Positions 1 through 64,000 of a DNA stretch of 64,000 nucleotides are shown here, piece after piece. Each line of letters starts with the position of its first letter. The stretch's first letter is position 1. The stretch is from Glycomyces harbinensis (lineage in GTDB: Bacteria > Actinomycetota > Actinomycetes > Mycobacteriales > Micromonosporaceae). The stretch is from assembly GCF_900101745.1 (NCBI RefSeq), contig NZ_FNAD01000006.1, positions 124,001 through 188,000 on the forward strand, read 5' to 3'. The notes beneath the pieces were generated by a model. That model worked only from the letters and a program-made list of their open reading frames with translations, did no database searches and was not told the DNA's origin. A program made the translations under genes and the position numbers.

Positions 1-164
1 CACGTGTAGTTGTCCATGCCGTCGAGGTCGCCGACGATCGTGGGCAGGGCGGTGCCGACGATGGTCTGGTCGAGCGAGGCCAGGAGCATCGTGAGCATGA
101 GGGCGCCGAAGAGGGTGTAGAGCTCCCGGCGGCTCATGCCCGCGGGGCCGGTTCGCTCACTCAT
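1..164 (-). CDS. MFS transporter, DHA2 (EmrB/QacA-like) family, N-terminal fragment
   Basis: The first 54 residues are visible; the gene runs off the left edge. After a short cytoplasmic start comes a first membrane helix with LASLDQTIVGTALPTIVGDL, the helix-1 signature of 14-helix drug/proton antiporters of the major facilitator superfamily. The ATG at 164 is chosen because the signature lies at the expected depth, about 30 residues in. It follows the GH42 gene on the same strand with about 50 bp between, so cotranscription is likely, although the family suggests export rather than sugar uptake. The substrate cannot be told from this fragment. Confidence 0.8.
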   Translation of the reverse strand, partial: MSERTGPAGMSRRELYTLFGALMLTMLLASLDQTIVGTALPTIVGDLDGMDNYT

Positions 165-178
165 ACCGCCGAGCGTAT

Positions 179-202
179 GGCCCGCCTCGCCTGGGGCGGG
201 CC
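179..202 (-). terminator. Hairpin between GH42 gene and MFS gene
   Basis: GGCCCGCC pairs with GGCGGGCC around an 8-nt loop, 12 nt after the GH42 stop and 15 nt before the MFS start. There is no clear U tract, so it may be a partial terminator or an mRNA-stabilising hairpin that lowers expression of the transporter relative to the glycosidase. Confidence 0.4.
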
Positions 203-213
203 GAAACGGGGCA

Positions 214-2121
214 TTAGGGCTTCCTGTCGACCGCCCACGATCCGGCGGGGACGATGACGTGCCCGACCTGGGCTTCCTTCTCGGTGTGGTTGATGATGAA
301 GCGCCACTGGCCGCGGTCGACCACGTCGACGCCGGCCCAGCCCGGGCCGGTCAGTTCGAGCGCTTCGAACAGGCGGTCCCAGGCCTCGTCGACGAGCTTG
401 CACGAGACGTACCAGGCCTCGCCCTCGCCGAAGGGGTTGACGGTGACGGCGGGCTGGTTCTCGATGACCTCGCCCGTGGCGTACTGCGTGACGCACTGGG
501 CGCCGCGCAGTTCGACCAGTTCGCAGAAGCGCTCGGCGGCCCCGAAGTTCCACAGGGCGCGCAGTTCGCCCGAGGGCTGGGGCAGGTGCTCGGTGACGCG
601 GATGCCGAACAGGTCGGTGAGGCCGCCGAGGTACCCGTCGAGCCAGACCTGGCAGTGCTCGTCGACGGCGCCGGTGAGGTAGGAGGCCACGAGGCGCCCG
701 CCGCCGGCGGTGAACCAGCGCAGGTTCTCGGCGGCGGCCCGGCTGAGCACGTACGTGGTCGGGGCGATCACCGTGGAGTACTTCGACAGGTCGCCTTCGG
801 GGGCGACGAAGTCGGCGACCACGCCGCGGTCGCGCAGGACCCGGTGGATCTGGGCGACGTTCTCGAAGTAGTCGACCGGCGCGGGCAGGTGCCCGCCCGC
901 GGTGGCCCACCACGAGTCGGGGCTCCACAGGATCGCGACGCGGGCCTCGACGGGGGACTCGACGGTGCGGGCGAGGCCCGGCAGCGTGTTCCCGAACTCG
1001 GTGACCTCGCGGAACATGCGGGTGTTCTTGCCCGCGTGGGGGACCAGTGCCGAATGCCACTGCTCGGAGCCGCCGCGTCCGGCGCGCCACTGGAAGAACA
1101 TGGCGCCCTTGGAGCCGCGGCTGATGTGGATCATCGAGTGGCGCGCCATCCGGCCGGGCGCCTTGGCGATCGACCCGTCCTTGGAGTGGACCGTGGCCGC
1201 GGCCTGCTCCATGAGGATCCAGTCCCCGCCGCCGGCCCACGAGCGGGAGAGGTCGGCGTGGAGGGCGCTCTGCTGCTCGGCCCTTTCGTCGGGCGCCGAG
1301 GGGTAGGAGTCGAACGCGACGACGTCCACTTCGCCCGCCCACTTCCAGTGGTCGACCGGGACCCATTGGCCGAACACGAAGTTCGTGGTGACGGGGATCT
1401 CGGGGTTCGCCTCGCGCAGGATCTCGCGCTGCTCCTTGTAGTGCGAGAGCATCGCGTCCGAGGTGAAGCGCTTGAAGTCGAGCTCGTGCGCCGGATTGTG
1501 GAGGTACTGGGTCGCGCGCGGCGCGAGGACCTGGTCCCACTCGCCGTACCGCTGGCTCCAGAACGAGCCCCACCACGCCTCGTTGAGCGCGTCGATCGTC
1601 TCGTACTTCGCCTCGAGCCAGACCCGGAACGCCCGCTCGGCGTGCGCGGAGTACGAGGCCGACCCGTACTCGTTGTGGATGTGCCACATGGCGAGCGCGG
1701 GGTGCTCGGCGTACCGCTCGGCGAGTTTCGCCGCGATCCGCCGGGACGCCTCCTGATAGTCGGGCGCGCAGACGTCGTAGGTGTCGCGCGAGCCGTGCAC
1801 CTGCACCACGCCGTCGGGGCGGGTGTTGAGCGCGTCCGGGTAGGCGATGCCGAACCACGGCGGCGGCGAGGCGGTCGGGGTGGCGAGGTCGACGCGGATG
1901 CCCCCGGCGTGGAGCTTGTCCATGATCCGGTCGAGCCAGTCGAAGTCGTACTCGCCCTCGCGCGGCTCCAGGCGCGACCAGGAGAACACCCCGAGGGTCA
2001 CCAGGTTGACGCCCGCCTCGCGCATGAGCAGGACGTCGTCGTCCCAGACGTCCTCGGGCCACTGCTCGGGGTTGTAGTCCCCGCCGTAGCTCAAGCCGTC
2101 GACGCCTTTGGGCCAGTCCAT
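214..2121 (-). CDS. Beta-galactosidase, glycoside hydrolase family 42
   Basis: 635 aa, usual for GH42 enzymes, which release galactose from beta-galactosides (lactose, galacto-oligosaccharides, plant galactan fragments). The N-terminal TIM barrel begins GGDYNPEQWPEDVW, a GH42 hallmark. E151 in HIHNEYG is the expected acid/base and E305 in ILMEQAAAT the expected nucleophile. The trimerisation domain and the C-terminal beta domain follow. There is no signal peptide, so it is probably cytoplasmic and acts on imported oligosaccharides. The ATG at 2121 has a good GGAGG ribosome site upstream. A ROK-type operator sits about 50 bp upstream. The MFS gene follows on the same strand. Confidence 0.93.
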   Translation of the reverse strand: MDWPKGVDGLSYGGDYNPEQWPEDVWDDDVLLMREAGVNLVTLGVFSWSRLEPREGEYDFDWLDRIMDKLHAGGIRVDLATPTASPPPWFGIAYPDALNTRPDGVVQVHGSRDTYDVCAPDYQEASRRIAAKLAERYAEHPALAMWHIHNEYGSASYSAHAERAFRVWLEAKYETIDALNEAWWGSFWSQRYGEWDQVLAPRATQYLHNPAHELDFKRFTSDAMLSHYKEQREILREANPEIPVTTNFVFGQWVPVDHWKWAGEVDVVAFDSYPSAPDERAEQQSALHADLSRSWAGGGDWILMEQAAATVHSKDGSIAKAPGRMARHSMIHISRGSKGAMFFQWRAGRGGSEQWHSALVPHAGKNTRMFREVTEFGNTLPGLARTVESPVEARVAILWSPDSWWATAGGHLPAPVDYFENVAQIHRVLRDRGVVADFVAPEGDLSKYSTVIAPTTYVLSRAAAENLRWFTAGGGRLVASYLTGAVDEHCQVWLDGYLGGLTDLFGIRVTEHLPQPSGELRALWNFGAAERFCELVELRGAQCVTQYATGEVIENQPAVTVNPFGEGEAWYVSCKLVDEAWDRLFEALELTGPGWAGVDVVDRGQWRFIINHTEKEAQVGHVIVPAGSWAVDRKP

Positions 2122-2169
2122 GGGGGTCCTCCGAGGTGCGCGTTCACAGCGCGCGGCGGCACTGCGGGT

Positions 2170-2196
2170 CAGTTAGTTGTAAGACAAAACTAACTG
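2170..2196 (-). promoter_or_regulatory. Inverted-repeat operator upstream of GH42 gene (ROK/XylR-like)
   Basis: Perfect 9-bp arms CAGTTAGTT and AACTAACTG separated by 9 bp. The core resembles the TTAGTTT...AAACTAA operators of ROK-family sugar repressors such as Bacillus XylR. It is about 50 bp before the GH42 ATG, an AT-rich island in GC-rich DNA. No ROK regulator gene is in the window, so control would be in trans. Confidence 0.75.
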
Positions 2197-2244
2197 GTTC
2201 CGGGGTGTTTCGGCCAGCCTAATGCGTGCGAATCGGACTCGGAT

Positions 2245-2967
2245 CTACTGGGAGGCGCTGAGCGCGGCGAACCGCTCGTGGCGCAGCCGCTCGGGCCACG
2301 TGTCGTCCAGCGGCGGCAGCTGCGCCGGGTTCACCCCGACCGCCCACGCCAGGAGCAGGTCGGCGAGCTTCGGGTTCCGCGCGAGCCCCGGGCCGTGCAT
2401 ATAAGTGCCGATGACGTGCCCCGCCCAGGCGCCCTCGGTCGCGCCGTCGTTGCCGACGCCGGCCGTGACGCGCGCGAGCGGCTGCACCGCCTCGCCCAGG
2501 TGCGTGCGCCCGCCGTGGTTCTCGAACCCGGTGATCGGGCCGATGCCCAGCTGCGGCGCGGCCTCGCCGGCGATCTCGCCCACGGCCCGCGACGGGCCCC
2601 GGTCCGAACGCAGGTCGAGGATGTTCAGGCCCTCGTAGGCGCGGCCGTTCGCGTAGAACGACGCGCCGAGCAGCTGGTACCCCGCGCAGATCGCGAGGAT
2701 CGGCTTCCCGGCCTCCGCCGCGCGGCTGAGCGCGCCGTCCTGCAGGAGCCGGTCGGCCGCGACGGCCTGCGGGCCGTCCTCGCCGCCGCCGATGAGGTAG
2801 ATGTCCGCGGTGTGCGGGATGTGCTGGTCGCTGCGGATCTGCATCGGCTCCACGTCGATCCCGCGGGCGCGGGCGCGGTGCGCCAGGACCAGGAGGTTCC
2901 CCCGGTCGCCGTAGGTCGACAGGAGGTCGGGGTAGAGCCAGACGATGCGCAGGGTGCTCAGTGCCAC
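2245..2967 (-). CDS. gatD: Lipid II isoglutaminyl synthase, glutaminase subunit GatD
   Basis: 240 aa class I glutamine amidotransferase of the CobB/CobQ type. GatD supplies ammonia to MurT, which amidates the D-glutamate of the lipid II stem peptide to D-isoglutamine. C94 in LAICAGYQ is the nucleophile and H191 in GTYMHGP the catalytic histidine; both fall at almost the same positions as in the S. aureus enzyme. Start is GTG at 2967, 18 bp after the murT stop, so the two form an operon. Cytoplasmic. Confidence 0.95.
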   Translation of the reverse strand: MALSTLRIVWLYPDLLSTYGDRGNLLVLAHRARARGIDVEPMQIRSDQHIPHTADIYLIGGGEDGPQAVAADRLLQDGALSRAAEAGKPILAICAGYQLLGASFYANGRAYEGLNILDLRSDRGPSRAVGEIAGEAAPQLGIGPITGFENHGGRTHLGEAVQPLARVTAGVGNDGATEGAWAGHVIGTYMHGPGLARNPKLADLLLAWAVGVNPAQLPPLDDTWPERLRHERFAALSASQ

Positions 2968-2985
2968 GGTGGAACGCTCGCTCTC

Positions 2986-4230
2986 TCAGTTGACCCGGTT
3001 GAATTCGGCGCGCACGTCCTGGAACGCCGTGTAGTTCGCCACGACCTCCACCGGACCCGGCGGCACCGCCGCGATCGCGGCCCTGATGTCGTCCACGACG
3101 ATGAAGTCGACCCCGTCGACCTCCAGGCGCACGGCCAGGTCGGTGCGGCGGTCGCCGGTGACGACCACCTTCCGGCCCGACAGGGAGGTGAAGTCCACGT
3201 CGTAGATCCACGAGGTGTCGAACCCGTCGACCTCGCGGGCGTTCAGCGACAGGACCACCGGTGGGCCCTGCTCGATCATGTCGAACGACTCGAGCCAGCC
3301 CGCGGGGTTCTTCGCCAGCAGCAGCCGCAGGTGCCGGCCGTCGCGCTCGACCTTCGCGTACCGCCCCGCCACCGACGTCACCGCGGACAGCCGCGGCGCC
3401 GCCTGCACCGGGTCGACCCCGAACAGGCTCGCCACCGCCAGGGCGGTGGCCGCGTTCGCGCGGTTCACGCGCCCGGGCAGCTGCAGGTTGAGGTCGTAGC
3501 GGCGCCCGTCGGGCCCGACGACGGCCTCGCCCTGCTGCGCCACCGACCACTGCGGGCTCGGGCGGTTGAGGCCGCAGTTCGTGCAGCGCCAGAACTCCCC
3601 GAACCGGTCCAGGTGCGCCCCGCAGTTGGGGCAGATCGCCGAGTCGGCGGTCCAGCTCTGGCCCGCCGCGACCCACACCACGCGCTGGCAGACCGAGGCG
3701 GCCCACACGATGAGCGGGTCGTCGGCGTTGGCGACGACCGTCGTCTGGCCCGCCGAGGCCTGGAGGGTCTGGCGCCACTTCGCGGCCAGGGCGGTGACCT
3801 CCATGGCCCGGTCGAGCTGGTCGCGCGAGAGGTTCAGCAGCGCGACGACCTTCGGGCTCGCCGCGTCCAGCAGCTGCCCGAGGTAGTGCTCGTCGCATTC
3901 GAGCGTGGCGTACTCCGCCTTGGGGGCCTTCGCGAGCGCGGTCGTGTGCCCGGTGGGCATGTTCGCGCCGAACGAGTTGGTCGCGACCTTCCCGATCGCC
4001 TCCAGCGCGGCCGTGGTGAAGCGCGTGGTCGTGGTCTTGCCGTTGGTGCCGGAGATGAGCACGACGTGGCGCCCCTCGGCGAGGAGCTCCAGGAGCCGCG
4101 GTTCGACGATCAACCCGACGCGGCCGCCGATCACCGAGCCGTCGCCACGACCGGTGGCCCGCGAGAGCGCCGCCGCGGTCCTGAGGAGCGTGGTGGCGAA
4201 TTTCGCGCGTGGGGTCAGATTCGCGCTCAT
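2986..4230 (-). CDS. murT: Lipid II isoglutaminyl synthase, Mur-ligase-like subunit MurT
   Basis: 414 aa. The Mur ligase central domain has the P-loop SGTNGKTTTTR (residues 60-70). A four-cysteine zinc ribbon (C200, C203, C216, C219) is inserted in the middle domain, a feature that separates MurT from ordinary Mur ligases. The C-terminal DUF1727-type domain (with YDVDF) is where MurT meets GatD. It amidates lipid II using ATP and ammonia from GatD. ATG at 4230. It is transcribed away from mraZ, so two peptidoglycan transcription units face apart across a 590-bp gap. Confidence 0.95.
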   Translation of the reverse strand: MSANLTPRAKFATTLLRTAAALSRATGRGDGSVIGGRVGLIVEPRLLELLAEGRHVVLISGTNGKTTTTRFTTAALEAIGKVATNSFGANMPTGHTTALAKAPKAEYATLECDEHYLGQLLDAASPKVVALLNLSRDQLDRAMEVTALAAKWRQTLQASAGQTTVVANADDPLIVWAASVCQRVVWVAAGQSWTADSAICPNCGAHLDRFGEFWRCTNCGLNRPSPQWSVAQQGEAVVGPDGRRYDLNLQLPGRVNRANAATALAVASLFGVDPVQAAPRLSAVTSVAGRYAKVERDGRHLRLLLAKNPAGWLESFDMIEQGPPVVLSLNAREVDGFDTSWIYDVDFTSLSGRKVVVTGDRRTDLAVRLEVDGVDFIVVDDIRAAIAAVPPGPVEVVANYTAFQDVRAEFNRVN

Positions 4231-4640
4231 GCGGGCTCGCTTTCGGCTTGATCGGACTCGACGACTATGAAGAAGAGTTTGTCACACGGCCACCGGATCG
4301 CGTGATGAGTGGCACCGGTGCGTGAGCTGCGTCGGACCCCGCCGCCGCCGCAGTGACGAACGCCGATGCGGGCCCGCGCCCGTCGCCCCGCCCGCACCCG
4401 GGCCGGAGCGGCTTCGCCGCGCCGCATCCCCGCCTCCGGGCAGCGGCTCCGCGGCGCGTCCGCCGCTTCCCTCCCCGCCCTCACTCCACAGTGATCAGCC
4501 GCGCGCGGACCGTGCCGGGTCTCGTCGCAATGCGTGCGCGAGTCGTCGCCGACCGGCCGATCCGATTGGGGCGCTTCCCACCCGAAGGGGTGAACTCTGA
4601 ATGAATCTCGCCTTTGGACCCCCATGTTGCGCACTCGTCA

Positions 4641-4656
4641 CTCCACACTCCTCCAC
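4641..4656 (-). promoter_or_regulatory. Reverse-strand pair of MraZ-box-like hexamers
   Basis: On the minus strand GTGGAG occurs twice with a 10-bp period (GTGGAG-GAGT-GTGGAG). This is the same hexamer and spacing as the middle unit of the mraZ array 70 bp away. It could be a weaker MraZ site acting on murT-gatD. It may also be chance, as only two units are seen. Confidence 0.35.
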
Positions 4657-4718
4657 CGATGCTGACCAGCACATACGTCACACCAACCACGGAAGCCACG
4701 CGGAAACAACCCCCATAG

Positions 4719-4748
4719 GTGGGGAAGAGTGGAGTAAGGTGGGGCGCA
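4719..4748 (+). promoter_or_regulatory. MraZ box array (three direct repeats)
   Basis: GTGGGG-AAGA, GTGGAG-TAAG, GTGGGG-CGCA: three GTGG(G/A)G units spaced exactly 10 bp, one helical turn. This is the known architecture by which MraZ binds its own promoter and represses the mra/dcw operon. It lies 73 bp before the mraZ ATG. Confidence 0.85.
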
Positions 4749-4820
4749 ATGGCGGGACTGGTGGCCCGCCAGCGCGGTCGGGGAGGCCGCGCAGCCTGAG
4801 AGTCACGGGGGGTGGCGCCG

Positions 4821-5252
4821 ATGTTCCTCGGTACCCATACCCCGCGCCTGGACGACAAAGGCCGCGTCATCCTCCCCGCCAAGTTCAGGGAAGGACTGGC
4901 GGAGGGAGTCGTGATCACCAAGGGCCAGGAGCGGTGCCTCTACGTGTTCCCGGAGGCGGAGTTCGCGCGCATCGCCGAATCCCTCCAGCAGGCCCCCATG
5001 TCGAGCAAGACCGCCCGCGCCTACAGCCGGGTGTTCTTCGCCTCGGCCCACGACGAGGTCCCCGACAAGCAGGGCCGCGTCAACATCCCGCCCCGACTGC
5101 GCGAATACGCCGGACTCGACCGCGACCTGGTCGTCATCGGCGCCTCGAACCGGGTCGAGATCTGGAACACCACGACCTGGGACGAATACCTGGAGGCCTC
5201 CGAGGAGGCCTTCGCCGACATCGAAGAGGGCGACCTGCCCGAAGGACTGTAG
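4821..5252 (+). CDS. mraZ: Transcriptional regulator MraZ
   Basis: 143 aa with two AbrB-like repeats, each carrying the D-x-x-G-R signature: [13 protein letters not shown] near the N terminus and [13 protein letters not shown] in the second half. MraZ forms a ring-shaped multimer and represses the division/cell-wall operon it heads. I choose ATG 4821 ([10 protein letters not shown], the family's usual start) over the in-frame GTG at 4812, because the GGGGGG ribosome site at 4807-4812 is 8 nt before the ATG. rsmH follows after 17 bp. Confidence 0.96.
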
Positions 5253-5269
5253 AGAAGGAGGTGAGCGGA

Positions 5270-6247
5270 ATGAACGCATCGAACGCACCGCATGTCCCCG
5301 TCATGCTCGACGAGGTGCTCGACTACCTGGCCCCCGCCGCGGCCCGGCCCGGCGCGCTGGCCGTCGACGCGACCCTCGGCGCCGGAGGCCACACCGAGGC
5401 GCTCCTGACCGCCCACCCCGGCCTCACCGTCATCGGCGTCGACCGCGACCCCGCCGCCCTCGAACTCGCGTCGAAGCGGCTCGCCGACTTCGGCGACCGC
5501 TTCATTCCGGCCCGGGCGGTTTACGACGCGATCCCCGAGGTACTGGGAGACAACGGCTTCGACGGGGCCGACGCCCTCCTGTTCGACCTCGGCGTCTCCT
5601 CGATGCAGCTCGACCAGGCCGACCGCGGCTTCGCCTACAGCCAGGACGCGCGCCTGGACATGCGGATGAACCCCGACGACGCCCTCACCGCCGAGATCGT
5701 CGTGAACACCTACCAGCCGGGCGACCTCGTGCGCATCCTGCGCGAATACGGCGAGGAGAAGTTCGCGACCCGCGTCGTCAGGGCCATCGTCGACGCCCGC
5801 GCCCGGGCGCCGATCACGTCCAGCTCCGCCCTGGCGGACCTGGTCCGCGACGCCATCCCGGCCGCGGCCCGCCGCACCGGCGGCAACCCGGCCAAGCGCA
5901 CCTTCCAGGCCCTGCGCATCGAGGTCAACGGCGAGCTCGAGACGTGGGAGCGGGCCCTGCCCGCCGCCCTCGACCGGCTCACCCCCGGCGGGCGCGTGGT
6001 GGTCATGTCCTACCACTCGCTCGAAGACCGCATCACCAAGCAGGAACTGGCCCGCCGAGCCAGCTCCTCCAGCCCGGCCGGCCTCCCGGTCGACCTCCCC
6101 GGCACCGAGCCCACCTTTCGACTCCTTACGAAGAAGGCCCAGCAACCGACCCAGACCGAACTCGACCGCAACCCGCGAGCGGCGCCCGCCCGGCTCCGCG
6201 CCGCGGAACGCATCGCACCGTCCACAGGACCAGGAGGCGCACCATGA
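5270..6247 (+). CDS. rsmH: 16S rRNA (cytosine1402-N4)-methyltransferase RsmH
   Basis: 325 aa. It methylates N4 of C1402 in the decoding centre of 16S rRNA. The S-adenosylmethionine site is seen in VDATLGAGGHTEALL and VIGVDRDPAAL; LFDLGVSSMQLD and the C-terminal VVMSYHSLEDR are family hallmarks. ATG 5270 follows an AAGGAGG site. It overlaps the next gene by 4 bp (ATGA), showing translational coupling within the division operon. Confidence 0.96.
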   Translation: MNASNAPHVPVMLDEVLDYLAPAAARPGALAVDATLGAGGHTEALLTAHPGLTVIGVDRDPAALELASKRLADFGDRFIPARAVYDAIPEVLGDNGFDGADALLFDLGVSSMQLDQADRGFAYSQDARLDMRMNPDDALTAEIVVNTYQPGDLVRILREYGEEKFATRVVRAIVDARARAPITSSSALADLVRDAIPAAARRTGGNPAKRTFQALRIEVNGELETWERALPAALDRLTPGGRVVVMSYHSLEDRITKQELARRASSSSPAGLPVDLPGTEPTFRLLTKKAQQPTQTELDRNPRAAPARLRAAERIAPSTGPGGAP

Positions 6248-6819
6248 GCGACCAGTACCGTCGAGCTCAAGCCGACCCCGAGGAGATCATCAAGGCCGCC
6301 CGCCGCCGGGCCCGCGCCGCGTCCTCGCGCCGCAGGTCCCTCGTGGGCGAGTCCGCCGATGCCCCCGTCTTCGACGGGAACCTCGCGGTGCAGCCCGAAA
6401 CGGTCCCGATCGACCTGCCGCCCGTGGAGGCTCCGGCCGCGCCGCAGCGCGAGACCGTGGTCATCCCGCGCACCAAGACCGCCGAGCGCCCCGCCACCAA
6501 GGCCGCGCCCGAGCCGGTCGAGGTGCCGCGCCCGGCGTTCGTCGGCGGGATCATCGCGCTGGTCGTCGCCGGCATCGTGGGCCTGCTGCTGCTGAACGCG
6601 GTCATCAACCAGGACGCCTACCGGCTCCAGGAGCTGCGGACGCAGGCGGGCGAGCTGGACCAGACCGAGCAGGCGCTGGCCGACGAGCTGACGAACCTGA
6701 ACTCGCCCAACAACCTCGAGGCCGCGGCCCTGCGGTACGGGATGGTCCACCCGGAGAAGGTGACCTACCTGTACCTCCCCGGCGGCGAGACCATCGAGCT
6801 GCCCTGGAACCGAGAGTAA
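6244..6819 (+). CDS. ftsL: FtsL-like septum protein (septum formation initiator family)
   Basis: 191 aa bitopic protein. A basic, Arg-rich cytoplasmic N terminus and Pro/Ala-rich linker come first, then one membrane helix near residues 98-118 (FVGGIIALVVAGIVGLLLL), then a short leucine coiled coil (YRLQELRTQAGELDQTEQAL) and a C-terminal beta segment. This is the shape of FtsL, which joins FtsB/DivIC and FtsQ to activate septal PBP. Sequence conservation in the family is low, so the call rests on topology and its place between rsmH and ftsI. The long cytoplasmic tail is typical of actinobacteria. Confidence 0.85.
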   Translation: MSDQYRRAQADPEEIIKAARRRARAASSRRRSLVGESADAPVFDGNLAVQPETVPIDLPPVEAPAAPQRETVVIPRTKTAERPATKAAPEPVEVPRPAFVGGIIALVVAGIVGLLLLNAVINQDAYRLQELRTQAGELDQTEQALADELTNLNSPNNLEAAALRYGMVHPEKVTYLYLPGGETIELPWNRE

Positions 6820-6827
6820 GGACGTCG

Positions 6828-9056
6828 ATGACCGAATCCGACCCCCGTCGACGGCGCGACCCCTCCTCGATCAGCCGGGCCCGTCGTTACACGCCTCGCG
6901 GACGCACCGTCCGCGAGGCGGCGGAGGGGCCGGAGGACAACCGGGCCAGGGAGAACGGGGCGCGCGACCGCGAGGCCGCGCGCCGCGAGCGCAACCGGGC
7001 CCAGCAGCCCGAGACCGAGGACGTCGCGGCGAAGCGCCGCCGCGAGGCCGCGGCCCGCTCGCGCGAGCGGCGCCAGCGCGAGACCGGCGCGATCCCCGTC
7101 GAACCCCGCCCCGAGTCCAAGTCCACCGGATCGCCGCGCACCGGCTCTGCCCGATCAGAGCCGGTGCGCCGCACCGGCACCGTTCGCGAGCAGACCCGGC
7201 GCACCGGGGCCGTGCGACCCGGCTCGACCCGCCGCACGGGCACGGTCGGGTCCCAGCGGCGCCCCGCCGGCCGCACCACCGGGCCCGTCCCGGTCCGGCC
7301 GGGCCCGCGCCTGCCGCGCCTGGGCAACCCGTCGCGGCGCATGCGCATGGCCGCGGCCTTCGTCATGGTCCTCCTGGTGCTCTCGGGCACCCGCCTGATC
7401 CAGCTCCAGGTCACCGACTCGGCGGCGTACGCGGCCGAGGGGCTGAACCAGCGCCTGACCACCGAGCCGCTCCCGGCGGCGCGCGGCTCCATTCTGGACC
7501 GCGACGGCAACCGGCTCGCGTACTCGGTCAGGGCCAACTACATCGCCGTCGACCCCGCGATGGTCAAGGGCGACCCCGCCGAGCTCGCGGCGCAGCTGGC
7601 GCAGCTGCTGGGCCGCCCGGCCTCGGAGCTGGAGCCGCTCATCGGCACGAAGCAGACCCCGCAGGGGGACGACATCCGCTTCGCCTACCTCCAGCGCGGC
7701 GTCGACCTCGGCATCGGCGACCAGATCCGCGAGATGGAGAACCCCGGCCTGATCATCGGCGACGACGAGCGCCGCGTGGTGCCCGGACTCGACTTGGCCG
7801 CCAACGTCATCGGGTTCACCGGCGGCGACGGCGGCGAGGGCCTGGGCGGCCTGGAGGCCTCCTACGACGACTGGCTCTCGGGCACCGACGGCGAGGTCTC
7901 CTACGAGCGCAGCCAGTCCGGCCAGCCGATCCCGGGCGCCTTCTACCGCGAGGAGGAGGCGGTGCCGGGCAAGGACATCCAGCTGACGCTCGACGCGGAC
8001 CTCCAGTTCCAGGTGCAGAACATCCTGGAGGCCACGGTCCAGGACCACGACGCCGAGTTCGGCTCGGCGCTGGTGATGGAGGTCGGCACCGGCGAGATGC
8101 TCGCGATGGCGTCGACCCCGACCTACAACGCGGCCGATCCGTTCGATGTGGACGATCCGGAGGCCTACCGCGACTACGCCACGCAGGCCACGGTCGACCC
8201 CGGCTCGATCCACAAGGCGATCGTGTTCGCAGCGGCCCTCGAGGAGGGCTGCATCGAGCCGGACGGCACCATGCCCGTCGAGCAGTCGATCAACAAGGGC
8301 GGCGTCAACTACACCGACACCTACGACCACGGCGACGCGGTGCTGAGCCTGGCCGGGATCATCGCCCAGTCCTCGAACGTGGGCACCATCCAGCTCGCCG
8401 ACTGCATCGGCGCGGAGAAGCTCTACGAGTACCAGCTGGCGTTCGGGCTCGGCGAGCCCACGGGCGTGGGCGTGTCCGGCGAGGCCTCGGGCATCCTCCA
8501 GGAGCCGGAGAACTGGTCGGGCACCTCGGCGGGCTCGGTCCCGATCGGCCACGAGGGCACCGCGACGATCATGCAGATGGCCGCGATGTACGCCGCGATC
8601 GCCAACGACGGCGTCTACGTGCAGCCGACCCTGGTCGACCACCTCGTGGACGCCGACGGCGATCCCGTCGAGGAGGAGTCGGAGGAGGACTCCCACCGGG
8701 TGATCTCGACCGAGACCGCCCAAGACCTCCAGTACCTCCTCCAGGCGCCGATCGCGGCCGAGACGGGCACGGGCCGCAACGCCGAGCTCGAGAACTACCA
8801 CCTGGCCGGGAAGACCGGCACGGGCGGCCTGGTCGTGGACGGCGAGTACGCGGAGGGCAACGTGGCCTCGTTCGTGGGATTCGCCCCGGCGGAGGACCCG
8901 CAGTACGTGGTGGCCGTGAGCGTCTACGTCCCCGGCGGCGGTGGCGGCGGCTCCACGACCGGCGAGGCGTTCAAGGAGATCAACGAGTTCGCCTTGGGCT
9001 ACTTCGGGGTTCGCCCCGCGACCGACCCGGCCCCGGTGTTCGACGTGTGGGGTTGA
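6828..9056 (+). CDS. ftsI: Septal peptidoglycan transpeptidase FtsI (class B PBP3)
   Basis: 742 aa. The long cytoplasmic N terminus (about 170 residues) is rich in Arg/Glu and has three RRTG(T/A)V repeats around residues 114-140. One membrane helix spans about 172-190. A pedestal domain follows, then the transpeptidase domain. Active-site motifs are SIHK (Ser near residue 460), SSN and KTGTG. It cross-links septal peptidoglycan with FtsW. The tail is about 150 residues longer than in E. coli, as in other actinomycetes. No murE follows, so the dcw run ends here. Confidence 0.95.
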   Translation: MTESDPRRRRDPSSISRARRYTPRGRTVREAAEGPEDNRARENGARDREAARRERNRAQQPETEDVAAKRRREAAARSRERRQRETGAIPVEPRPESKSTGSPRTGSARSEPVRRTGTVREQTRRTGAVRPGSTRRTGTVGSQRRPAGRTTGPVPVRPGPRLPRLGNPSRRMRMAAAFVMVLLVLSGTRLIQLQVTDSAAYAAEGLNQRLTTEPLPAARGSILDRDGNRLAYSVRANYIAVDPAMVKGDPAELAAQLAQLLGRPASELEPLIGTKQTPQGDDIRFAYLQRGVDLGIGDQIREMENPGLIIGDDERRVVPGLDLAANVIGFTGGDGGEGLGGLEASYDDWLSGTDGEVSYERSQSGQPIPGAFYREEEAVPGKDIQLTLDADLQFQVQNILEATVQDHDAEFGSALVMEVGTGEMLAMASTPTYNAADPFDVDDPEAYRDYATQATVDPGSIHKAIVFAAALEEGCIEPDGTMPVEQSINKGGVNYTDTYDHGDAVLSLAGIIAQSSNVGTIQLADCIGAEKLYEYQLAFGLGEPTGVGVSGEASGILQEPENWSGTSAGSVPIGHEGTATIMQMAAMYAAIANDGVYVQPTLVDHLVDADGDPVEEESEEDSHRVISTETAQDLQYLLQAPIAAETGTGRNAELENYHLAGKTGTGGLVVDGEYAEGNVASFVGFAPAEDPQYVVAVSVYVPGGGGGGSTTGEAFKEINEFALGYFGVRPATDPAPVFDVWG

Positions 9057-9191
9057 GCCGCGCCGGTCCCGAGTGCGGTCGGCGCACCGGGCGCGGGCGT
9101 GACGCTGGTCCGAAGTTCTGCCCGAGGGGGAATCGGAGGTCGGCCCCGGGCGTTAGCATCGAAGGCGTCAAGGAAGAAGGAGCCGATTGTT

Positions 9192-10115
9192 TTGAACGTT
9201 GACCCTTGGGCACTGTGTGAAGTCCTCGCCGAGCCGCCGGAGGCTCGGGGAGCCGTCCTGCTGCACTTCCTCGACGGTTTCATGGACGCGGGGCAGGCAG
9301 GGCGCGGGGTCGTGGACCACCTGTTCAAGACCTGCGAGCACACGCCGGTCGCGTCCTTCGACGTGGACCAGCTCATCGACTACCGCTCCAGGCGGCCGAA
9401 CCTGACGTTCTCGATCGACCGCTGGTCCGACTTCGAGGCGCCGCAACTGGTCGTCTACCTCATGAGGGACGCGTCCGACCGGGCGTTCCTGCTGCTGACC
9501 GGGCCCGAGCCCGACTTCGCCTGGGAACGCTTCGTGGACTCGGTCGAGGACCTGGTCGAGCACTGGCACGTGCCGCTGACCCTGGGCTTCCAGGGCATCC
9601 CGATGGGCGTCCCGCACACGCGGCCGCTCGGGATGACCGTGCACGCGACCCGGCCCGAACTCGTCTTCGACAACCGCCCGGTCTTCAACGAGGTCACGGT
9701 CCCCGGGAACGCCGCGGGGCTCCTGGAGTACCGCCTCGGCGAGTCCGGGCGCGACGCGATCGGCCTGTCGGTCCACGTGCCGCACTACGTGATGCAGATG
9801 ACCTACCCGGCCGCCACGATGCGCCTCCTGGAGGGCATCCGCGAGGCCACCGGCCTCGACCTGCCCAGCGACGACGACCTCGAAGTCGAACGCGCCCAGG
9901 TCGACTCGGACATCGCCGAGCAGGTCTCGGAGTCCGACGAGGTCGGCGAAGTGGTGAAGACCCTTGAGGACCAGTACGACTCGTTCACCGAGGCCGCCGA
10001 GACCGACGAGATGCTCCAGGACGGGCGCATGCCCACCGCCGACGAGCTCGGCGCGGCCTTCGAGTCCTTCCTCGCCGAGCGCCAGCGGGGCGAGGACGAC
10101 AAGTTAGCGGCGTGA
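9192..10115 (+). CDS. PAC2 family protein
   Basis: 307 aa. HFLDGFMDAGQAG near the start, LLLTGPEPDFAWERF and GIPMGVPHTRPLGM are typical of actinobacterial PAC2 proteins, named for proteasome assembly chaperone 2. The bacterial role is not established; a link to proteasome or ATP-grasp partners has been proposed. The acidic C-terminal quarter looks helical. I choose TTG 9192 because an AGGAAGAAGGAG ribosome site ends 9 nt before it; the upstream in-frame stretch has no site and is basic and unstructured. It ends at a terminator shared with typA. Confidence 0.8.
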   Translation: MNVDPWALCEVLAEPPEARGAVLLHFLDGFMDAGQAGRGVVDHLFKTCEHTPVASFDVDQLIDYRSRRPNLTFSIDRWSDFEAPQLVVYLMRDASDRAFLLLTGPEPDFAWERFVDSVEDLVEHWHVPLTLGFQGIPMGVPHTRPLGMTVHATRPELVFDNRPVFNEVTVPGNAAGLLEYRLGESGRDAIGLSVHVPHYVMQMTYPAATMRLLEGIREATGLDLPSDDDLEVERAQVDSDIAEQVSESDEVGEVVKTLEDQYDSFTEAAETDEMLQDGRMPTADELGAAFESFLAERQRGEDDKLAA

Positions 10116-10120
10116 AGAAG

Positions 10121-10148
10121 CGGGCCCCGGCATCGGCCGGGGCCCGCT
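10121..10148. terminator. Bidirectional terminator between PAC2 gene and typA
   Basis: Perfect 12-bp stem GCGGGCCCCGGC/GCCGGGGCCCGC with a 4-nt loop. It is flanked by AAGAA on the left and TTCCTGTT on the right, so it can end transcription from both converging genes. Confidence 0.9.
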
Positions 10149-10161
10149 TCCTGTTACCGCT

Positions 10162-12042
<1,881 letters not shown>

Positions 12043-12176
12043 TGTCGCTCAAGGAGCGGACCGCCCTGGCGTCAACCCAGGTGATCGCGGACACCTGCTC
12101 GGCGAACACTACGGAAACAACATTCACATTGTGTCTTTCCGTGTGGCAATGTCCTCCACTGCTTACACTGCGATTT

Positions 12177-13271
12177 ATGGGCGTATTCCATATATCCATC
12201 CGGTTCGTTATGGTTCTCGCGCTCGCCGCGGGGGCCGTTCTCGTCGGCGCGCTGCCCTCCCACGCGAAGATCACAGGCGCCGTCGCCTCGACCGACGCGG
12301 GCACCGTCAACGTGCGCTCGGGACCCGCGACCGACCAGAAGGTCGTCGGCACCCTCGCCAAGGGCGCCGGCCCCGAGGTCTTCTGCAAGGCCCGCGGCGA
12401 GCACATCAGCGGACATGTGCGCGCCTCCTCCACCTGGCTGCGCATCGGCAAGGCCCGCTGGATCGCCAACGCCTACATCGCCTGGTCGACCTCGCCGGAC
12501 CTCCCCTGGTGCGCCGCCGCGACCCAGGAGGCCACCGCCGCCCGCGTCAACACCGGCGGCGGCGAGCTCAACGTCCGCAACGCGGCCAACTCCACCGCCG
12601 GCAGGCAGGGCGGCTTCGCCAACGGCGCGAGCCTGCCCGTCCAGTGCCAGGTCTGGGGCCAGGAGGTCGACGGCACCGCCCGCACCACCGGCGTCTGGTA
12701 CAAGATCGGCGACAAGCGCTACGTCAGCGCCGCCTACGTCGGCTGGAGCAAGGGCGAGCCGTGGCTGCCCTGGTGCGGCCAGGACCCGCCGTCCGTCCCG
12801 CGCGGCGGCAACCAGGGCTTCATCAGCGCCCACGCGCCCGCCGCGCAGGCCGGCGACGACGCCACCGGCGTGCCCGCCTCCGTGACCATCGCCCAGGCGA
12901 TCCTCGAGACCGGCTGGGGTCGCGGCGCGCTGGCCCGCGAGGACCACAACCTGTTCGGCATGAAGTGCTTCGGCTCGCCCGGCGACCACGCCCTCGGCTG
13001 CCGCGACTACGCGACCTTCGAGTGCAGCCCCACCGGCGGCTGCTTCGACATCGACGCGACGTTCCGCGCCTACGAGACCGTGGCCGACTCGTTCCGCGAC
13101 CACGGCGACCTGCTCTCCAACTGGTCGCGCTACGACACGGCCATGGACCACGCCGACGACCCGAAGCGCTTCGCGAGCGAGATCCAGAAGGCCGGGTACG
13201 CCACCGACCCGAAGTACGCCGAGAAGCTCATCGGGATCATGGACGACTACGACCTGTACCGGTTCGACTGA
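12177..13271 (+). CDS. Secreted N-acetylglucosaminidase (GH73/FlgJ-like) with two SH3-like domains
   Basis: 364 aa. Signal peptide at residues 1-30 ending LPSHA. Two bacterial SH3-like repeats are marked TVNVRSGP (about 43-50) and ELNVRNAA (about 130-137). The C-terminal glucosaminidase domain carries E244 in [14 protein letters not shown], the expected catalytic acid, followed by HNLFGMK. It should cut the glycan strands of peptidoglycan outside the cell. There is no Shine-Dalgarno before ATG 12177, but a -10-like TACACT (12164-12169) ends 7 nt before it, so the mRNA may be leaderless. Confidence 0.88.
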
Positions 13272-13315
13272 CAGCCGGACGACACGGCCGGGTGAAAGCG
13301 CCCCGGCGACGGCGG

Positions 13316-13353
13316 GCGGGCGGCCCGGAGGGGGCATCCTCCGGGCCGCCCGC
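13316..13353 (+). terminator. Terminator after glucosaminidase gene
   Basis: 16-bp perfect stem (left arm 13316-13331, right arm 13338-13353) with a 6-nt loop, 45 bp after the stop codon. No U tract, common in high-GC actinomycetes. Confidence 0.8.
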
Positions 13354-13530
13354 GTTCGCCGGACGGCCCGCCGCGGCGCCTTTCGCCGCCGTGAAGCCTG
13401 AGTTAAAGGTCACATTCGCGGTGCGAATCGCAGCTCCGCGCGAGGTAGCCTCGACAAGCGGCCCGCGACCGCGGCATCTTCGAACAGCGGGCCTCCCCGA
13501 ACTGTCGGACCCGAACGTTAGATTCCCACC

Positions 13531-16491
<2,961 letters not shown>

Positions 16492-16506
16492 CGCGACAGC
16501 GCACGG

Positions 16507-16532
16507 GCGGCGCGGCCTTCGGGCCGCGCCGC
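16507..16532 (+). terminator. Terminator after uvrA with UUCG tetraloop
   Basis: 11-bp stem GCGGCGCGGCC/GGCCGCGCCGC closed by the very stable TTCG loop, 16 bp after the uvrA stop. Confidence 0.85.
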
Positions 16533-16728
16533 TCTGCGCGGTGCGCCGGCGGGAGGCGCTGCGGATCACGAGGCCGGGCGTGTCGGCTCGCGGTCGCCCC
16601 CGGCTTCAACGGTGCCCGAGGGGTCCGACGGTTTCCGGCGATGCGAGGGCTCCGCCGATCCGCTGGCGCGGCCCGAAGGCCGCGCGTCGTTCGGGTTCGC
16701 TGCGCCCGTCCGGTGCGAGCATCGGTGG

Positions 16729-17319
16729 ATGCTGTTCGTGGGAGCGGCGGCCGCCGCGATGATCGCCGTCCCGGGACTGCGCCGCGCCGTGGCCGTGGCG
16801 ACCGCCCGGCGGCCCGCCGGGTGGCCCGTCGCCGCCGCGGCGGTCGCGGCCGCCCTCCTGATCGCCTGGCGCGCCGAAGGAGCGCTGCACGCGGCCGCGC
16901 TGGCACTGGTCGCCGCCGCGGGCATCGCCGCCGGGTGGATCGACGCGTACGAGCGGCGCCTGCCGGACGTGCTGGTGCTGCCGGCCTACCCCGTCGTCGC
17001 CGCCCTCCTGATCGCCACCGGGGAAGCGGACGCGATGCTGCGGGCCGCGGCCTGCGCCGCGGCGGGCATGGCCGCCTACGGGATCGGCTGCGCCGCGGGC
17101 CAGGTCGGCTTCGGCGACGTGAAGCTCGCGGGACTGCTCGGCCTGGCGCTCGGCTGGGCCTCCTGGCAGACCGCGCTCATCGCCGCGGTCGCGACCGCCG
17201 CCGTCGGCGGGGGACAGGCCGCGGTGGTGCTCGCGATGCGCCGCAAGGACTTCCCCTACGGCCCGGCGATGCTCGCGGGAGCGGCCGCGGCACTCGCGTT
17301 CGCACCCTGGCTCGCGTGA
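16729..17319 (+). CDS. Prepilin peptidase (A24 family), minimal form
   Basis: 196 aa, all membrane helices. The two catalytic aspartate motifs of type IV prepilin peptidases are present: GWIDAYERRLPD and GFGDVKLAG. FPYGPAML is the usual C-terminal signature. The N-terminal cysteine-rich methylase domain of larger PilD proteins is missing, as in many actinobacterial members. It would trim signal peptides of pilin-like proteins at the cytoplasmic face. ATG 16729 places the first helix at the start. No pilus genes are in the window; in many actinomycetes this gene lies next to aroC, which is 4.7 kb away here. Confidence 0.85.
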   Translation: MLFVGAAAAAMIAVPGLRRAVAVATARRPAGWPVAAAAVAAALLIAWRAEGALHAAALALVAAAGIAAGWIDAYERRLPDVLVLPAYPVVAALLIATGEADAMLRAAACAAAGMAAYGIGCAAGQVGFGDVKLAGLLGLALGWASWQTALIAAVATAAVGGGQAAVVLAMRRKDFPYGPAMLAGAAAALAFAPWLA

Positions 17320-17433
17320 CGACGACACGCCGCCCCCGAATTTCCCGATATTCCCTCCCCGGCTCCGGGGCGACGTTATATTCATGGCCGACCTGGTACG
17401 AAAGGGTCACAAGGAGACACCGAGGACTGAGAG

Positions 17434-17844
17434 GTGACAGTGATTCGTTTTATCGCCAAAACCGCCGTGGCGGCAGCCGCTGCCGGCGTCCTGGCCGTGG
17501 GCATGGCCGCACCGGCCCTGGCCGCGGAGACGACCGCCCCCACCGAGGGCGGCAGCAGCTACGAATACGACCCGAAGGACTTCGGCGGCGTCAACTTCCT
17601 GTCGAACCTCTGCATCGGCAACTGGAGCGGCGACGTCATCAGCCTGCTCAACGTCGCCAAGAGCGACGTGACCGACCTGTGCAACGGCTGGGACCAGAAC
17701 CCGAACGGCGTCAACGTGGCCTCGAACATCTGCGCCCTCAACTGGGACTGGAGCAACGCCGCCAGCCTCGGTCTGCTCGGGACCTCCGACGTCGACAAGG
17801 TCTGCAACTGGTCGAAGGACCAGAAGCACCACCACGGCGACTAG
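17434..17844 (+). CDS. Small secreted protein with two Cys-paired repeats (chaplin-like layout), function unknown
   Basis: 136 aa. Signal peptide 1-30 ends APALA. The mature part has two related repeats (about 52-85 and 92-126): each has VN.(L/A)SN.C...NW, a hydrophobic S(L)xxLL stretch, then (S)DV..(L/V)CN(G)W. Each therefore carries two cysteines (60/83 and 100/124). Paired cysteines around a hydrophobic Asn/Gly-rich core recall chaplin domains of Streptomyces aerial hyphae, but identity is too weak for a firm call. The tail is KHHHGD. The start is GTG 17434 or GTG 17440. TATATT at 17377-17382 may be the -10. Confidence 0.7.
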   Translation: MTVIRFIAKTAVAAAAAGVLAVGMAAPALAAETTAPTEGGSSYEYDPKDFGGVNFLSNLCIGNWSGDVISLLNVAKSDVTDLCNGWDQNPNGVNVASNICALNWDWSNAASLGLLGTSDVDKVCNWSKDQKHHHGD

Positions 17845-17859
17845 CCACAGGCAAGACAA

Positions 17860-17888
17860 GGGGCGGCCACCTCCACAGTGGCCGCCCC
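17860..17888 (+). terminator. Terminator after small secreted protein gene
   Basis: Perfect 11-bp stem GGGGCGGCCAC/GTGGCCGCCCC with a 7-nt loop, 15 bp after the stop. It sits between converging genes and may also serve the GH9 gene. Confidence 0.88.
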
Positions 17889-17937
17889 TTCGCCGTCCCC
17901 GGGCTCACCCTTCCCGGTCGCGGCCATTAATGCCCTG

Positions 17938-20535
17938 TCAGTTCACCGAGCACGTCACGGTCGCCGGCGACACCGCCGACCTCGCGTCCTTCGACCCGAT
18001 GAACCCGAACGTGAACGTCCGGCCCGGCTTCAGCGCGTAGCCGCCGCCCAGCTCGGTGGCGGTCACCAGGTGGCCCTCCCGGGCCAGGTCCGCACTCCAC
18101 GAGTGCGTGATCGACTGCCCGGTCGGCATCGACCACCGCAGCGTCACGCCCTCCAGCGGCGCGTCACCGGTGTTGGTCACCGCCACCTGGGCGTTGAACC
18201 CGCTGGGCCACTGGCCGTTGATCCGGTACTCCACCGAGCACGAGGGCGCGGTCTCCACCGTCGCCGCCTGGTCGGCCGCGAACGCCGCCACCTGCGACAG
18301 CGACGCGTTCCAGTTGACCGTCAGCTCGTTCGTCGCCCACGACCCGATGTCGTCGATGTAGCACCGCTGCGGCGCGCAGTCGGTCAGCCAGCGCTGCGCG
18401 ACCGGGTCCCACGTGGACGCGACCGAGTTCGGGCCGCCCGAGAGCGTCCCCGCCGGCGGGTTCGGCAGGTTCGGGTCGAGCTGGTTGGCGTACCAGCGCG
18501 AGTGCTGGTTCTGCGAGAAGTGCGAGCCGTACCCGGTCACATAGGAGTTCCCGAGGGCGTTGCGGCCCAGGATGTAGTCCAGACCGGCCAGCACGCCGTC
18601 GCGGTAGCGCAGATCGCCCGTGAGGTCGAAGGCCGCTCCCAGCACCACGAGGCGGTTGAGCACCGCGGAGTTGGAACCCCAGTCGAAGGTCCCCGCGGCG
18701 CCGTAGCCCAGGTCCCACGGGTTCGCGTCCTGCTCGGCGAGGTAGGCGTCGGCGCCGGCCACGACCTGCGCGACCACCGCATCGCGGTCCGACAGCGCGT
18801 TCGGCACCGTCGCGAGGTCGATCTTGCCCAGCTGGGCCACCTCGCCCCACCAGAAGCCGCCCGCGGTGAAGACGTCCTCTTCCACGTGCAGCTCGGAGTC
18901 CTGGAGGTGGTCCGCGTACGTCTGCGACCCGGTGGTCAGGAACAGCTCGGCCGCGGCCCAGTAGAACTCGTCGGTGACCTTGTTGTCGCCGTAAGGACCG
19001 CCGCCCGCGCCGCGGTCGACCGCGTAGATCGCGGGGTTCGCCAGCGCCGCCGCCCAGGCGGTCTCGGCCGCCTCCAGCGCCTGCGCCGCGAACTCGGGGT
19101 CGTACGGCTCGAACAGCCGCGCCGCCTGCGCGGCCGCGGCCGCCAGGTTCAGCGTCGCCGCCGTCGAAGGCGGCTCCAGGAACCGCGCCTCCGGGTCGTC
19201 GGACGGCATGAGCGGCAGCCCGGTCCAGTTCTCGTCGTGCATCTTGTGGTGGGCCATGCCCGCGAGCTCCTCGCCCTCGGGCACCTGCATCGCCATCAGG
19301 AACTCGACCTCCCAGCGGGCCTCGTCGAGGACGTCGGGGACGCCGTCGCCGTGCTCGGGGATGCGCAGGGTCCCGTCGGCGAGCCGGTCGGGGTCGCCGG
19401 TGGGCGCGTGGAGCGCCCGCTCGTAGACGCTCATCAGCTGCGCGACGGAGATGCCGCCGTTGACCACGTACTTGCCGTGGTCGCCCGCGTCGTACCAGCC
19501 GCCGGTCACGTCCAGCGTGTAGTCGCAGGCGCCGCCGTAGCAGGTGACGGCGCCGTCGCCCTGGTTCGGAGCCACGTCCACGTGCCCGGCCTCGCGCCCG
19601 TATCCCGGGGCGATCGCGTCGTCGATCGCGATCCCCGAGCGCTGCGGGTAGTAGAACGACATCGCATCGGTCGCCAAGGCGCCGTAAGCGTCCCGGCCGA
19701 TCGCGAACGGGTAGGACGTCTCGCCGTCGGCGGTGAGCGTGTAGTCCTCGCCGACCGCGGTGACGCCGGAGAAGTCGATGACGTGCACCGACTCGCCCGC
19801 CGCGGGGTCGTCACCGTGCACGGCGGACTCGCCGTCGGCGACCAGGGTCCCGGCCGCGTCGTGCAGCTGCCACGGGACCGGCTCGGTCGCCTCGGTGACG
19901 AGCGTGGCGCGCTTGGGGCCGTCGGGGAAGTAGCCGACCTGGTTGACCCGCACGCGCGGGCCGGTGTCGGGGTCGTACACGGGCGGTTCGGCTCCGGTGA
20001 GCAAGGCGACCTCCGAGAGGCAGAGCTGCCACGGATCGGCGTGGCGGCCGATCTGGAAGGCGAGCTGCGCGTCGCTCCAGTCGGCGCCGGCGGTGAAGGT
20101 GTACGTGAAGGCCTGCGGCTCGGCGGTGAGGATCGGGAACTCCTCCAGCGCGGTCGGCCAGGGGTCGACCGGGCGCTGGACGAGCGCGCGGACGCTCACG
20201 TCGGAGGAGGCGCTGGCGGTGAACTGCAGTTCGTAGGACTCGCCGGCGACCAGCGGCAGGCCGTCCTGGCCGACGATGGCGTCCCAGGGGTTGGCGGTGC
20301 CGCCGGGCACGTCGACGCACCACTGCCCGTCGGCGACGGCGCCGGTGAGGTTAGCGGTGGTCCACCAGCCGGTGGTGCCGTCGGCGAAGTCGCCGTTGGT
20401 GATCAGGTCGGTCGGCTCCTCGTCCTGGGCCTGCGCGGCCGGCGCGGCCGCCGCGAAGCCCACGGCTAGTGCGGTCGCGGCGGCGAGCGCGAGGCGTCGG
20501 GACCAGAGCGGTCGATCGGGTGCGGACAGCGGCAT
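17938..20535 (-). CDS. Secreted GH9 cellulase with N-terminal CBM4/9-like, Ig-like and C-terminal CBM2 domains
   Basis: 865 aa. Signal peptide about 1-36 (AAAAPAAQAQ). A CBM4/9-like beta sandwich (about 43-180) begins LITNGDF. An Ig-like CelD_N module (about 192-280) begins RVRVNQVGYFPDGPK. The GH9 catalytic domain (about 285-755) has D349 and D352 in GWYDAGDHGKYV, H678 in NQHSRWYANQLD and the proton donor E737 in NELTVNWN. CBM2 (about 766-865) begins CSVEYRINGQWPSGFNAQV. The order CBM4-Ig-GH9 is that of exo- or processive endo-glucanases such as CbhA/Cel9. ATG 20535 has a GGAGGAGG site. Control is by the operator at 20559-20572. Confidence 0.95.
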   Translation of the reverse strand: MPLSAPDRPLWSRRLALAAATALAVGFAAAAPAAQAQDEEPTDLITNGDFADGTTGWWTTANLTGAVADGQWCVDVPGGTANPWDAIVGQDGLPLVAGESYELQFTASASSDVSVRALVQRPVDPWPTALEEFPILTAEPQAFTYTFTAGADWSDAQLAFQIGRHADPWQLCLSEVALLTGAEPPVYDPDTGPRVRVNQVGYFPDGPKRATLVTEATEPVPWQLHDAAGTLVADGESAVHGDDPAAGESVHVIDFSGVTAVGEDYTLTADGETSYPFAIGRDAYGALATDAMSFYYPQRSGIAIDDAIAPGYGREAGHVDVAPNQGDGAVTCYGGACDYTLDVTGGWYDAGDHGKYVVNGGISVAQLMSVYERALHAPTGDPDRLADGTLRIPEHGDGVPDVLDEARWEVEFLMAMQVPEGEELAGMAHHKMHDENWTGLPLMPSDDPEARFLEPPSTAATLNLAAAAAQAARLFEPYDPEFAAQALEAAETAWAAALANPAIYAVDRGAGGGPYGDNKVTDEFYWAAAELFLTTGSQTYADHLQDSELHVEEDVFTAGGFWWGEVAQLGKIDLATVPNALSDRDAVVAQVVAGADAYLAEQDANPWDLGYGAAGTFDWGSNSAVLNRLVVLGAAFDLTGDLRYRDGVLAGLDYILGRNALGNSYVTGYGSHFSQNQHSRWYANQLDPNLPNPPAGTLSGGPNSVASTWDPVAQRWLTDCAPQRCYIDDIGSWATNELTVNWNASLSQVAAFAADQAATVETAPSCSVEYRINGQWPSGFNAQVAVTNTGDAPLEGVTLRWSMPTGQSITHSWSADLAREGHLVTATELGGGYALKPGRTFTFGFIGSKDARSAVSPATVTCSVN

Positions 20536-20558
20536 GGGGGTGCCCTCCTCCAAGGATT

Positions 20559-20572
20559 TGGGAGCGTTACCA
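20559..20572 (-). promoter_or_regulatory. LacI/CebR-like operator of the GH9 gene
   Basis: TGGGAGCGTTACCA, a near-palindrome matching the CebR/CelR cellulose-utilisation operator (TGGGAGCGCTCCCA) at 12 of 14 positions. It also differs at only two positions from the site ahead of the GH6 gene. It lies over the predicted transcription start, 23 bp before the ATG. Confidence 0.85.
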
Positions 20573-20577
20573 CGCAT

Positions 20578-20607
20578 ATCCTGTCATTGAAATTCATGAA
20601 TGTCAAT
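20578..20607 (-). promoter_or_regulatory. GH9 promoter with 22-bp palindrome between -35 and -10
   Basis: On the minus strand TTGACA (20606-20601) and CAGGAT (20583-20578) are separated by 17 bp, a good sigma-70-type promoter. A near-perfect 22-bp palindrome at 20586-20607 (11-bp arms, one mismatch pair, centre TTCATGAA) covers the -35 and spacer. It is therefore a second possible operator. Confidence 0.7.
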
Positions 20608-20698
20608 AAGTTGTTTCCAGGCTTTCCGCGGAGCCGAATCGCTCGACCGAATGAGATCCCCACGCTGGCAACCGATGTCAGCGAGGCCCGTTCCGCCG

Positions 20699-21751
20699 TC
20701 ACCCTTCGGCCGGCGGGCCGCTCGTCCCGCGCACGACCAGGCGCGACTCCAGCTTCAGGCTCGCGCCCGCCTGGCGGGCCCCGCGCAGCTGTTCGTCGGC
20801 CGCCTGGACGGCCAGCCTCGCGAGCCGCGGCACGTCCTGGCGCACCGTCGTCAGGTCGATGTGGCTGAGGCCGGCGATGTGGCTGTCGTCGTACCCGACG
20901 ATCGAGACCTGCTCCGGAATGTTGACGCCCGCCCTGGTGAACACGTCCAGGAGCCCGAGCGCGCACTGGTCGTTCGCCGCGAACACCGCCGTCGGCAGCG
21001 GCCGCTCCTCCTCCAGGAGCAGGCGCGCCGCATCGGAGCCGCCCTCCTGGGAATGGCTCCCGGGGATGACCCTGATCCGCTCGCCGAGGCCGTGGGAGCG
21101 CATCGCGTCCCGGTAGGCCCGCCGCCGCTCCGGACCGCCAGGCTGGCTACCGGCGTCCACGTGCACGATGTTCCGATGCCCCAGCCCCACCAGGTAGTCG
21201 ACCACTTCACGGGCGCCGGGCCGGTCGTAGGAGGTGACCACGTCGACCCCCGCGTCCTTGATGTGGCGTCCGATCACGACCGTCGGCAGCCGCGAACTGA
21301 GCGTCTTCACGTCGCCGTCGGGGATGTTCGGACCGCACAGCAGCAGCGCCTCGCTGCGGTGCCCGATGAGCGCCTCGATCGCCTTGTGCTCGTCCCTGGT
21401 CGGCACGGCGGCGCTCAGCACCAGGTCGTAGCCCAGCTCCTCGGCGGCCGGATAGATCGCCTCGACCAGGTCCACGTGGTAGGGGTTGCGCGCGGTGAAA
21501 AGCACGCCGAGCACCCGGCTGCGCCCGCGCGCGAGCAGCCGGGCGGCCATGTCGGGCTTGTAGCCGAGGCGGGCCGCCGCCTCGAAGACCCGCTCGCGGG
21601 TCTCGGGGCTTGCGCCGGGCTGGCCGCGGAAGACCAGGGAGACCAAGGCGCGGGAGACGCCGACCTCGGCGGCCACGTCCGCCATGGTCGGCTTGCGAGA
21701 CCGCGGTGCCGGGGTGCGGTCTGCGGATCTCCGAGCGTGCTGGGGGGTCAT
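20699..21751 (-). CDS. LacI-family transcriptional regulator, probable cellulose-regulon repressor
   Basis: 350 aa. An N-terminal LacI helix-turn-helix and hinge helix (about 21-72) is seen in TMADVAAEVGVSRALVSLVF and LGYKPDMAARLLARGRS. A periplasmic-binding-protein-like effector domain follows, with GVLFTARNPYHVDLVEAIYP and TAVFAANDQCALGLL. Effectors of this class are oligosaccharides such as cellobiose. It is upstream of GH9 on the same strand with 163 bp between; the operator lies in that gap. The regulon assignment is by position and operator type, not by proven homology to CebR. Confidence 0.88.
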   Translation of the reverse strand: MTPQHARRSADRTPAPRSRKPTMADVAAEVGVSRALVSLVFRGQPGASPETRERVFEAAARLGYKPDMAARLLARGRSRVLGVLFTARNPYHVDLVEAIYPAAEELGYDLVLSAAVPTRDEHKAIEALIGHRSEALLLCGPNIPDGDVKTLSSRLPTVVIGRHIKDAGVDVVTSYDRPGAREVVDYLVGLGHRNIVHVDAGSQPGGPERRRAYRDAMRSHGLGERIRVIPGSHSQEGGSDAARLLLEEERPLPTAVFAANDQCALGLLDVFTRAGVNIPEQVSIVGYDDSHIAGLSHIDLTTVRQDVPRLARLAVQAADEQLRGARQAGASLKLESRLVVRGTSGPPAEG

Positions 21752-22031
21752 CGCACCGTCGTCCTTCCGTCTGCAACTTTATTGAAATCTTCATTATCTC
21801 GTCGTTGACCTGCGAACATGATCGCTCGAGTCTACCGGTCGCCGTCTCGCGGACCGGAACCGCGAAACCTTCTCGAACGTGTGAAACATCGCGAGCGCCG
21901 CCCTCCGGAACCCTCCTGGCACACCCGCGACGCGGTCGCCCGCGCGCCAACGCCGCCCCGCCGCCCAGCCGGTGGGACGCCACTTCCACCAGGTGCCGAA
22001 TCACACCCGCCCCAGTGGCAGACTTGACGGC
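21752..22031. other. Divergent intergenic region lacI/aroC
   Basis: 280 bp with no gene. ATTGAAATCTTCATTAT at 21781-21797, just ahead of lacI, resembles one half of the palindrome in the GH9 promoter and could be an autoregulatory site. On the aroC side, CAGACT (22019-22024) ends 7 nt before the GTG start. Confidence 0.5.
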
Positions 22032-23210
22032 GTGTTGCGATGGATGACAGCTGGAGAATCACACGGACCCGAACTCGTGGTCACGCTCGACGGCCTGCCC
22101 GCCGGGATCGAGCTGACCACCGGCGATGTGGCGGCCGAACTCGCCCGCCGGCGGCTCGGTTACGGCCGCGGCGCCCGCATGAAGTTCGAGGCCGACGCCG
22201 TCAGCTTCATCGGCGGCCTGCGCCACGGCCGCACCCTCGGCTCTCCCGTCGCCATCCGCGTCGGCAACTCCGAGTGGCCCAAGTGGGAGACCGTCATGGC
22301 CGCCGACCCGGTCGACCCCGCCGAACTCGCCGGGATCGCCCGCAACGCCCCCCTGACGCGGCCCCGCCCCGGCCACGCCGACCTCGCCGGGATGCAGAAG
22401 TACGACCACGAGGACGCCCGCCCGATCCTCGAGCGCGCCTCCGCCCGCGAGACCGCCGCGCGCGTCGCCGGCGGGACCGTCGCCAAGGCCTTCCTCAAGC
22501 AGGCCTTCGGCATCGAGATCGTCTCCCACGTCAAGGCCCTCGGCCCCGTCCGCGCCAAGGAGGGCCTCGTCCCCACCCCCGCCGACTTCGCGGCGGTCGA
22601 CGCCGACCCGCTGCGCTGCATGGACCCCGACGCCTCCGCCCGCATGGTCGCCGAGGTCGACGCCGCGAAGAAGGACGCCGACACCCTCGGCGGCGTCGTC
22701 GAAGTCCTCGCCTACCACCTCCCGCCCGGGCTCGGCTCGCACGTCCAGTGGGACCGCAAGCTCGACGCCCGCCTCGCCACCGCCCTCATGTCGATCCAGT
22801 CGGTCAAGGCCGTCGAGATCGGCGACGGCCTCATGCAGGCCTCGGTGCGCGGCTCCTCCGCGCACGACGAGATCGTGCCCGGCCCCGACGGCGTCCAGCG
22901 CCTCACCGACCGCGCCGGCGGCCTCGAAGGCGGCATCACCACCGGCCAGCCGCTGCGCGTCTCGGCCATGCTCAAGCCCATCTCGTCGCTGACGCGCCCC
23001 CTGCGCACCATCGACACCGTCACCGGCGAGGCCACCGAGGCGATCAACCAGCGCTCGGACGTGTGCGCGGTCCCGGCCGGGGCCGTCGTCGCCGAGCACA
23101 TGGTCGCCTACGTGCTCGCCGAAGCGGCCCTGGAGAAGTTCGGCGGCGACTCCGTCCCCGAATCCCGCCGCAACTTCGCGAACTACCTCGAGAACCTGCG
23201 GGTGCGCTAG
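22032..23210 (+). CDS. aroC: Chorismate synthase
   Basis: 392 aa. It converts EPSP to chorismate with reduced FMN, the last step of the shikimate pathway. Signatures are [13 protein letters not shown] at the start, [48 protein letters not shown] (in parts) and [12 protein letters not shown] 22032 gives [10 protein letters not shown], the usual start. No ribosome site; CAGACT 7 nt upstream suggests a leaderless mRNA. The TAG stop abuts the ATG of the next gene. Confidence 0.97.
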
Positions 23211-24767
23211 ATGACTCTCGTGGTGATCGTCGGGCCCCCCGGCTCGGGCAAGACCACCATCGGCCGGGCCCTGGCCGAGTCCCTCGGCGCGCCCTTCCGC
23301 GACGCCGACGCCGACATCGCCGACGCCGCGGGCAAGCCGATCCCCGACATCTTCATCGACCACGGCGAAGACCACTTCCGGGCCCTCGAACGCGAAGCGG
23401 TCCGCCGCGCCGTGGCCGAGCACGACGGCGTCCTCGCCCTGGGCGGCGGCGCCGTCCTCGCCGAGGCCACCCGCAAGCTCCTCGCCGACGTCACCGTCGT
23501 GCACCTGCGCGTCGGCCTCGCCGAGGCGGTCAAGCGGACCGAACTCGACCGCGGCCGCCCGCTCCTCCAGGTCAACCCGCGCGCCACCCTGCGCCGGCTC
23601 ATGGACGAGCGCATGCCGCTCTACCGCGAGGTCGCCGACATCGAGATCGACACCACCGGAAGGGACGTGGCCGACGTGACCGAGGAGATCCGCGTGCGGC
23701 TGGCCGTGCGCATCGTGACGGTGAACGACGCCGACACGCCCTATCAGGTCCTCATCGGACACGGCACGACCGACCGCCTGCCCGAGTTCCTCGGCCAGGC
23801 CTCCCGCGTCGCGGTCCTGCACACCGCCAGCACCGTCCAGCTCGCCGAACGCGTCGGCGCCCTCGTCCCCGACGGGGTCGAGGCCACCCTCATGGAACTG
23901 CCCGACGCCGAGGACGGCAAGACCGTCGCCGTCGCCGAGCAGGTCTGGGAGGCGCTCGGCGCAGAGGGCTTCACCCGCACCGACCTCGTCGTCGGCGTCG
24001 GCGGGGGAGCGGTCACCGACCTCGCCGGATTCGTCGCGGCCTGCTGGCTGCGCGGCGTCGCCGTCGTCCACGTCCCGACCTCGCTGCTCGGCGCGGTCGA
24101 CGCGGCCGTCGGCGGCAAGACCGGCGTGAACACCGCCGCGGGCAAGAACCTCGTCGGCGCCTTCCACCCGCCGCGCGCGGTCCTGGTCGACCTCGACAAC
24201 TTCGCGACCCTGCCCGTGCGCGACCTCGCCGCGGGACTCGCCGAGGTCGTCAAGGCCGGCTTCATCGCCGACCCGGTCATCCTCGACCTGGTCGAGGCCG
24301 ACCCCGAGGCCGCCCTCGACGCCGCGAACCCCGTGGTCGGCGAACTGGTCGAGCGCGCCATCGCCGTCAAGGCCGCCGTGGTCGCCTCCGACCTCAAGGA
24401 AGGCGGCCTGCGCGCGATCCTCAACTACGGGCACACCTTCGCGCACGCGGTCGAGAAGCTCGAGCACTACCGCTGGCGCCACGGCGACGCGGTCGCCGTG
24501 GGCATGGTCTACGCCGCCCACCTGAGCGCCCTCACCGGCCGGGTCGACCTCGTGGAGCGCACGAAGGCCGTGCTCGCGTCGCTCGGACTGCCGACGACCT
24601 ACGAGGCCGGACGCTGGGACGACATCCTCAAGGTCATGCTGATCGACAAGAAGAACGTCGGCGCGACCCAGCGGTTCGTGCTCCTCGACGCGCTCGCCGA
24701 ACCCGTGGTCGTCGACGACGTCACGGCCGAGCAGCAGCGCGAGGCCTATGAGAGGCTGACGGCATGA
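23211..24767 (+). CDS. aroKB: Fused shikimate kinase / 3-dehydroquinate synthase
   Basis: 518 aa, two enzymes in one frame. Residues 1-165 are shikimate kinase: P-loop GPPGSGKTT (8-16), the D(A)DADI substrate aspartate, LALGGGAVL and the RGRPLL lid. Residues about 170-518 are dehydroquinate synthase: [19 protein letters not shown], the NAD loop [17 protein letters not shown] and metal-binding [11 protein letters not shown]...HGDAVAVGM. There is no stop or frameshift between them; the linker is short ([18 protein letters not shown]). Most actinomycetes have separate aroK and aroB genes in this order, so loss of the stop between them is the simplest origin. It overlaps aroQ by 4 bp. Confidence 0.95.
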
Positions 24768-25198
24768 AGACACTGGTGTTGAACGGCCCCAACCTGAACC
24801 GGCTCGGGAAGCGCGAACCGGCGATCTACGGCTCACAGACCCTCGCCGACCTCGCCGACCTGTGCGCCAAGGCCGGCGAGGAACTGGGCCTCGAAGTGGA
24901 CTTCCGCCAGACCAACCACGAGGGCGAACTCCTCGGATGGCTCCACGAGGCCGCCGACGGCGAATACCCCGTGGTCCTCAACGCCGCCGCCTGGACCCAC
25001 TACTCCGTCGCGGTAGGCGACGCGTGCGCCCAGCTCACGGCCCCGCTCATCGAGGTCCACCTCTCCAACGTGCACCAGCGCGAGGAGTTCCGGCACCGCT
25101 CGTTCGTCTCGGCCCACGCCGCGGGCGTCATCGTCGGCCTCGGCTTCGACGGCTACACCGCCGCGCTCCGCCACATCGCCGCGCTCCGGGCCGCCTGA
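24764..25198 (+). CDS. aroQ: Type II 3-dehydroquinate dehydratase
   Basis: 144 aa dodecameric type II enzyme. [17 protein letters not shown] holds the catalytic tyrosine. [32 protein letters not shown] and [15 protein letters not shown] complete the active site. It dehydrates dehydroquinate to dehydroshikimate. Its ATG overlaps the aroKB stop (ATGA), so the four shikimate activities are translationally coupled. Confidence 0.97.
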
Positions 25199-25327
25199 GC
25201 GACCCGCCGCGGCGGGAGCGCTGCGCCGCTGTTCACAGCCGGTGCGGGCGGGACGGGCGGGTGCCCGCCCGCCCGCTACCATTGACGGTCGGCAACTCAG
25301 AACCTCTATCGAAAGAGACGAACGCCC

Positions 25328-25885
25328 GTGGCATCCACGAACGACCTCAAGAACGGCCTGGTGCTCAACCTCGAGGGCCAGCTCTGGCAGGTGCAGGAGT
25401 TCCAGCACGTCAAGCCCGGTAAGGGCCCGGCGTTCGTGCGCACCACGCTCAAGCAGATCCCGTCGGGCAAGATCGTCGACAAGACCTTCAACGCCGGCAC
25501 CAAGGTCGAGACCGCGAACGTCGACCGCCGCACGATGAGCTACCTCTACAAGGAGGGCGAGGACTTCGTCTTCATGGACATGGAGTCCTACGACCAGTTC
25601 CCGCTCGGCCCGAACCTGGTCGGCGACGCCGCCAAGTTCATGCTGGAGAACTCCGAGGTCACCATCGCCTGGCACGACGGCAAGGCGCTCTACGTCGAGC
25701 TGCCGGCCTCGGTCGAGCTCGTCATCACCTACACCGAGCCCGGCCTCCAGGGCGACCGCTCCTCCGGCGGCACCAAGCCCGCCACCGTCGAGACCGGCGC
25801 CCAGGTGCTGGTGCCGCTGTTCATCGACAACGGCGAGAAGATCAAGGTCGACACCCGCGACGGCAAATACCTCTCCCGGGCATAG
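25328..25885 (+). CDS. efp: Translation elongation factor P
   Basis: 185 aa. It relieves ribosome stalling at polyproline. KOW-like N-terminal domain with loop [10 protein letters not shown], whose conserved lysine tip is the usual actinobacterial version. Two OB domains follow, ending [20 protein letters not shown] 25328. A promoter-like TACCAT near 25277 lies upstream, leaving a leader of about 40 nt. nusB follows after 2 bp. Confidence 0.97.
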
Positions 25886-25887
25886 GC

Positions 25888-26409
25888 GTGGGGAACCAGC
25901 AGAACGGACCTGATCGGCTCTCCGCCCGAACGAAATGGCGGATGCGCGCCGTCGAGATCCTGTACGAAGCCGAGAGCCGCGACACGGAGCCTTCCAAGGT
26001 CCTCGCCGAGCGCGCCTCCCGGGCCTTCGCCGATCCCGAGGCCCCGCGTCTGCCCGCCTACGCCGAGGAGCTGGTGCGCGGCGTCGCCCAGCACCTCGGT
26101 GAACTCGACGCGATCATCGGCGCCTCCGCCAAGGGCTGGGCGGTCGAGCGGATCGCCGCGGTCGACCGCAACGTCATGCGCGTGGCCCTCTACGAGATCC
26201 GCCACGTCCCCGACGTCGACACGCCCGTGGCCATCAAGGAGGCCATGCGCGTGGCCCTCCAGATCGGCTCCTCCGACGACACCTCGTTCGTCAACGCGGT
26301 CCTCGACAAGGCCGCGAGGGCCGACAAGCCCCAGGAGCGGGCCGAGGACAAGCCCCGGGAAAGCATCGAGGACAAGCCTCGGGAAGAGGCCGACGACACG
26401 GCTGAATAG
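25888..26409 (+). CDS. nusB: Transcription antitermination factor NusB
   Basis: 173 aa. An all-helical RNA-binding protein which, with NusE, binds boxA of rRNA leaders. Motifs are RTKWRMRAVEILYEAESR, AVDRNVMRVALYEIRH and PVAIKEAMRVALQIGSSDDTSFVNAVLD (in parts). The last 30 residues are an added acidic/basic tail of three 8-residue repeats starting DKP(Q/R)E. GTG 25888, cotranscribed with efp. Confidence 0.95.
   Translation: MGNQQNGPDRLSARTKWRMRAVEILYEAESRDTEPSKVLAERASRAFADPEAPRLPAYAEELVRGVAQHLGELDAIIGASAKGWAVERIAAVDRNVMRVALYEIRHVPDVDTPVAIKEAMRVALQIGSSDDTSFVNAVLDKAARADKPQERAEDKPRESIEDKPREEADDTAE
26323..26394 (+). repeat. Three 24-bp tandem repeats in the 3' end of nusB
   Basis: Units at 26323, 26347 and 26371 each begin GACAAGCC(C/T)C and encode DKPQERAE, DKPRESIE and DKPREEAD. 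Codon drift between units shows it is not recent. Confidence 0.85.
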
Positions 26410-26417
26410 CCTGTCGT

Positions 26418-26607
26418 GCAAGCGAAAAGCGGCCGGACCCCGCTGCGGGTGCGCAGCGTCGGGCCCGGCCGTTCGCTTGCGCCGGAGGCAGAACGAGAAA
26501 GCGGCCGAGCCCCGTCCCGAACCGGCGCTGTCGGGGTCCGGTCGCTTCGTCGTGCCGGAGGCGAGACGAAAGCGGCCGAGCCCCCCGATCCGGGGCCCGG
26601 CCGCTTT
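26418..26607. terminator. Three tandem, related terminator hairpins between nusB and bldD
   Basis: Three copies of a unit starting AAAGCGGCCG(A/G) (26427, 26498, 26569) each fold back: 26418-26480 (long stem with a 4-nt bulge), 26498-26555 (weaker stem) and 26569-26607 (16-bp stem with one mismatch, ending CGCTTTCGT). Copies 1 and 2 are each followed by GCCGGAGGC, showing tandem duplication of a whole unit. They lie between converging genes and can stop transcription both ways. Confidence 0.85.
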
Positions 26608-26626
26608 CGTCGTCCTGCGCGGAGTC

Positions 26627-27127
26627 CTACTCGCCGTCCGAGGCGAAGAACGCCTGGAGGTCGTGCACGAGGACGCCGAAGTCCTCGAGCTTCTCGATCA
26701 GGCCCGAAGGCGTGGTCGAGTAGACGACCGCGAGGGTGTAGAGGTCGTCGGCGCGGATCGAGAGGATCCGTCCGTTGTAGTCGCCGCGCCGCTGCTGGAT
26801 CGAGCGGGCGAGCTTGGCCACGTGCTCCAGCTCGGGGTCGGGGTGGTCGTAGAGCGCCTCGAGGTTGAGGACGATCTTCTCCGCCTGCTCGACCGGGAGC
26901 GGCACGCCCTCGGGAAGCAGCTCGGAGACGGGGATCCGGTAGAAGTCGGCCAACTCGGCGAGGCGGCTGACCGTGATCGAACGGTCCCCTCGCTCGTATG
27001 AGCCGATGACGACGGCCTTCCACTTGCCGCCGGACTTGTCCTCGACGCCTTGCAGCGACAGCCCCTGCTGCATGCGGATGTCACGCAGCCGGTTGCCGAG
27101 CGCCTTGGCGTAGTCAGATGTCGCCAT
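26627..27127 (-). CDS. bldD: Developmental master regulator BldD
   Basis: 166 aa. The N-terminal XRE-type helix-turn-helix (about 8-72) contains GLSLQGVEDKSGGKWKAVVI and SYERGDRSITVSRL. The C-terminal domain has the c-di-GMP signature RGD-x8-RxxD at R114, D116, R125 and D128, the same positions as in Streptomyces BldD. With c-di-GMP bound it dimerises and represses sporulation genes, so the organism likely has a developmental cycle. Gene order nusB-bldD-pyrR is the standard actinomycete context. Confidence 0.97.
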   Translation of the reverse strand: MATSDYAKALGNRLRDIRMQQGLSLQGVEDKSGGKWKAVVIGSYERGDRSITVSRLAELADFYRIPVSELLPEGVPLPVEQAEKIVLNLEALYDHPDPELEHVAKLARSIQQRRGDYNGRILSIRADDLYTLAVVYSTTPSGLIEKLEDFGVLVHDLQAFFASDGE

Positions 27128-27311
27128 GCTGGGATCAACTCCAATTTTCGGTACGAGAGGAACCCTATTGTTGACTACGGTCGGTGACCATCGGCCGTTG
27201 GGGTGCCCCCAAACAGTGTTCTTCGTCGCGTGAGCCCTTCATAGCCGCCAGGCAAACCCGATGAAATCCGTCATACAAGCCGGTTTTGACGCTTCGCTTT
27301 TGGGAACGGCC

Positions 27312-27340
27312 TTTACGCTCCGTCACCGACGAAGTAAGAT
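27312..27340 (+). promoter_or_regulatory. Promoter of the pyr operon
   Basis: TTTACG (27312-27317) and TAAGAT (27335-27340) with exactly 17 bp between. The transcript would begin near 27347 and have a leader of about 53 nt before pyrR. The rest of the 272-bp bldD/pyrR gap shows no gene. Confidence 0.7.
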
Positions 27341-27371
27341 GGCCCGCGACGAAACCGTTCTTTAACAGACC

Positions 27372-27383
27372 GTCCAGTGAGGC
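27372..27383 (+). promoter_or_regulatory. Candidate PyrR-binding loop overlapping the pyrR ribosome site region
   Basis: GTCCAGTGAGGC closely resembles the conserved PyrR RNA-binding loop (UCCAGAGAGGC). It lies just ahead of the AAGGAGG ribosome site (27388-27394). In mycobacteria a similar element lets PyrR, with UMP, block translation of the pyr mRNA. Confidence 0.7.
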
Positions 27384-27399
27384 GGAGAAGGAGGTTCAC

Positions 27400-27978
27400 G
27401 TGGTTTCCCCTGCCCTCAGGCAGACCGAGGAAGACCCGTCGGGCAAGCACATCCTCGCCGGCGACGACATCGGCCGCATCCTCGACCGCATCGCCCACCA
27501 GATCCTCGAGAAGACCAAGGGCGCCCCCGACACCATGCTCCTGGGCATCCCCACCCGCGGCGTCGCCCTCGCCGGACGCCTCGCCGACCGCATCCGGCGC
27601 TTCGCCGACATCGACGTCCCCGCCGGCACGCTCGACATCACCCTCTACCGGGACGACCTGCGCCGCAACGCGCTCCGGGCGCTCGGGCCGACCGAGCTGC
27701 CGCCCGGCGGCGTCGACGACCAGCGCGTCATCCTCGTCGACGACGTGCTCTACTCCGGACGGACCGTCCGGGCCGCGCTCAACGCGCTCTACGACCTCGG
27801 CCGCCCCGCCAGCGTCCAGCTCGCGATTCTGGTCGACCGCGGCCACCGCGAGCTGCCCATCCGCGCCGACTACGTCGGCAAGAACATCCCCACCGCCCGC
27901 GACGAGAACGTGGCCGTGCGCCTGACCGAGTACGACGGTCTCGACGCGGTGGTGCTGACCGGAGGCCGGGAGCGATGA
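27400..27978 (+). CDS. pyrR: Bifunctional pyr operon regulator / uracil phosphoribosyltransferase PyrR
   Basis: 192 aa. Type I phosphoribosyltransferase fold with the PRPP site [20 protein letters not shown] and the flexible loop [11 protein letters not shown]. It senses uridine nucleotides and binds pyr mRNA. GTG 27400 is chosen for the AAGGAGG site 5 nt upstream. It overlaps pyrB by 4 bp (ATGA). Confidence 0.96.
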
Positions 27979-28895
27979 AGCACCTGCTCACCACCAAGGA
28001 ACTGACCCGCGACGAGGCCGAGCTGATCCTCGACGTCACCGAGCAGATGGCCGAGGCCGTCACCGGGCGCGAGGTCCCCAAGCTGCCGGCGCTGCGCGGG
28101 CGCACCGTCGTCAACCTGTTCTACGAGGACTCCACGCGCACCCGCACCTCCTTCGAGACCGCGGCCAAGCGCCTGAGCGCCGACGTCGTGAACTTCGCGG
28201 CCAAGACCTCCAGCGTCAACAAGGGCGAGAGCCTGCGCGACACCGCGCTGACGTTGCAGGCCATGGGCGCCGACGCCGTCGTGATCCGCCACCCCGCCGC
28301 GGGCGCCCCGCAGCGGCTCACCGAATGGCTCGACGGCGCGGTCCTCAACGCCGGGGACGGCACCCACGCCCACCCGACGCAGGCCCTGCTCGACGCCTTC
28401 ACCATGAAGCGGCGCCTCGGCGGCATCGAGGGCCGCACCGTGGCGATCGTCGGCGACATCCTCCACTCGCGAGTCGCCCGCTCGAACGTGTGGCTGCTGT
28501 CCAAACTGGGCGCCCAGGTGCGCCTGGTCGGCCCGCCCACCCTGCTGCCCAAGGACATCGAGGGGTGGCCGGTCGAGATCGGCTACGACCTCGACGCGAG
28601 CCTCAAGGGCGTCGACGCGGTCATGATGCTGCGCGTCCAGCGCGAGCGCCAGAACGCCTCGTTCTTCCCGACCGCCAACGAGTACGCCCGCCTCTACGGG
28701 CTCGACGAGCGCCGCCTGGCGCTCCTGCCCGACCACGCCATCGTCATGCACCCCGGCCCGATGAACCGCGGCATGGAGATCGCCGCCACGGTCGCCGACT
28801 CGCCCCGCGCCACCATCACCGAACAGGTGACCAACGGCGTCTGGGTCCGCATGGCCGTCCTCTACCTCCTGCTCACGAACGGAGAAGCCAGGTGA
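27975..28895 (+). CDS. pyrB: Aspartate carbamoyltransferase catalytic subunit
   Basis: 306 aa. It joins carbamoyl phosphate and aspartate, the committed step of pyrimidine synthesis. [19 protein letters not shown] is the carbamoyl-phosphate loop; [16 protein letters not shown] and [12 protein letters not shown] are further active-site motifs. No pyrI regulatory subunit, as usual in actinobacteria. It overlaps pyrC by 4 bp (GTGA). Confidence 0.97.
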
Positions 28896-30190
28896 CCGAC
28901 CTCCTCATCAAATCCGCCGACCTGATCGGCAAGGGCCGCACGGACGTCCTCGTCCGCGACGGCCGCATCGCGGAAGTCGGCTCGATCAGCGCCAAGGGCG
29001 CCGACACGGTGGACGCCGACGGCCTGGTGCTCCTGCCCGGCCTGGTCGACCTGCACACGCACCTGCGCGAGCCCGGCCGCGAGGACGCCGAGACCGTCCT
29101 CACCGGCACCCGCGCCGCCGCCAAGGGCGGCTACACCGCCGTGTGCGCCATGGCCAACTCCTACCCGGTGGCCGACACCGCCGGGGTCGTCGAGCAGGTC
29201 GCCGCCCTCGGACGCGCCGCCGGCTACGCCGACGTCCAGCCCATCGGCGCGGTCTCGGTCGGCCTCGAAGGCAAGCGGCTCGCCGAGATCGGCGCGATGG
29301 CCCACTCCGCGGCCGAGGTCCGCATGTTCTCCGACGACGGCCACTGCGTCGCCGACCCGGTCCTCATGCGCCGCGCCCTCGAATACGTCAAGACCTTCGG
29401 CGGGCTCATCGCCCAGCACGCCGAGGAGCCGCGCCTGACCGAAGGCGCCCAGATGAACGAGGGCGCCGTCTCGGCCGAACTCGGCCTGCCCGGCTGGCCC
29501 TCGGTCGCCGAAGAGGCCATCATCGCCCGCGACGTGCTCCTCGCCGAGTACACCGGCGCCCGCATCCACTTCTGCCACGTCTCCACCGCCCGCTCGGTCG
29601 ACATCATCCGCGAGGCCAAGGCCCGCGGCGCCAAGGTCACCGCCGAGGTCTGCCCGCACCACCTGCTGCTGACCGACGAGGCCGCCCGCTCCTACGACCC
29701 CGTGTACAAGGTGAACCCGCCGCTGCGGCGCGAAGCCGACGTCGCGGTCCTGCGCGCCGCCCTCGCCGAGGGCGTCATCGACGCCGTAGCCACCGACCAC
29801 GCCCCGCACGCCCTGCAGGACAAGCAGTGCGAGTGGGCCGCGGCCCGCCCGGGGATGCTCGGACTGGAGACCGCCCTGTCGATCAGCGTGCTCGCCCTCG
29901 GCGGCCCCGCCGGCGTCGACTGGGACCTCCTCGCCGAGCGCACCTCGCGCGCCCCGGCGCGCATTGCCGGACTCGAGGCCCACGGCCGCGACCCCCGGCC
30001 GGGCGTCGAGGCCAACTTCACCCTCGTCGACCCCGCCGCGACCTGGACCGTCGTCCCCGAAGACCTCGCGTCCCTGTCCCGCAACACCCCGTACGCCGGG
30101 ATGGAACTCCCGGTCACCGTGCAGGCGACGTTCCTGCGCGGACGCGCCACCGTGCTGAACGGCAAGATCGAAGAGGAGACGACCGAATGA
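28892..30190 (+). CDS. pyrC: Dihydroorotase (class I)
   Basis: 432 aa amidohydrolase that closes carbamoyl-aspartate to dihydroorotate. Metal ligands are in [10 protein letters not shown], and [20 protein letters not shown] and [12 protein letters not shown] complete the site. GTG 28892 is chosen for the 4-bp overlap with pyrB. It overlaps carA by 4 bp. Confidence 0.97.
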
Positions 30191-31351
30191 GCAGCAGGGC
30201 ACCAGCGATCCTCGTCCTGGAGGACGGCCGCGTCTTCCGCGGCGAAGCGTTCGGCTCGGTCGGCGAGACCTTCGGCGAGGCCGTCTTCAACACCGGCATG
30301 ACCGGCTACCAGGAGACCCTCACCGACCCGTCCTACTACGGGCAGGTGGTCACCCAGACCGCGCCGCAGATCGGCAACACCGGCTGGAACGACGAGGACG
30401 ACGAGTCCCGCCGCATCTGGGTCGCCGGGTACGTCGTGCGCGACGCCTCCCGCATCAGCTCCAACTGGCGCGCCAAGCGCGGCCTCGAGGACGAGCTCGC
30501 CTCCCAGGGCGTCGTCGGCATCTGCGAGGTCGACACCCGCGCCCTCACCCGGCACCTGCGCGAATCCGGCGCCATGCGCGTCGGCATCTCCTCGCGCTCG
30601 ACCGACGTCGACGAACTGCTCGCGAAGGTCCGCATGAGCCCGCAGATGGCCGGCGCCAACCACGTCGGCGCCGTCACCGCCTCCGAGCCTTACACGTACG
30701 AGGCCGAAGGCGCGGGCAAGTACCGCGTCGCCGCACTCGACCTGGGCATCAAGCGCAACACCCCGCGCCGCCTCGCCGCGCGCGGCATCACCACCACGGT
30801 CTACCCGGCCTACGCCGCCGTCGACCTGCTCCTGTCCGAGGGCCCCGACGCGGTGTTCCTCTCCAACGGCCCCGGCGACCCGGCCACCGCCGACCACCAG
30901 GTGGAGCTCACCCGCGAACTGCTGCGCCGCCGCGTCCCGGTCTTCGGCATCTGCTTCGGCAACCAGATCCTCGGCCGCGCGCTCGGCCTGCGCACCTACA
31001 AGCTCAAGTACGGGCACCGCGGCATCAACCAGCCCGTGCTCGACCTTCGTACCGGGAAGGTCGAGATCACCGCTCACAACCACGGCTTCGCGCTGGCGAA
31101 GCCGAAGGCGGACGACGAGCAGGGCGCGCTCGCGGCACCGGAGTCGGGGGAGTTCTTCGAGACCGAGTTCGGCCGCGTCCAGGTCAGCCACGTCTGCCTC
31201 AACGACGACGTCGTCGAAGGCCTCACCTGCCTCGACGTGCCCGCCTACTCCGTGCAGTACCACCCCGAGGCCGCCAGCGGGCCGCACGACGCCGACTACC
31301 TGTTCGACCGGCTCGTCGAACTCATCGAGAACAACAAGGGGGCGAAGGCCG

Positions 31352-31359
<8 letters not shown>
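30187..31359 (+). CDS. carA: Carbamoyl-phosphate synthase small (glutaminase) subunit
   Basis: 390 aa. It hydrolyses glutamine and channels ammonia to CarB. The nucleophile cysteine is in [16 protein letters not shown] (more often GICLGHQ), with His and Glu in [16 protein letters not shown]-terminal swivel domain with [16 protein letters not shown]. Overlaps carB by 8 bp. Confidence 0.97.
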
Positions 31360-34675
<3,316 letters not shown>

Positions 34676-34680
34676 GGAAG

Positions 34681-34715
34681 CGCCGGGTGGGCGACCACGA
34701 GTCGCTCACCCGGCG
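34681..34715 (+). other. Strong hairpin between carB and pyrD
   Basis: 15-bp stem (34681-34695 with 34701-34715, one G-U pair) around a 5-nt loop, 5 bp after the carB stop and 23 bp before the pyrD ATG. No U tract. It could be an attenuator, a processing site or a block to 3' decay that separates carAB and pyrDF mRNA levels. Confidence 0.75.
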
Positions 34716-34738
34716 CATTGACGTATACAGGAATGACC

Positions 34739-35812
34739 ATGCTGTACCAGAATCTGGCCCGCCCGGTCCTGTTCCGGATCGGACGCGGCGACGCCGAGCG
34801 CGCGCACGAGTCGACCCTGCGCTGGCTCGTCCGCCTGTCCGAACAACGTCAGGCCCGCAACGCGCTCATCAAACTCAACCAGCTCCACGCCCCCGTCACC
34901 GTCTGCGGCATCCCCTTCCCCAACCCCGTCGGCCTCGCCGCGGGCATGGACAAGAACGGCGTCGCCGTCGGCGCCTGGCCCGCCCTCGGCTTCGGCTTCG
35001 CCGAGATCGGCACCGTCACCGCCCAGCCCCAGCCCGGCAACCCCAAACCGCGCATGTACCGGATGCCCCGATCCCAGGGCATCGTCAACCGCATGGGCTT
35101 CAACAACGACGGCGCCCAGGCCCTCGCCGCCCGGCTCGCGGCCGCACCGGCCGTGAACTGCCCCCTCGGGATCAGCATCGGCAAGTCCAAGGCCGTGCCG
35201 CTCGAAGGCGCGATCGAGGACTACCTCCAGTCGATGCGGTTCCTCTACCCCTTCGCCGACTACATCGCCATCAACGTGTCCTCGCCCAACACGCCCGGCC
35301 TGCGCCAGCTCCAGGACGCCGGGGCCCTCAGGGCCCTGCTGGGGGCGCTGCGGGCCGAGGGCGTGCGCCTGGCGGCCGGGCGGGCCGAGCGCCCGGTCCT
35401 GGTCAAGATCGCCCCCGACCTCACCGAGCCGGCCATGGCCCAGCTCCTGGAGGTCTGCCTCGAATCCGGCGTCGCCGGCGTCATCGCCACGAACACCACG
35501 CTCGGGCGCGACGGGGTCGACCCGGGCGAGGACGCGGTCGCCGCCGAGCCCGGCGGCATGTCCGGCAGGCCGCTCACGATGGTCTCCCGCGAGATCGTGC
35601 GCTTCGTCCACCGCGAGACCGGCGGCCGGCTGCCGATCATCGGCTCGGGCGGGGTCATGACCGCCGACGACGCCCAGGCGATGTTCGACGCCGGGGCCAG
35701 CCTCGTCCAGTTCTACTCGGGCCTCGTGTTCAACGGGCCCGCCGTGGTGCGCCGCAGCGTGCGACGCTTCAAGAAGACCGCCCACCGCCCCGGCGCCACC
35801 GCCCATTCCTGA
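34739..35812 (+). CDS. pyrD: Dihydroorotate dehydrogenase (quinone), class 2
   Basis: 357 aa. The N-terminal membrane-association helices ([20 protein letters not shown]) mark the quinone-linked class. [20 protein letters not shown]-like [20 protein letters not shown], the catalytic serine loop [15 protein letters not shown] and [12 protein letters not shown] (FMN) follow. ATG 34739 fits the AGGA site better than ATG 34733. Confidence 0.96.
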
Positions 35813-35824
35813 GGAGCAATGCAC

Positions 35825-36742
35825 ATGCCGACCACCAAGGACTTCGGCGCCCGCGCCCACCGGCTGGCGCGCGAGCGCGGGCCGCTGTGCGCGGGCATCG
35901 ACCCGCACGGCTCGCAACTGCTGAACTGGGGCCTCGACGACGACCTGGAAGGGGCCGAGCGCTTCGTGCTGACCCTGACCGAGGCGGTCGCGGACCAGTG
36001 CGCGTTCGTCAAGCCGCAGTCGGCGTTCTTCGAGCGCTTCGGCTCGGGCGGCGTCGCGCTCCTGGAACGGGTGATCGCCGAGTGCCGCAAGGCAGGCGCG
36101 CTCGTCATCCTGGACGTCAAGCGCGGCGACATCGGCTCGACGATGGCCGCCTACGCCCAGGCCTACCTCGACCCGGCCTCGCCGCTGGCCGTCGACGCGA
36201 TCACCGTCAGCCCGTACCTGGGCACCGGCTCGCTCCAGCCGGCCTTCGACCTCGCCTCGGCCCACGGCAAGGGCGTGTTCGTGCTGGCGCGCACCTCCAA
36301 CCCCGAGGGCAAGCAGATCCAGATGGCCAAGCGCCGCGACGGCAGGTCGGTGGCCCAGGGCGTCATCGACGAGGTGAACCTCCAGAACGGCGACGCCGAG
36401 CCCATGGGCTCGTTCGGCATCGTCATGGGCGCCACGATCGGCGCCTGCGCCGCCGAAGGGGACGCGCGCCTCCGTGAGTCGACTTACGGAATCACCCACA
36501 CCACGGTGAGCCAACGTGACTCCGCTCACGACTTGTCCCAGTTCAACGGCCCTATCCTGGTCCCGGGCATGGGCGCGCAGGGCGGGCGCCCGAGTGATCT
36601 TCCGCGCGTCCTCGGCGCCGCGGCAAACTTCGCAATTCCGTCCTATTCCCGACAAATTGCACAGCCGGGACCTGCCACGGCGAGCATTCGCACCGCCGTC
36701 GAGGGGTTGCAGGAGGAATGCCGCGCCGCGATGGGGGAATAA
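35825..36742 (+). CDS. pyrF: Orotidine 5'-phosphate decarboxylase (type 2)
   Basis: 305 aa, the longer mycobacterial-type enzyme. CAGIDPHGSQL, FVKPQSAFFERFG and the catalytic LDVKRGDIGSTMAAYA are present; LVPGMGAQGG is the phosphate loop. It makes UMP. ATG 35825 is chosen because GAGGAG is 8 nt upstream; ATG 35819 is too close to it. The last 80 bases are less GC-rich than the rest. Confidence 0.96.
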   Translation: MPTTKDFGARAHRLARERGPLCAGIDPHGSQLLNWGLDDDLEGAERFVLTLTEAVADQCAFVKPQSAFFERFGSGGVALLERVIAECRKAGALVILDVKRGDIGSTMAAYAQAYLDPASPLAVDAITVSPYLGTGSLQPAFDLASAHGKGVFVLARTSNPEGKQIQMAKRRDGRSVAQGVIDEVNLQNGDAEPMGSFGIVMGATIGACAAEGDARLRESTYGITHTTVSQRDSAHDLSQFNGPILVPGMGAQGGRPSDLPRVLGAAANFAIPSYSRQIAQPGPATASIRTAVEGLQEECRAAMGE

Positions 36743-36890
36743 ACCGCCGAATTCCGCCCCCGAGAAATGCCCCACCCCCGGTCGCAGGCGTGTCGGAGGT
36801 TGGGGTTACCGTTCCCGAGCTGGGTATGCTTTGGCGATACCCGCACGTCAAGGTCCACAGGGACGTAACCATCGACTGCAAGGAGACCCC

Positions 36891-37214
36891 GTGCCGCTCC
36901 CTAAACTGACTCCGGAACAGCGCGCCGCAGCCCTTGAGAAGGCCGCCGCGGCCCGCAAGGCCCGCGCCGAGCTCAAGGAGAAGCTGAAGTCGGGCGAGAC
37001 CACCCTGGAAGCGGTCCTCAAGTCCGCTGCCACCGACGACATCTCCGGGAAGATGAAGGTCTCGGCCGTGCTCAAGGCCCTCCCGGGCATCGGCGACAAG
37101 CGCGCCACCCAGATCATGGAGAAGCTCAAGATCGCCGACTCGCGTCGGCTGCGCGGCCTGGGCGAGCACCAGCGCGCCGCGCTTTTGGATGAATTCAAGG
37201 GCGACCAGGCCTAA
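36891..37214 (+). CDS. mihF: Actinobacterial integration host factor (mIHF/sIHF)
   Basis: 107 aa. A helix followed by helix-hairpin-helix-type motif: [24 protein letters not shown] (in parts), GKMKVSALLxxLPGIG-type sequence [19 protein letters not shown] and [12 protein letters not shown] small nucleoid protein that bends DNA without sequence specificity. GTG 36891 with AAGGAG 5 nt upstream. TATGCT at 36825-36830 is a probable -10, so it has its own promoter. It precedes gmk and rpoZ as in other actinomycetes. Confidence 0.95.
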
Positions 37215-37234
37215 GTTCGGGTAGTAGTAGTCGC

Positions 37235-37843
37235 GTGAGCATCGATCACCACCACGCCGCCCTGGCCCAGCGACTGACGGTCCTCTCCGGTCCGTCCGGC
37301 GTTGGCAAGGGCAGCGTCAAGGCCCTCATCCAGGAGTACTACCCGTGGGTCTGGCTCTCAGTGAGCTGCACGACCCGCAAGCCGCGCCCGGGTGAGGTCG
37401 ACGGCGCCGACTACCACTTCGTGTCGACCGAGCAGTTCGAGTCGATGATCGCCGCGGGGGAGTTCCTTGAATGGGCCTCCTACGCGGGGAACCTCTACGG
37501 AACCCCCCGCGGCCCGGTCGAGGAGCGCCTGCGCGCCGGACTCCCGGCGCTGCTGGAGATCGAACTGCAGGGTGCCCGCCAGGTCCGACGGGCCATGCGG
37601 GACGCCCAACTGGTGTTCCTGGCGCCGCCGTCGTGGGACGAACTCGTCCGCCGCCTCACCGGGCGGGGGACCGAGGACGAGGCCACGATCGCGCGCCGTC
37701 TGGACGCCGCACGACAGGAGCTCGCGGCGGAAGCCGAGTTCGATCACACAGTCACGAACGTGTCGATCGAGCAGGCGGCCGCTGAGCTGGTAGAGTTGCT
37801 CAGTTCTCCGGCTTTGGCAGCGAAGCTTGCGAGCCGCCTGTAG
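37235..37843 (+). CDS. gmk: Guanylate kinase
   Basis: 202 aa. P-loop [17 protein letters not shown]-binding [21 protein letters not shown] (in parts) and [13 protein letters not shown]. It phosphorylates GMP to GDP. GTG 37235 without a strong ribosome site; 20 bp after mihF, so likely cotranscribed. Confidence 0.97.
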
Positions 37844-37894
37844 CTCCGAAAGGCCGGAGCTGAACACCACCTAGTCGCACACGAAGGATTACAC

Positions 37895-38167
37895 GTGTCA
37901 GGGACTGTCGCCGACCCGGTCGGCATCACCAACCCGCCGATCGACGACCTGCTCGAGAAGAGCCAGTCGAAGTATCAGCTGGTCATCTACTCGGCCAAGC
38001 GGGCTCGTCAGATCAACGCCTACTACTCGCAGCTGGGCGAAGGCCTGCTCGAGTACGTGGGTCCGCTCGTCGAGACCACTCCCGAGGAGAAGCCGCTGTC
38101 GATCGCGATGCGCGAGCTCGACAAGGGCCTCCTCGAAACGAAGGCCTTCGACGACCCCGAGGCGTAG
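37895..38167 (+). CDS. rpoZ: RNA polymerase omega subunit
   Basis: 90 aa. [29 protein letters not shown] (in parts) is the conserved omega core that clamps beta-prime. The C-terminal half with [10 protein letters not shown] is the actinobacterial type. GTG 37895. coaBC follows after 6 bp. Confidence 0.96.
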
Positions 38168-38173
38168 GTCCGG

Positions 38174-39352
38174 ATGAACGTCGTCCTGGGCGTGTCGGGC
38201 GGCATCGCCGCCTACAAAGCCTGCATACTGCTCCGCCTCATCAAGGAGTCCGGTCACGACGTGACCGTCATCCCCACCGCGGCGGCGCTCAACTTCGTCG
38301 GTGAAGCCACCTGGGAGGCCCTGTCGGGCCGCCCGGTGGCTTCCGGCGTGTTCACGGACGTCTCGCAGGTCAAGCACGTGCGCCTGGGCCGCGAGGCCGA
38401 CCTCGTCGTCGTCGCCCCGGCCACCGCCGACCTGCTCGCGCGCGCCGCGCACGGCCGCGCCGACGACCTGCTCACCTCCACGCTCCTGACCGCGACCTGC
38501 CCGGTCGTGTTCGCCCCGGCGATGCACACCGAGATGTGGGAGCACGCCGCCACCCGCGCCAACGTCGCCGTCCTGCGCGAGCGCGGCGTCCACGTCGTCG
38601 AACCCGACTCGGGCCGCCTCACCGGCGCCGACACCGGCCCCGGGCGCCTGCCCGAACCCGAATCGCTCTTCGCCCTCCTCAAGGGCTTCCTCTCTGCTTC
38701 TCCCGCACGGGACCTGGTGGGCCGCAAGGTCGTCGTCTCGGCCGGCGGCACCCGCGAGCCGCTCGACCCGGTCCGCTTCATCGGGAACCACTCCTCGGGC
38801 CGCCAGGGGATCGCCATCGCCGCCGCGGCCGCCGCGCGCGGCGCCGACGTCACCCTCATCGCCGCCCACATCGACGCCGCACTGCCCGCGGGCGTCCGCG
38901 TCGAGCGCGTCTCGACCACCGCCGAGCTCTACGACGCCACGCTCAAGGCCGCCGCCGAGGCCGACGCCGCGGTCCTCGCGGCCGCACCCGCCGACTTCAC
39001 GCCCAAGGAGCCCTCGGACCGCAAGCTCAAGCGCAAGGGCGACCTCGAGCTGTCGCTGAGCTCGACGCCGGACATCGCCGCCGCGGTCGGGCGGGCCAAG
39101 CGCCCCGGCCAGGTCCTCGTCGTCTTCGCGGCCGAGACCCACGACGGCCCCGAGCACGCCCGCGCCAAGCGGGCGGCCAAGAACGCCGACCTGGTGGTCC
39201 TCAACGACGTCTCCGGCGGCGCCGTGTTCGGCTCGACGGAGAACTCGGTCACCATCTTCGACGAACGTGGCGAAGTCGACGCGCTCGCTCACACTTCCAA
39301 GGAATCGGTCGCGGACGCGATCTGGGACGCCGTTTCCGCAGCGCTCGCCTAG
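38174..39352 (+). CDS. coaBC: Phosphopantothenoylcysteine decarboxylase / phosphopantothenate-cysteine ligase
   Basis: 392 aa bifunctional coenzyme A enzyme. The CoaC half (about 1-170) is a flavoprotein with GVSGGIAAYKA and PAMHTEMWEH. The CoaB half (about 185-392) has VVSAGGTREPLDPVRFIGNHSSGRQG (in parts), APADFTPKE and the K-x-K-K-type region DRKLKRKGD. Codes for two consecutive steps from phosphopantothenate to phosphopantetheine. Confidence 0.97.
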   Translation: MNVVLGVSGGIAAYKACILLRLIKESGHDVTVIPTAAALNFVGEATWEALSGRPVASGVFTDVSQVKHVRLGREADLVVVAPATADLLARAAHGRADDLLTSTLLTATCPVVFAPAMHTEMWEHAATRANVAVLRERGVHVVEPDSGRLTGADTGPGRLPEPESLFALLKGFLSASPARDLVGRKVVVSAGGTREPLDPVRFIGNHSSGRQGIAIAAAAAARGADVTLIAAHIDAALPAGVRVERVSTTAELYDATLKAAAEADAAVLAAAPADFTPKEPSDRKLKRKGDLELSLSSTPDIAAAVGRAKRPGQVLVVFAAETHDGPEHARAKRAAKNADLVVLNDVSGGAVFGSTENSVTIFDERGEVDALAHTSKESVADAIWDAVSAALA

Positions 39353-39497
39353 CGCCGCTCCCGCTCAGTGGACGCCTCCGAGGCCGCCTGGGTCCCGCGC
39401 GCCGACTTGGTGGGAAGATCGGGACCGCATAGACTTGTGAGCTGCGAAGTCATTCGAGAGCGCCGCGCGGCGGCGTAGATGTGTGTTGAGGAGTGCC

Positions 39498-40691
39498 GTG
39501 GCACGTCGCCTGTTCACCTCCGAGTCGGTCACTGAGGGCCACCCGGACAAGATCGCCGACCAGATCTCCGACGGGATCCTGGACGCCCTGCTGTCCCAGG
39601 ACCCCGGGAGCCGGGTCGCGGTCGAAACCCTCATCACCACCGGCCAGGTGCACGTCGCGGGCGAGGTGACCACCAACGCGTGGGCCGACATCCCCAAGAT
39701 CGTCCGCGAGACGATCCTGCGCATCGGCTACGACTCCTCCAAGAAGGGCTTCGACGGCGCCTCCTGCGGCGTCAACGTCTCGATCGGCGGCCAGAGCCCC
39801 GACATCGCCCAGGGCGTCGACAAGGCCTGGGAGTCCCGAGTGGACGCGGGCGAGCTCGACGAGCTCGACCTCCAGGGCGCGGGCGACCAGGGCCTGATGT
39901 TCGGCTTCGCCTGCCGCGAGACCCCCGAGCTGATGCCCCTGCCGATCGCCTTGGCCCACCGGCTCTCCCAGCGGCTCACCGAGGTCCGCAAGGACGGCAC
40001 CGTGCCGTACCTGCGCCCGGACGGCAAGACCCAGGTCACCATCGAGTACGACGGCCTCAAGCCCGTGCGCCTGGACACCGTGGTCGTCTCCAGCCAGCAC
40101 GCCCCCGACATCTCGCTCGACTCGCTGCTCTCGCCCGACATCGCCGAACACGTGATCGCGCCGGTCGTCTCCGGCCTCGACCTCGACATCGCCGACTACC
40201 AGCTCCTGGTCAACCCGACCGGCCGCTTCGAGATCGGCGGCCCGATGGGCGACGCGGGCCTGACCGGCCGCAAGATCATCGTCGACACCTACGGCGGCTA
40301 CGCCCGCCACGGCGGCGGCGCCTTCAGCGGCAAGGACCCCTCGAAGGTCGACCGCTCGGCCGCGTACGCCGCCCGCTGGGTCGCCAAGAACGTCGTGGCC
40401 GCCGGCCTCGCCGAGCGCTGCGAGGTCCAGGTCGCCTACGCGATCGGCAAGGCCAAGCCCGTGAGCATCGCGGTGGACACGATGGGCACCGGCACCGTCG
40501 ACCACGCGCGCATCGAGCGGGCCGTGTTCGAGGTCTTCGACCTGCGCCCGGCCGCGATAATCCGCGACCTCAACCTCATAAGGCCGATCTACTCCCAGAC
40601 CGCCGCGTACGGCCACTTCGGCCGCGAACTGCCGGAGTTCACCTGGGAGGCGACGGACCGCGCCGCCGCTCTCAAGGAAGCGGTGAACTGA
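39498..40691 (+). CDS. metK: S-adenosylmethionine synthetase
   Basis: 397 aa. [29 protein letters not shown] and [16 protein letters not shown] are the ATP and methionine site motifs. GTG 39498 ([10 protein letters not shown]) has GAGGAG upstream and matches the usual start; GTG 39483 is possible but out of reach of that site. The 145-bp leader shows no SAM riboswitch that I can recognise. Confidence 0.98.
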
Positions 40692-40708
40692 CGGTCCGAG
40701 CACTGTCG

Positions 40709-40740
40709 CCGGGCGCCCCCGATCCGTCGGGGGCGCCCGG
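40709..40740 (+). terminator. Terminator after metK
   Basis: 14-bp stem CCGGGCGCCCCCGA/TCGGGGGCGCCCGG with a TCCG loop, followed by TACGTTT. It ends only 12 bp before priA, so priA must start its own transcript: TACGTT (40741-40746) is 6 nt before its ATG. Confidence 0.88.
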
Positions 40741-40752
40741 TACGTTTATCGG

Positions 40753-42675
40753 ATGAACGAGTCCCCGGCCATCGCAGCGGTCTGCATCGACCAGCCGCTG
40801 CCGCAGCTGGACCGGCTCTTCGACTACCTCATCCCCGAGGACATGGCCGCCCAGGTCAAACCCGGTTGCCGGGTGCGGGTCCGCTTCGGGCGCCGCAAGG
40901 TCTCGGGCTTCGTCATCGCCGTCAAGCCCTCCACCGACTTCACCGGCAAGCTCCTGTGGATCTCCGACCTCGTCTCACCCGAACCGGTCGTCACCGCGGA
41001 GGTCGCGGCCCTGGCGAGGGCCGTCGCCGACCGCTACGCGGGCACGCTGACCGACGTCCTGCGCCTGGCCGTCCCGGAACGGCGCGTCAGGGTCGAGGCC
41101 GAGAACCGCAGCGAGCCCCTCCCGGTGGCCGCGCCCATCGACGGCGACTGGAAGAGATATATCGCAGGCGAGGCATTCCTACGCGCGTTGCGCGAGACCA
41201 AGTCACCGAAGGCCGTCTGGAACGCCCTCGCAGGCGAGGACTGGCCCGCACGGCTCGCCGAAGCCGCCGCCGCGACCGCCTCCGCGGGCCGAGGCGCCGT
41301 CCTGGTGGTGCCCGACCAGGCCGACCTGGACCGCCTCGACGCCGCGCTCGAGGCGATCCTCGGCCCGGACCGCCACGTCACGCTCTCCGCGCAGCTGGGC
41401 CCGACCAAGCGCTACCGCTCGTTCCTGAAGGCGGCCCGGGGCGAGGTTCGGATCGTGGCCGGCACCAGGGCCGCGGCCTTCGCCCCCGTCGCCGACCTCG
41501 GCCTGGTCGCGATCTGGGACGACGGCGACGAGTCCCACGTGGACCGCCACGCCCCGTACCCCCACGCCAGGGAGGTCGTCCTGACCCGGGCCAACCTGTC
41601 CGGCGCCGCCTGCCTCGTCGGCGGCTACGGCCGGACCCCGCAGGCGCAGCTCCTCGTGGAGACCGAGTGGGCGGTCTCGATGGTCGCGTCGCGCGATGAG
41701 ATCCGTTCGGCCACACCGAGGATCGTGCCCGTGGGGGACGAGTCCGACCTTGAGCGCGACCCCTCCGGCGGCACGGCCCGGCTTCCCACCGTCGCCTGGG
41801 AAGCGGCACGGGCGGCCCTCGCCAAGCACCAGCCGGTGCTCGTCCAGGTCCCCAGGCGCGGATACGTTCCCGCCGTCTCCTGCCAGCGCTGCCGGACCCG
41901 CGCGGCCTGCCCGAACTGCTCGGGTCCGCTGCGGCTCCTGGGGGCCCGACGGGCGCCGGTGTGCGGCTGGTGCGGGGTGGTGGCCGAGGACTTCCGCTGC
42001 GCCGAGTGCGGCGGGACCCGCGTGCGGGCGATCGTCATCGGCGCCGAGCGCACGGCCGAGGAGCTCGCGCAGGCGTTCCCGGACACGCAGGTGGTGGAGT
42101 CGACCGGGGTGAACCGCCTGGACGCGGCGCCGCAGGGCGCGGCCGTGGTGGTGGCGACGCCGGGGGTGGAGCCGCCGGCGCAGGGGGGCTACGGCGCGGT
42201 CCTGCTCCTGGACACCTGGGCGCTGCTGACGCGGGCCGAGTTGACGGCGAGCGAGGAGGCGTTGCGGCGCTGGATGAACGCGGTGGCCTTGGCGCGTCAC
42301 GACGGTACGGCCGTGGTGGTCGCCGACGGGGGTCTGGCGGTGGTCCAGGCGCTGATTCGCTGGGATCCGGCGTGGTTCGCCTTGCAGGAGTTGGAGGACC
42401 GGTCGGAGCTGGGCTTCCCGCCGGTGATGCGGTTCGCGGCGCTGACGGGTCCGAACGGGGAGGCCGAGAAGCTGGCGGCCGATCTGCCCGCCGATCTGGG
42501 TGCCGAGGCGATCGGTCCGATCCCGGTGGACGAGCACACCGAGCGGCTGCTGCTGCGGGTCCGGCGCCGTGACGGCGCGGCCCTGGCGAGCACGCTGGCG
42601 AAGGCGACCGCCGAGAGGGCCGGTTCGAAGGCCGAGCCGGTGCGCATCCAGATCGACCCGCGCGAAATCGCCTGA
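40753..42675 (+). CDS. priA: Primosomal protein N' (PriA), helicase-degenerate actinobacterial form
   Basis: 640 aa. The N-terminal 3'-DNA-binding domain begins AVCIDQPLPQLDRLFDYLIPE. Eight zinc-ligand cysteines lie in CQRC, CPNC, CGWC and CAEC. The helicase P-loop expected near residue 180 is replaced by VLVVPDQADLDRLD, and the DEEH box by WDDGDESHVD, so ATP-driven unwinding is probably lost while fork binding is kept. This is normal for actinobacterial PriA. ATG 40753 probably leaderless. Confidence 0.93.
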   Translation: MNESPAIAAVCIDQPLPQLDRLFDYLIPEDMAAQVKPGCRVRVRFGRRKVSGFVIAVKPSTDFTGKLLWISDLVSPEPVVTAEVAALARAVADRYAGTLTDVLRLAVPERRVRVEAENRSEPLPVAAPIDGDWKRYIAGEAFLRALRETKSPKAVWNALAGEDWPARLAEAAAATASAGRGAVLVVPDQADLDRLDAALEAILGPDRHVTLSAQLGPTKRYRSFLKAARGEVRIVAGTRAAAFAPVADLGLVAIWDDGDESHVDRHAPYPHAREVVLTRANLSGAACLVGGYGRTPQAQLLVETEWAVSMVASRDEIRSATPRIVPVGDESDLERDPSGGTARLPTVAWEAARAALAKHQPVLVQVPRRGYVPAVSCQRCRTRAACPNCSGPLRLLGARRAPVCGWCGVVAEDFRCAECGGTRVRAIVIGAERTAEELAQAFPDTQVVESTGVNRLDAAPQGAAVVVATPGVEPPAQGGYGAVLLLDTWALLTRAELTASEEALRRWMNAVALARHDGTAVVVADGGLAVVQALIRWDPAWFALQELEDRSELGFPPVMRFAALTGPNGEAEKLAADLPADLGAEAIGPIPVDEHTERLLLRVRRRDGAALASTLAKATAERAGSKAEPVRIQIDPREIA

Positions 42676-42701
42676 GCACATCGCCTGCCGCGGTGCGGGC
42701 C

Positions 42702-42986
42702 TTACCGTTCGGCTTCGCGTGTCTCCCCGGTGGTCTTGCCGAGTCGGACCCGGAGCCTGCCGCCGACGGCGCGGAGCCGTTCGCGGAAGAAGTAGACCGC
42801 CGCCAGGACGATGAGGACGAAGGGGATGGCGATCGGGAGGACCGTGGTGAAGCCGAGGACCACGATGAGGGCTTCGACGCCGATGATGGAGGCGACCCCG
42901 GCGTAACCGAGGACCGTCAGCGCCTGCATGCGGAACACCAGGGCGGCGATCGCGGTGCGGAGGCGCCCGGGGCGCGGTTCGGCCAT
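42702..42986 (-). CDS. Small membrane protein, function unknown
   Basis: 94 aa with two predicted membrane helices (about 24-44 and 50-68: VLGYAGVASIIGVEALIVVL and LPIAIPFVLIVLAAVYFF) and a basic C-terminal tail. No family recognised. ATG 42986; a second ATG 7 nt upstream is out of frame. It converges on priA. Confidence 0.55.
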   Translation of the reverse strand: MAEPRPGRLRTAIAALVFRMQALTVLGYAGVASIIGVEALIVVLGFTTVLPIAIPFVLIVLAAVYFFRERLRAVGGRLRVRLGKTTGETREAER

Positions 42987-43024
42987 CGGTCATGTATAGC
43001 AGGCCGCCTGCCCGCAGGGGTGTT

Positions 43025-43396
43025 TCAGCAGACGGGGCCCGGCGTGCGGGCGAAGGCCCGGACGAGGTCGCGGATGAGGTCGAGGTCGCGGGCGACTTTC
43101 GCCGGGGTGCTGAAGCGCAGGCATCCCTTGCCCGTGTCGTGGCCGGCGAGGCGTTCGGCGAAGGCCTCGCGTACGTCCTCGCGCAGGACGTAGAGCGAGA
43201 TGTGGCGCTTCTGGGACGCGTAGCCGAGTTCGACGGCGCCGTCGCGTTCGAGGCACGGCATGCCGTGGGCCATCACCTCGGTGAATCCCGGGAGCTCCTC
43301 CAGGCAGATCTCGCGGATCGCGGCGACGGCCTCGCGGCGGTCGTCGGGGAGTTCCGCGAGGTAGGCGTCGACGTCGGCGGCCTTGCTCTGCACCAT
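43025..43396 (-). CDS. DUF1801 domain protein
   Basis: 123 aa. DVDAYLAELPDDRREAVAAIREI and VMAHGMPCLERDG, then YASQKRHISLYVL, are the DUF1801 (YdhG/iron-chaperone-like) pattern. Function is not settled; some relatives help iron or metal handling. ATG 43396 starts 5 bp after the end of the regulator gene on the same strand, so they are cotranscribed. Confidence 0.75.
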   Translation of the reverse strand: MVQSKAADVDAYLAELPDDRREAVAAIREICLEELPGFTEVMAHGMPCLERDGAVELGYASQKRHISLYVLREDVREAFAERLAGHDTGKGCLRFSTPAKVARDLDLIRDLVRAFARTPGPVC

Positions 43397-43400
43397 GACT

Positions 43401-45923
43401 TCAACGTAGCGCTTCGGGGGCGGTGAGGGACGCCAGTTCGTGGCGTTCATAGGTGCCCAGTGATGCGTGGATCCGGAGGGCTTCGGCCCACTGGGTCCGG
43501 GCGCGCTCGGTGTCGCCGGCGGCCGCGAGGGCGTTGCCGAGGCCGTGGCGGGCCCTGGCCTCCTCGTAGGCGTCGGGTGCCGCCTCGGCGAGGTCGATCG
43601 CCTCGCGGTGGAGTCGTTCGGCGGCCGCCGGGTCGCCGCAGGCGAGGTGCGCGAAACCGGCGTTGTTGAGGACTTCGAGTCGCAGCTCCACGCTTGGGAC
43701 GGCGGCGGTCGCGTCGAGGGCGTGTTCGGCGAGCGCGACGGCGTCGGCGGCTCGGCCCTGGCGGGCGCGGACGTGGGAGAGGCGGCTGCGGATGAAGGCC
43801 TCGCCGAACGCGTCCCCGGACTGGTGGTACGCCTCGAGCGCCTGGTCGAGCAGTTCGCCCGCGGCGTCGGGCTCGTCCTGGCGCAGGCGCAGCAGTGCGA
43901 GGCCGGCGAGCGCCGCGGCGAGGTTCTGGCCCCAGCCGCGGTCGGCGAAGGTCTTCACGGACCGCTCGAAGCCGGATTCGGCGTTGTCGTGGTCGCCGAT
44001 GAGCAGGTCGAGGTGGGCGATGTCGTCGAGGGCGTTCATCTCGCGGTCGGCGTCGCCGAGGTCGCGGAAGCCTTCGGCGGCTTCGGTGGCGCATTCGCGG
44101 GCTTCGGCGAGCCGCCAGCGTTCGAGGTGGCACCAGCCGATGGCGCCGAGGGCGAGGAGTGCCGCCATGGGGTCGTCGTTGGCGAGGGCGAGGCTGCGGG
44201 ACTCGGCGAGGCTCAGGTGGGCGCCGTCGATGTCGCCGAGGGCCCGTTGCGTGTTGCCGATCTGGTGGAGGACCGTGGCCTGGTGCGGCCGGTCGCCGAG
44301 GGCGCGGTCGGCGTCGAGGGCGATGCCGAGGTTGACGAGGGCTTCGGCGCGCTGGCCGCGCGTGTACTGGTAGCGCCACAGGGTGGTCGCGAGTCGGCCC
44401 GCGTGCCACTGGTGCCCGTCCTCCGAGGCCTGTCGGATCATCTCGGCCAGGGCGCCCTGGCGGGTGTCGAGCCATCGGATCGCGTCGTCGGCGCCGTCGA
44501 ACGCCGGTGCGGGGACGGCGGTCTCGGGAGCGGCCTCGGGGTCGAGTCCGAACAGGAGCGTCAGCGTCTCCGCCGCGACGGCCAGGTGCCAGTCGTAGAG
44601 GCGACCCAGCGCCTCTTCGCGGTCGGGCGCGTCGGCGGCCTGTTCGCGGGCGTAGGCGCGGACGAGGTCGTGGACGCTCCAGCGGCCTTCGGCGGTCGGG
44701 GAGGCGAGGTGGACGGTGGCGAGGCTCCGGAGCGCGGAGTCGGCCTCGGCCGGGTCGGCGCCGGTGAGGGCGGCGATGCCGGCGGGCTCGAATTCGGTGG
44801 CCGGGTGGAGGCCGATCGCGTTGAGGGCCTTGCGGTCGGCCGGTGCCAGGCGGTCGCGGGTGAGGTCGAGGCAGGCGCGCAGGCCGGCGGCTTCGTCGCC
44901 GGGGAGGTCGAGGTTCGCCAGGGGTGCTCCGGCGATGCGGTCGCGCAGGTCGCCGAGGGGCTGCCCGGGGCGGGCGAGGGTCTGGCAGGCGGCCAGGCGC
45001 AGGGCGAGCGGGAGGTCGCCGCAGGCGGCGGCGAGGCCGCGGGCGGCCTCGGGGTCGGCGGCGACGCGTTCGCGTCCGATCATGGCGCCCAGGAGGTCCA
45101 TGGACGCCTCGCGGGTGAGGGGTTCGAGGCGCAGGTGGGGGACGCCGTGGGTGGCGGTGAGTCCGAACAGGTCGGTGCGGGCGGTGATGAGGGCGGTCGA
45201 GCCCCCGGTGCCGGGGAGGAGGTCGCGCAGCTGCTCGGGGCTGCGGGCGTTGTCGAGGACGACCAGGACGCGGCGGTGGCTCAGGAGCGAGCGGTACATC
45301 GCGGCCCGCTCGTCGCCGTCCGGCGGGATCTCCTCGGGGTCGGTGCCGAGCGCGGCGAGGAATCGGTGGAGGACGGGCTCGGGGCCGAGCGGGGCGCTGC
45401 CGGAGAAGCCGCGGAGGTCGATGTAGAGCTGGCCGTCGGGGAAGGCGTCGAGGGCGCGGTGGGCCCAGTGGAGGGCGAGCGCGGTCTTGCCGACCCCGGC
45501 GGGACCGGCGATGACGACCGCTCGCGGCGAGGCGTCGCGGGTGTGCCGGTCGATCTGGCGCAGTTCGCGTTCGCGGCCGGTGAAGGCGTGGGGCGCGGGC
45601 GGGAGCCGGCGGGGGACCTGGCCGGTGTCGGCGACGTCGGCGGCGGCGATGCGCCCGCACTGGGCGAGCCAGGTGTCGACGGCGGCCTCGTCGCCGCCGC
45701 AGGCGCGGACCAGGGCGGCGACGACTTCGGCGCGGGGGATCGAGTCGCGGTTGAGGACGGCGGCCAACGTGCTGGTGGGGAGCCAGTCGCCGTGGTCGCG
45801 GGCGCGGCGACTGATCTCGCGGATGCTCAGGCCGGAGGCGGCGCGCAGCTCTCTGAGCAGGGCCACCAGCTGGGGGGCCGAGCCGGCCGCCGAGGGGTCG
45901 AGGCCGTCGAGGGAATGACGCAC
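43401..45923 (-). CDS. STAND-type regulator: XRE helix-turn-helix, NB-ARC, TPR
   Basis: 840 aa. Residues 17-80 form an XRE-like DNA-binding domain (LVALLRELRAASGLSIREIS). NB-ARC follows with P-loop GPAGVGKT (140-147), Walker B RRVLVVLDNA, sensor LITARTDLFGL and GDLPLAL. The C-terminal half is TPR repeats rich in A, L and R. Such signal-transducing NTPases act as switch-like regulators of antibiotic or developmental genes. GTG 45923 is chosen because TAGACT ends 7 nt upstream (leaderless) and the domain begins soon after; a longer frame upstream is rich in Pro/Arg and lacks a ribosome site. Its NB-ARC is related to that of the regulator at 53719. Confidence 0.85.
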   Translation of the reverse strand: MRHSLDGLDPSAAGSAPQLVALLRELRAASGLSIREISRRARDHGDWLPTSTLAAVLNRDSIPRAEVVAALVRACGGDEAAVDTWLAQCGRIAAADVADTGQVPRRLPPAPHAFTGRERELRQIDRHTRDASPRAVVIAGPAGVGKTALALHWAHRALDAFPDGQLYIDLRGFSGSAPLGPEPVLHRFLAALGTDPEEIPPDGDERAAMYRSLLSHRRVLVVLDNARSPEQLRDLLPGTGGSTALITARTDLFGLTATHGVPHLRLEPLTREASMDLLGAMIGRERVAADPEAARGLAAACGDLPLALRLAACQTLARPGQPLGDLRDRIAGAPLANLDLPGDEAAGLRACLDLTRDRLAPADRKALNAIGLHPATEFEPAGIAALTGADPAEADSALRSLATVHLASPTAEGRWSVHDLVRAYAREQAADAPDREEALGRLYDWHLAVAAETLTLLFGLDPEAAPETAVPAPAFDGADDAIRWLDTRQGALAEMIRQASEDGHQWHAGRLATTLWRYQYTRGQRAEALVNLGIALDADRALGDRPHQATVLHQIGNTQRALGDIDGAHLSLAESRSLALANDDPMAALLALGAIGWCHLERWRLAEARECATEAAEGFRDLGDADREMNALDDIAHLDLLIGDHDNAESGFERSVKTFADRGWGQNLAAALAGLALLRLRQDEPDAAGELLDQALEAYHQSGDAFGEAFIRSRLSHVRARQGRAADAVALAEHALDATAAVPSVELRLEVLNNAGFAHLACGDPAAAERLHREAIDLAEAAPDAYEEARARHGLGNALAAAGDTERARTQWAEALRIHASLGTYERHELASLTAPEALR

Positions 45924-46245
45924 GTCACCGAGTCTACCGAGGACGGTCTCGGTGCGGGGTCCCTGTCCCGGACGTTCCGGGACACCCGCAGCCATTGCCC
46001 CGCTTGCACATCGGTGGTGGACTCGAACCGTCCCCGAAGGCCGCGACGGAACGCGCCGATGGGAAACCGGTGAGAAACCCGGGCCGGGGGTGTGGGAACA
46101 CCCGGCCCGACCCACCCTCTCCCGGCCGCCCCGCGTCCGCTGCGCGGCGCGGCCGGGAGGGCTCTTCGGGCGAACGATGAGTTTCGGCCCGCCGACTCGT
46201 CCTAACTGATGCAATCAGAGGACCCGTTCGGAAGGACCAGCGATC
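45924..46245. other. 322-bp divergent intergenic region with two GC-rich hairpins
   Basis: No gene. Two inverted repeats, 46080-46109 (CGGGCCGGG/CCCGGCCCG) and 46119-46159 (CTCCCGGCCGC/GCGGCCGGGAG), sit upstream of both flanking genes, so they are not terminators of either. The -10 of the regulator gene is at 45931-45936. Confidence 0.6.
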
Positions 46246-46722
46246 ATGCAGAAGATCGTCACCAACATCTGGTACGACGGCGATGGTGAAGAGGCCGTCG
46301 ACTTCTACCTCTCCCTCTTCCCCGACGCCAAGGTCACCGGCACCATTCCCTACGTCGAGGACGCCCACGGCACGCCCGGCAAGGTCATGGTCGTGAACTT
46401 CGAGATCGCCGGGCAGGCCTTCACCGCCATCAACGGCGACGACTCGGCCAAGCACGACCACGCCATGTCGCTGCTCATCAACTGCGACGACCAGGCCGAG
46501 GTCGACCGCCTCTGGGACGCCATCCTCGCCAAGGGCGGCAGGGAGATCGAGTGCGGCTGGATCGCCGACAAGTGGGGCGTCAACTGGCAGGTCTGGCCCT
46601 CCGAGGCCGACCGGTACCTCGGCGGCCCCGACAAGGAGGCCGCGGTGCGCGCGACGCAGGCGATGTACAAGATGAAGAAGATCGACCTCCAGGCCATCAA
46701 GGACGCATACGAGGGCAAATGA
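46246..46722 (+). CDS. VOC/PhnB-like superfamily protein
   Basis: 158 aa. TNIWYDGDGEEAVDFYLSLF, then the metal-site-like FTAINGDD and LWDAILAKGGREIECGW are typical of PhnB/3-demethylubiquinone methyltransferase-like VOC proteins. Such proteins are widespread, and most lack a known substrate. ATG 46246 with GGAAGGA upstream. Single-gene unit ended by a terminator. Confidence 0.85.
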   Translation: MQKIVTNIWYDGDGEEAVDFYLSLFPDAKVTGTIPYVEDAHGTPGKVMVVNFEIAGQAFTAINGDDSAKHDHAMSLLINCDDQAEVDRLWDAILAKGGREIECGWIADKWGVNWQVWPSEADRYLGGPDKEAAVRATQAMYKMKKIDLQAIKDAYEGK

Positions 46723-46736
46723 CGCCGAGGGCGCGG

Positions 46737-46762
46737 CCCGGTCCCCCGAGCGGGGGACCGGG
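46737..46762 (+). terminator. Terminator after VOC gene
   Basis: CCCGGTCCCCCG pairs with CGGGGGACCGGG with a very short loop, 15 bp after the stop. Confidence 0.8.
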
Positions 46763-46813
46763 GCCACGCCGCAGAGGGAGGCCCCGGCGCCGCGTCTCGG
46801 CGACACTGAAGGC

Positions 46814-48064
46814 GTGAACGACCGCTGGCACAATGGCCCCGTGCGCCTCCTCGCCCCGCTCTGGTCCCGGGCCACCTACCGCGGGTGGGTCTGGATGATC
46901 CTGGGCGGCGCGCTGATGATGCCGTTCATGATGGTCGGCGCCGTCTTCTACAACTGGCGCCACCCCCAGAGCGGCTTCGACGGCGTCATCCACCCCACCG
47001 TCTACGTCGGCGTCATCCCGCTCGTCGCCGCCGTCTCCCTGCTCCTGCCCGACCGCGAGGTCGAGCGCACCGCCGCCCGACGCCTCCTGGACGCCCAGTT
47101 CGCCTCGCCCGACGACGGCACCTGGAACACGCGCTGGCGCACCGGCTGCTGGTTCACCCTCCACGCCGCGATCGGCGGCCTCCTCAGCGGCGTCACCCTC
47201 GCCATGGTCCCCTTCGCCGCGTACCTCGCCTACTACGGCGCGCTCCTGGCGCTGGGCCGGATCGACCGGGCGCCGGACCTGTACTGGGGCTGGTTCGTCG
47301 AGTGGGGCGCGCTCACCGGGCCGCTCCTCCTGGTCGTGCTCGTCGCGCTCATCGCCGCCGCCACCGCGGGCATGAGGGCCCTGGCCCCGCTGCTGCTGGG
47401 CCAGAGCGCCGCCGACCGGCTGGCCGCCTCCAGTGCCGAGTCCGCGCGGCTGGCCGCCCGCAACCGCATCGCCCGGGAGCTGCACGACTCGGTCGGCCAC
47501 GCCCTGTCGGTCGTCGTCGTCCAGTCCGAGGCCGCCGCCCGCCTCATCGAGTCCGATCCGGCCTTCGCGGCCAAGGCGATGAACGCCGTCGGCGAGACCG
47601 CCCGCGGCGCGCTCGCCGAGCTCGACGCCGTCATCGGGGCACTGCGCGAGGACCGGGACGGCGCCCGCGGCCCTCAACGCGACCTCGCCGACCTTCAGGC
47701 GCTCGCCGACGAGTCGGGCGTCGAGACCGACCTCCAGCTCACCGGCGACGCTGACGCGTTGAGCCGCTTGGCCTCCCGCGAGATCTACCGGATCGTCCAG
47801 GAGTCGCTGACGAACGTGCTGCGCCACGCCGACGAGCCGCGCGCCACGGTGGTGGTCGCGGTGGGGGAGCGGGAGTGCACCGTCACCGTCACCAGCCCCG
47901 CCGCCCGCCGGCCCCGCCGCGGCACCGGGAAGGGCGGGCGCGGCCTCATCGGGATGGCCGAGCGCGCCGCCGTGCTCGGCGGGACCGCCGAGGCATCATG
48001 GGCTCCGGGACGGTGGACCGTCCTGGCCGCCGTGCCGCTCGAAACCGGAAAGGCCGAGGAATGA
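46814..48064 (+). CDS. Sensor histidine kinase (NarL/DesK-type, HisKA_3)
   Basis: 416 aa. Four to five membrane helices in the first 190 residues with no large extracellular sensor domain. H224 in RIARELHDSVGHALSVV is the phosphoacceptor. HATPase follows, with VQESLTNVLRHA and GRGLIGMAERAAVLGG. GTG 46814 has GACACT ending 6 nt upstream, so it may be leaderless. It overlaps the response regulator by 4 bp. Ligand unknown. Confidence 0.9.
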   Translation: MNDRWHNGPVRLLAPLWSRATYRGWVWMILGGALMMPFMMVGAVFYNWRHPQSGFDGVIHPTVYVGVIPLVAAVSLLLPDREVERTAARRLLDAQFASPDDGTWNTRWRTGCWFTLHAAIGGLLSGVTLAMVPFAAYLAYYGALLALGRIDRAPDLYWGWFVEWGALTGPLLLVVLVALIAAATAGMRALAPLLLGQSAADRLAASSAESARLAARNRIARELHDSVGHALSVVVVQSEAAARLIESDPAFAAKAMNAVGETARGALAELDAVIGALREDRDGARGPQRDLADLQALADESGVETDLQLTGDADALSRLASREIYRIVQESLTNVLRHADEPRATVVVAVGERECTVTVTSPAARRPRRGTGKGGRGLIGMAERAAVLGGTAEASWAPGRWTVLAAVPLETGKAEE

Positions 48065-48702
48065 CCGCACCGCTGCGCATCGCCCTGATCGACGACGAGG
48101 CGCTGATCCGCTCCGGATTCGCCGCCATCATCGGCGCCGAACCGGACCTCGAGGTCGTCGCCGAGGGCGCCGACGGGGTGGACGCGCTCACCATCGCCCG
48201 CTCCGGCAAGGCCGACGTGCTGCTCATGGACGTCCGGATGCCGAAGGTCGACGGCATCGCGGCGACCGAGCGGATCGTGTCCGAACTGGACCGGCCCCCG
48301 AAGATCCTGGTGGTCACCACGTTCGACAACGACGACTACGTGTGGCAGGCGCTGCGCGCCGGAGCCGACGGGTTCCTGCTCAAGCGCACCCGCCTCGAAG
48401 ACCTGCTGGCGGCCGTGCGGCTCGTGGCCCGCACCGACGCGCTCCTGTTTCCCGAAGCGGTCCGCCGCCTCGCCGCCGCCGCACCCAAACGCAAGCCCCC
48501 CAAGGGGATCGGCGATCTGAGCGACCGCGAGCGCGAGGTCCTGACCCTCGCGGCCCGCGGCCTGTCGAACGCCGAGATCGCGGCCGAGCTGTTCCTCGGC
48601 CGCGAAACCGTCAAGACCCACCTGAGCAGCGTCTACACCAAGCTGACCGTCCGCGACCGCACGCAGGCCGTGATCGCGGCCTACGAAGGCGGCCTCGTCT
48701 GA
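48061..48702 (+). CDS. Response regulator, NarL/FixJ family
   Basis: 213 aa. Receiver domain with D57 in LLMDVRMPKVDG and acidic pair DDE at 11-13. LuxR-type helix-turn-helix (about 150-205) with LSDREREVLTLAARGLSNAEIA (in parts) and RETVKTHLSSVYTKL. Partner of the kinase just upstream (ATGA overlap). Converges on the type VII-like genes with 10 bp between. Confidence 0.93.
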   Translation: MTAPLRIALIDDEALIRSGFAAIIGAEPDLEVVAEGADGVDALTIARSGKADVLLMDVRMPKVDGIAATERIVSELDRPPKILVVTTFDNDDYVWQALRAGADGFLLKRTRLEDLLAAVRLVARTDALLFPEAVRRLAAAAPKRKPPKGIGDLSDREREVLTLAARGLSNAEIAAELFLGRETVKTHLSSVYTKLTVRDRTQAVIAAYEGGLV

Positions 48703-48712
48703 GGCGGGGCGA

Positions 48713-49150
48713 CTACGCCTCGAAGACCGTGGCGGAACCACCCTCGGCCGCGGAGCCGTCGACGATGACCGTGCCGTCCGAGAGGGCCCCGCCGAGGACC
48801 GTGCCGCCCTCCGTTCCACCGTCCACTTCGGTCGTGGCGGCCGCGAACGCCGTCGTCGCCTCGTCGTCGGCCTCGCCGCCGCCGACCGCCGCCTCGGCCA
48901 GCGACGCCTCCATCCCGTGCAGGGTCCCCCGCAGGTACTGGAGGTTCCGCCATGTGGCGGCGTGGAACTCCTGATACCTCCCGGCGGCGTTCTCGGCCGC
49001 GCCCGGCGCGGTCCCGAACGCCGGGGCCCGGCTCAGCGTCCCGGTGCCGAGCACCGGCACCACCTGGTTCTCGAGCGTGTCGATGAGCCCCAGCAGAAAC
49101 AGCCGGTACTCCTCGATCGCCTCGGGGTCGAACACCCGCTCCTGCGCCAT
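48713..49150 (-). CDS. Small helical protein of type VII-like locus
   Basis: 145 aa. Two helices (about 8-34 and 48-88: YQEFHAATWRNLQYLRGTLH) then a Gly/Ala/acidic tail, a PE- or partner-protein layout. No exact WXG motif (TWRN at 66-69). ATG 49150 follows AAGGAGG. It lies 14 bp after the 547-aa gene, so both are cotranscribed and may form a dimer. Confidence 0.65.
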   Translation of the reverse strand: MAQERVFDPEAIEEYRLFLLGLIDTLENQVVPVLGTGTLSRAPAFGTAPGAAENAAGRYQEFHAATWRNLQYLRGTLHGMEASLAEAAVGGGEADDEATTAFAAATTEVDGGTEGGTVLGGALSDGTVIVDGSAAEGGSATVFEA

Positions 49151-49164
49151 TGCGCGCCTCCTTG

Positions 49165-50808
49165 CTAGATGTAGGGGTCGTCGCCGGGCTTGACGTAGCC
49201 CCAGACGTTGTCGATCTCGCGGAAGGTGAGGTCCTCGTCCTCCGCCTCTTCGTCCTCTTCGGACTTCTCGGAGCGCTTGCGGGCGTCGGCCTGCTGACCG
49301 CCCACGACCGCGGTCCGCGAGCCGACGCCGCCGCCGGAACCGGAGCCGCCGGCGGCCGCCGGGCCGGTCGTCCCGGTCGCGCCGAGCATCCCCGGCGCCG
49401 CCGCGCTGTAGACCGAACCGCCGCCGGCCACCGCGCCGCCCGCGGTCACCGGCGCGGTCGTCATCGACCCGCCCGCGCCGCCGAACCCGAAACCGCCGCC
49501 TCCGCCGGCGAGGCCGCCGGAGACCGCGCCGTCCACGGGCGCCGACTCCTCCGGCGCCGTCGCGGCCGCTTCGGCGTCCTCGGCCCGAACCGATCCGTCC
49601 CCGCCCGGCGGGACCGGGCTCGGGTCCTGGGTCGCCTGCGGCGCCACCGGCGAGGCCGGCTGCTCCATCGACGGCGGCTCCAAGTCCATGTAGGACGTGT
49701 CCGCGCCGTCCGGATACGGACGGTCGGACCCGGTGGCGCTCAACGCCTCCAGCTGCTCGCTCTGGCCCGTCCGCTTCTCGACGATCGACTCGTCGATCGC
49801 GGCGTGCCGCTCGGTGTACCCGGCCACCTCGGCCGCGATGCGGTCGGCGAAGGCCGTCGCGGCCTCCGCTCCCGCCTGCAATCGCTCTGGCGGCAAGACC
49901 CCCGCGACCGGCTCCAGCGCGCCACCCGACCGCTGCCCGATGAACGTCCGGACCTCCTCGGCCAGCGCGGGGTCCGCGCCGCCGAGCTCGAGCGCCCGCT
50001 CGGCCTCCTCGCAGGTCATGAGGATGCAGTCGCCGTGCCACCAGCCGGGCCTGACGTGGATCGCGACCAGGCTCGTCCACCCGCCCTCGGCGCCGACCAT
50101 CGGCGCGGGGTAGGGGATCTCGCCGGAGTCGCCGCCCTGGAGCGTGTAGATCGCCTCCTCGCGGTGCTTGAGGTCCCCGGTGGCGTCCTCGATGTCGTCG
50201 AGCACGCCCTGGAGGAGCGTGCGGACCTGGTCGGTCTGGTCGGCGAACGCGTCGAAGTCCGTTCCCGCCCATCCGGTCGACAGCTCCGCGAGCTTCGACT
50301 TGATCAGGCCCGGCCAGTCGCCGATGATCCCGGCGACCTCCTCGTTCCACCCGGTGCGCAGGCGCTGCAGCGAGAACGCGTCCGGGTCGATGGGTCGCAC
50401 CGCGCCCACCGCCGAGCGGAAGTCGTCCTCGGTCGGATAGGACATCCCCTCGCAGCGGGGCTTGAACCGGCCCAGCTGCCCCTCGACCGGCACGGCCGAG
50501 ACCAGCTGCTCCCAGTCGGTCTCGGCCGGGTGCGCCGCCGGGTGCGGGCAGGCGCCCGCGGTGCACCCGGCCCGCGCCCCGCCGGGATCGGCCGTGTCGC
50601 CGAAGGCGATGGTCGAGCTGGCGGTCGCGGTCTCCATGTCCGCGTAGGCCGTGTCGTCGTACTCGAACGCCGCGTCCTCGTCGGCGGCGCCGTAGTCCTC
50701 GGCGGGCGCGTCGTAGGCCGTCCCGATGTCGGCCTCGGTGAGCGTCACGTACTCCGAGCCCGCGTCGCCTTCGGCGGCCGAGCCCTCGATGAAACCCGCG
50801 TCGGTCAT
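49165..50808 (-). CDS. WXG-domain protein with Gly-rich linker and VWG...DDPY C terminus (type VII-like)
   Basis: 547 aa. An acidic Asp/Glu/Tyr-rich N terminus (1-70), then a helical region (about 125-215) with W180-A-G182 in LSTGWAGTDFDAFA, the WXG turn of ESX substrates. A middle domain (215-380) has a WWHGDCILMTCEEAE segment. A Pro/Ala then Gly-rich disordered stretch (about 385-500) leads to a charged KRSEKSEEDEEAEDEDLTF stretch and the end NVWGYVKPGDDPYI. ATG 50808 with GGGAGG. The C-terminal signature is shared with the 457-aa protein. Confidence 0.7.
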   Translation of the reverse strand: MTDAGFIEGSAAEGDAGSEYVTLTEADIGTAYDAPAEDYGAADEDAAFEYDDTAYADMETATASSTIAFGDTADPGGARAGCTAGACPHPAAHPAETDWEQLVSAVPVEGQLGRFKPRCEGMSYPTEDDFRSAVGAVRPIDPDAFSLQRLRTGWNEEVAGIIGDWPGLIKSKLAELSTGWAGTDFDAFADQTDQVRTLLQGVLDDIEDATGDLKHREEAIYTLQGGDSGEIPYPAPMVGAEGGWTSLVAIHVRPGWWHGDCILMTCEEAERALELGGADPALAEEVRTFIGQRSGGALEPVAGVLPPERLQAGAEAATAFADRIAAEVAGYTERHAAIDESIVEKRTGQSEQLEALSATGSDRPYPDGADTSYMDLEPPSMEQPASPVAPQATQDPSPVPPGGDGSVRAEDAEAAATAPEESAPVDGAVSGGLAGGGGGFGFGGAGGSMTTAPVTAGGAVAGGGSVYSAAAPGMLGATGTTGPAAAGGSGSGGGVGSRTAVVGGQQADARKRSEKSEEDEEAEDEDLTFREIDNVWGYVKPGDDPYI

Positions 50809-50980
50809 GCCGGTGCGCCTCCCTCGTTCCTGGTGGTGCGCCAATGAAAGAGCGGTCCGCCACGGATTCGCCTCAACTTCGCTCCAGGCGGGTCGGGACG
50901 GGTCTGGAGCGGCGGGGTGCACATTGCACTGGAGGCCCCGGGCGCGTCCCGGGCGCGCGGCACATCGGAGGAGGAACGGG
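50809..50980. promoter_or_regulatory. 172-bp divergent promoter region of the type VII-like locus
   Basis: It serves the 547-aa/145-aa unit (minus) and the 115-aa/457-aa unit (plus). No clear -35/-10 boxes or operator were seen. A common regulator is possible. Confidence 0.5.
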
Positions 50981-51328
50981 ATGACCGTGTTCATGAAAGT
51001 GGAGCAGGTCCGCGGCGGCGGCGCGGACCTGCGGACCCTCGCGCCGGGGGCCCGCCGGGCCTCCGAGCGCGTGCGGGCCCCCGCCGAGAGCGCCGCGTCG
51101 GGGAACGCCGGGTTCCTCACCGGCCAGGCGGGCGTGCAGTGGCAGGCGGCGCTCGGCACCGTCACCGAGGGCGTCGAGCGGCGCGTCGAATGGCAGGGCG
51201 CGCAGGTCACCGGCAGTGCCGACGACCTCGACGGCACCGACCGCAGCGTCGGCGGCGACATCGAATCGATCGGACGCGACCTGCCTGTGCGGCGGCCGAG
51301 CCAGGAGGACCCCCATGCCCAGCTATGA
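50981..51328 (+). CDS. Small EspC/WXG-like protein of type VII-like locus
   Basis: 115 aa, two helices joined at W71-Q-G73 (RRVEWQGAQVTGSADDL), after VEQVRGGGADLRTLAPGARR. This is the size and layout of DUF2580/EspC and WXG100 proteins that travel through ESX systems. ATG 50981 follows GGAGGAGG. It overlaps the 457-aa gene by 14 bp, pointing to a paired product. Confidence 0.65.
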   Translation: MTVFMKVEQVRGGGADLRTLAPGARRASERVRAPAESAASGNAGFLTGQAGVQWQAALGTVTEGVERRVEWQGAQVTGSADDLDGTDRSVGGDIESIGRDLPVRRPSQEDPHAQL

Positions 51329-52688
51329 CGAGGCGCTGGCCGCGAACCCGGCGGGGTTCGTCGACTACGCCGCGGAGATGACTTCGGCCGGCACCGACCT
51401 GACCGACCACCAGGGCGAGTACGACGCGGTGGTCACGACCATCAACGCCGACTGGCAGGACGAGGCGAACGCCGCGTTCAACGAGGACGTCGACACGGTG
51501 GGCGCCCATGTGGGCGACGTGGTCTCGCAGGTCGACCAGGCCGCCGAGCTGCTGAGCACCGGCGGCGGGCACATGGTGTCCCAAGTGGAGCAGTTGAGGG
51601 CGACGGACGCGGCCTACCGCGGCGCCGGGTTCGACGTGCAGTCCGAGCCGCGGGTCGAACTGGGCGCCGTGCACTGGGCGGCGATCGCGGCCGCCGGGCC
51701 GTTCGGGCCCGTGCTCCGGGCCCTGTTCCAGGCCCGCGCCGACGAGGGGACGACGCAGCTCCAGCTCGGCCTGGCGGTGCTCACCGCGACCGACGTCGCC
51801 ACCGGCGCCGGTCTGACCGCGGCCGCCGAGCAGCTCGAGCCCCTGGAGGACAAGGGCGGCCCCGGCAACACGGTCTGCCCGCCGGCGGTCGACGAGAAGC
51901 CCGACCGGAACGAGTCGAACACCAAGGACGAGAACGGCACCGCGAAGAAGACCGGCGGCGACGAGAAGGACGGGAAGGACGGGAAGGACGAGAACAAAGA
52001 GGGGAACAAGGACGAGAAGGACGAGAAGGACGGCGAGAAGGACGAGAAGCCGAAGGAGGAGGACCCGGCCGACCCCGACCGGCAGGACCAGGCGCCCCGG
52101 AACCCGGAGGCCGAGCAGCCCCGGAACGAGACGCCCGGCATGGTCGAGCCCGACCCGGGCCCGGCCGACGTGCCCGGCTACGAGAGCCCCGAGCTGAGCG
52201 CGCCCGAAATCCCCGATTACGAGAGCGACTGGGACCCCAGTGAACTCGGCGGTGCCGAGCTCCCGACCGGCGGACTGGCCGGAGGCGGCGGCATCGGTTC
52301 GGGCGGCGGTCTCTCCGGCGGCGGCACCGGCGCGCCCGACCTCCCGCTCGGCGCCCCCGGCGGCGCTTCCGGCGGCGTCTTCGCCGCCCCGGGCGCGGGC
52401 GCCGCACCCGTGGGCGCGACCGGCGCCGGGGCCAGGACCGGCGCGGGCGGCTTCATGGGCGCTCCCGGCGCCCGCGGCGCGAACGTCGCCGACGACGAGG
52501 TCGAACGCGAATCGTTCCTGCTCGAGGACCCCGACGAGGATGTGTGGGGCATCGGCACCGACAAGGACAACCCCTACGTCGACTACCAGGGCGAACGCCC
52601 CGGCGAGAGCGGTCCGCCGCCGCTGGACGAGATCCCTCCGTTCACCCTTCCCGGCTTCGACCTGCCTTCCGACCAGAACCCCAGGTAG
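51315..52688 (+). CDS. WXG-like protein with K/D/E repeat linker, Gly-rich region and VWG...DNPY motif
   Basis: 457 aa. N-terminal helices (1-110) with W47-Q-D49 (INADWQDEANAAF), a WXG-like turn. A charged low-complexity linker of EKDGKDGKDENKEG type (about 190-265) follows, then Pro-rich and Gly/Ala-rich segments. The tail has RESFLLEDPDEDVWGIGTDK with DNPYV at 419-423 and a Pro-rich end. ATG 51315 with CAGGAGG. The motif matches the end of the 547-aa protein, but here about 35 residues follow it. Confidence 0.68.
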   Translation: MPSYDEALAANPAGFVDYAAEMTSAGTDLTDHQGEYDAVVTTINADWQDEANAAFNEDVDTVGAHVGDVVSQVDQAAELLSTGGGHMVSQVEQLRATDAAYRGAGFDVQSEPRVELGAVHWAAIAAAGPFGPVLRALFQARADEGTTQLQLGLAVLTATDVATGAGLTAAAEQLEPLEDKGGPGNTVCPPAVDEKPDRNESNTKDENGTAKKTGGDEKDGKDGKDENKEGNKDEKDEKDGEKDEKPKEEDPADPDRQDQAPRNPEAEQPRNETPGMVEPDPGPADVPGYESPELSAPEIPDYESDWDPSELGGAELPTGGLAGGGGIGSGGGLSGGGTGAPDLPLGAPGGASGGVFAAPGAGAAPVGATGAGARTGAGGFMGAPGARGANVADDEVERESFLLEDPDEDVWGIGTDKDNPYVDYQGERPGESGPPPLDEIPPFTLPGFDLPSDQNPR

Positions 52689-52711
52689 TCGTAATCCGGC
52701 CCGCTCGCCGC

Positions 52712-52760
52712 GACGCCGGGCCCTCCGGAGGCGACCCCGCTGTCCGGAGGGCCCGGCGTC
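52712..52760. terminator. Bidirectional terminator between type VII-like and YbaB-family genes
   Basis: 18-bp perfect stem (52712-52729 with 52743-52760) and 13-nt loop between converging genes. Confidence 0.88.
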
Positions 52761-52887
52761 TTGCGAGCGGACGGCCACCTCGCCGTGGACTCCCCGACGC
52801 CCCCGGCCAGTGCCCGTTCCGTGCACCACTAGGCGCACACCGCTCGGCCCGCCGCCCCTCACGGGGCAGCGGGCCGGTCCGCTTCCG

Positions 52888-53562
52888 TCAGCGCGCCGTG
52901 GACGCCACCAGTGCCGCCAGGCGATCGGCCGCCCACTGCTGCGCCGTCCCGATCACCGCGGACGCCTCCGCGGCCAACTGCTCGTACTCGGTGTCCACGG
53001 TGACGTTCGGGACCGTGAACGTGAACGCCGTCAGCCGCCCCGCCAGCGTCACCTCGACCTCGCACACGTCGTCCTCCCCGCCGCCGGCCGTGAACCGCTC
53101 CGGCGACCGCGCCACCCACTCCCGCAGGTCCGCCGAACGCGGATCGGGCGCGCACCGCGCGAGCAGGTCCGCGCCGATCCGCTCGGCGCGCATCACGTGC
53201 TCGGCGCGCGCCGCCTCGGCCGCTTCCCACGCCGCCTCGATCGCCTTCGCCACCGCCTTGCCGCTCATGCGGTCCACCGTGGGGCTCAGCGCCAGCGACC
53301 CCAGCCGCCCCGTGTAGTCCAGCCGCAGCCACACCACCCGGCCGGCGTCGGTGCCGTCGAATCCGGCGCCCATCAGCTGCGCGGCGATCGCTCCCGCCCG
53401 CACCGCCGCCTCGGCCGCCGCCGCGACCCGCTCGCGCGTCGGCGCCTCCGACAGGACCCGCACCGCGTGGTCGCGCATCGGGCCCTCCGGCAGCCGCTCG
53501 GCGGCGGCTCGCGCCGCCGCGAGGCGGTCCTCGTATCCCTCCGGGATCGCGATCTTGTCCAT
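52888..53562 (-). CDS. YbaB/EbfC family protein
   Basis: 224 aa. The central part (GRLGSLALSPTVDRMSGKAVAKAIEAAWE, in parts) has the beta-hairpin/helix pattern of YbaB nucleoid proteins. Longer members such as EspL occur in ESX loci of mycobacteria. ATG 53562 is 9 nt after AGGAGG; GTG 53571 overlaps the site. Probably a partner or chaperone of the type VII-like proteins. Confidence 0.7.
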   Translation of the reverse strand: MDKIAIPEGYEDRLAAARAAAERLPEGPMRDHAVRVLSEAPTRERVAAAAEAAVRAGAIAAQLMGAGFDGTDAGRVVWLRLDYTGRLGSLALSPTVDRMSGKAVAKAIEAAWEAAEAARAEHVMRAERIGADLLARCAPDPRSADLREWVARSPERFTAGGGEDDVCEVEVTLAGRLTAFTFTVPNVTVDTEYEQLAAEASAVIGTAQQWAADRLAALVASTAR

Positions 53563-53651
53563 AAGGGACACCTCCTGGTCTCGTGCTCGTCCTCCCCGGA
53601 TGCTCGCCCACCCCTCCCCAGATCCGCACTCGAATCGTCACGACTCGCGCC

Positions 53652-53707
53652 CTGAACACCGGCTGCCGTTGTGGGACACTGGAGTCCCCTCCTTTTCAGC
53701 GCTGAAA
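53652..53707 (+). promoter_or_regulatory. Promoter and 14-bp palindrome of the SARP gene
   Basis: CTGAAC (53652-53657) and GACACT (53675-53680) with 17 bp between are a probable promoter. TTTCAGCGCTGAAA (53694-53707) is a perfect palindrome just after the start site, 11 bp before the ATG. It is a good place for a repressor or autoregulation. Confidence 0.65.
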
Positions 53708-53718
53708 GCGATGACGCC

Positions 53719-56136
53719 ATGACCCTCGACGTGCGCCTCCTCGGACCCCTGGAGGTCCGCGTGGACGGCCGCACCGCCGCGATCCCGAGGGGCAACGCCA
53801 CCACCGTCCTCACCCTCCTGCTCGACGACGCCGGGAAAGTGGTCCCCGTCAGCGGCCTGGTCGCGGGCGTCTACGCCGACGACCTCCCGCTCGACCCCGA
53901 AGCCCAGATCCAGAACACCGTCGGCGTCCTGCGCCGCCAGCTCGGCCCCGCCCGCGACCGCATCGAGACCGTCGGCCGCGCCTACCGCTTCCGCATCGAC
54001 GAGACCGAACTCGACACCCTGCGCTGCAAGGCGAAAGAAGCCCTCGCCCGCAAGCTGCGCCGCGAGGGCGGCAGCGAGAAGGCCGCCGAGGTCCTCCGCG
54101 AGGCCCTCGCCGAATGGCGCGGACCCGCGCTCGCCGACCTGCCCGGCAGCGTCGCCGGCGCCATCGGCCGCCGCCTCGACGAATACCGGCTGACCCTCCT
54201 CGAACAGCGCATCGACGCCGACATCGAGACCGGCCGCGCCCCCGGCGCCGTCCAGGAACTGCGCCAGCTCCTCGCCGTCCACGACACCCGCCAGCGCCTC
54301 GTCGCCCTCCTCATGCGCGCCCTCCACGCCTGCGGGCGCACCGCCGAAGCCCTCGCAGCCTTCGCCGACCTCAAAGAGCGGCTCGCCGACGCCCTCGGCG
54401 CCGACCCCAACCGCGAACTGGTCGACCTGCACACCGCGATCCTGCGCGACCAGACCGCCGAGCCCGCGCCCGCCGACGCGCCCGAACCCGCGCCCGCCGT
54501 CCCCGCCCCCGCGATGCTCCCGCGCACCACGCCCCGCTTCACCGGCCGCGAGAGCGAGATCCGCGCCCTGGACCGGTTCCTCATGGACGCCGGCTCGGAG
54601 GCCGGACTGGCCGCCGTCACCGGCATGGGCGGCGCCGGCAAGACCGCGACGGCCGTCCGCTGGGCCCACCGGGTCGCCCACCGCTTCCCCGACGGGCAGC
54701 TCTACTTCAACCTGCGCGGCTTCGACCCCACCGCGCCCGCCGCCGACCCCGAGGCCGTCCTCGGCGAAGCCCTCGCCGCGCTCGGGGCGACGCGCCCGCC
54801 GGCCCGCCTCGACGAGCGGGTCGGCCTCTACCGCACCCTCCTCGCCCGGCGCCGCGTCCTCATCGTGCTCGACAACGCCCGCGACGCCGCGCACGTCAGG
54901 CCCCTCCTGGCCACCGCCCCCGGCAGCTTCACCATCGTCACCAGCCGCGACCGGCTCGTGGGCCTCGACATGCACGAAGGCGCCGAGACCGTCCCGCTCG
55001 GCCCGCTGACCGCGGCCGAATCCGAAGCGCTGCTGGCCCGGCGGATCGGGCCCGAGCGGGCCGCCGCCGACCGCGCGTCCGTCGCCCGGATCGCCGCGGC
55101 CTGCGGCGGACTCCCCTTGGCGCTCACGCTCGTCGGCTCCTGGGCCGCGGCCGACCCCGGCCTGGCCCTCGGCGCCCTCGCCGACCGGTTCGACGCCTCG
55201 CCCGACGTGCTCGGCGTCCTCGTCGCCTCCGACACCGCCTCCGATCTGCGCACCGTCTTCGACAGCTCCTACCAGCTGCTGGGGGAGCGGGACGCGTTCG
55301 CGTTCTGCCTGTTCGGCCTGCACCCCGGGCCCGAGATGACGCCCGCGGCCGCGGCCAGCCTCATGGGCGCCGAGCCCGGCGAGGCCCGCGCGGCGCTGGC
55401 CGAACTCGCCGAGTCCAACCTGGTCGACCGGCTCCCCGGCGACCGCTACGCGATGCACCGCCTGCTGCGCGACTACGCCGCCGAGTGCTTCGCCGACGAA
55501 GTGCTCGCCGCCGACCGGCAGGCGGCGGCCCTGCGGATGGTCGAGCACTACCTGTACGCCGCGCACCGGGCCGACCGGTTCCCCGCGGGCGGCCACCGGG
55601 TCGACCTCGGCCCGGCGGCGCCCGGCGTCCACATCGAACCGATCGCCGACGTGAAGGCCGCGGCCGCCTGGTTCGCCGCCGAGCACCCGGTCCTGCTCGG
55701 ACTGGCGGGGACCGAGGGCGGCTTCCAGGCCGACCTGCGGGTCTGGCAGCTCGGCTGGATCCTGGCCGAGCGGCTGCTCGACCGCGGCGCCGCCCGCGAA
55801 CTACTGGCGGTCCAGCGCTCGGCGCTGGCGGCCGCCGAACGCCGCGGCGGCGCGTTCGAGCGGGCGGTCTCCTTGGGCTACTTGGGGTTCGCGCACGCCG
55901 AACTCGGCGACGCCGACCGCGCCCGCGAGTGCGCCGAGCGGGCCGCGGCCCTGGCCGAAAGGGACGGCGGGACCTGGGCCCGCGGCTTCGCGGCCTACAC
56001 GCGGGCGAAGACCGGCGCCGCCGAGCACGCCCGCCTCGCCAAGGACCTGTTCCGCAGCGTGCAGGACCGGCTGTGGGAGCGACGGGCCGCCGAACTCGTG
56101 GCCCAGGCCCGCAACGCCGCCGACGACCGCGCGTAA
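53719..56136 (+). CDS. AfsR/SARP-type regulator with BTAD and NB-ARC domains
   Basis: 805 aa. OmpR-like DNA-binding domain (1-93: MTLDVRLLGPLEVRVDG, GVLRRQLG), then the BTAD (95-245: LAEWRGPALADLPG). NB-ARC (about 272-560) has P-loop GMGGAGKT (302-309), RRVLIVLDNA and CGGLPLALTLVG. A winged-helix region MHRLLRDYAAECF and a short TPR end (about 640-790) complete it. AfsR-like proteins activate secondary metabolism or development. No biosynthetic genes are adjacent; the type VII-like genes are the nearest possible targets. Confidence 0.9.
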   Translation: MTLDVRLLGPLEVRVDGRTAAIPRGNATTVLTLLLDDAGKVVPVSGLVAGVYADDLPLDPEAQIQNTVGVLRRQLGPARDRIETVGRAYRFRIDETELDTLRCKAKEALARKLRREGGSEKAAEVLREALAEWRGPALADLPGSVAGAIGRRLDEYRLTLLEQRIDADIETGRAPGAVQELRQLLAVHDTRQRLVALLMRALHACGRTAEALAAFADLKERLADALGADPNRELVDLHTAILRDQTAEPAPADAPEPAPAVPAPAMLPRTTPRFTGRESEIRALDRFLMDAGSEAGLAAVTGMGGAGKTATAVRWAHRVAHRFPDGQLYFNLRGFDPTAPAADPEAVLGEALAALGATRPPARLDERVGLYRTLLARRRVLIVLDNARDAAHVRPLLATAPGSFTIVTSRDRLVGLDMHEGAETVPLGPLTAAESEALLARRIGPERAAADRASVARIAAACGGLPLALTLVGSWAAADPGLALGALADRFDASPDVLGVLVASDTASDLRTVFDSSYQLLGERDAFAFCLFGLHPGPEMTPAAAASLMGAEPGEARAALAELAESNLVDRLPGDRYAMHRLLRDYAAECFADEVLAADRQAAALRMVEHYLYAAHRADRFPAGGHRVDLGPAAPGVHIEPIADVKAAAAWFAAEHPVLLGLAGTEGGFQADLRVWQLGWILAERLLDRGAARELLAVQRSALAAAERRGGAFERAVSLGYLGFAHAELGDADRARECAERAAALAERDGGTWARGFAAYTRAKTGAAEHARLAKDLFRSVQDRLWERRAAELVAQARNAADDRA

Positions 56137-56206
56137 ACGCAGGTCGCGCACCCTTTCCGAAATTCCCCCGATGGCGTGTTGACGCGTCGGGGACACCACG
56201 TGCTAT

Positions 56207-56260
56207 GGTTCGTTAGTCAAGTAATGAACCTCTGAACCAATGAACCTGGTTCCCGAACCA
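56207..56260 (+). promoter_or_regulatory. Operator array of the GntR/ABC operon
   Basis: A dyad at 56207-56230 (GGTTCGTTA/TAATGAACC, 8 of 9 paired, 6-bp spacer) overlaps an extended -10 (TGCTATGGT at 56201-56209; TTGACG at 56179-56184 is a possible -35). It is followed by TGAACC at 56225, 56233 and 56241, an exact 8-bp period, and by GGTTC/CGAACC at 56248-56259. Probable autoregulatory site. Confidence 0.75.
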
Positions 56261-56275
56261 ATCGAAGGAGGCGAG

Positions 56276-56677
56276 ATGTTCGATGACGGCGCACCGATCT
56301 ATCGGCAGATCGCCGATCAGATCAAGGCCGAGATCATGAACGGATCGCTCCAGCCAGGAGGCAAGGTCATGTCGACCAACCAGTACGCCGCCTTCTACCA
56401 GATCAACCCTGCGACCGCGCAGAAGGCGTTCCGGGAGCTGGTCGACGAAGGCGTCCTCTACAAGCAGCGCGGCGTCGGCATGTTCGTCGCCGACGACGCC
56501 CGCGACAAGCTCGCCGCCGACTTCCGCGACCGCTTCTTCGAGCGGGTCCTCGCCCCCCTGGTCCGCGAAGCCCGCCAGGCCGGCATTCCCCTGACCGACA
56601 TCATCGACTACCTCCGAGCCAGCGACGGCAACGCCGGCGGAGCCGTCAACCAGACAGAGAAAGGCGCCCTCCAATGA
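56276..56677 (+). CDS. GntR-family regulator, YtrA subfamily
   Basis: 133 aa. Short GntR with winged helix-turn-helix: PIYRQIADQIKAEIMNGSLQ, NQYAAFYQINPATAQKAFRELV (in parts) and YKQRGVGMFV. The small C-terminal dimer helix pair is typical of YtrA regulators of ABC exporters. ATG 56276 with AAGGAGG. It overlaps the ATPase gene by 4 bp. Confidence 0.92.
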   Translation: MFDDGAPIYRQIADQIKAEIMNGSLQPGGKVMSTNQYAAFYQINPATAQKAFRELVDEGVLYKQRGVGMFVADDARDKLAADFRDRFFERVLAPLVREARQAGIPLTDIIDYLRASDGNAGGAVNQTEKGALQ

Positions 56678-57552
56678 GCTTCACCGTCAACCTCCGCGAC
56701 GTCACCCTCAAGTACGGCGACGCCGACGCCCTCGCCGACGTGGACCTCACCCTCGAGGCCGGGAAGATCTACGGCCTGCTCGGGCGCAACGGCGCCGGCA
56801 AGACCAGCCTGCTCAGCCTCATCGCCGCGTTCCGCAAGCCCACCAGCGGAGCAGTCCTCGTCGGCGGCGAACCGGTCTGGGAGAACGCCCCGATCGTCTC
56901 CCGCGTCGCCCTCATCCGCGAAGGCGGCGACTTCGACGACTCCGACACCGTCAAGGCCACCATCGAGACCGGCCAGATCCGCCCCGACTTCGACCTCGAC
57001 TACGCCCTCAAGCTCGCCGACAAGTTCGAGCTGTCGCTGAAGAAGAAGGTCCGCGAGCTCTCCCGCGGCAAGCGCTCGGTCCTGGCCGCCGTCTGCGGCC
57101 TCGCCGCCCGCGCCGAGCTCACCATGTTCGACGAGGTCCACCTCGGCATGGACGCCCCCACCCGGGACGCGTTCTACAAGGAGCTCCTGGCCGAGTACAT
57201 GGACCGCCAGCACACCGTCGTCCTCTCCACACACCTCATCGACGAGGTCGCCAACTACCTCGAAGAGGTCGTCATCGTCGACCGCGGCCGCATCCTGCGC
57301 CACGAGGACGTCGAGACCTTCCAGGGCATGGGCGCCACCCTCACCGGGCCGGCCGACGCCGTCGACGCCGTCGCCGCGGGACTCGACGTGCTCGCCGAGC
57401 AGCGCCTCGGCGCGACCAAGAGCGTCACCGTGTCCGCCCGGCCCGACGCCGCGACCCGCGAGCGCGCCGCGAACGCCGGGATCGAGATCGGCCCCGTCGG
57501 CCTCCAGGACCTCTTCATCCACCTCACCGAACCCGGCAAGAACGGAGCCTGA
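56674..57552 (+). CDS. ABC transporter ATP-binding protein (YtrB-like)
   Basis: 292 aa. Walker A GRNGAGKTS (37-45), a variant signature LSRGK (129-133) in place of LSGGQ, Walker B ending MFDE (151-154) and switch His in LSTHLIDEV. The Q-loop region reads REGGDF, lacking the usual Gln, as in other YtrB-like ATPases. It powers the two membrane proteins downstream; cell-envelope stress or antibiotic export is typical of the family. Confidence 0.92.
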   Translation: MSFTVNLRDVTLKYGDADALADVDLTLEAGKIYGLLGRNGAGKTSLLSLIAAFRKPTSGAVLVGGEPVWENAPIVSRVALIREGGDFDDSDTVKATIETGQIRPDFDLDYALKLADKFELSLKKKVRELSRGKRSVLAAVCGLAARAELTMFDEVHLGMDAPTRDAFYKELLAEYMDRQHTVVLSTHLIDEVANYLEEVVIVDRGRILRHEDVETFQGMGATLTGPADAVDAVAAGLDVLAEQRLGATKSVTVSARPDAATRERAANAGIEIGPVGLQDLFIHLTEPGKNGA

Positions 57553-57554
57553 CG

Positions 57555-58313
57555 ATGACCGCCCCCGCAAACACCCGGCTGCCCTCCCGCCGCTACGCCC
57601 TCGGCGTCGGCATGGCGGGCGAAGGGGTCAAGTACTTCAGGTTCTGGATCGCGGCCGCCGTCCTGGTCTCCTTCCTCGGGCCGCTGGCGATCTCCCGCTT
57701 CAACGACATCGAGCTCTCGACCTGGTTCTACACCGCCAACGTCGCCAAGTGGTTCACCGCGTTCGTCGGCGGCGGCTTCGTCTACGCCCTGGTGCCCAAC
57801 ATGATCGCGGCCGGCCTCACCCGCCGCGAGCTGTCGGTCTCGATGGGCGTCTTCGGCGCGATGTGGTCGCTGGTCCTCGGCGCCTGCGCCGTCGCCGGCA
57901 TCGCGATCGAGCGGTTCTACTACGACGCGATGGGCTGGTCACAGGGCATCGACGCCGACGGCGCCATCGCCCCGATCGGCTCCTGGGGCGACACGCTCGC
58001 CTTCGCCGCGGTCTACCCGCTCCTGTACCTGGTCTACTTCGCCGCCGGATGCGTCATCGGCGCCGCCTCCTACCGCTGGGAGAGCAGCGGCTGGCTCCTG
58101 CTGGTGCCGATCCTCCCGATCGTCTTCAGCCTCGACAACGCCCTGTACGACACCGAGCCGTTCGGACCCGGCTGGATGGGCTTCCTCGGCCGCTACATGG
58201 ACGAGTGGGGCCGCGGCGTCGTCCTGGCCGGCATCGTGCTCGTCGCCCTCGTCCTCGCGGCCGGCGCCCACCGCATCCTCATCGACATCCCGCTGCGTTC
58301 GAAGAAGGCCTGA
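57555..58313 (+). CDS. ABC transporter membrane protein 1
   Basis: 252 aa with six predicted membrane helices. NMIAAGLTRRELSVSMG in a cytoplasmic loop is a likely coupling segment shared with its neighbour (SRGVTRREITVAY). Starts 3 bp after the ATPase. Substrate unknown. Confidence 0.85.
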   Translation: MTAPANTRLPSRRYALGVGMAGEGVKYFRFWIAAAVLVSFLGPLAISRFNDIELSTWFYTANVAKWFTAFVGGGFVYALVPNMIAAGLTRRELSVSMGVFGAMWSLVLGACAVAGIAIERFYYDAMGWSQGIDADGAIAPIGSWGDTLAFAAVYPLLYLVYFAAGCVIGAASYRWESSGWLLLVPILPIVFSLDNALYDTEPFGPGWMGFLGRYMDEWGRGVVLAGIVLVALVLAAGAHRILIDIPLRSKKA

Positions 58314-58315
58314 CC

Positions 58316-58993
58316 ATGAGCACCGCACTCGCAAAGCGCCGCTACCGCATCGGCGTCTCCCTCTTCCTCGGCTCGGGCCGGTGGCTGCGCTGGCCCCTGC
58401 TGCTGTGGGCCGTCGGCGCCCCGATCGCCTCCGTCCTCTTCATCAACGTCGTCGAGACCGGACTGTGGACGATCACCGCCACGGTGTTCCAGTGGTTCGT
58501 CGCCGTCACCGCGGGAGGCTGGGTCTACACCAACCTGCCGACCCTGATCTCCCGCGGCGTCACCAGGCGCGAGATCACCGTCGCCTACATCATCTTCGGC
58601 ATCCTCGGCTCGATCGCGGTGGCGACGCTGACCACCGTCGGGTTCGCCGCCGAGCACGCCCTCCTCGACCTGTTCGGCGACCCCCTCGGCACCTGGGGCG
58701 GCGACCTCGCCAACGGCGCCCGCTACTTCCTCATCACCCCGATCTACTTCTTCACCGGGGCGTTCATCGGCGCCTCGGCCATGCGCTTCGGCGGCAGGCC
58801 GTGGTTCGTCGTGGTCCTCATCATTGCGGCCTCCGGCCACTACGCGGGCGTCCTCTTCCTGGAATTCGGCTACTTCACCGACCCGCGCTCCCTGCTCGTC
58901 TGGGCCGCCATGGCCCTCGGCGTCATCGCGATCCTGGTCGCCGCCTCGAGCGCGACCCTCCGATCCGTCCCCATCCAAGCGAAACGAGCCTGA
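58316..58993 (+). CDS. ABC transporter membrane protein 2
   Basis: 225 aa, six predicted helices, paralogue of the preceding gene (common TRRE(I/L) loop and similar helix spacing). The two probably form a heterodimeric permease. ATG 58316 is 3 bp after the stop upstream. Confidence 0.85.
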   Translation: MSTALAKRRYRIGVSLFLGSGRWLRWPLLLWAVGAPIASVLFINVVETGLWTITATVFQWFVAVTAGGWVYTNLPTLISRGVTRREITVAYIIFGILGSIAVATLTTVGFAAEHALLDLFGDPLGTWGGDLANGARYFLITPIYFFTGAFIGASAMRFGGRPWFVVVLIIAASGHYAGVLFLEFGYFTDPRSLLVWAAMALGVIAILVAASSATLRSVPIQAKRA

Positions 58994-59046
58994 CCGTGAA
59001 CGCCGCCCCCGCCCGGGCCCCGATGCGACCGAAGCCGGACTGAACC

Positions 59047-59337
59047 ATGGGCCTCATCGACGCTCAGGTGCCCTTCCCCGTGGTCGTGCTGGCCGCGTGC
59101 ATCGCGGCCGGCATGGTCGCCGGACTGCTGCTGACCGTCGGCCCGTCCGCGCCGCCGCGGTCCCCGTCCGGGCGGGCCCGCCCGGCCCGCACCACACCCT
59201 CCCCCGACCCCTCACAGGGAGTGCCCGACGAGTGGGACACTGGAGAACGGCCAGTACACGCATCGGAAGGTCAGCACATTGTCGATCCAGCCCATCCGCA
59301 TCTTCGGCGACCCGGTCCTGCGCACCGCCGCCGATGA
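59047..59337 (+). CDS. Possible small single-helix membrane protein (doubtful)
   Basis: 96 aa frame: MGLIDAQVPFPVVVLAACIA and GMVAGLLLTVG would be one membrane helix, followed by Pro/Arg-rich sequence. It overlaps the first 59 bp of def in another frame and has no clear ribosome site. It could be real only if it ends inside def. The 285-bp gap holds nothing else that I can support. Confidence 0.2.
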   Translation: MGLIDAQVPFPVVVLAACIAAGMVAGLLLTVGPSAPPRSPSGRARPARTTPSPDPSQGVPDEWDTGERPVHASEGQHIVDPAHPHLRRPGPAHRRR

Positions 59338-59830
59338 CGTCGACACCTTCGACAAGGAACTGCGGGGCCTCGTGAAGGACCTGCTCGACACCATGCGCGA
59401 CGAAGGCGGCGCCGGGCTCGCCGCGCCGCAGCTGGGCGTCAGCAAGCGGGTCTTCGCGTTCGACGTCGACGACGTCATCGGCCACATCGTCAACCCCGTC
59501 CTCGAATTCCCCGACGAGGAGGAGCAGGACGGACCCGAAGGGTGCCTGTCCCTGCCCGGGCTCTACTTCGACACCGTGCGCCGCCAGAACGTCGTCGCCA
59601 AGGGCTTCAACGAGTACGGCGACCCCCTCCAGATCGTCGGCACCGGCCTCATGGCCCGCTGCCTCCAGCACGAGACCGACCACCTCGACGGCATCATCTT
59701 CATCGACCGCCTCGACGCGGAGCGCCGCAAGGCCGCCATGGCCGAGATCCAGTCCCAGGACTGGTACAACGAAGACGTCAAAGTAAAAGTCACCCCCCAC
59801 GACTCCAAGGGTGTGTTCTTCAAACGATGA
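59279..59830 (+). CDS. def: Peptide deformylase
   Basis: 183 aa. Three metal-site motifs [18 protein letters not shown] and QHETDHLDG. It removes the formyl group from new proteins. TTG 59279 with GGAAGG 8 nt upstream. The ATGA overlap with fmt joins the deformylase and formylase genes. Confidence 0.96.
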
Positions 59831-60753
59831 GAATCGTCTTCGCCGGGACCCCGGAGGTCGCCCTGCCGACCCTCGAGGCCCTCCACGGCTCCGACCACGA
59901 GGTCGTCGCCGTCCTGACCCGACCCGACGCCCCCACCGGCCGCGGCCGCAGAGTCTCCCGCTCGCCCGTCGCCGCCTGGGCCGACGAGCACGGCGTCGAA
60001 GCGCTCACGCCCGCCAAACCGCGCGAACCCGAGTTCCTCGAGCGCCTGCGCGACCTCGACGCCGACATCGTCCCCGTCGTCGCCTACGGCGCCCTCGTGC
60101 CCCCCGCCGCCCTGGAGATCCCGCGCCTGGGCTGGATCAACCTCCACTTCTCGCTCCTGCCCGCCTGGCGCGGCGCCGCCCCCGTGCAGCACGCCGTCCT
60201 CGCCGGCGACGAGATGACCGGCGCCTGCGTCTTCCAGCTCGAAGCGGGCCTCGACACCGGCCCCGTCTACGGCCGCCTCACCGAGCCCATCGAACCCGGC
60301 GACACCTCCGGCGCGCTCCTCGACCGCCTCGCGATCGCCGGCGCCCGCCTCACCCTCGACGTCGTGGACGCCCTCGGCGCCGGCGCCCTCGTCGGCGAAC
60401 CGCAGCCCGAAGACGGCGTCTCCTACGCCCCCAAGATCACCGTCGACGACGCCCGCGTCCGCTGGAGCGACCCCGCCTTCGCCGTCGACCGGCGCATCCG
60501 CGCCGTCACCCCCGCACCCGGCGCCTGGACCGAGTTCGCCGGCCAGCGCCTGCGACTGGGCCCGGTCACCCTCGACCCCGACGGCCCCGACCTCGCCCCC
60601 GGCGAACTCGCCCTCGCCAAGCACCACGTCCATGTCGGCACCGCCACCGACTCCGTTCGCCTCGAACAGGTCCAACCGGCAGGAAAGAAACCCATGGACG
60701 CAGCAGCATGGGGCCGCGGCCTCCAGCACACCGGCGAAACGCGGTTCGCATGA
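59827..60753 (+). CDS. fmt: Methionyl-tRNA formyltransferase
   Basis: 308 aa. [15 protein letters not shown] and the 10-formyl-THF site [15 protein letters not shown] are present. The C-terminal OB-like tRNA domain begins near residue 205. Overlaps rsmB by 4 bp. Confidence 0.97.
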
Positions 60754-62123
60754 GCGACCGCCGCCGCAGCCGACGCCGCGAACCCGAGAACGACCGCCCG
60801 AACGTGAACCCGCGCCGCGTCGCCTTCGACGCGATCCGCGCCGTCACCGAGGACAACGCCTACGCCAACCTCGTCCTGCCCCGGATGCTCGCCGAGACCG
60901 ACAACACCGGCCGCGACGCCGGACTCGCCACCGAGCTGACCTACGGGACCCTCCGCAGCCTCGGCACCCTCGAGGCGATCCTCGCCGCCGCCTCCGGCCG
61001 CCACATCCGCCAGCTCCAGCAGGACCTCGTCGACGCCCTCTGCCTGGGCGCCTACCAGCTGCTGTACATGCGCATCCCGCCGCACGCCGCGGTCGCGACC
61101 ACCGTCAGCCTCGTCAAGGCCGCCGTCTCCCCGCGCGTCTCCGGCCTCGCCAACGCGGTCCTGCGCAAGGTCGCCGCCAAAGACCTCGACGAGTGGACCG
61201 CCGAACTCGCCACCGGCGACCGCCTCGCCGACCTCTCCCTGCGCTACGCGCACCCCGAGTGGATCACCGCCGAGTTCGAGGCGGTCGTGGGCCCCGACGA
61301 GCTCCCGGCCGCACTCGAGGCCGACAACGTCGCCCCGCCGGTCCACCTGTGCGCCAAGCCCGGCCGCATCACCAAGGGCGACCTCTCGCGCGAGACGCGC
61401 GGCGGCCTCCACGGCCAGTGGTCCCCGTACGCGGTCTACCTGCCCGGAGGCGACCCCGGCCGCATCAGGGCCGTCGCCACCGGCCTCGCGCACGTCCAGG
61501 ACGAAGGCAGCCAGCTCGTCGCCGTCGCTCTGGCCGAAGCGCCCCTGGAAGGCCGCGACGAAGCCTGGCTCGACCTGTGCGCCGGCCCCGGCGGCAAGAC
61601 CGGCCTGCTCGGCGCCATCGCGGCCGGACGCGGCGCCGCCGTCGACGCCGTCGAGATCCAGCCCCACCGCGCCGAGCTGGTCGCCAAGGCCGCCAAGGGA
61701 CTTCCCGTCACCGTCCACACCGGCGACGGCCGCGAGTTCGGCGAGGCCGGCAGCTTCGACAGGGTGCTCGTGGACGCCCCCTGCTCGGGTCTCGGCGCGC
61801 TGCGCCGCCGCCCGGAGGCGCGCTGGCGCAAGCAGCGCTCGGACATCGACGGCCTCGTGCCGCTCCAGAAGGAGCTGCTGGCCTCGGGCCTGCGCCTGGC
61901 CCGGCCGGGCGGGATCGTCGCGTACGTGACCTGCTCGCCGGTGATCGCCGAGACCGAGGAAGTGGTCGCCTCGGCGCTCAAGACTCCCGGGACGGAACTC
62001 GTCCGCTCCCAGTGGCTCGCCGACCGGGTGCCGGATTCGGCTCGCGGCGACTTCGTGCAGCTGTGGCCCCACCGCCACGGCACGGACGCGATGTTCCTCG
62101 CCCTGATCCGCAAGACCGCGTAA
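60750..62123 (+). CDS. rsmB: 16S rRNA (cytosine967-C5)-methyltransferase RsmB
   Basis: 457 aa. N-terminal NusB-like RNA-binding domain (about 20-150), then the methyltransferase with [15 protein letters not shown], the catalytic cysteine pair in [14 protein letters not shown] and [14 protein letters not shown] (usually TCSPHPAET). Ends the def-fmt-rsmB operon at a terminator. Confidence 0.95.
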
Positions 62124-62137
62124 CCGATTTCCACCCA

Positions 62138-62165
62138 GCTCCGGCCCCTCACGAGGGGCCGGAGC
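62138..62165 (+). terminator. Terminator after rsmB
   Basis: 12-bp perfect stem GCTCCGGCCCCT/AGGGGCCGGAGC, loop CACG, 14 bp after the stop. Confidence 0.9.
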
Positions 62166-62214
62166 CGCCACCGTGTGCCCGATTAGTCGGGTGGGGTCGC
62201 TTAATCCGGAGATT

Positions 62215-62228
62215 TGGTAGCGCTACCA
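62215..62228 (+). promoter_or_regulatory. LacI/CebR-like operator of the GH6 gene
   Basis: TGGTAGCGCTACCA, a perfect 14-bp palindrome, 12 of 14 identical to the GH9 site. TTGACA at 62233-62238 just after it is a probable -35, so the site overlaps the RNA polymerase footprint. The GH6 ATG is 64 bp downstream. Confidence 0.9.
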
Positions 62229-62292
62229 TACATTGACATAGGTAAATGTTCTCCTGGTTACCGGCACTCAACTGACCCTTAGGAGCACCAAA

Positions 62293-63621
62293 ATGAACCG
62301 ACGACAGCGCCTCGCGGCGATCGTCGCGGGATCGGCCACGGCCGTCGCCACCGCTCTCGGTGCGGGCTTCATGCTCAGTCCCAACGCGGGCGCGCAGGAC
62401 GGCGTCACCGCGCAGGCGCAAGCCCTGTGGACGAACCCGAACACGCAGGCGGCCGAATGGGTCGCGGACAACCCCAACGACTGGCGCGCGGCCATGATCC
62501 GCGACCGCGTCGCGGAGACCCCCTCGGGCACCTGGTTCACCCAGTACAACCCGAACACGATCCGGTCCCAGGTGCAGGAGGTGGTCTCCGCGGCCGCCGC
62601 CGAGGGCGCCGCGCCGACCATGGTCGTCTACAACATCCCCAACCGCGACTGCGGCGGCCACTCGGGCGGCGGCGCCCCCGACCACCAGTCCTACCGCAAC
62701 TGGGTCGACCAGTTCGCCGCCGGGCTCTCCGGACCGGCCTACATCATCCTCGAGCCCGACACCCTCCCGCACGAGTGCTCCGACAGCAACCAGCGCCAGC
62801 AGATCAACCAGTCCCTGACCCACGCGACCCAGGCGATCAAGAGGGCCGACTCGCAGGCCAAGGTCTACATCGACATCGGCAACTCCGACTGGCTCGAACC
62901 TTCCACGGCGGCCCAGCGCCTCCAGGACGCCGGCGTCCAGTACGCCGACGGCTTCGCGCTCAACGTCTCGAACTACCGCACCACCCAGGAGACCACCTCC
63001 TACGCCCAGCAGATCCGCAACATCATCGGCTCGAACAAGGGCGCCGTCATCGACACCAGCCGCAACGGCAACGGCCCCTTGGGCAGCGAATGGTGCGACC
63101 CGTCCGGGCGCGCGATCGGCGCCCACCCGACCACCTCCACCGGCATCGCCGGCATCGACGCCTTCCTGTGGGTCAAGCTCGTCGGCGAGGCCGACGGCTG
63201 CGCCGGCTCGGCCGGCCAGTTCATCCCCGACCTGGCCTACCAGCTCGCCAACGCCGCCGGCTCGGACTGGCCCGGCGACGTCGAGCCGACCGACCCGGTC
63301 ACCACCGACGACCCGACCACCGGCGGACCCGCCGAAGGCGACTGCACCGTCCACATCGACGTCGTCAGCTCCTGGAACTCGGGCTGGCAGGGCAAGGTCT
63401 CGATGACCACCGAGCAGGCCGTCAACGGCTGGACGCTCTCGTGGACCTGGCCCGGCGCGCAGTCCGTCACGAGCAGCTGGAACACCCAGTTGACCAGTTC
63501 GGGATCGACGGTCACCGCCAAGGACGTCGGCTGGAACGCCGGCGTCTCGGCCGGTCAGACCAAGGAGCTGTTCGGCTTCGTCGCCTCCGGCCCGGCGGCC
63601 GACTTCGACGTCGAATGCTGA
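62293..63621 (+). CDS. Secreted GH6 cellulase with C-terminal CBM2
   Basis: 442 aa. Signal peptide about 1-34 (PNAGAQ). GH6 barrel (about 40-325) with D119 in [10 protein letters not shown], the acid D156 in [11 protein letters not shown] and D254 in [21 protein letters not shown] at 293 closes the site. The short loops and closeness to bacterial Cel6A suggest an endoglucanase. A Thr/Pro/Asp linker (about 328-349) leads to CBM2 (351-442: [19 protein letters not shown]). ATG 62293 with AGGAG. It breaks the usual rsmB-rpe adjacency. Confidence 0.95.
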
Positions 63622-63706
63622 TCCGAACCGTCCACTGCTGACCCGAGGTCACAGTAGGCACCAGGTGTCCGGCCTGCGTCGCGGTTTCGCGACCTACACT
63701 GTCCGT

Positions 63707-64000
63707 GTGGCACAGTTCCAAGCGGCGCAGGCCGACACCGTCATCGCTCCCAGTCTGCTGGCGGCCGACTTCGCCCGCCTCGCCGAGGCGGCCGAAGCCG
63801 TCGACGGGGCCGTCGACTGGCTCCACGTCGACGTCATGGACAACCACTTCGTCCCCAACCTCACGCTCGGCCCGCCCGTCGTGAAGGCGCTCAAGGCCGC
63901 CACCGCCATCCCGCTCGACTGCCACCTCATGATCGAGGACCCGGCCCGCTGGGCCGTCGGCTACGCCGAACTGGGCGCCTACAACGTCACCTTCCACGCC
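63707..64000 (+). CDS. rpe: Ribulose-phosphate 3-epimerase, N-terminal fragment
   Basis: The first 98 codons are visible. [13 protein letters not shown], the metal-site [15 protein letters not shown] and DCHLMIEDP are the family's first three motifs. Pentose phosphate pathway enzyme. GTG 63707 lacks a ribosome site; TACACT (63695-63700) ends 6 nt upstream, suggesting a leaderless mRNA. The gene continues past the window. Confidence 0.95.

What the first reader, a model, noticed from the sequence alone, without database searches (positions are those of the whole stretch)
48713..53562. Orphan type VII-like substrate locus with a shared C-terminal VWG...D(D/N)PY signature
Two divergent two-gene units each pair a small helical protein (145 and 115 aa) with a long WXG-type protein (547 and 457 aa), plus a YbaB/EbfC-family gene. 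The long proteins differ in most of their length. Yet both pass through a Gly-rich disordered linker and an acidic stretch to the same signature: NVWGYVKPGDDPYI in one, DVWGIGTDKDNPYV in the other. A shared tail signature in otherwise different proteins suggests a recognition signal for export or for a common partner. No EccC-type ATPase or other ESX core gene is in the window, so the locus is an orphan.
Basis: partly seen in the sequence, partly recalled or inferred. Interest (0 to 1): 0.75.

Follow-up and report, generated by a model that had tools for sequence, protein, structure and literature searches.

The report
Dispersed ESX substrate pairs, shared tail
A bacterium of the genus Glycomyces carries, away from its type VII secretion machine, paired genes for predicted secreted proteins that end in a similar short tail with an invariant Trp-Gly; relatives of these pairs sit beside the machine in other bacteria, so the tail may be an address label or docking tag for export.

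Summary
Five genes lie at 48713-53562 of a Glycomyces genome: two divergent small+long pairs and a YbaB-type gene. The long proteins have different N-domains but share a Gly-rich linker and a tail. The tail is the Glycomyces form of a wider actinobacterial motif, TWLxEDDDVWG. In other genera tail-bearing long genes often lie beside EccC: 39 of 93 listed tail hits are within 15 kb of a listed EccC, about 1.3% expected. The Glycomyces genome has an ESX core on another contig, so only the locus is an orphan. Predicted folds show WXG-type hairpins; the 457-aa N-domain best matches PPE proteins. The ESX-linked small partners examined carry the export motif YxxxD/E; 86 of 91 Glycomyces small partners lack it. 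Best reading: dispersed type VIIa substrate pairs, organised like espACD, whose tail docks onto a common ESX component. That the tail is a recognition signal is inferred, not shown. I found no description of the motif in the open-access library searched.

The parts
48713..49150 (-). small partner (145 aa); family has P-x-F-G and W-x-N-x-Q-x-L-R motifs; homologous to small genes beside EccC in other genera
49165..50808 (-). long protein 1 (547 aa): N-terminal helical domain with a W-A-G hairpin, Gly-rich linker, C-terminal tail
49168..49233 (-). tail of long protein 1 (residues 526-547, DLTFREIDNVWGYVKPGDDPYI)
50809..50980 (.). space between the divergent units, presumed divergent promoter region (inferred; no promoter scan run)
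50981..51328 (+). small partner 2 (115 aa), overlaps the next gene by 14 bp; no known family
51315..52688 (+). long protein 2 (457 aa): PPE-like helical domain (about residues 1-180), charged and Gly-rich linker, tail
52503..52580 (+). tail of long protein 2 (residues 397-422, ERESFLLEDPDEDVWGIGTDKDNPYV)
52581..52685 (+). 35-residue extension after the tail, also present in the five closest orthologues (L031-L035), absent from L036-L046
52888..53562 (-). YbaB/EbfC-type protein (224 aa), candidate substrate chaperone

Best explanation
The locus encodes two substrate pairs of an actinobacterial type VII (T7SSa/ESX) secretion system, plus a YbaB-type protein that probably acts as their chaperone. 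The ESX machine that would export them is encoded elsewhere in the genome. In each pair a small helical protein is thought to bundle with the helical N-domain of the long protein. A flexible Gly-rich linker then presents a C-terminal tail (in full form W-L-x-E-D-x-D-V-W-G-...). Because the tail is kept on long proteins with different N-domains and on pairs encoded beside EccC in other genera, it most likely binds one constant component of the ESX machine, EccC being the first candidate. In ESX-linked pairs it would act together with the YxxxD/E motif of the small partner. In the dispersed Glycomyces pairs, most of which lack that motif, the tail would carry more of the targeting. Shown computationally: gene pairs, tail conservation, homology of the small partner to ESX-locus genes, linkage of the tail to EccC, an ESX core in the genome, predicted hairpins in the long proteins. 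Inferred: heterodimers, secretion, chaperoning, and the tail's binding partner.
For: ESX core in the same genome: EccCa/EccCb and EccD over NCBIfam cut-offs, EccB and two WXG100 genes over Pfam cut-offs. Linkage: 39 of 93 listed non-Glycomyces tail hits lie within 15 kb of a listed EccC, in 13 of 22 genera, against about 1.3% by random placement if a genome has 3.5 EccC in 8 Mb (from the truncated lists plus one row). ESX loci L172 and L175 have a small gene + long tail gene on both sides of the core. The small-partner profile hits small genes in five of the eight loci chosen beside EccC: L175 5.5e-6, L172 7.2e-6, L180 1.8e-4, L179 1.9e-19 and 2.6e-4, L174 0.0075. The 547-aa N-domain profile hits tail-bearing long proteins of other genera: L123 2.2e-41, L175 4e-9, L173 6e-9. 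73 of 76 related loci hold a small-partner gene. PPE proteins are the top 5 structural matches of the 457-aa N-domain. YxxxE sits at one alignment column in all five ESX-linked small genes aligned and as YLESD in a candidate small gene of the own core locus; 86 of 91 Glycomyces small partners have no YxxxD/E in the C-terminal part. YbaB-type ORFs lie near tail pairs in 24 of 76 related loci and in 5 of 10 fetched loci of other genera. Literature: YbaB-like EspH binds EspE; EspD, encoded in the espACD locus more than 260 kb from ESX-1, stabilises EspA/EspC (PMC6107294, passages).
Against: No secretion data. The tail is not needed for T7SSa in general: 26 of 28 EccC-positive genomes (E<=1e-100; 18 of them over the cut-off) in the phylum sample have no tail hit at E<=0.01. 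In the GTDB family sample EccC is in 150 of 150 genomes but the tail in 80, so presence/absence there carries no information. The own core-locus long protein has only a degenerate tail (RETWLREDDVDWS...). The window's own tails are divergent: a profile made without Glycomyces finds P0004 only below the best shuffled score and P0002 not at all. The small-partner profile finds nothing in three ESX loci (L171, L173, L176) and the second small genes of L172 and L175 are not hits either. In the one experimental parallel, loss of the acidic end of PPE68 blocked secretion of EspE, not of EsxA, which points to substrate docking rather than ATPase docking (PMC9765416, sections 7 and 11). Pfam WXG100 scores of both long proteins are below the curated cut-off.
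Confidence: 0.6

Rival explanations
1. The tail is a docking site for another co-secreted substrate (or for a partner pair), as proposed for the acidic C-terminus of PPE68, and not a signal read by the machine.
For: PMC9765416 (sections 7 and 11): PPE68 and its paralogue share an acidic C-terminal stretch in otherwise dissimilar C-terminal domains; removing the last 10 residues blocks EspE but not EsxA secretion. Tail genes occur on both sides of the ESX core in L172 and L175.
Against: The tail occurs on many paralogues with different partners, which favours a constant binder; whether the PPE68 end is homologous was not tested at residue level.
Confidence: 0.25
2. The tail acts after export: it is cleaved off by a mycosin or helps surface assembly, in the manner of the C-terminal processing of EspB.
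For: A mycosin-like gene lies in the own ESX locus (223.7 bits, cut-off 278.75); mycosin trims the C-terminal region of EspB (PMC9811218, passages); a long flexible linker precedes the tail.
Against: Conservation is concentrated in the tail rather than in the linker where a cut would fall.
Confidence: 0.15
3. The tail is the binding site for the YbaB-type chaperone.
For: YbaB-type ORFs recur beside tail pairs; YbaB-like EspH binds the substrate EspE (PMC6107294, passages).
Against: A YbaB-type ORF was found in only 24 of 76 related loci (flanks of 6 kb or less, so a lower bound).
Confidence: 0.12
4. The proteins are cytosolic helical proteins unrelated to type VII secretion and the tail is a chance or low-complexity acidic end.
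For: Pfam scores below cut-off; low-complexity linkers; no secretion data; weak independent profile scores for the window's own tails.
Against: Tail-EccC linkage, homologous small partners in ESX loci, PPE-like fold, WG kept in 69 of 69.
Confidence: 0.05

Closest known systems
espACD locus of mycobacteria (orphan ESX-1 substrate locus with the YbaB-like EspD)
   Same: Long + small substrate genes with a YbaB-type gene, away from the ESX core
   Different: P0001-P0004 do not hit the Pfam EspA/EspE or EspC models at E<=10; here two divergent pairs, several copies per genome and a conserved tail
PE/PPE substrate pairs
   Same: Small gene upstream of an overlapping long gene (unit 2); the 457-aa N-domain folds like PPE15/PPE41; dispersed copies away from the core
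   Different: No PE or PPE motif by reading, no Pfam PE or PPE hit for P0003 or P0004, no tyrosine in the 115-aa partner
PPE68 acidic C-terminal stretch
   Same: Conserved acidic C-terminus on otherwise dissimilar C-terminal domains; needed for secretion of another substrate (PMC9765416)
   Different: Residue-level relation not tested; the six genomes of the same order but another family in the phylum sample, each with 3-4 EccC matches, give no tail hit
EspB
   Same: Helical PE/PPE-type N-domain, flexible C-terminal region, ESX-1 substrate (PMC9811218, passages)
   Different: Only a Gly-rich linker match (E 1.8e-4, probably composition; by my count of profile positions it ends before the tail); tail profiles find nothing in the PDB; P0002 and P0004 do not hit the Pfam EspB PPE model
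WXG100 family (EsxA/EsxB)
   Same: W-x-G (P0002) or W-x-D (P0004) at the hairpin turn of the predicted models
   Different: Four to five times longer, with linker and tail; below family cut-offs

Membership tests
T7SSa substrate (WXG100 superfamily, broad sense) | helical hairpin with W-x-G at the turn | tested here: met
   AlphaFold2 models of both long N-domains (pLDDT 82.9 and 90.7); P0004 has W-x-D, not W-x-G; Pfam WXG100 scores sub-threshold; the small partners were not folded
T7SSa substrate (WXG100 superfamily, broad sense) | YxxxD/E export motif at the end of the helical hairpin of one partner | tested here: not met
   absent from the C-terminal part of 86 of 91 Glycomyces small partners, P0001 included; P0003 has no tyrosine; none within 100 residues after the W in 17 P0004-type domains; 15 of 40 P0002-type domains have a match there, but not P0002 itself
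T7SSa substrate (WXG100 superfamily, broad sense) | ESX membrane machinery in the genome | tested here: met
   EccC, EccD, EccB over cut-offs on C33; 16 of 16 genomes of the genus have EccC over the cut-off; EccE not searched
T7SSa substrate (WXG100 superfamily, broad sense) | EccC-dependent export | not testable with these tools
   needs secretion assays
PE/PPE | PE and PPE sequence motifs at the N-termini | tested here: not met
   translations (by reading); no Pfam PE or PPE hit for P0003 or P0004
PE/PPE | PPE fold | tested here: met
   P0004 residues 1-185: top 5 Foldseek hits are PPE15/PPE41 chains, prob 1.00, E 3.5e-3 to 1.3e-2, TM 0.51-0.61; no hit below 1e-3. P0002: no whole-domain match
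EspACD-type orphan substrate locus | long + small + YbaB-type gene unlinked to the ESX core | tested here: met
EspACD-type orphan substrate locus | sequence homology to EspA/EspC/EspD | tested here: not met
   no Pfam EspA_EspE or EspC hit for P0001-P0004 at E<=10; EspD not compared
YbaB/EbfC | match to PF02575 | tested here: met
   10 of 12 members of the orthologue set, best E 8.9e-11; P0005 itself none

The most novel reading that the evidence does not exclude
The C-terminal W-L-x-E-D-x-D-V-W-G tail is a so far undescribed second address signal of actinobacterial type VII secretion. It works beside YxxxD/E in ESX-linked pairs and has taken over targeting in the dispersed Glycomyces pairs, so that substrates without a YxxxD/E motif can be recognised by their C-terminus alone.
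Probability: 0.35. Interest if true: 0.8.

Novelty: new variant of a known kind. Interest (0 to 1): 0.55.

Why it matters
How T7SSa picks its substrates is still open: PMC9811218 (passages) states that no interaction of the YxxxD/E and WxG signals with the machinery had been described. A short, portable tail found in 24 of 44 genera of one GTDB family (Glycomyces counted) gives a defined peptide to test against EccC, co-substrates and chaperones. Glycomyces, with several dispersed pairs and a single EccC match at E<=1e-100 in the window's genome, is a convenient organism for it. The tail also gives a handle for finding type VII substrates far from ESX loci in actinomycetes.

Tried and rejected
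Rejected or led nowhere: (1) EspB kinship from the PDB profile hit: the matched part is the Gly-rich linker and by my count ends before the tail, so I treat it as composition; tail profiles find no PDB chain at E<=10. (2) Co-occurrence of tail and EccC as proof: uninformative inside the GTDB family (EccC in 150 of 150) and thin at phylum level (tail in 2 of 246 genomes, both with EccC). I used distance on the chromosome instead. (3) A tail profile without Glycomyces as proof for the window's own two tails: weak for P0004, absent for P0002. (4) Region-wise conservation was computed on a gapped reference by mistake; one search repeats it correctly. (5) A fold match for P0002 as a whole: none. 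(6) A first small-partner alignment used a wrong frame for L011; left out, right frame. (7) Of 9 small genes counted in other genera, 8 matched YxxxD/E, but the two matches of L178 lie inside a helix and not at the motif column; where the 5 matching Glycomyces ones lie was not checked one by one. (8) The candidate small gene of the own core locus (L025) matches ESX-locus small partners only weakly (E 0.0092). (10) The start-of-linker motif count (82 of 101) used a loose pattern without a control. VIA-align was not available.
Full report
What is there. The window is part of contig C16 (124001-188000) of a 6.17 Mb, 35-contig genome. Related loci place it in Glycomyces: 75 of the 76 loci found in genome contigs are Glycomyces and one is an actinomycete MAG. 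The minus-strand unit is long (547 aa) then small (145 aa), 14 bp apart; the plus-strand unit is small (115 aa) then long (457 aa), overlapping by 14 bp; 172 bp separate the two units. The fifth gene (224 aa) belongs to the YbaB/EbfC family by its orthologues (10 of 12 members of the orthologue alignment hit PF02575, best E 8.9e-11), although the window's own copy hits nothing.

The block is not unique. The own genome holds a second copy of the block on contig C10: both long genes in the same divergent order, both small genes, the YbaB-type gene and the adjoining AfsR-like gene. Further long+small pairs lie on C12 (three long genes), C13 and C34. The block recurs in 16 other Glycomyces loci (L031-L046), in four of which (L037, L041, L042, L044) no YbaB-type gene was seen within the fetched flank. 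73 of 76 related loci hold a small-partner gene within the fetched stretch; the three without (L052, L058, L087) have the match near a contig end.

The tail. Of 76 loci, 69 have a complete end of the 547-aa-type ORF. The 457-aa protein carries the tail too: 16 of 16 orthologues have VWG and 13 the ..PY part. In the window and its five closest orthologues an extension of about 35 residues follows, which the next eleven lack. The two N-domains share only the hairpin (hhalign probability 26%), but both linkers begin with a GGLAGGGG element; 82 of 101 tail-bearing ORF ends have such a start-of-linker motif upstream (loose pattern, no control). The tail therefore seems to belong to a C-terminal module that sits on different N-domains.

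Outside Glycomyces. A 28-position tail profile finds hits in 29 of 61 genomes of the GTDB family at E<=0.1. A 21-position core profile finds them in 80 of 150 genomes and 24 of 44 genera at E<=0.01, Glycomyces included. There the motif reads TWLxEDDDVWG and ends in forms such as APGVLR, PPSVLG, or AVIGR plus about 35 residues; among the loci fetched, the DDPYA ending appears only in Glycomyces and in two other genomes (G013, G014). Ten tail proteins from other genomes, scanned against Pfam, give WXG100, WXG100_2, PPE, T7SS_signal, EspA/EspE or EspB-PPE matches, all below cut-off, or nothing from these families. One ESX-locus tail protein (L175 16076-17350) is over the cut-off for WXG100 and WXG100_2.

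Link to type VII secretion. All 16 sampled genomes of the genus have EccC over the curated cut-off. In the own genome EccC, EccD, EccB and two WXG100 genes over cut-off, a mycosin-like gene (223.7 bits, cut-off 278.75) and a WXG100_2-like long gene with a degenerate tail lie together on C33; EccE was not searched. In other genera, 39 of 93 listed tail hits lie within 15 kb of a listed EccC (30 of 56 genomes, 13 of 22 genera), against about 1.3% for random placement with 3.5 EccC in 8 Mb (the lists are truncated, so this is a rough figure). Two of the fetched ESX loci (L172, L175) have a small gene + long tail gene on each side of the core; L171 and L173 have at least one tail gene there. The profile of the Glycomyces small partner matches small genes in five of the eight loci chosen beside EccC (L172, L174, L175, L179, L180; E 0.0075 to 1.9e-19) and none in L171, L173, L176. 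The pairs in the window are thus best seen as dispersed relatives of a module that elsewhere sits beside the machine.

Export motif. In the five ESX-linked small genes that were aligned, YxxxE lies at one column (YRTTE, YHTTE, YKTAE, YRTAE, YDETE), and a gene next to the long gene of the own core locus reads YLESD there (weak homology, E 0.0092). In the printed rows the dispersed Glycomyces small partners have other residues at that column; 86 of 91 have no YxxxD/E in their C-terminal part. This is the observation behind the novel reading: the tail may have become the main address in the dispersed pairs.

Folds. AlphaFold2 gives good models for both N-domains (pLDDT 82.9 and 90.7) with W-x-G or W-x-D at the turn of a long hairpin. 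The five best structural matches of the 457-aa N-domain are PPE15 and PPE41 chains (prob 1.00, TM 0.51-0.61), though no hit passes E 1e-3. The 547-aa N-domain matches only EsxB-type hairpins, weakly. It also carries conserved cysteines.

How it most likely works. Small and long proteins form a heterodimer held ready by a YbaB-type chaperone, and the long partner's flexible C-terminus presents the tail to a constant component of the ESX machine, EccC being the first candidate. Precedents: YbaB-like EspH binds and is needed for EspE, and EspD, encoded in the espACD locus more than 260 kb from ESX-1, stabilises EspA/EspC (PMC6107294, passages); EspL also resembles YbaB (PMC6319747, passages); the acidic C-terminal stretch of PPE68 is conserved between paralogues with otherwise dissimilar C-terminal domains, and removal of the last 10 residues blocks EspE secretion while EsxA is still secreted (PMC9765416, sections 7 and 11). 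The last result fits co-substrate docking at least as well as machine docking, which is why the tail's partner stays open. YbaB-type ORFs lie near the tail pairs in 24 of 76 related loci and in 5 of 10 fetched loci of other genera.

Against this reading. There are no secretion data. By this profile the tail is absent from 26 of 28 EccC-positive genomes of the phylum sample, so it is not a universal T7SSa signal. The tails of the window's own two proteins are divergent members: a profile made without Glycomyces finds P0004 only at 9.3 bits, below the best shuffled score (11.3), and P0002 not at all.

Novelty. Searches of the open-access library for C-terminal signals or tails of type VII substrates (listings, plus passages or sections of five papers) did not turn up this motif; subscription papers and preprints were not covered. 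I class it as a new variant of a known kind: T7SSa substrate pairs with a so far unnamed common tail.

Noticed in passing
window 53671-56136 (+); L011 13925-16897 (+): A BTAD + NB-ARC regulator of AfsR type (BTAD E 4.9e-35, NB-ARC 4e-10) starts next to the YbaB-type gene; a gene with a similar start lies at the same place in the C10 copy, suggesting that the regulator was duplicated with the block.
   Followed up: partly
window 43401-46214 (-): A second large ORF with a similar NTPase-like and repeat-like region, by reading, on the other side of the locus.
   Followed up: no
window 46814-48702 (+): Histidine-kinase-like and response-regulator-like genes (by reading) end 10 bp from the 145-aa gene; possibly linked in regulation.
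   Followed up: no
L087 (Glycomyces salinus, near contig end): A 242-aa ORF in which the tail follows the helical domain directly, without the Gly-rich linker, and without a small partner found: a natural linker-less form or an assembly effect.
   Followed up: no
window 49165-50808 (P0002 residues 82, 87, 261): Invariant or nearly invariant cysteines in the N-domain family, suggesting a disulphide or a metal site.
   Followed up: no
L012 5952-7187 (-), 16415-17467 (-): Further WXG100_2-like and PPE-like genes, below Pfam cut-offs, beside the C12 pairs and two YbaB genes over the cut-off: a larger dispersed type VII substrate island.
   Followed up: partly
window 22068-22159 (-): ARAGORN calls a 92-nt tRNA-Ala(CGC) inside long ORFs; possibly spurious.
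   Followed up: no
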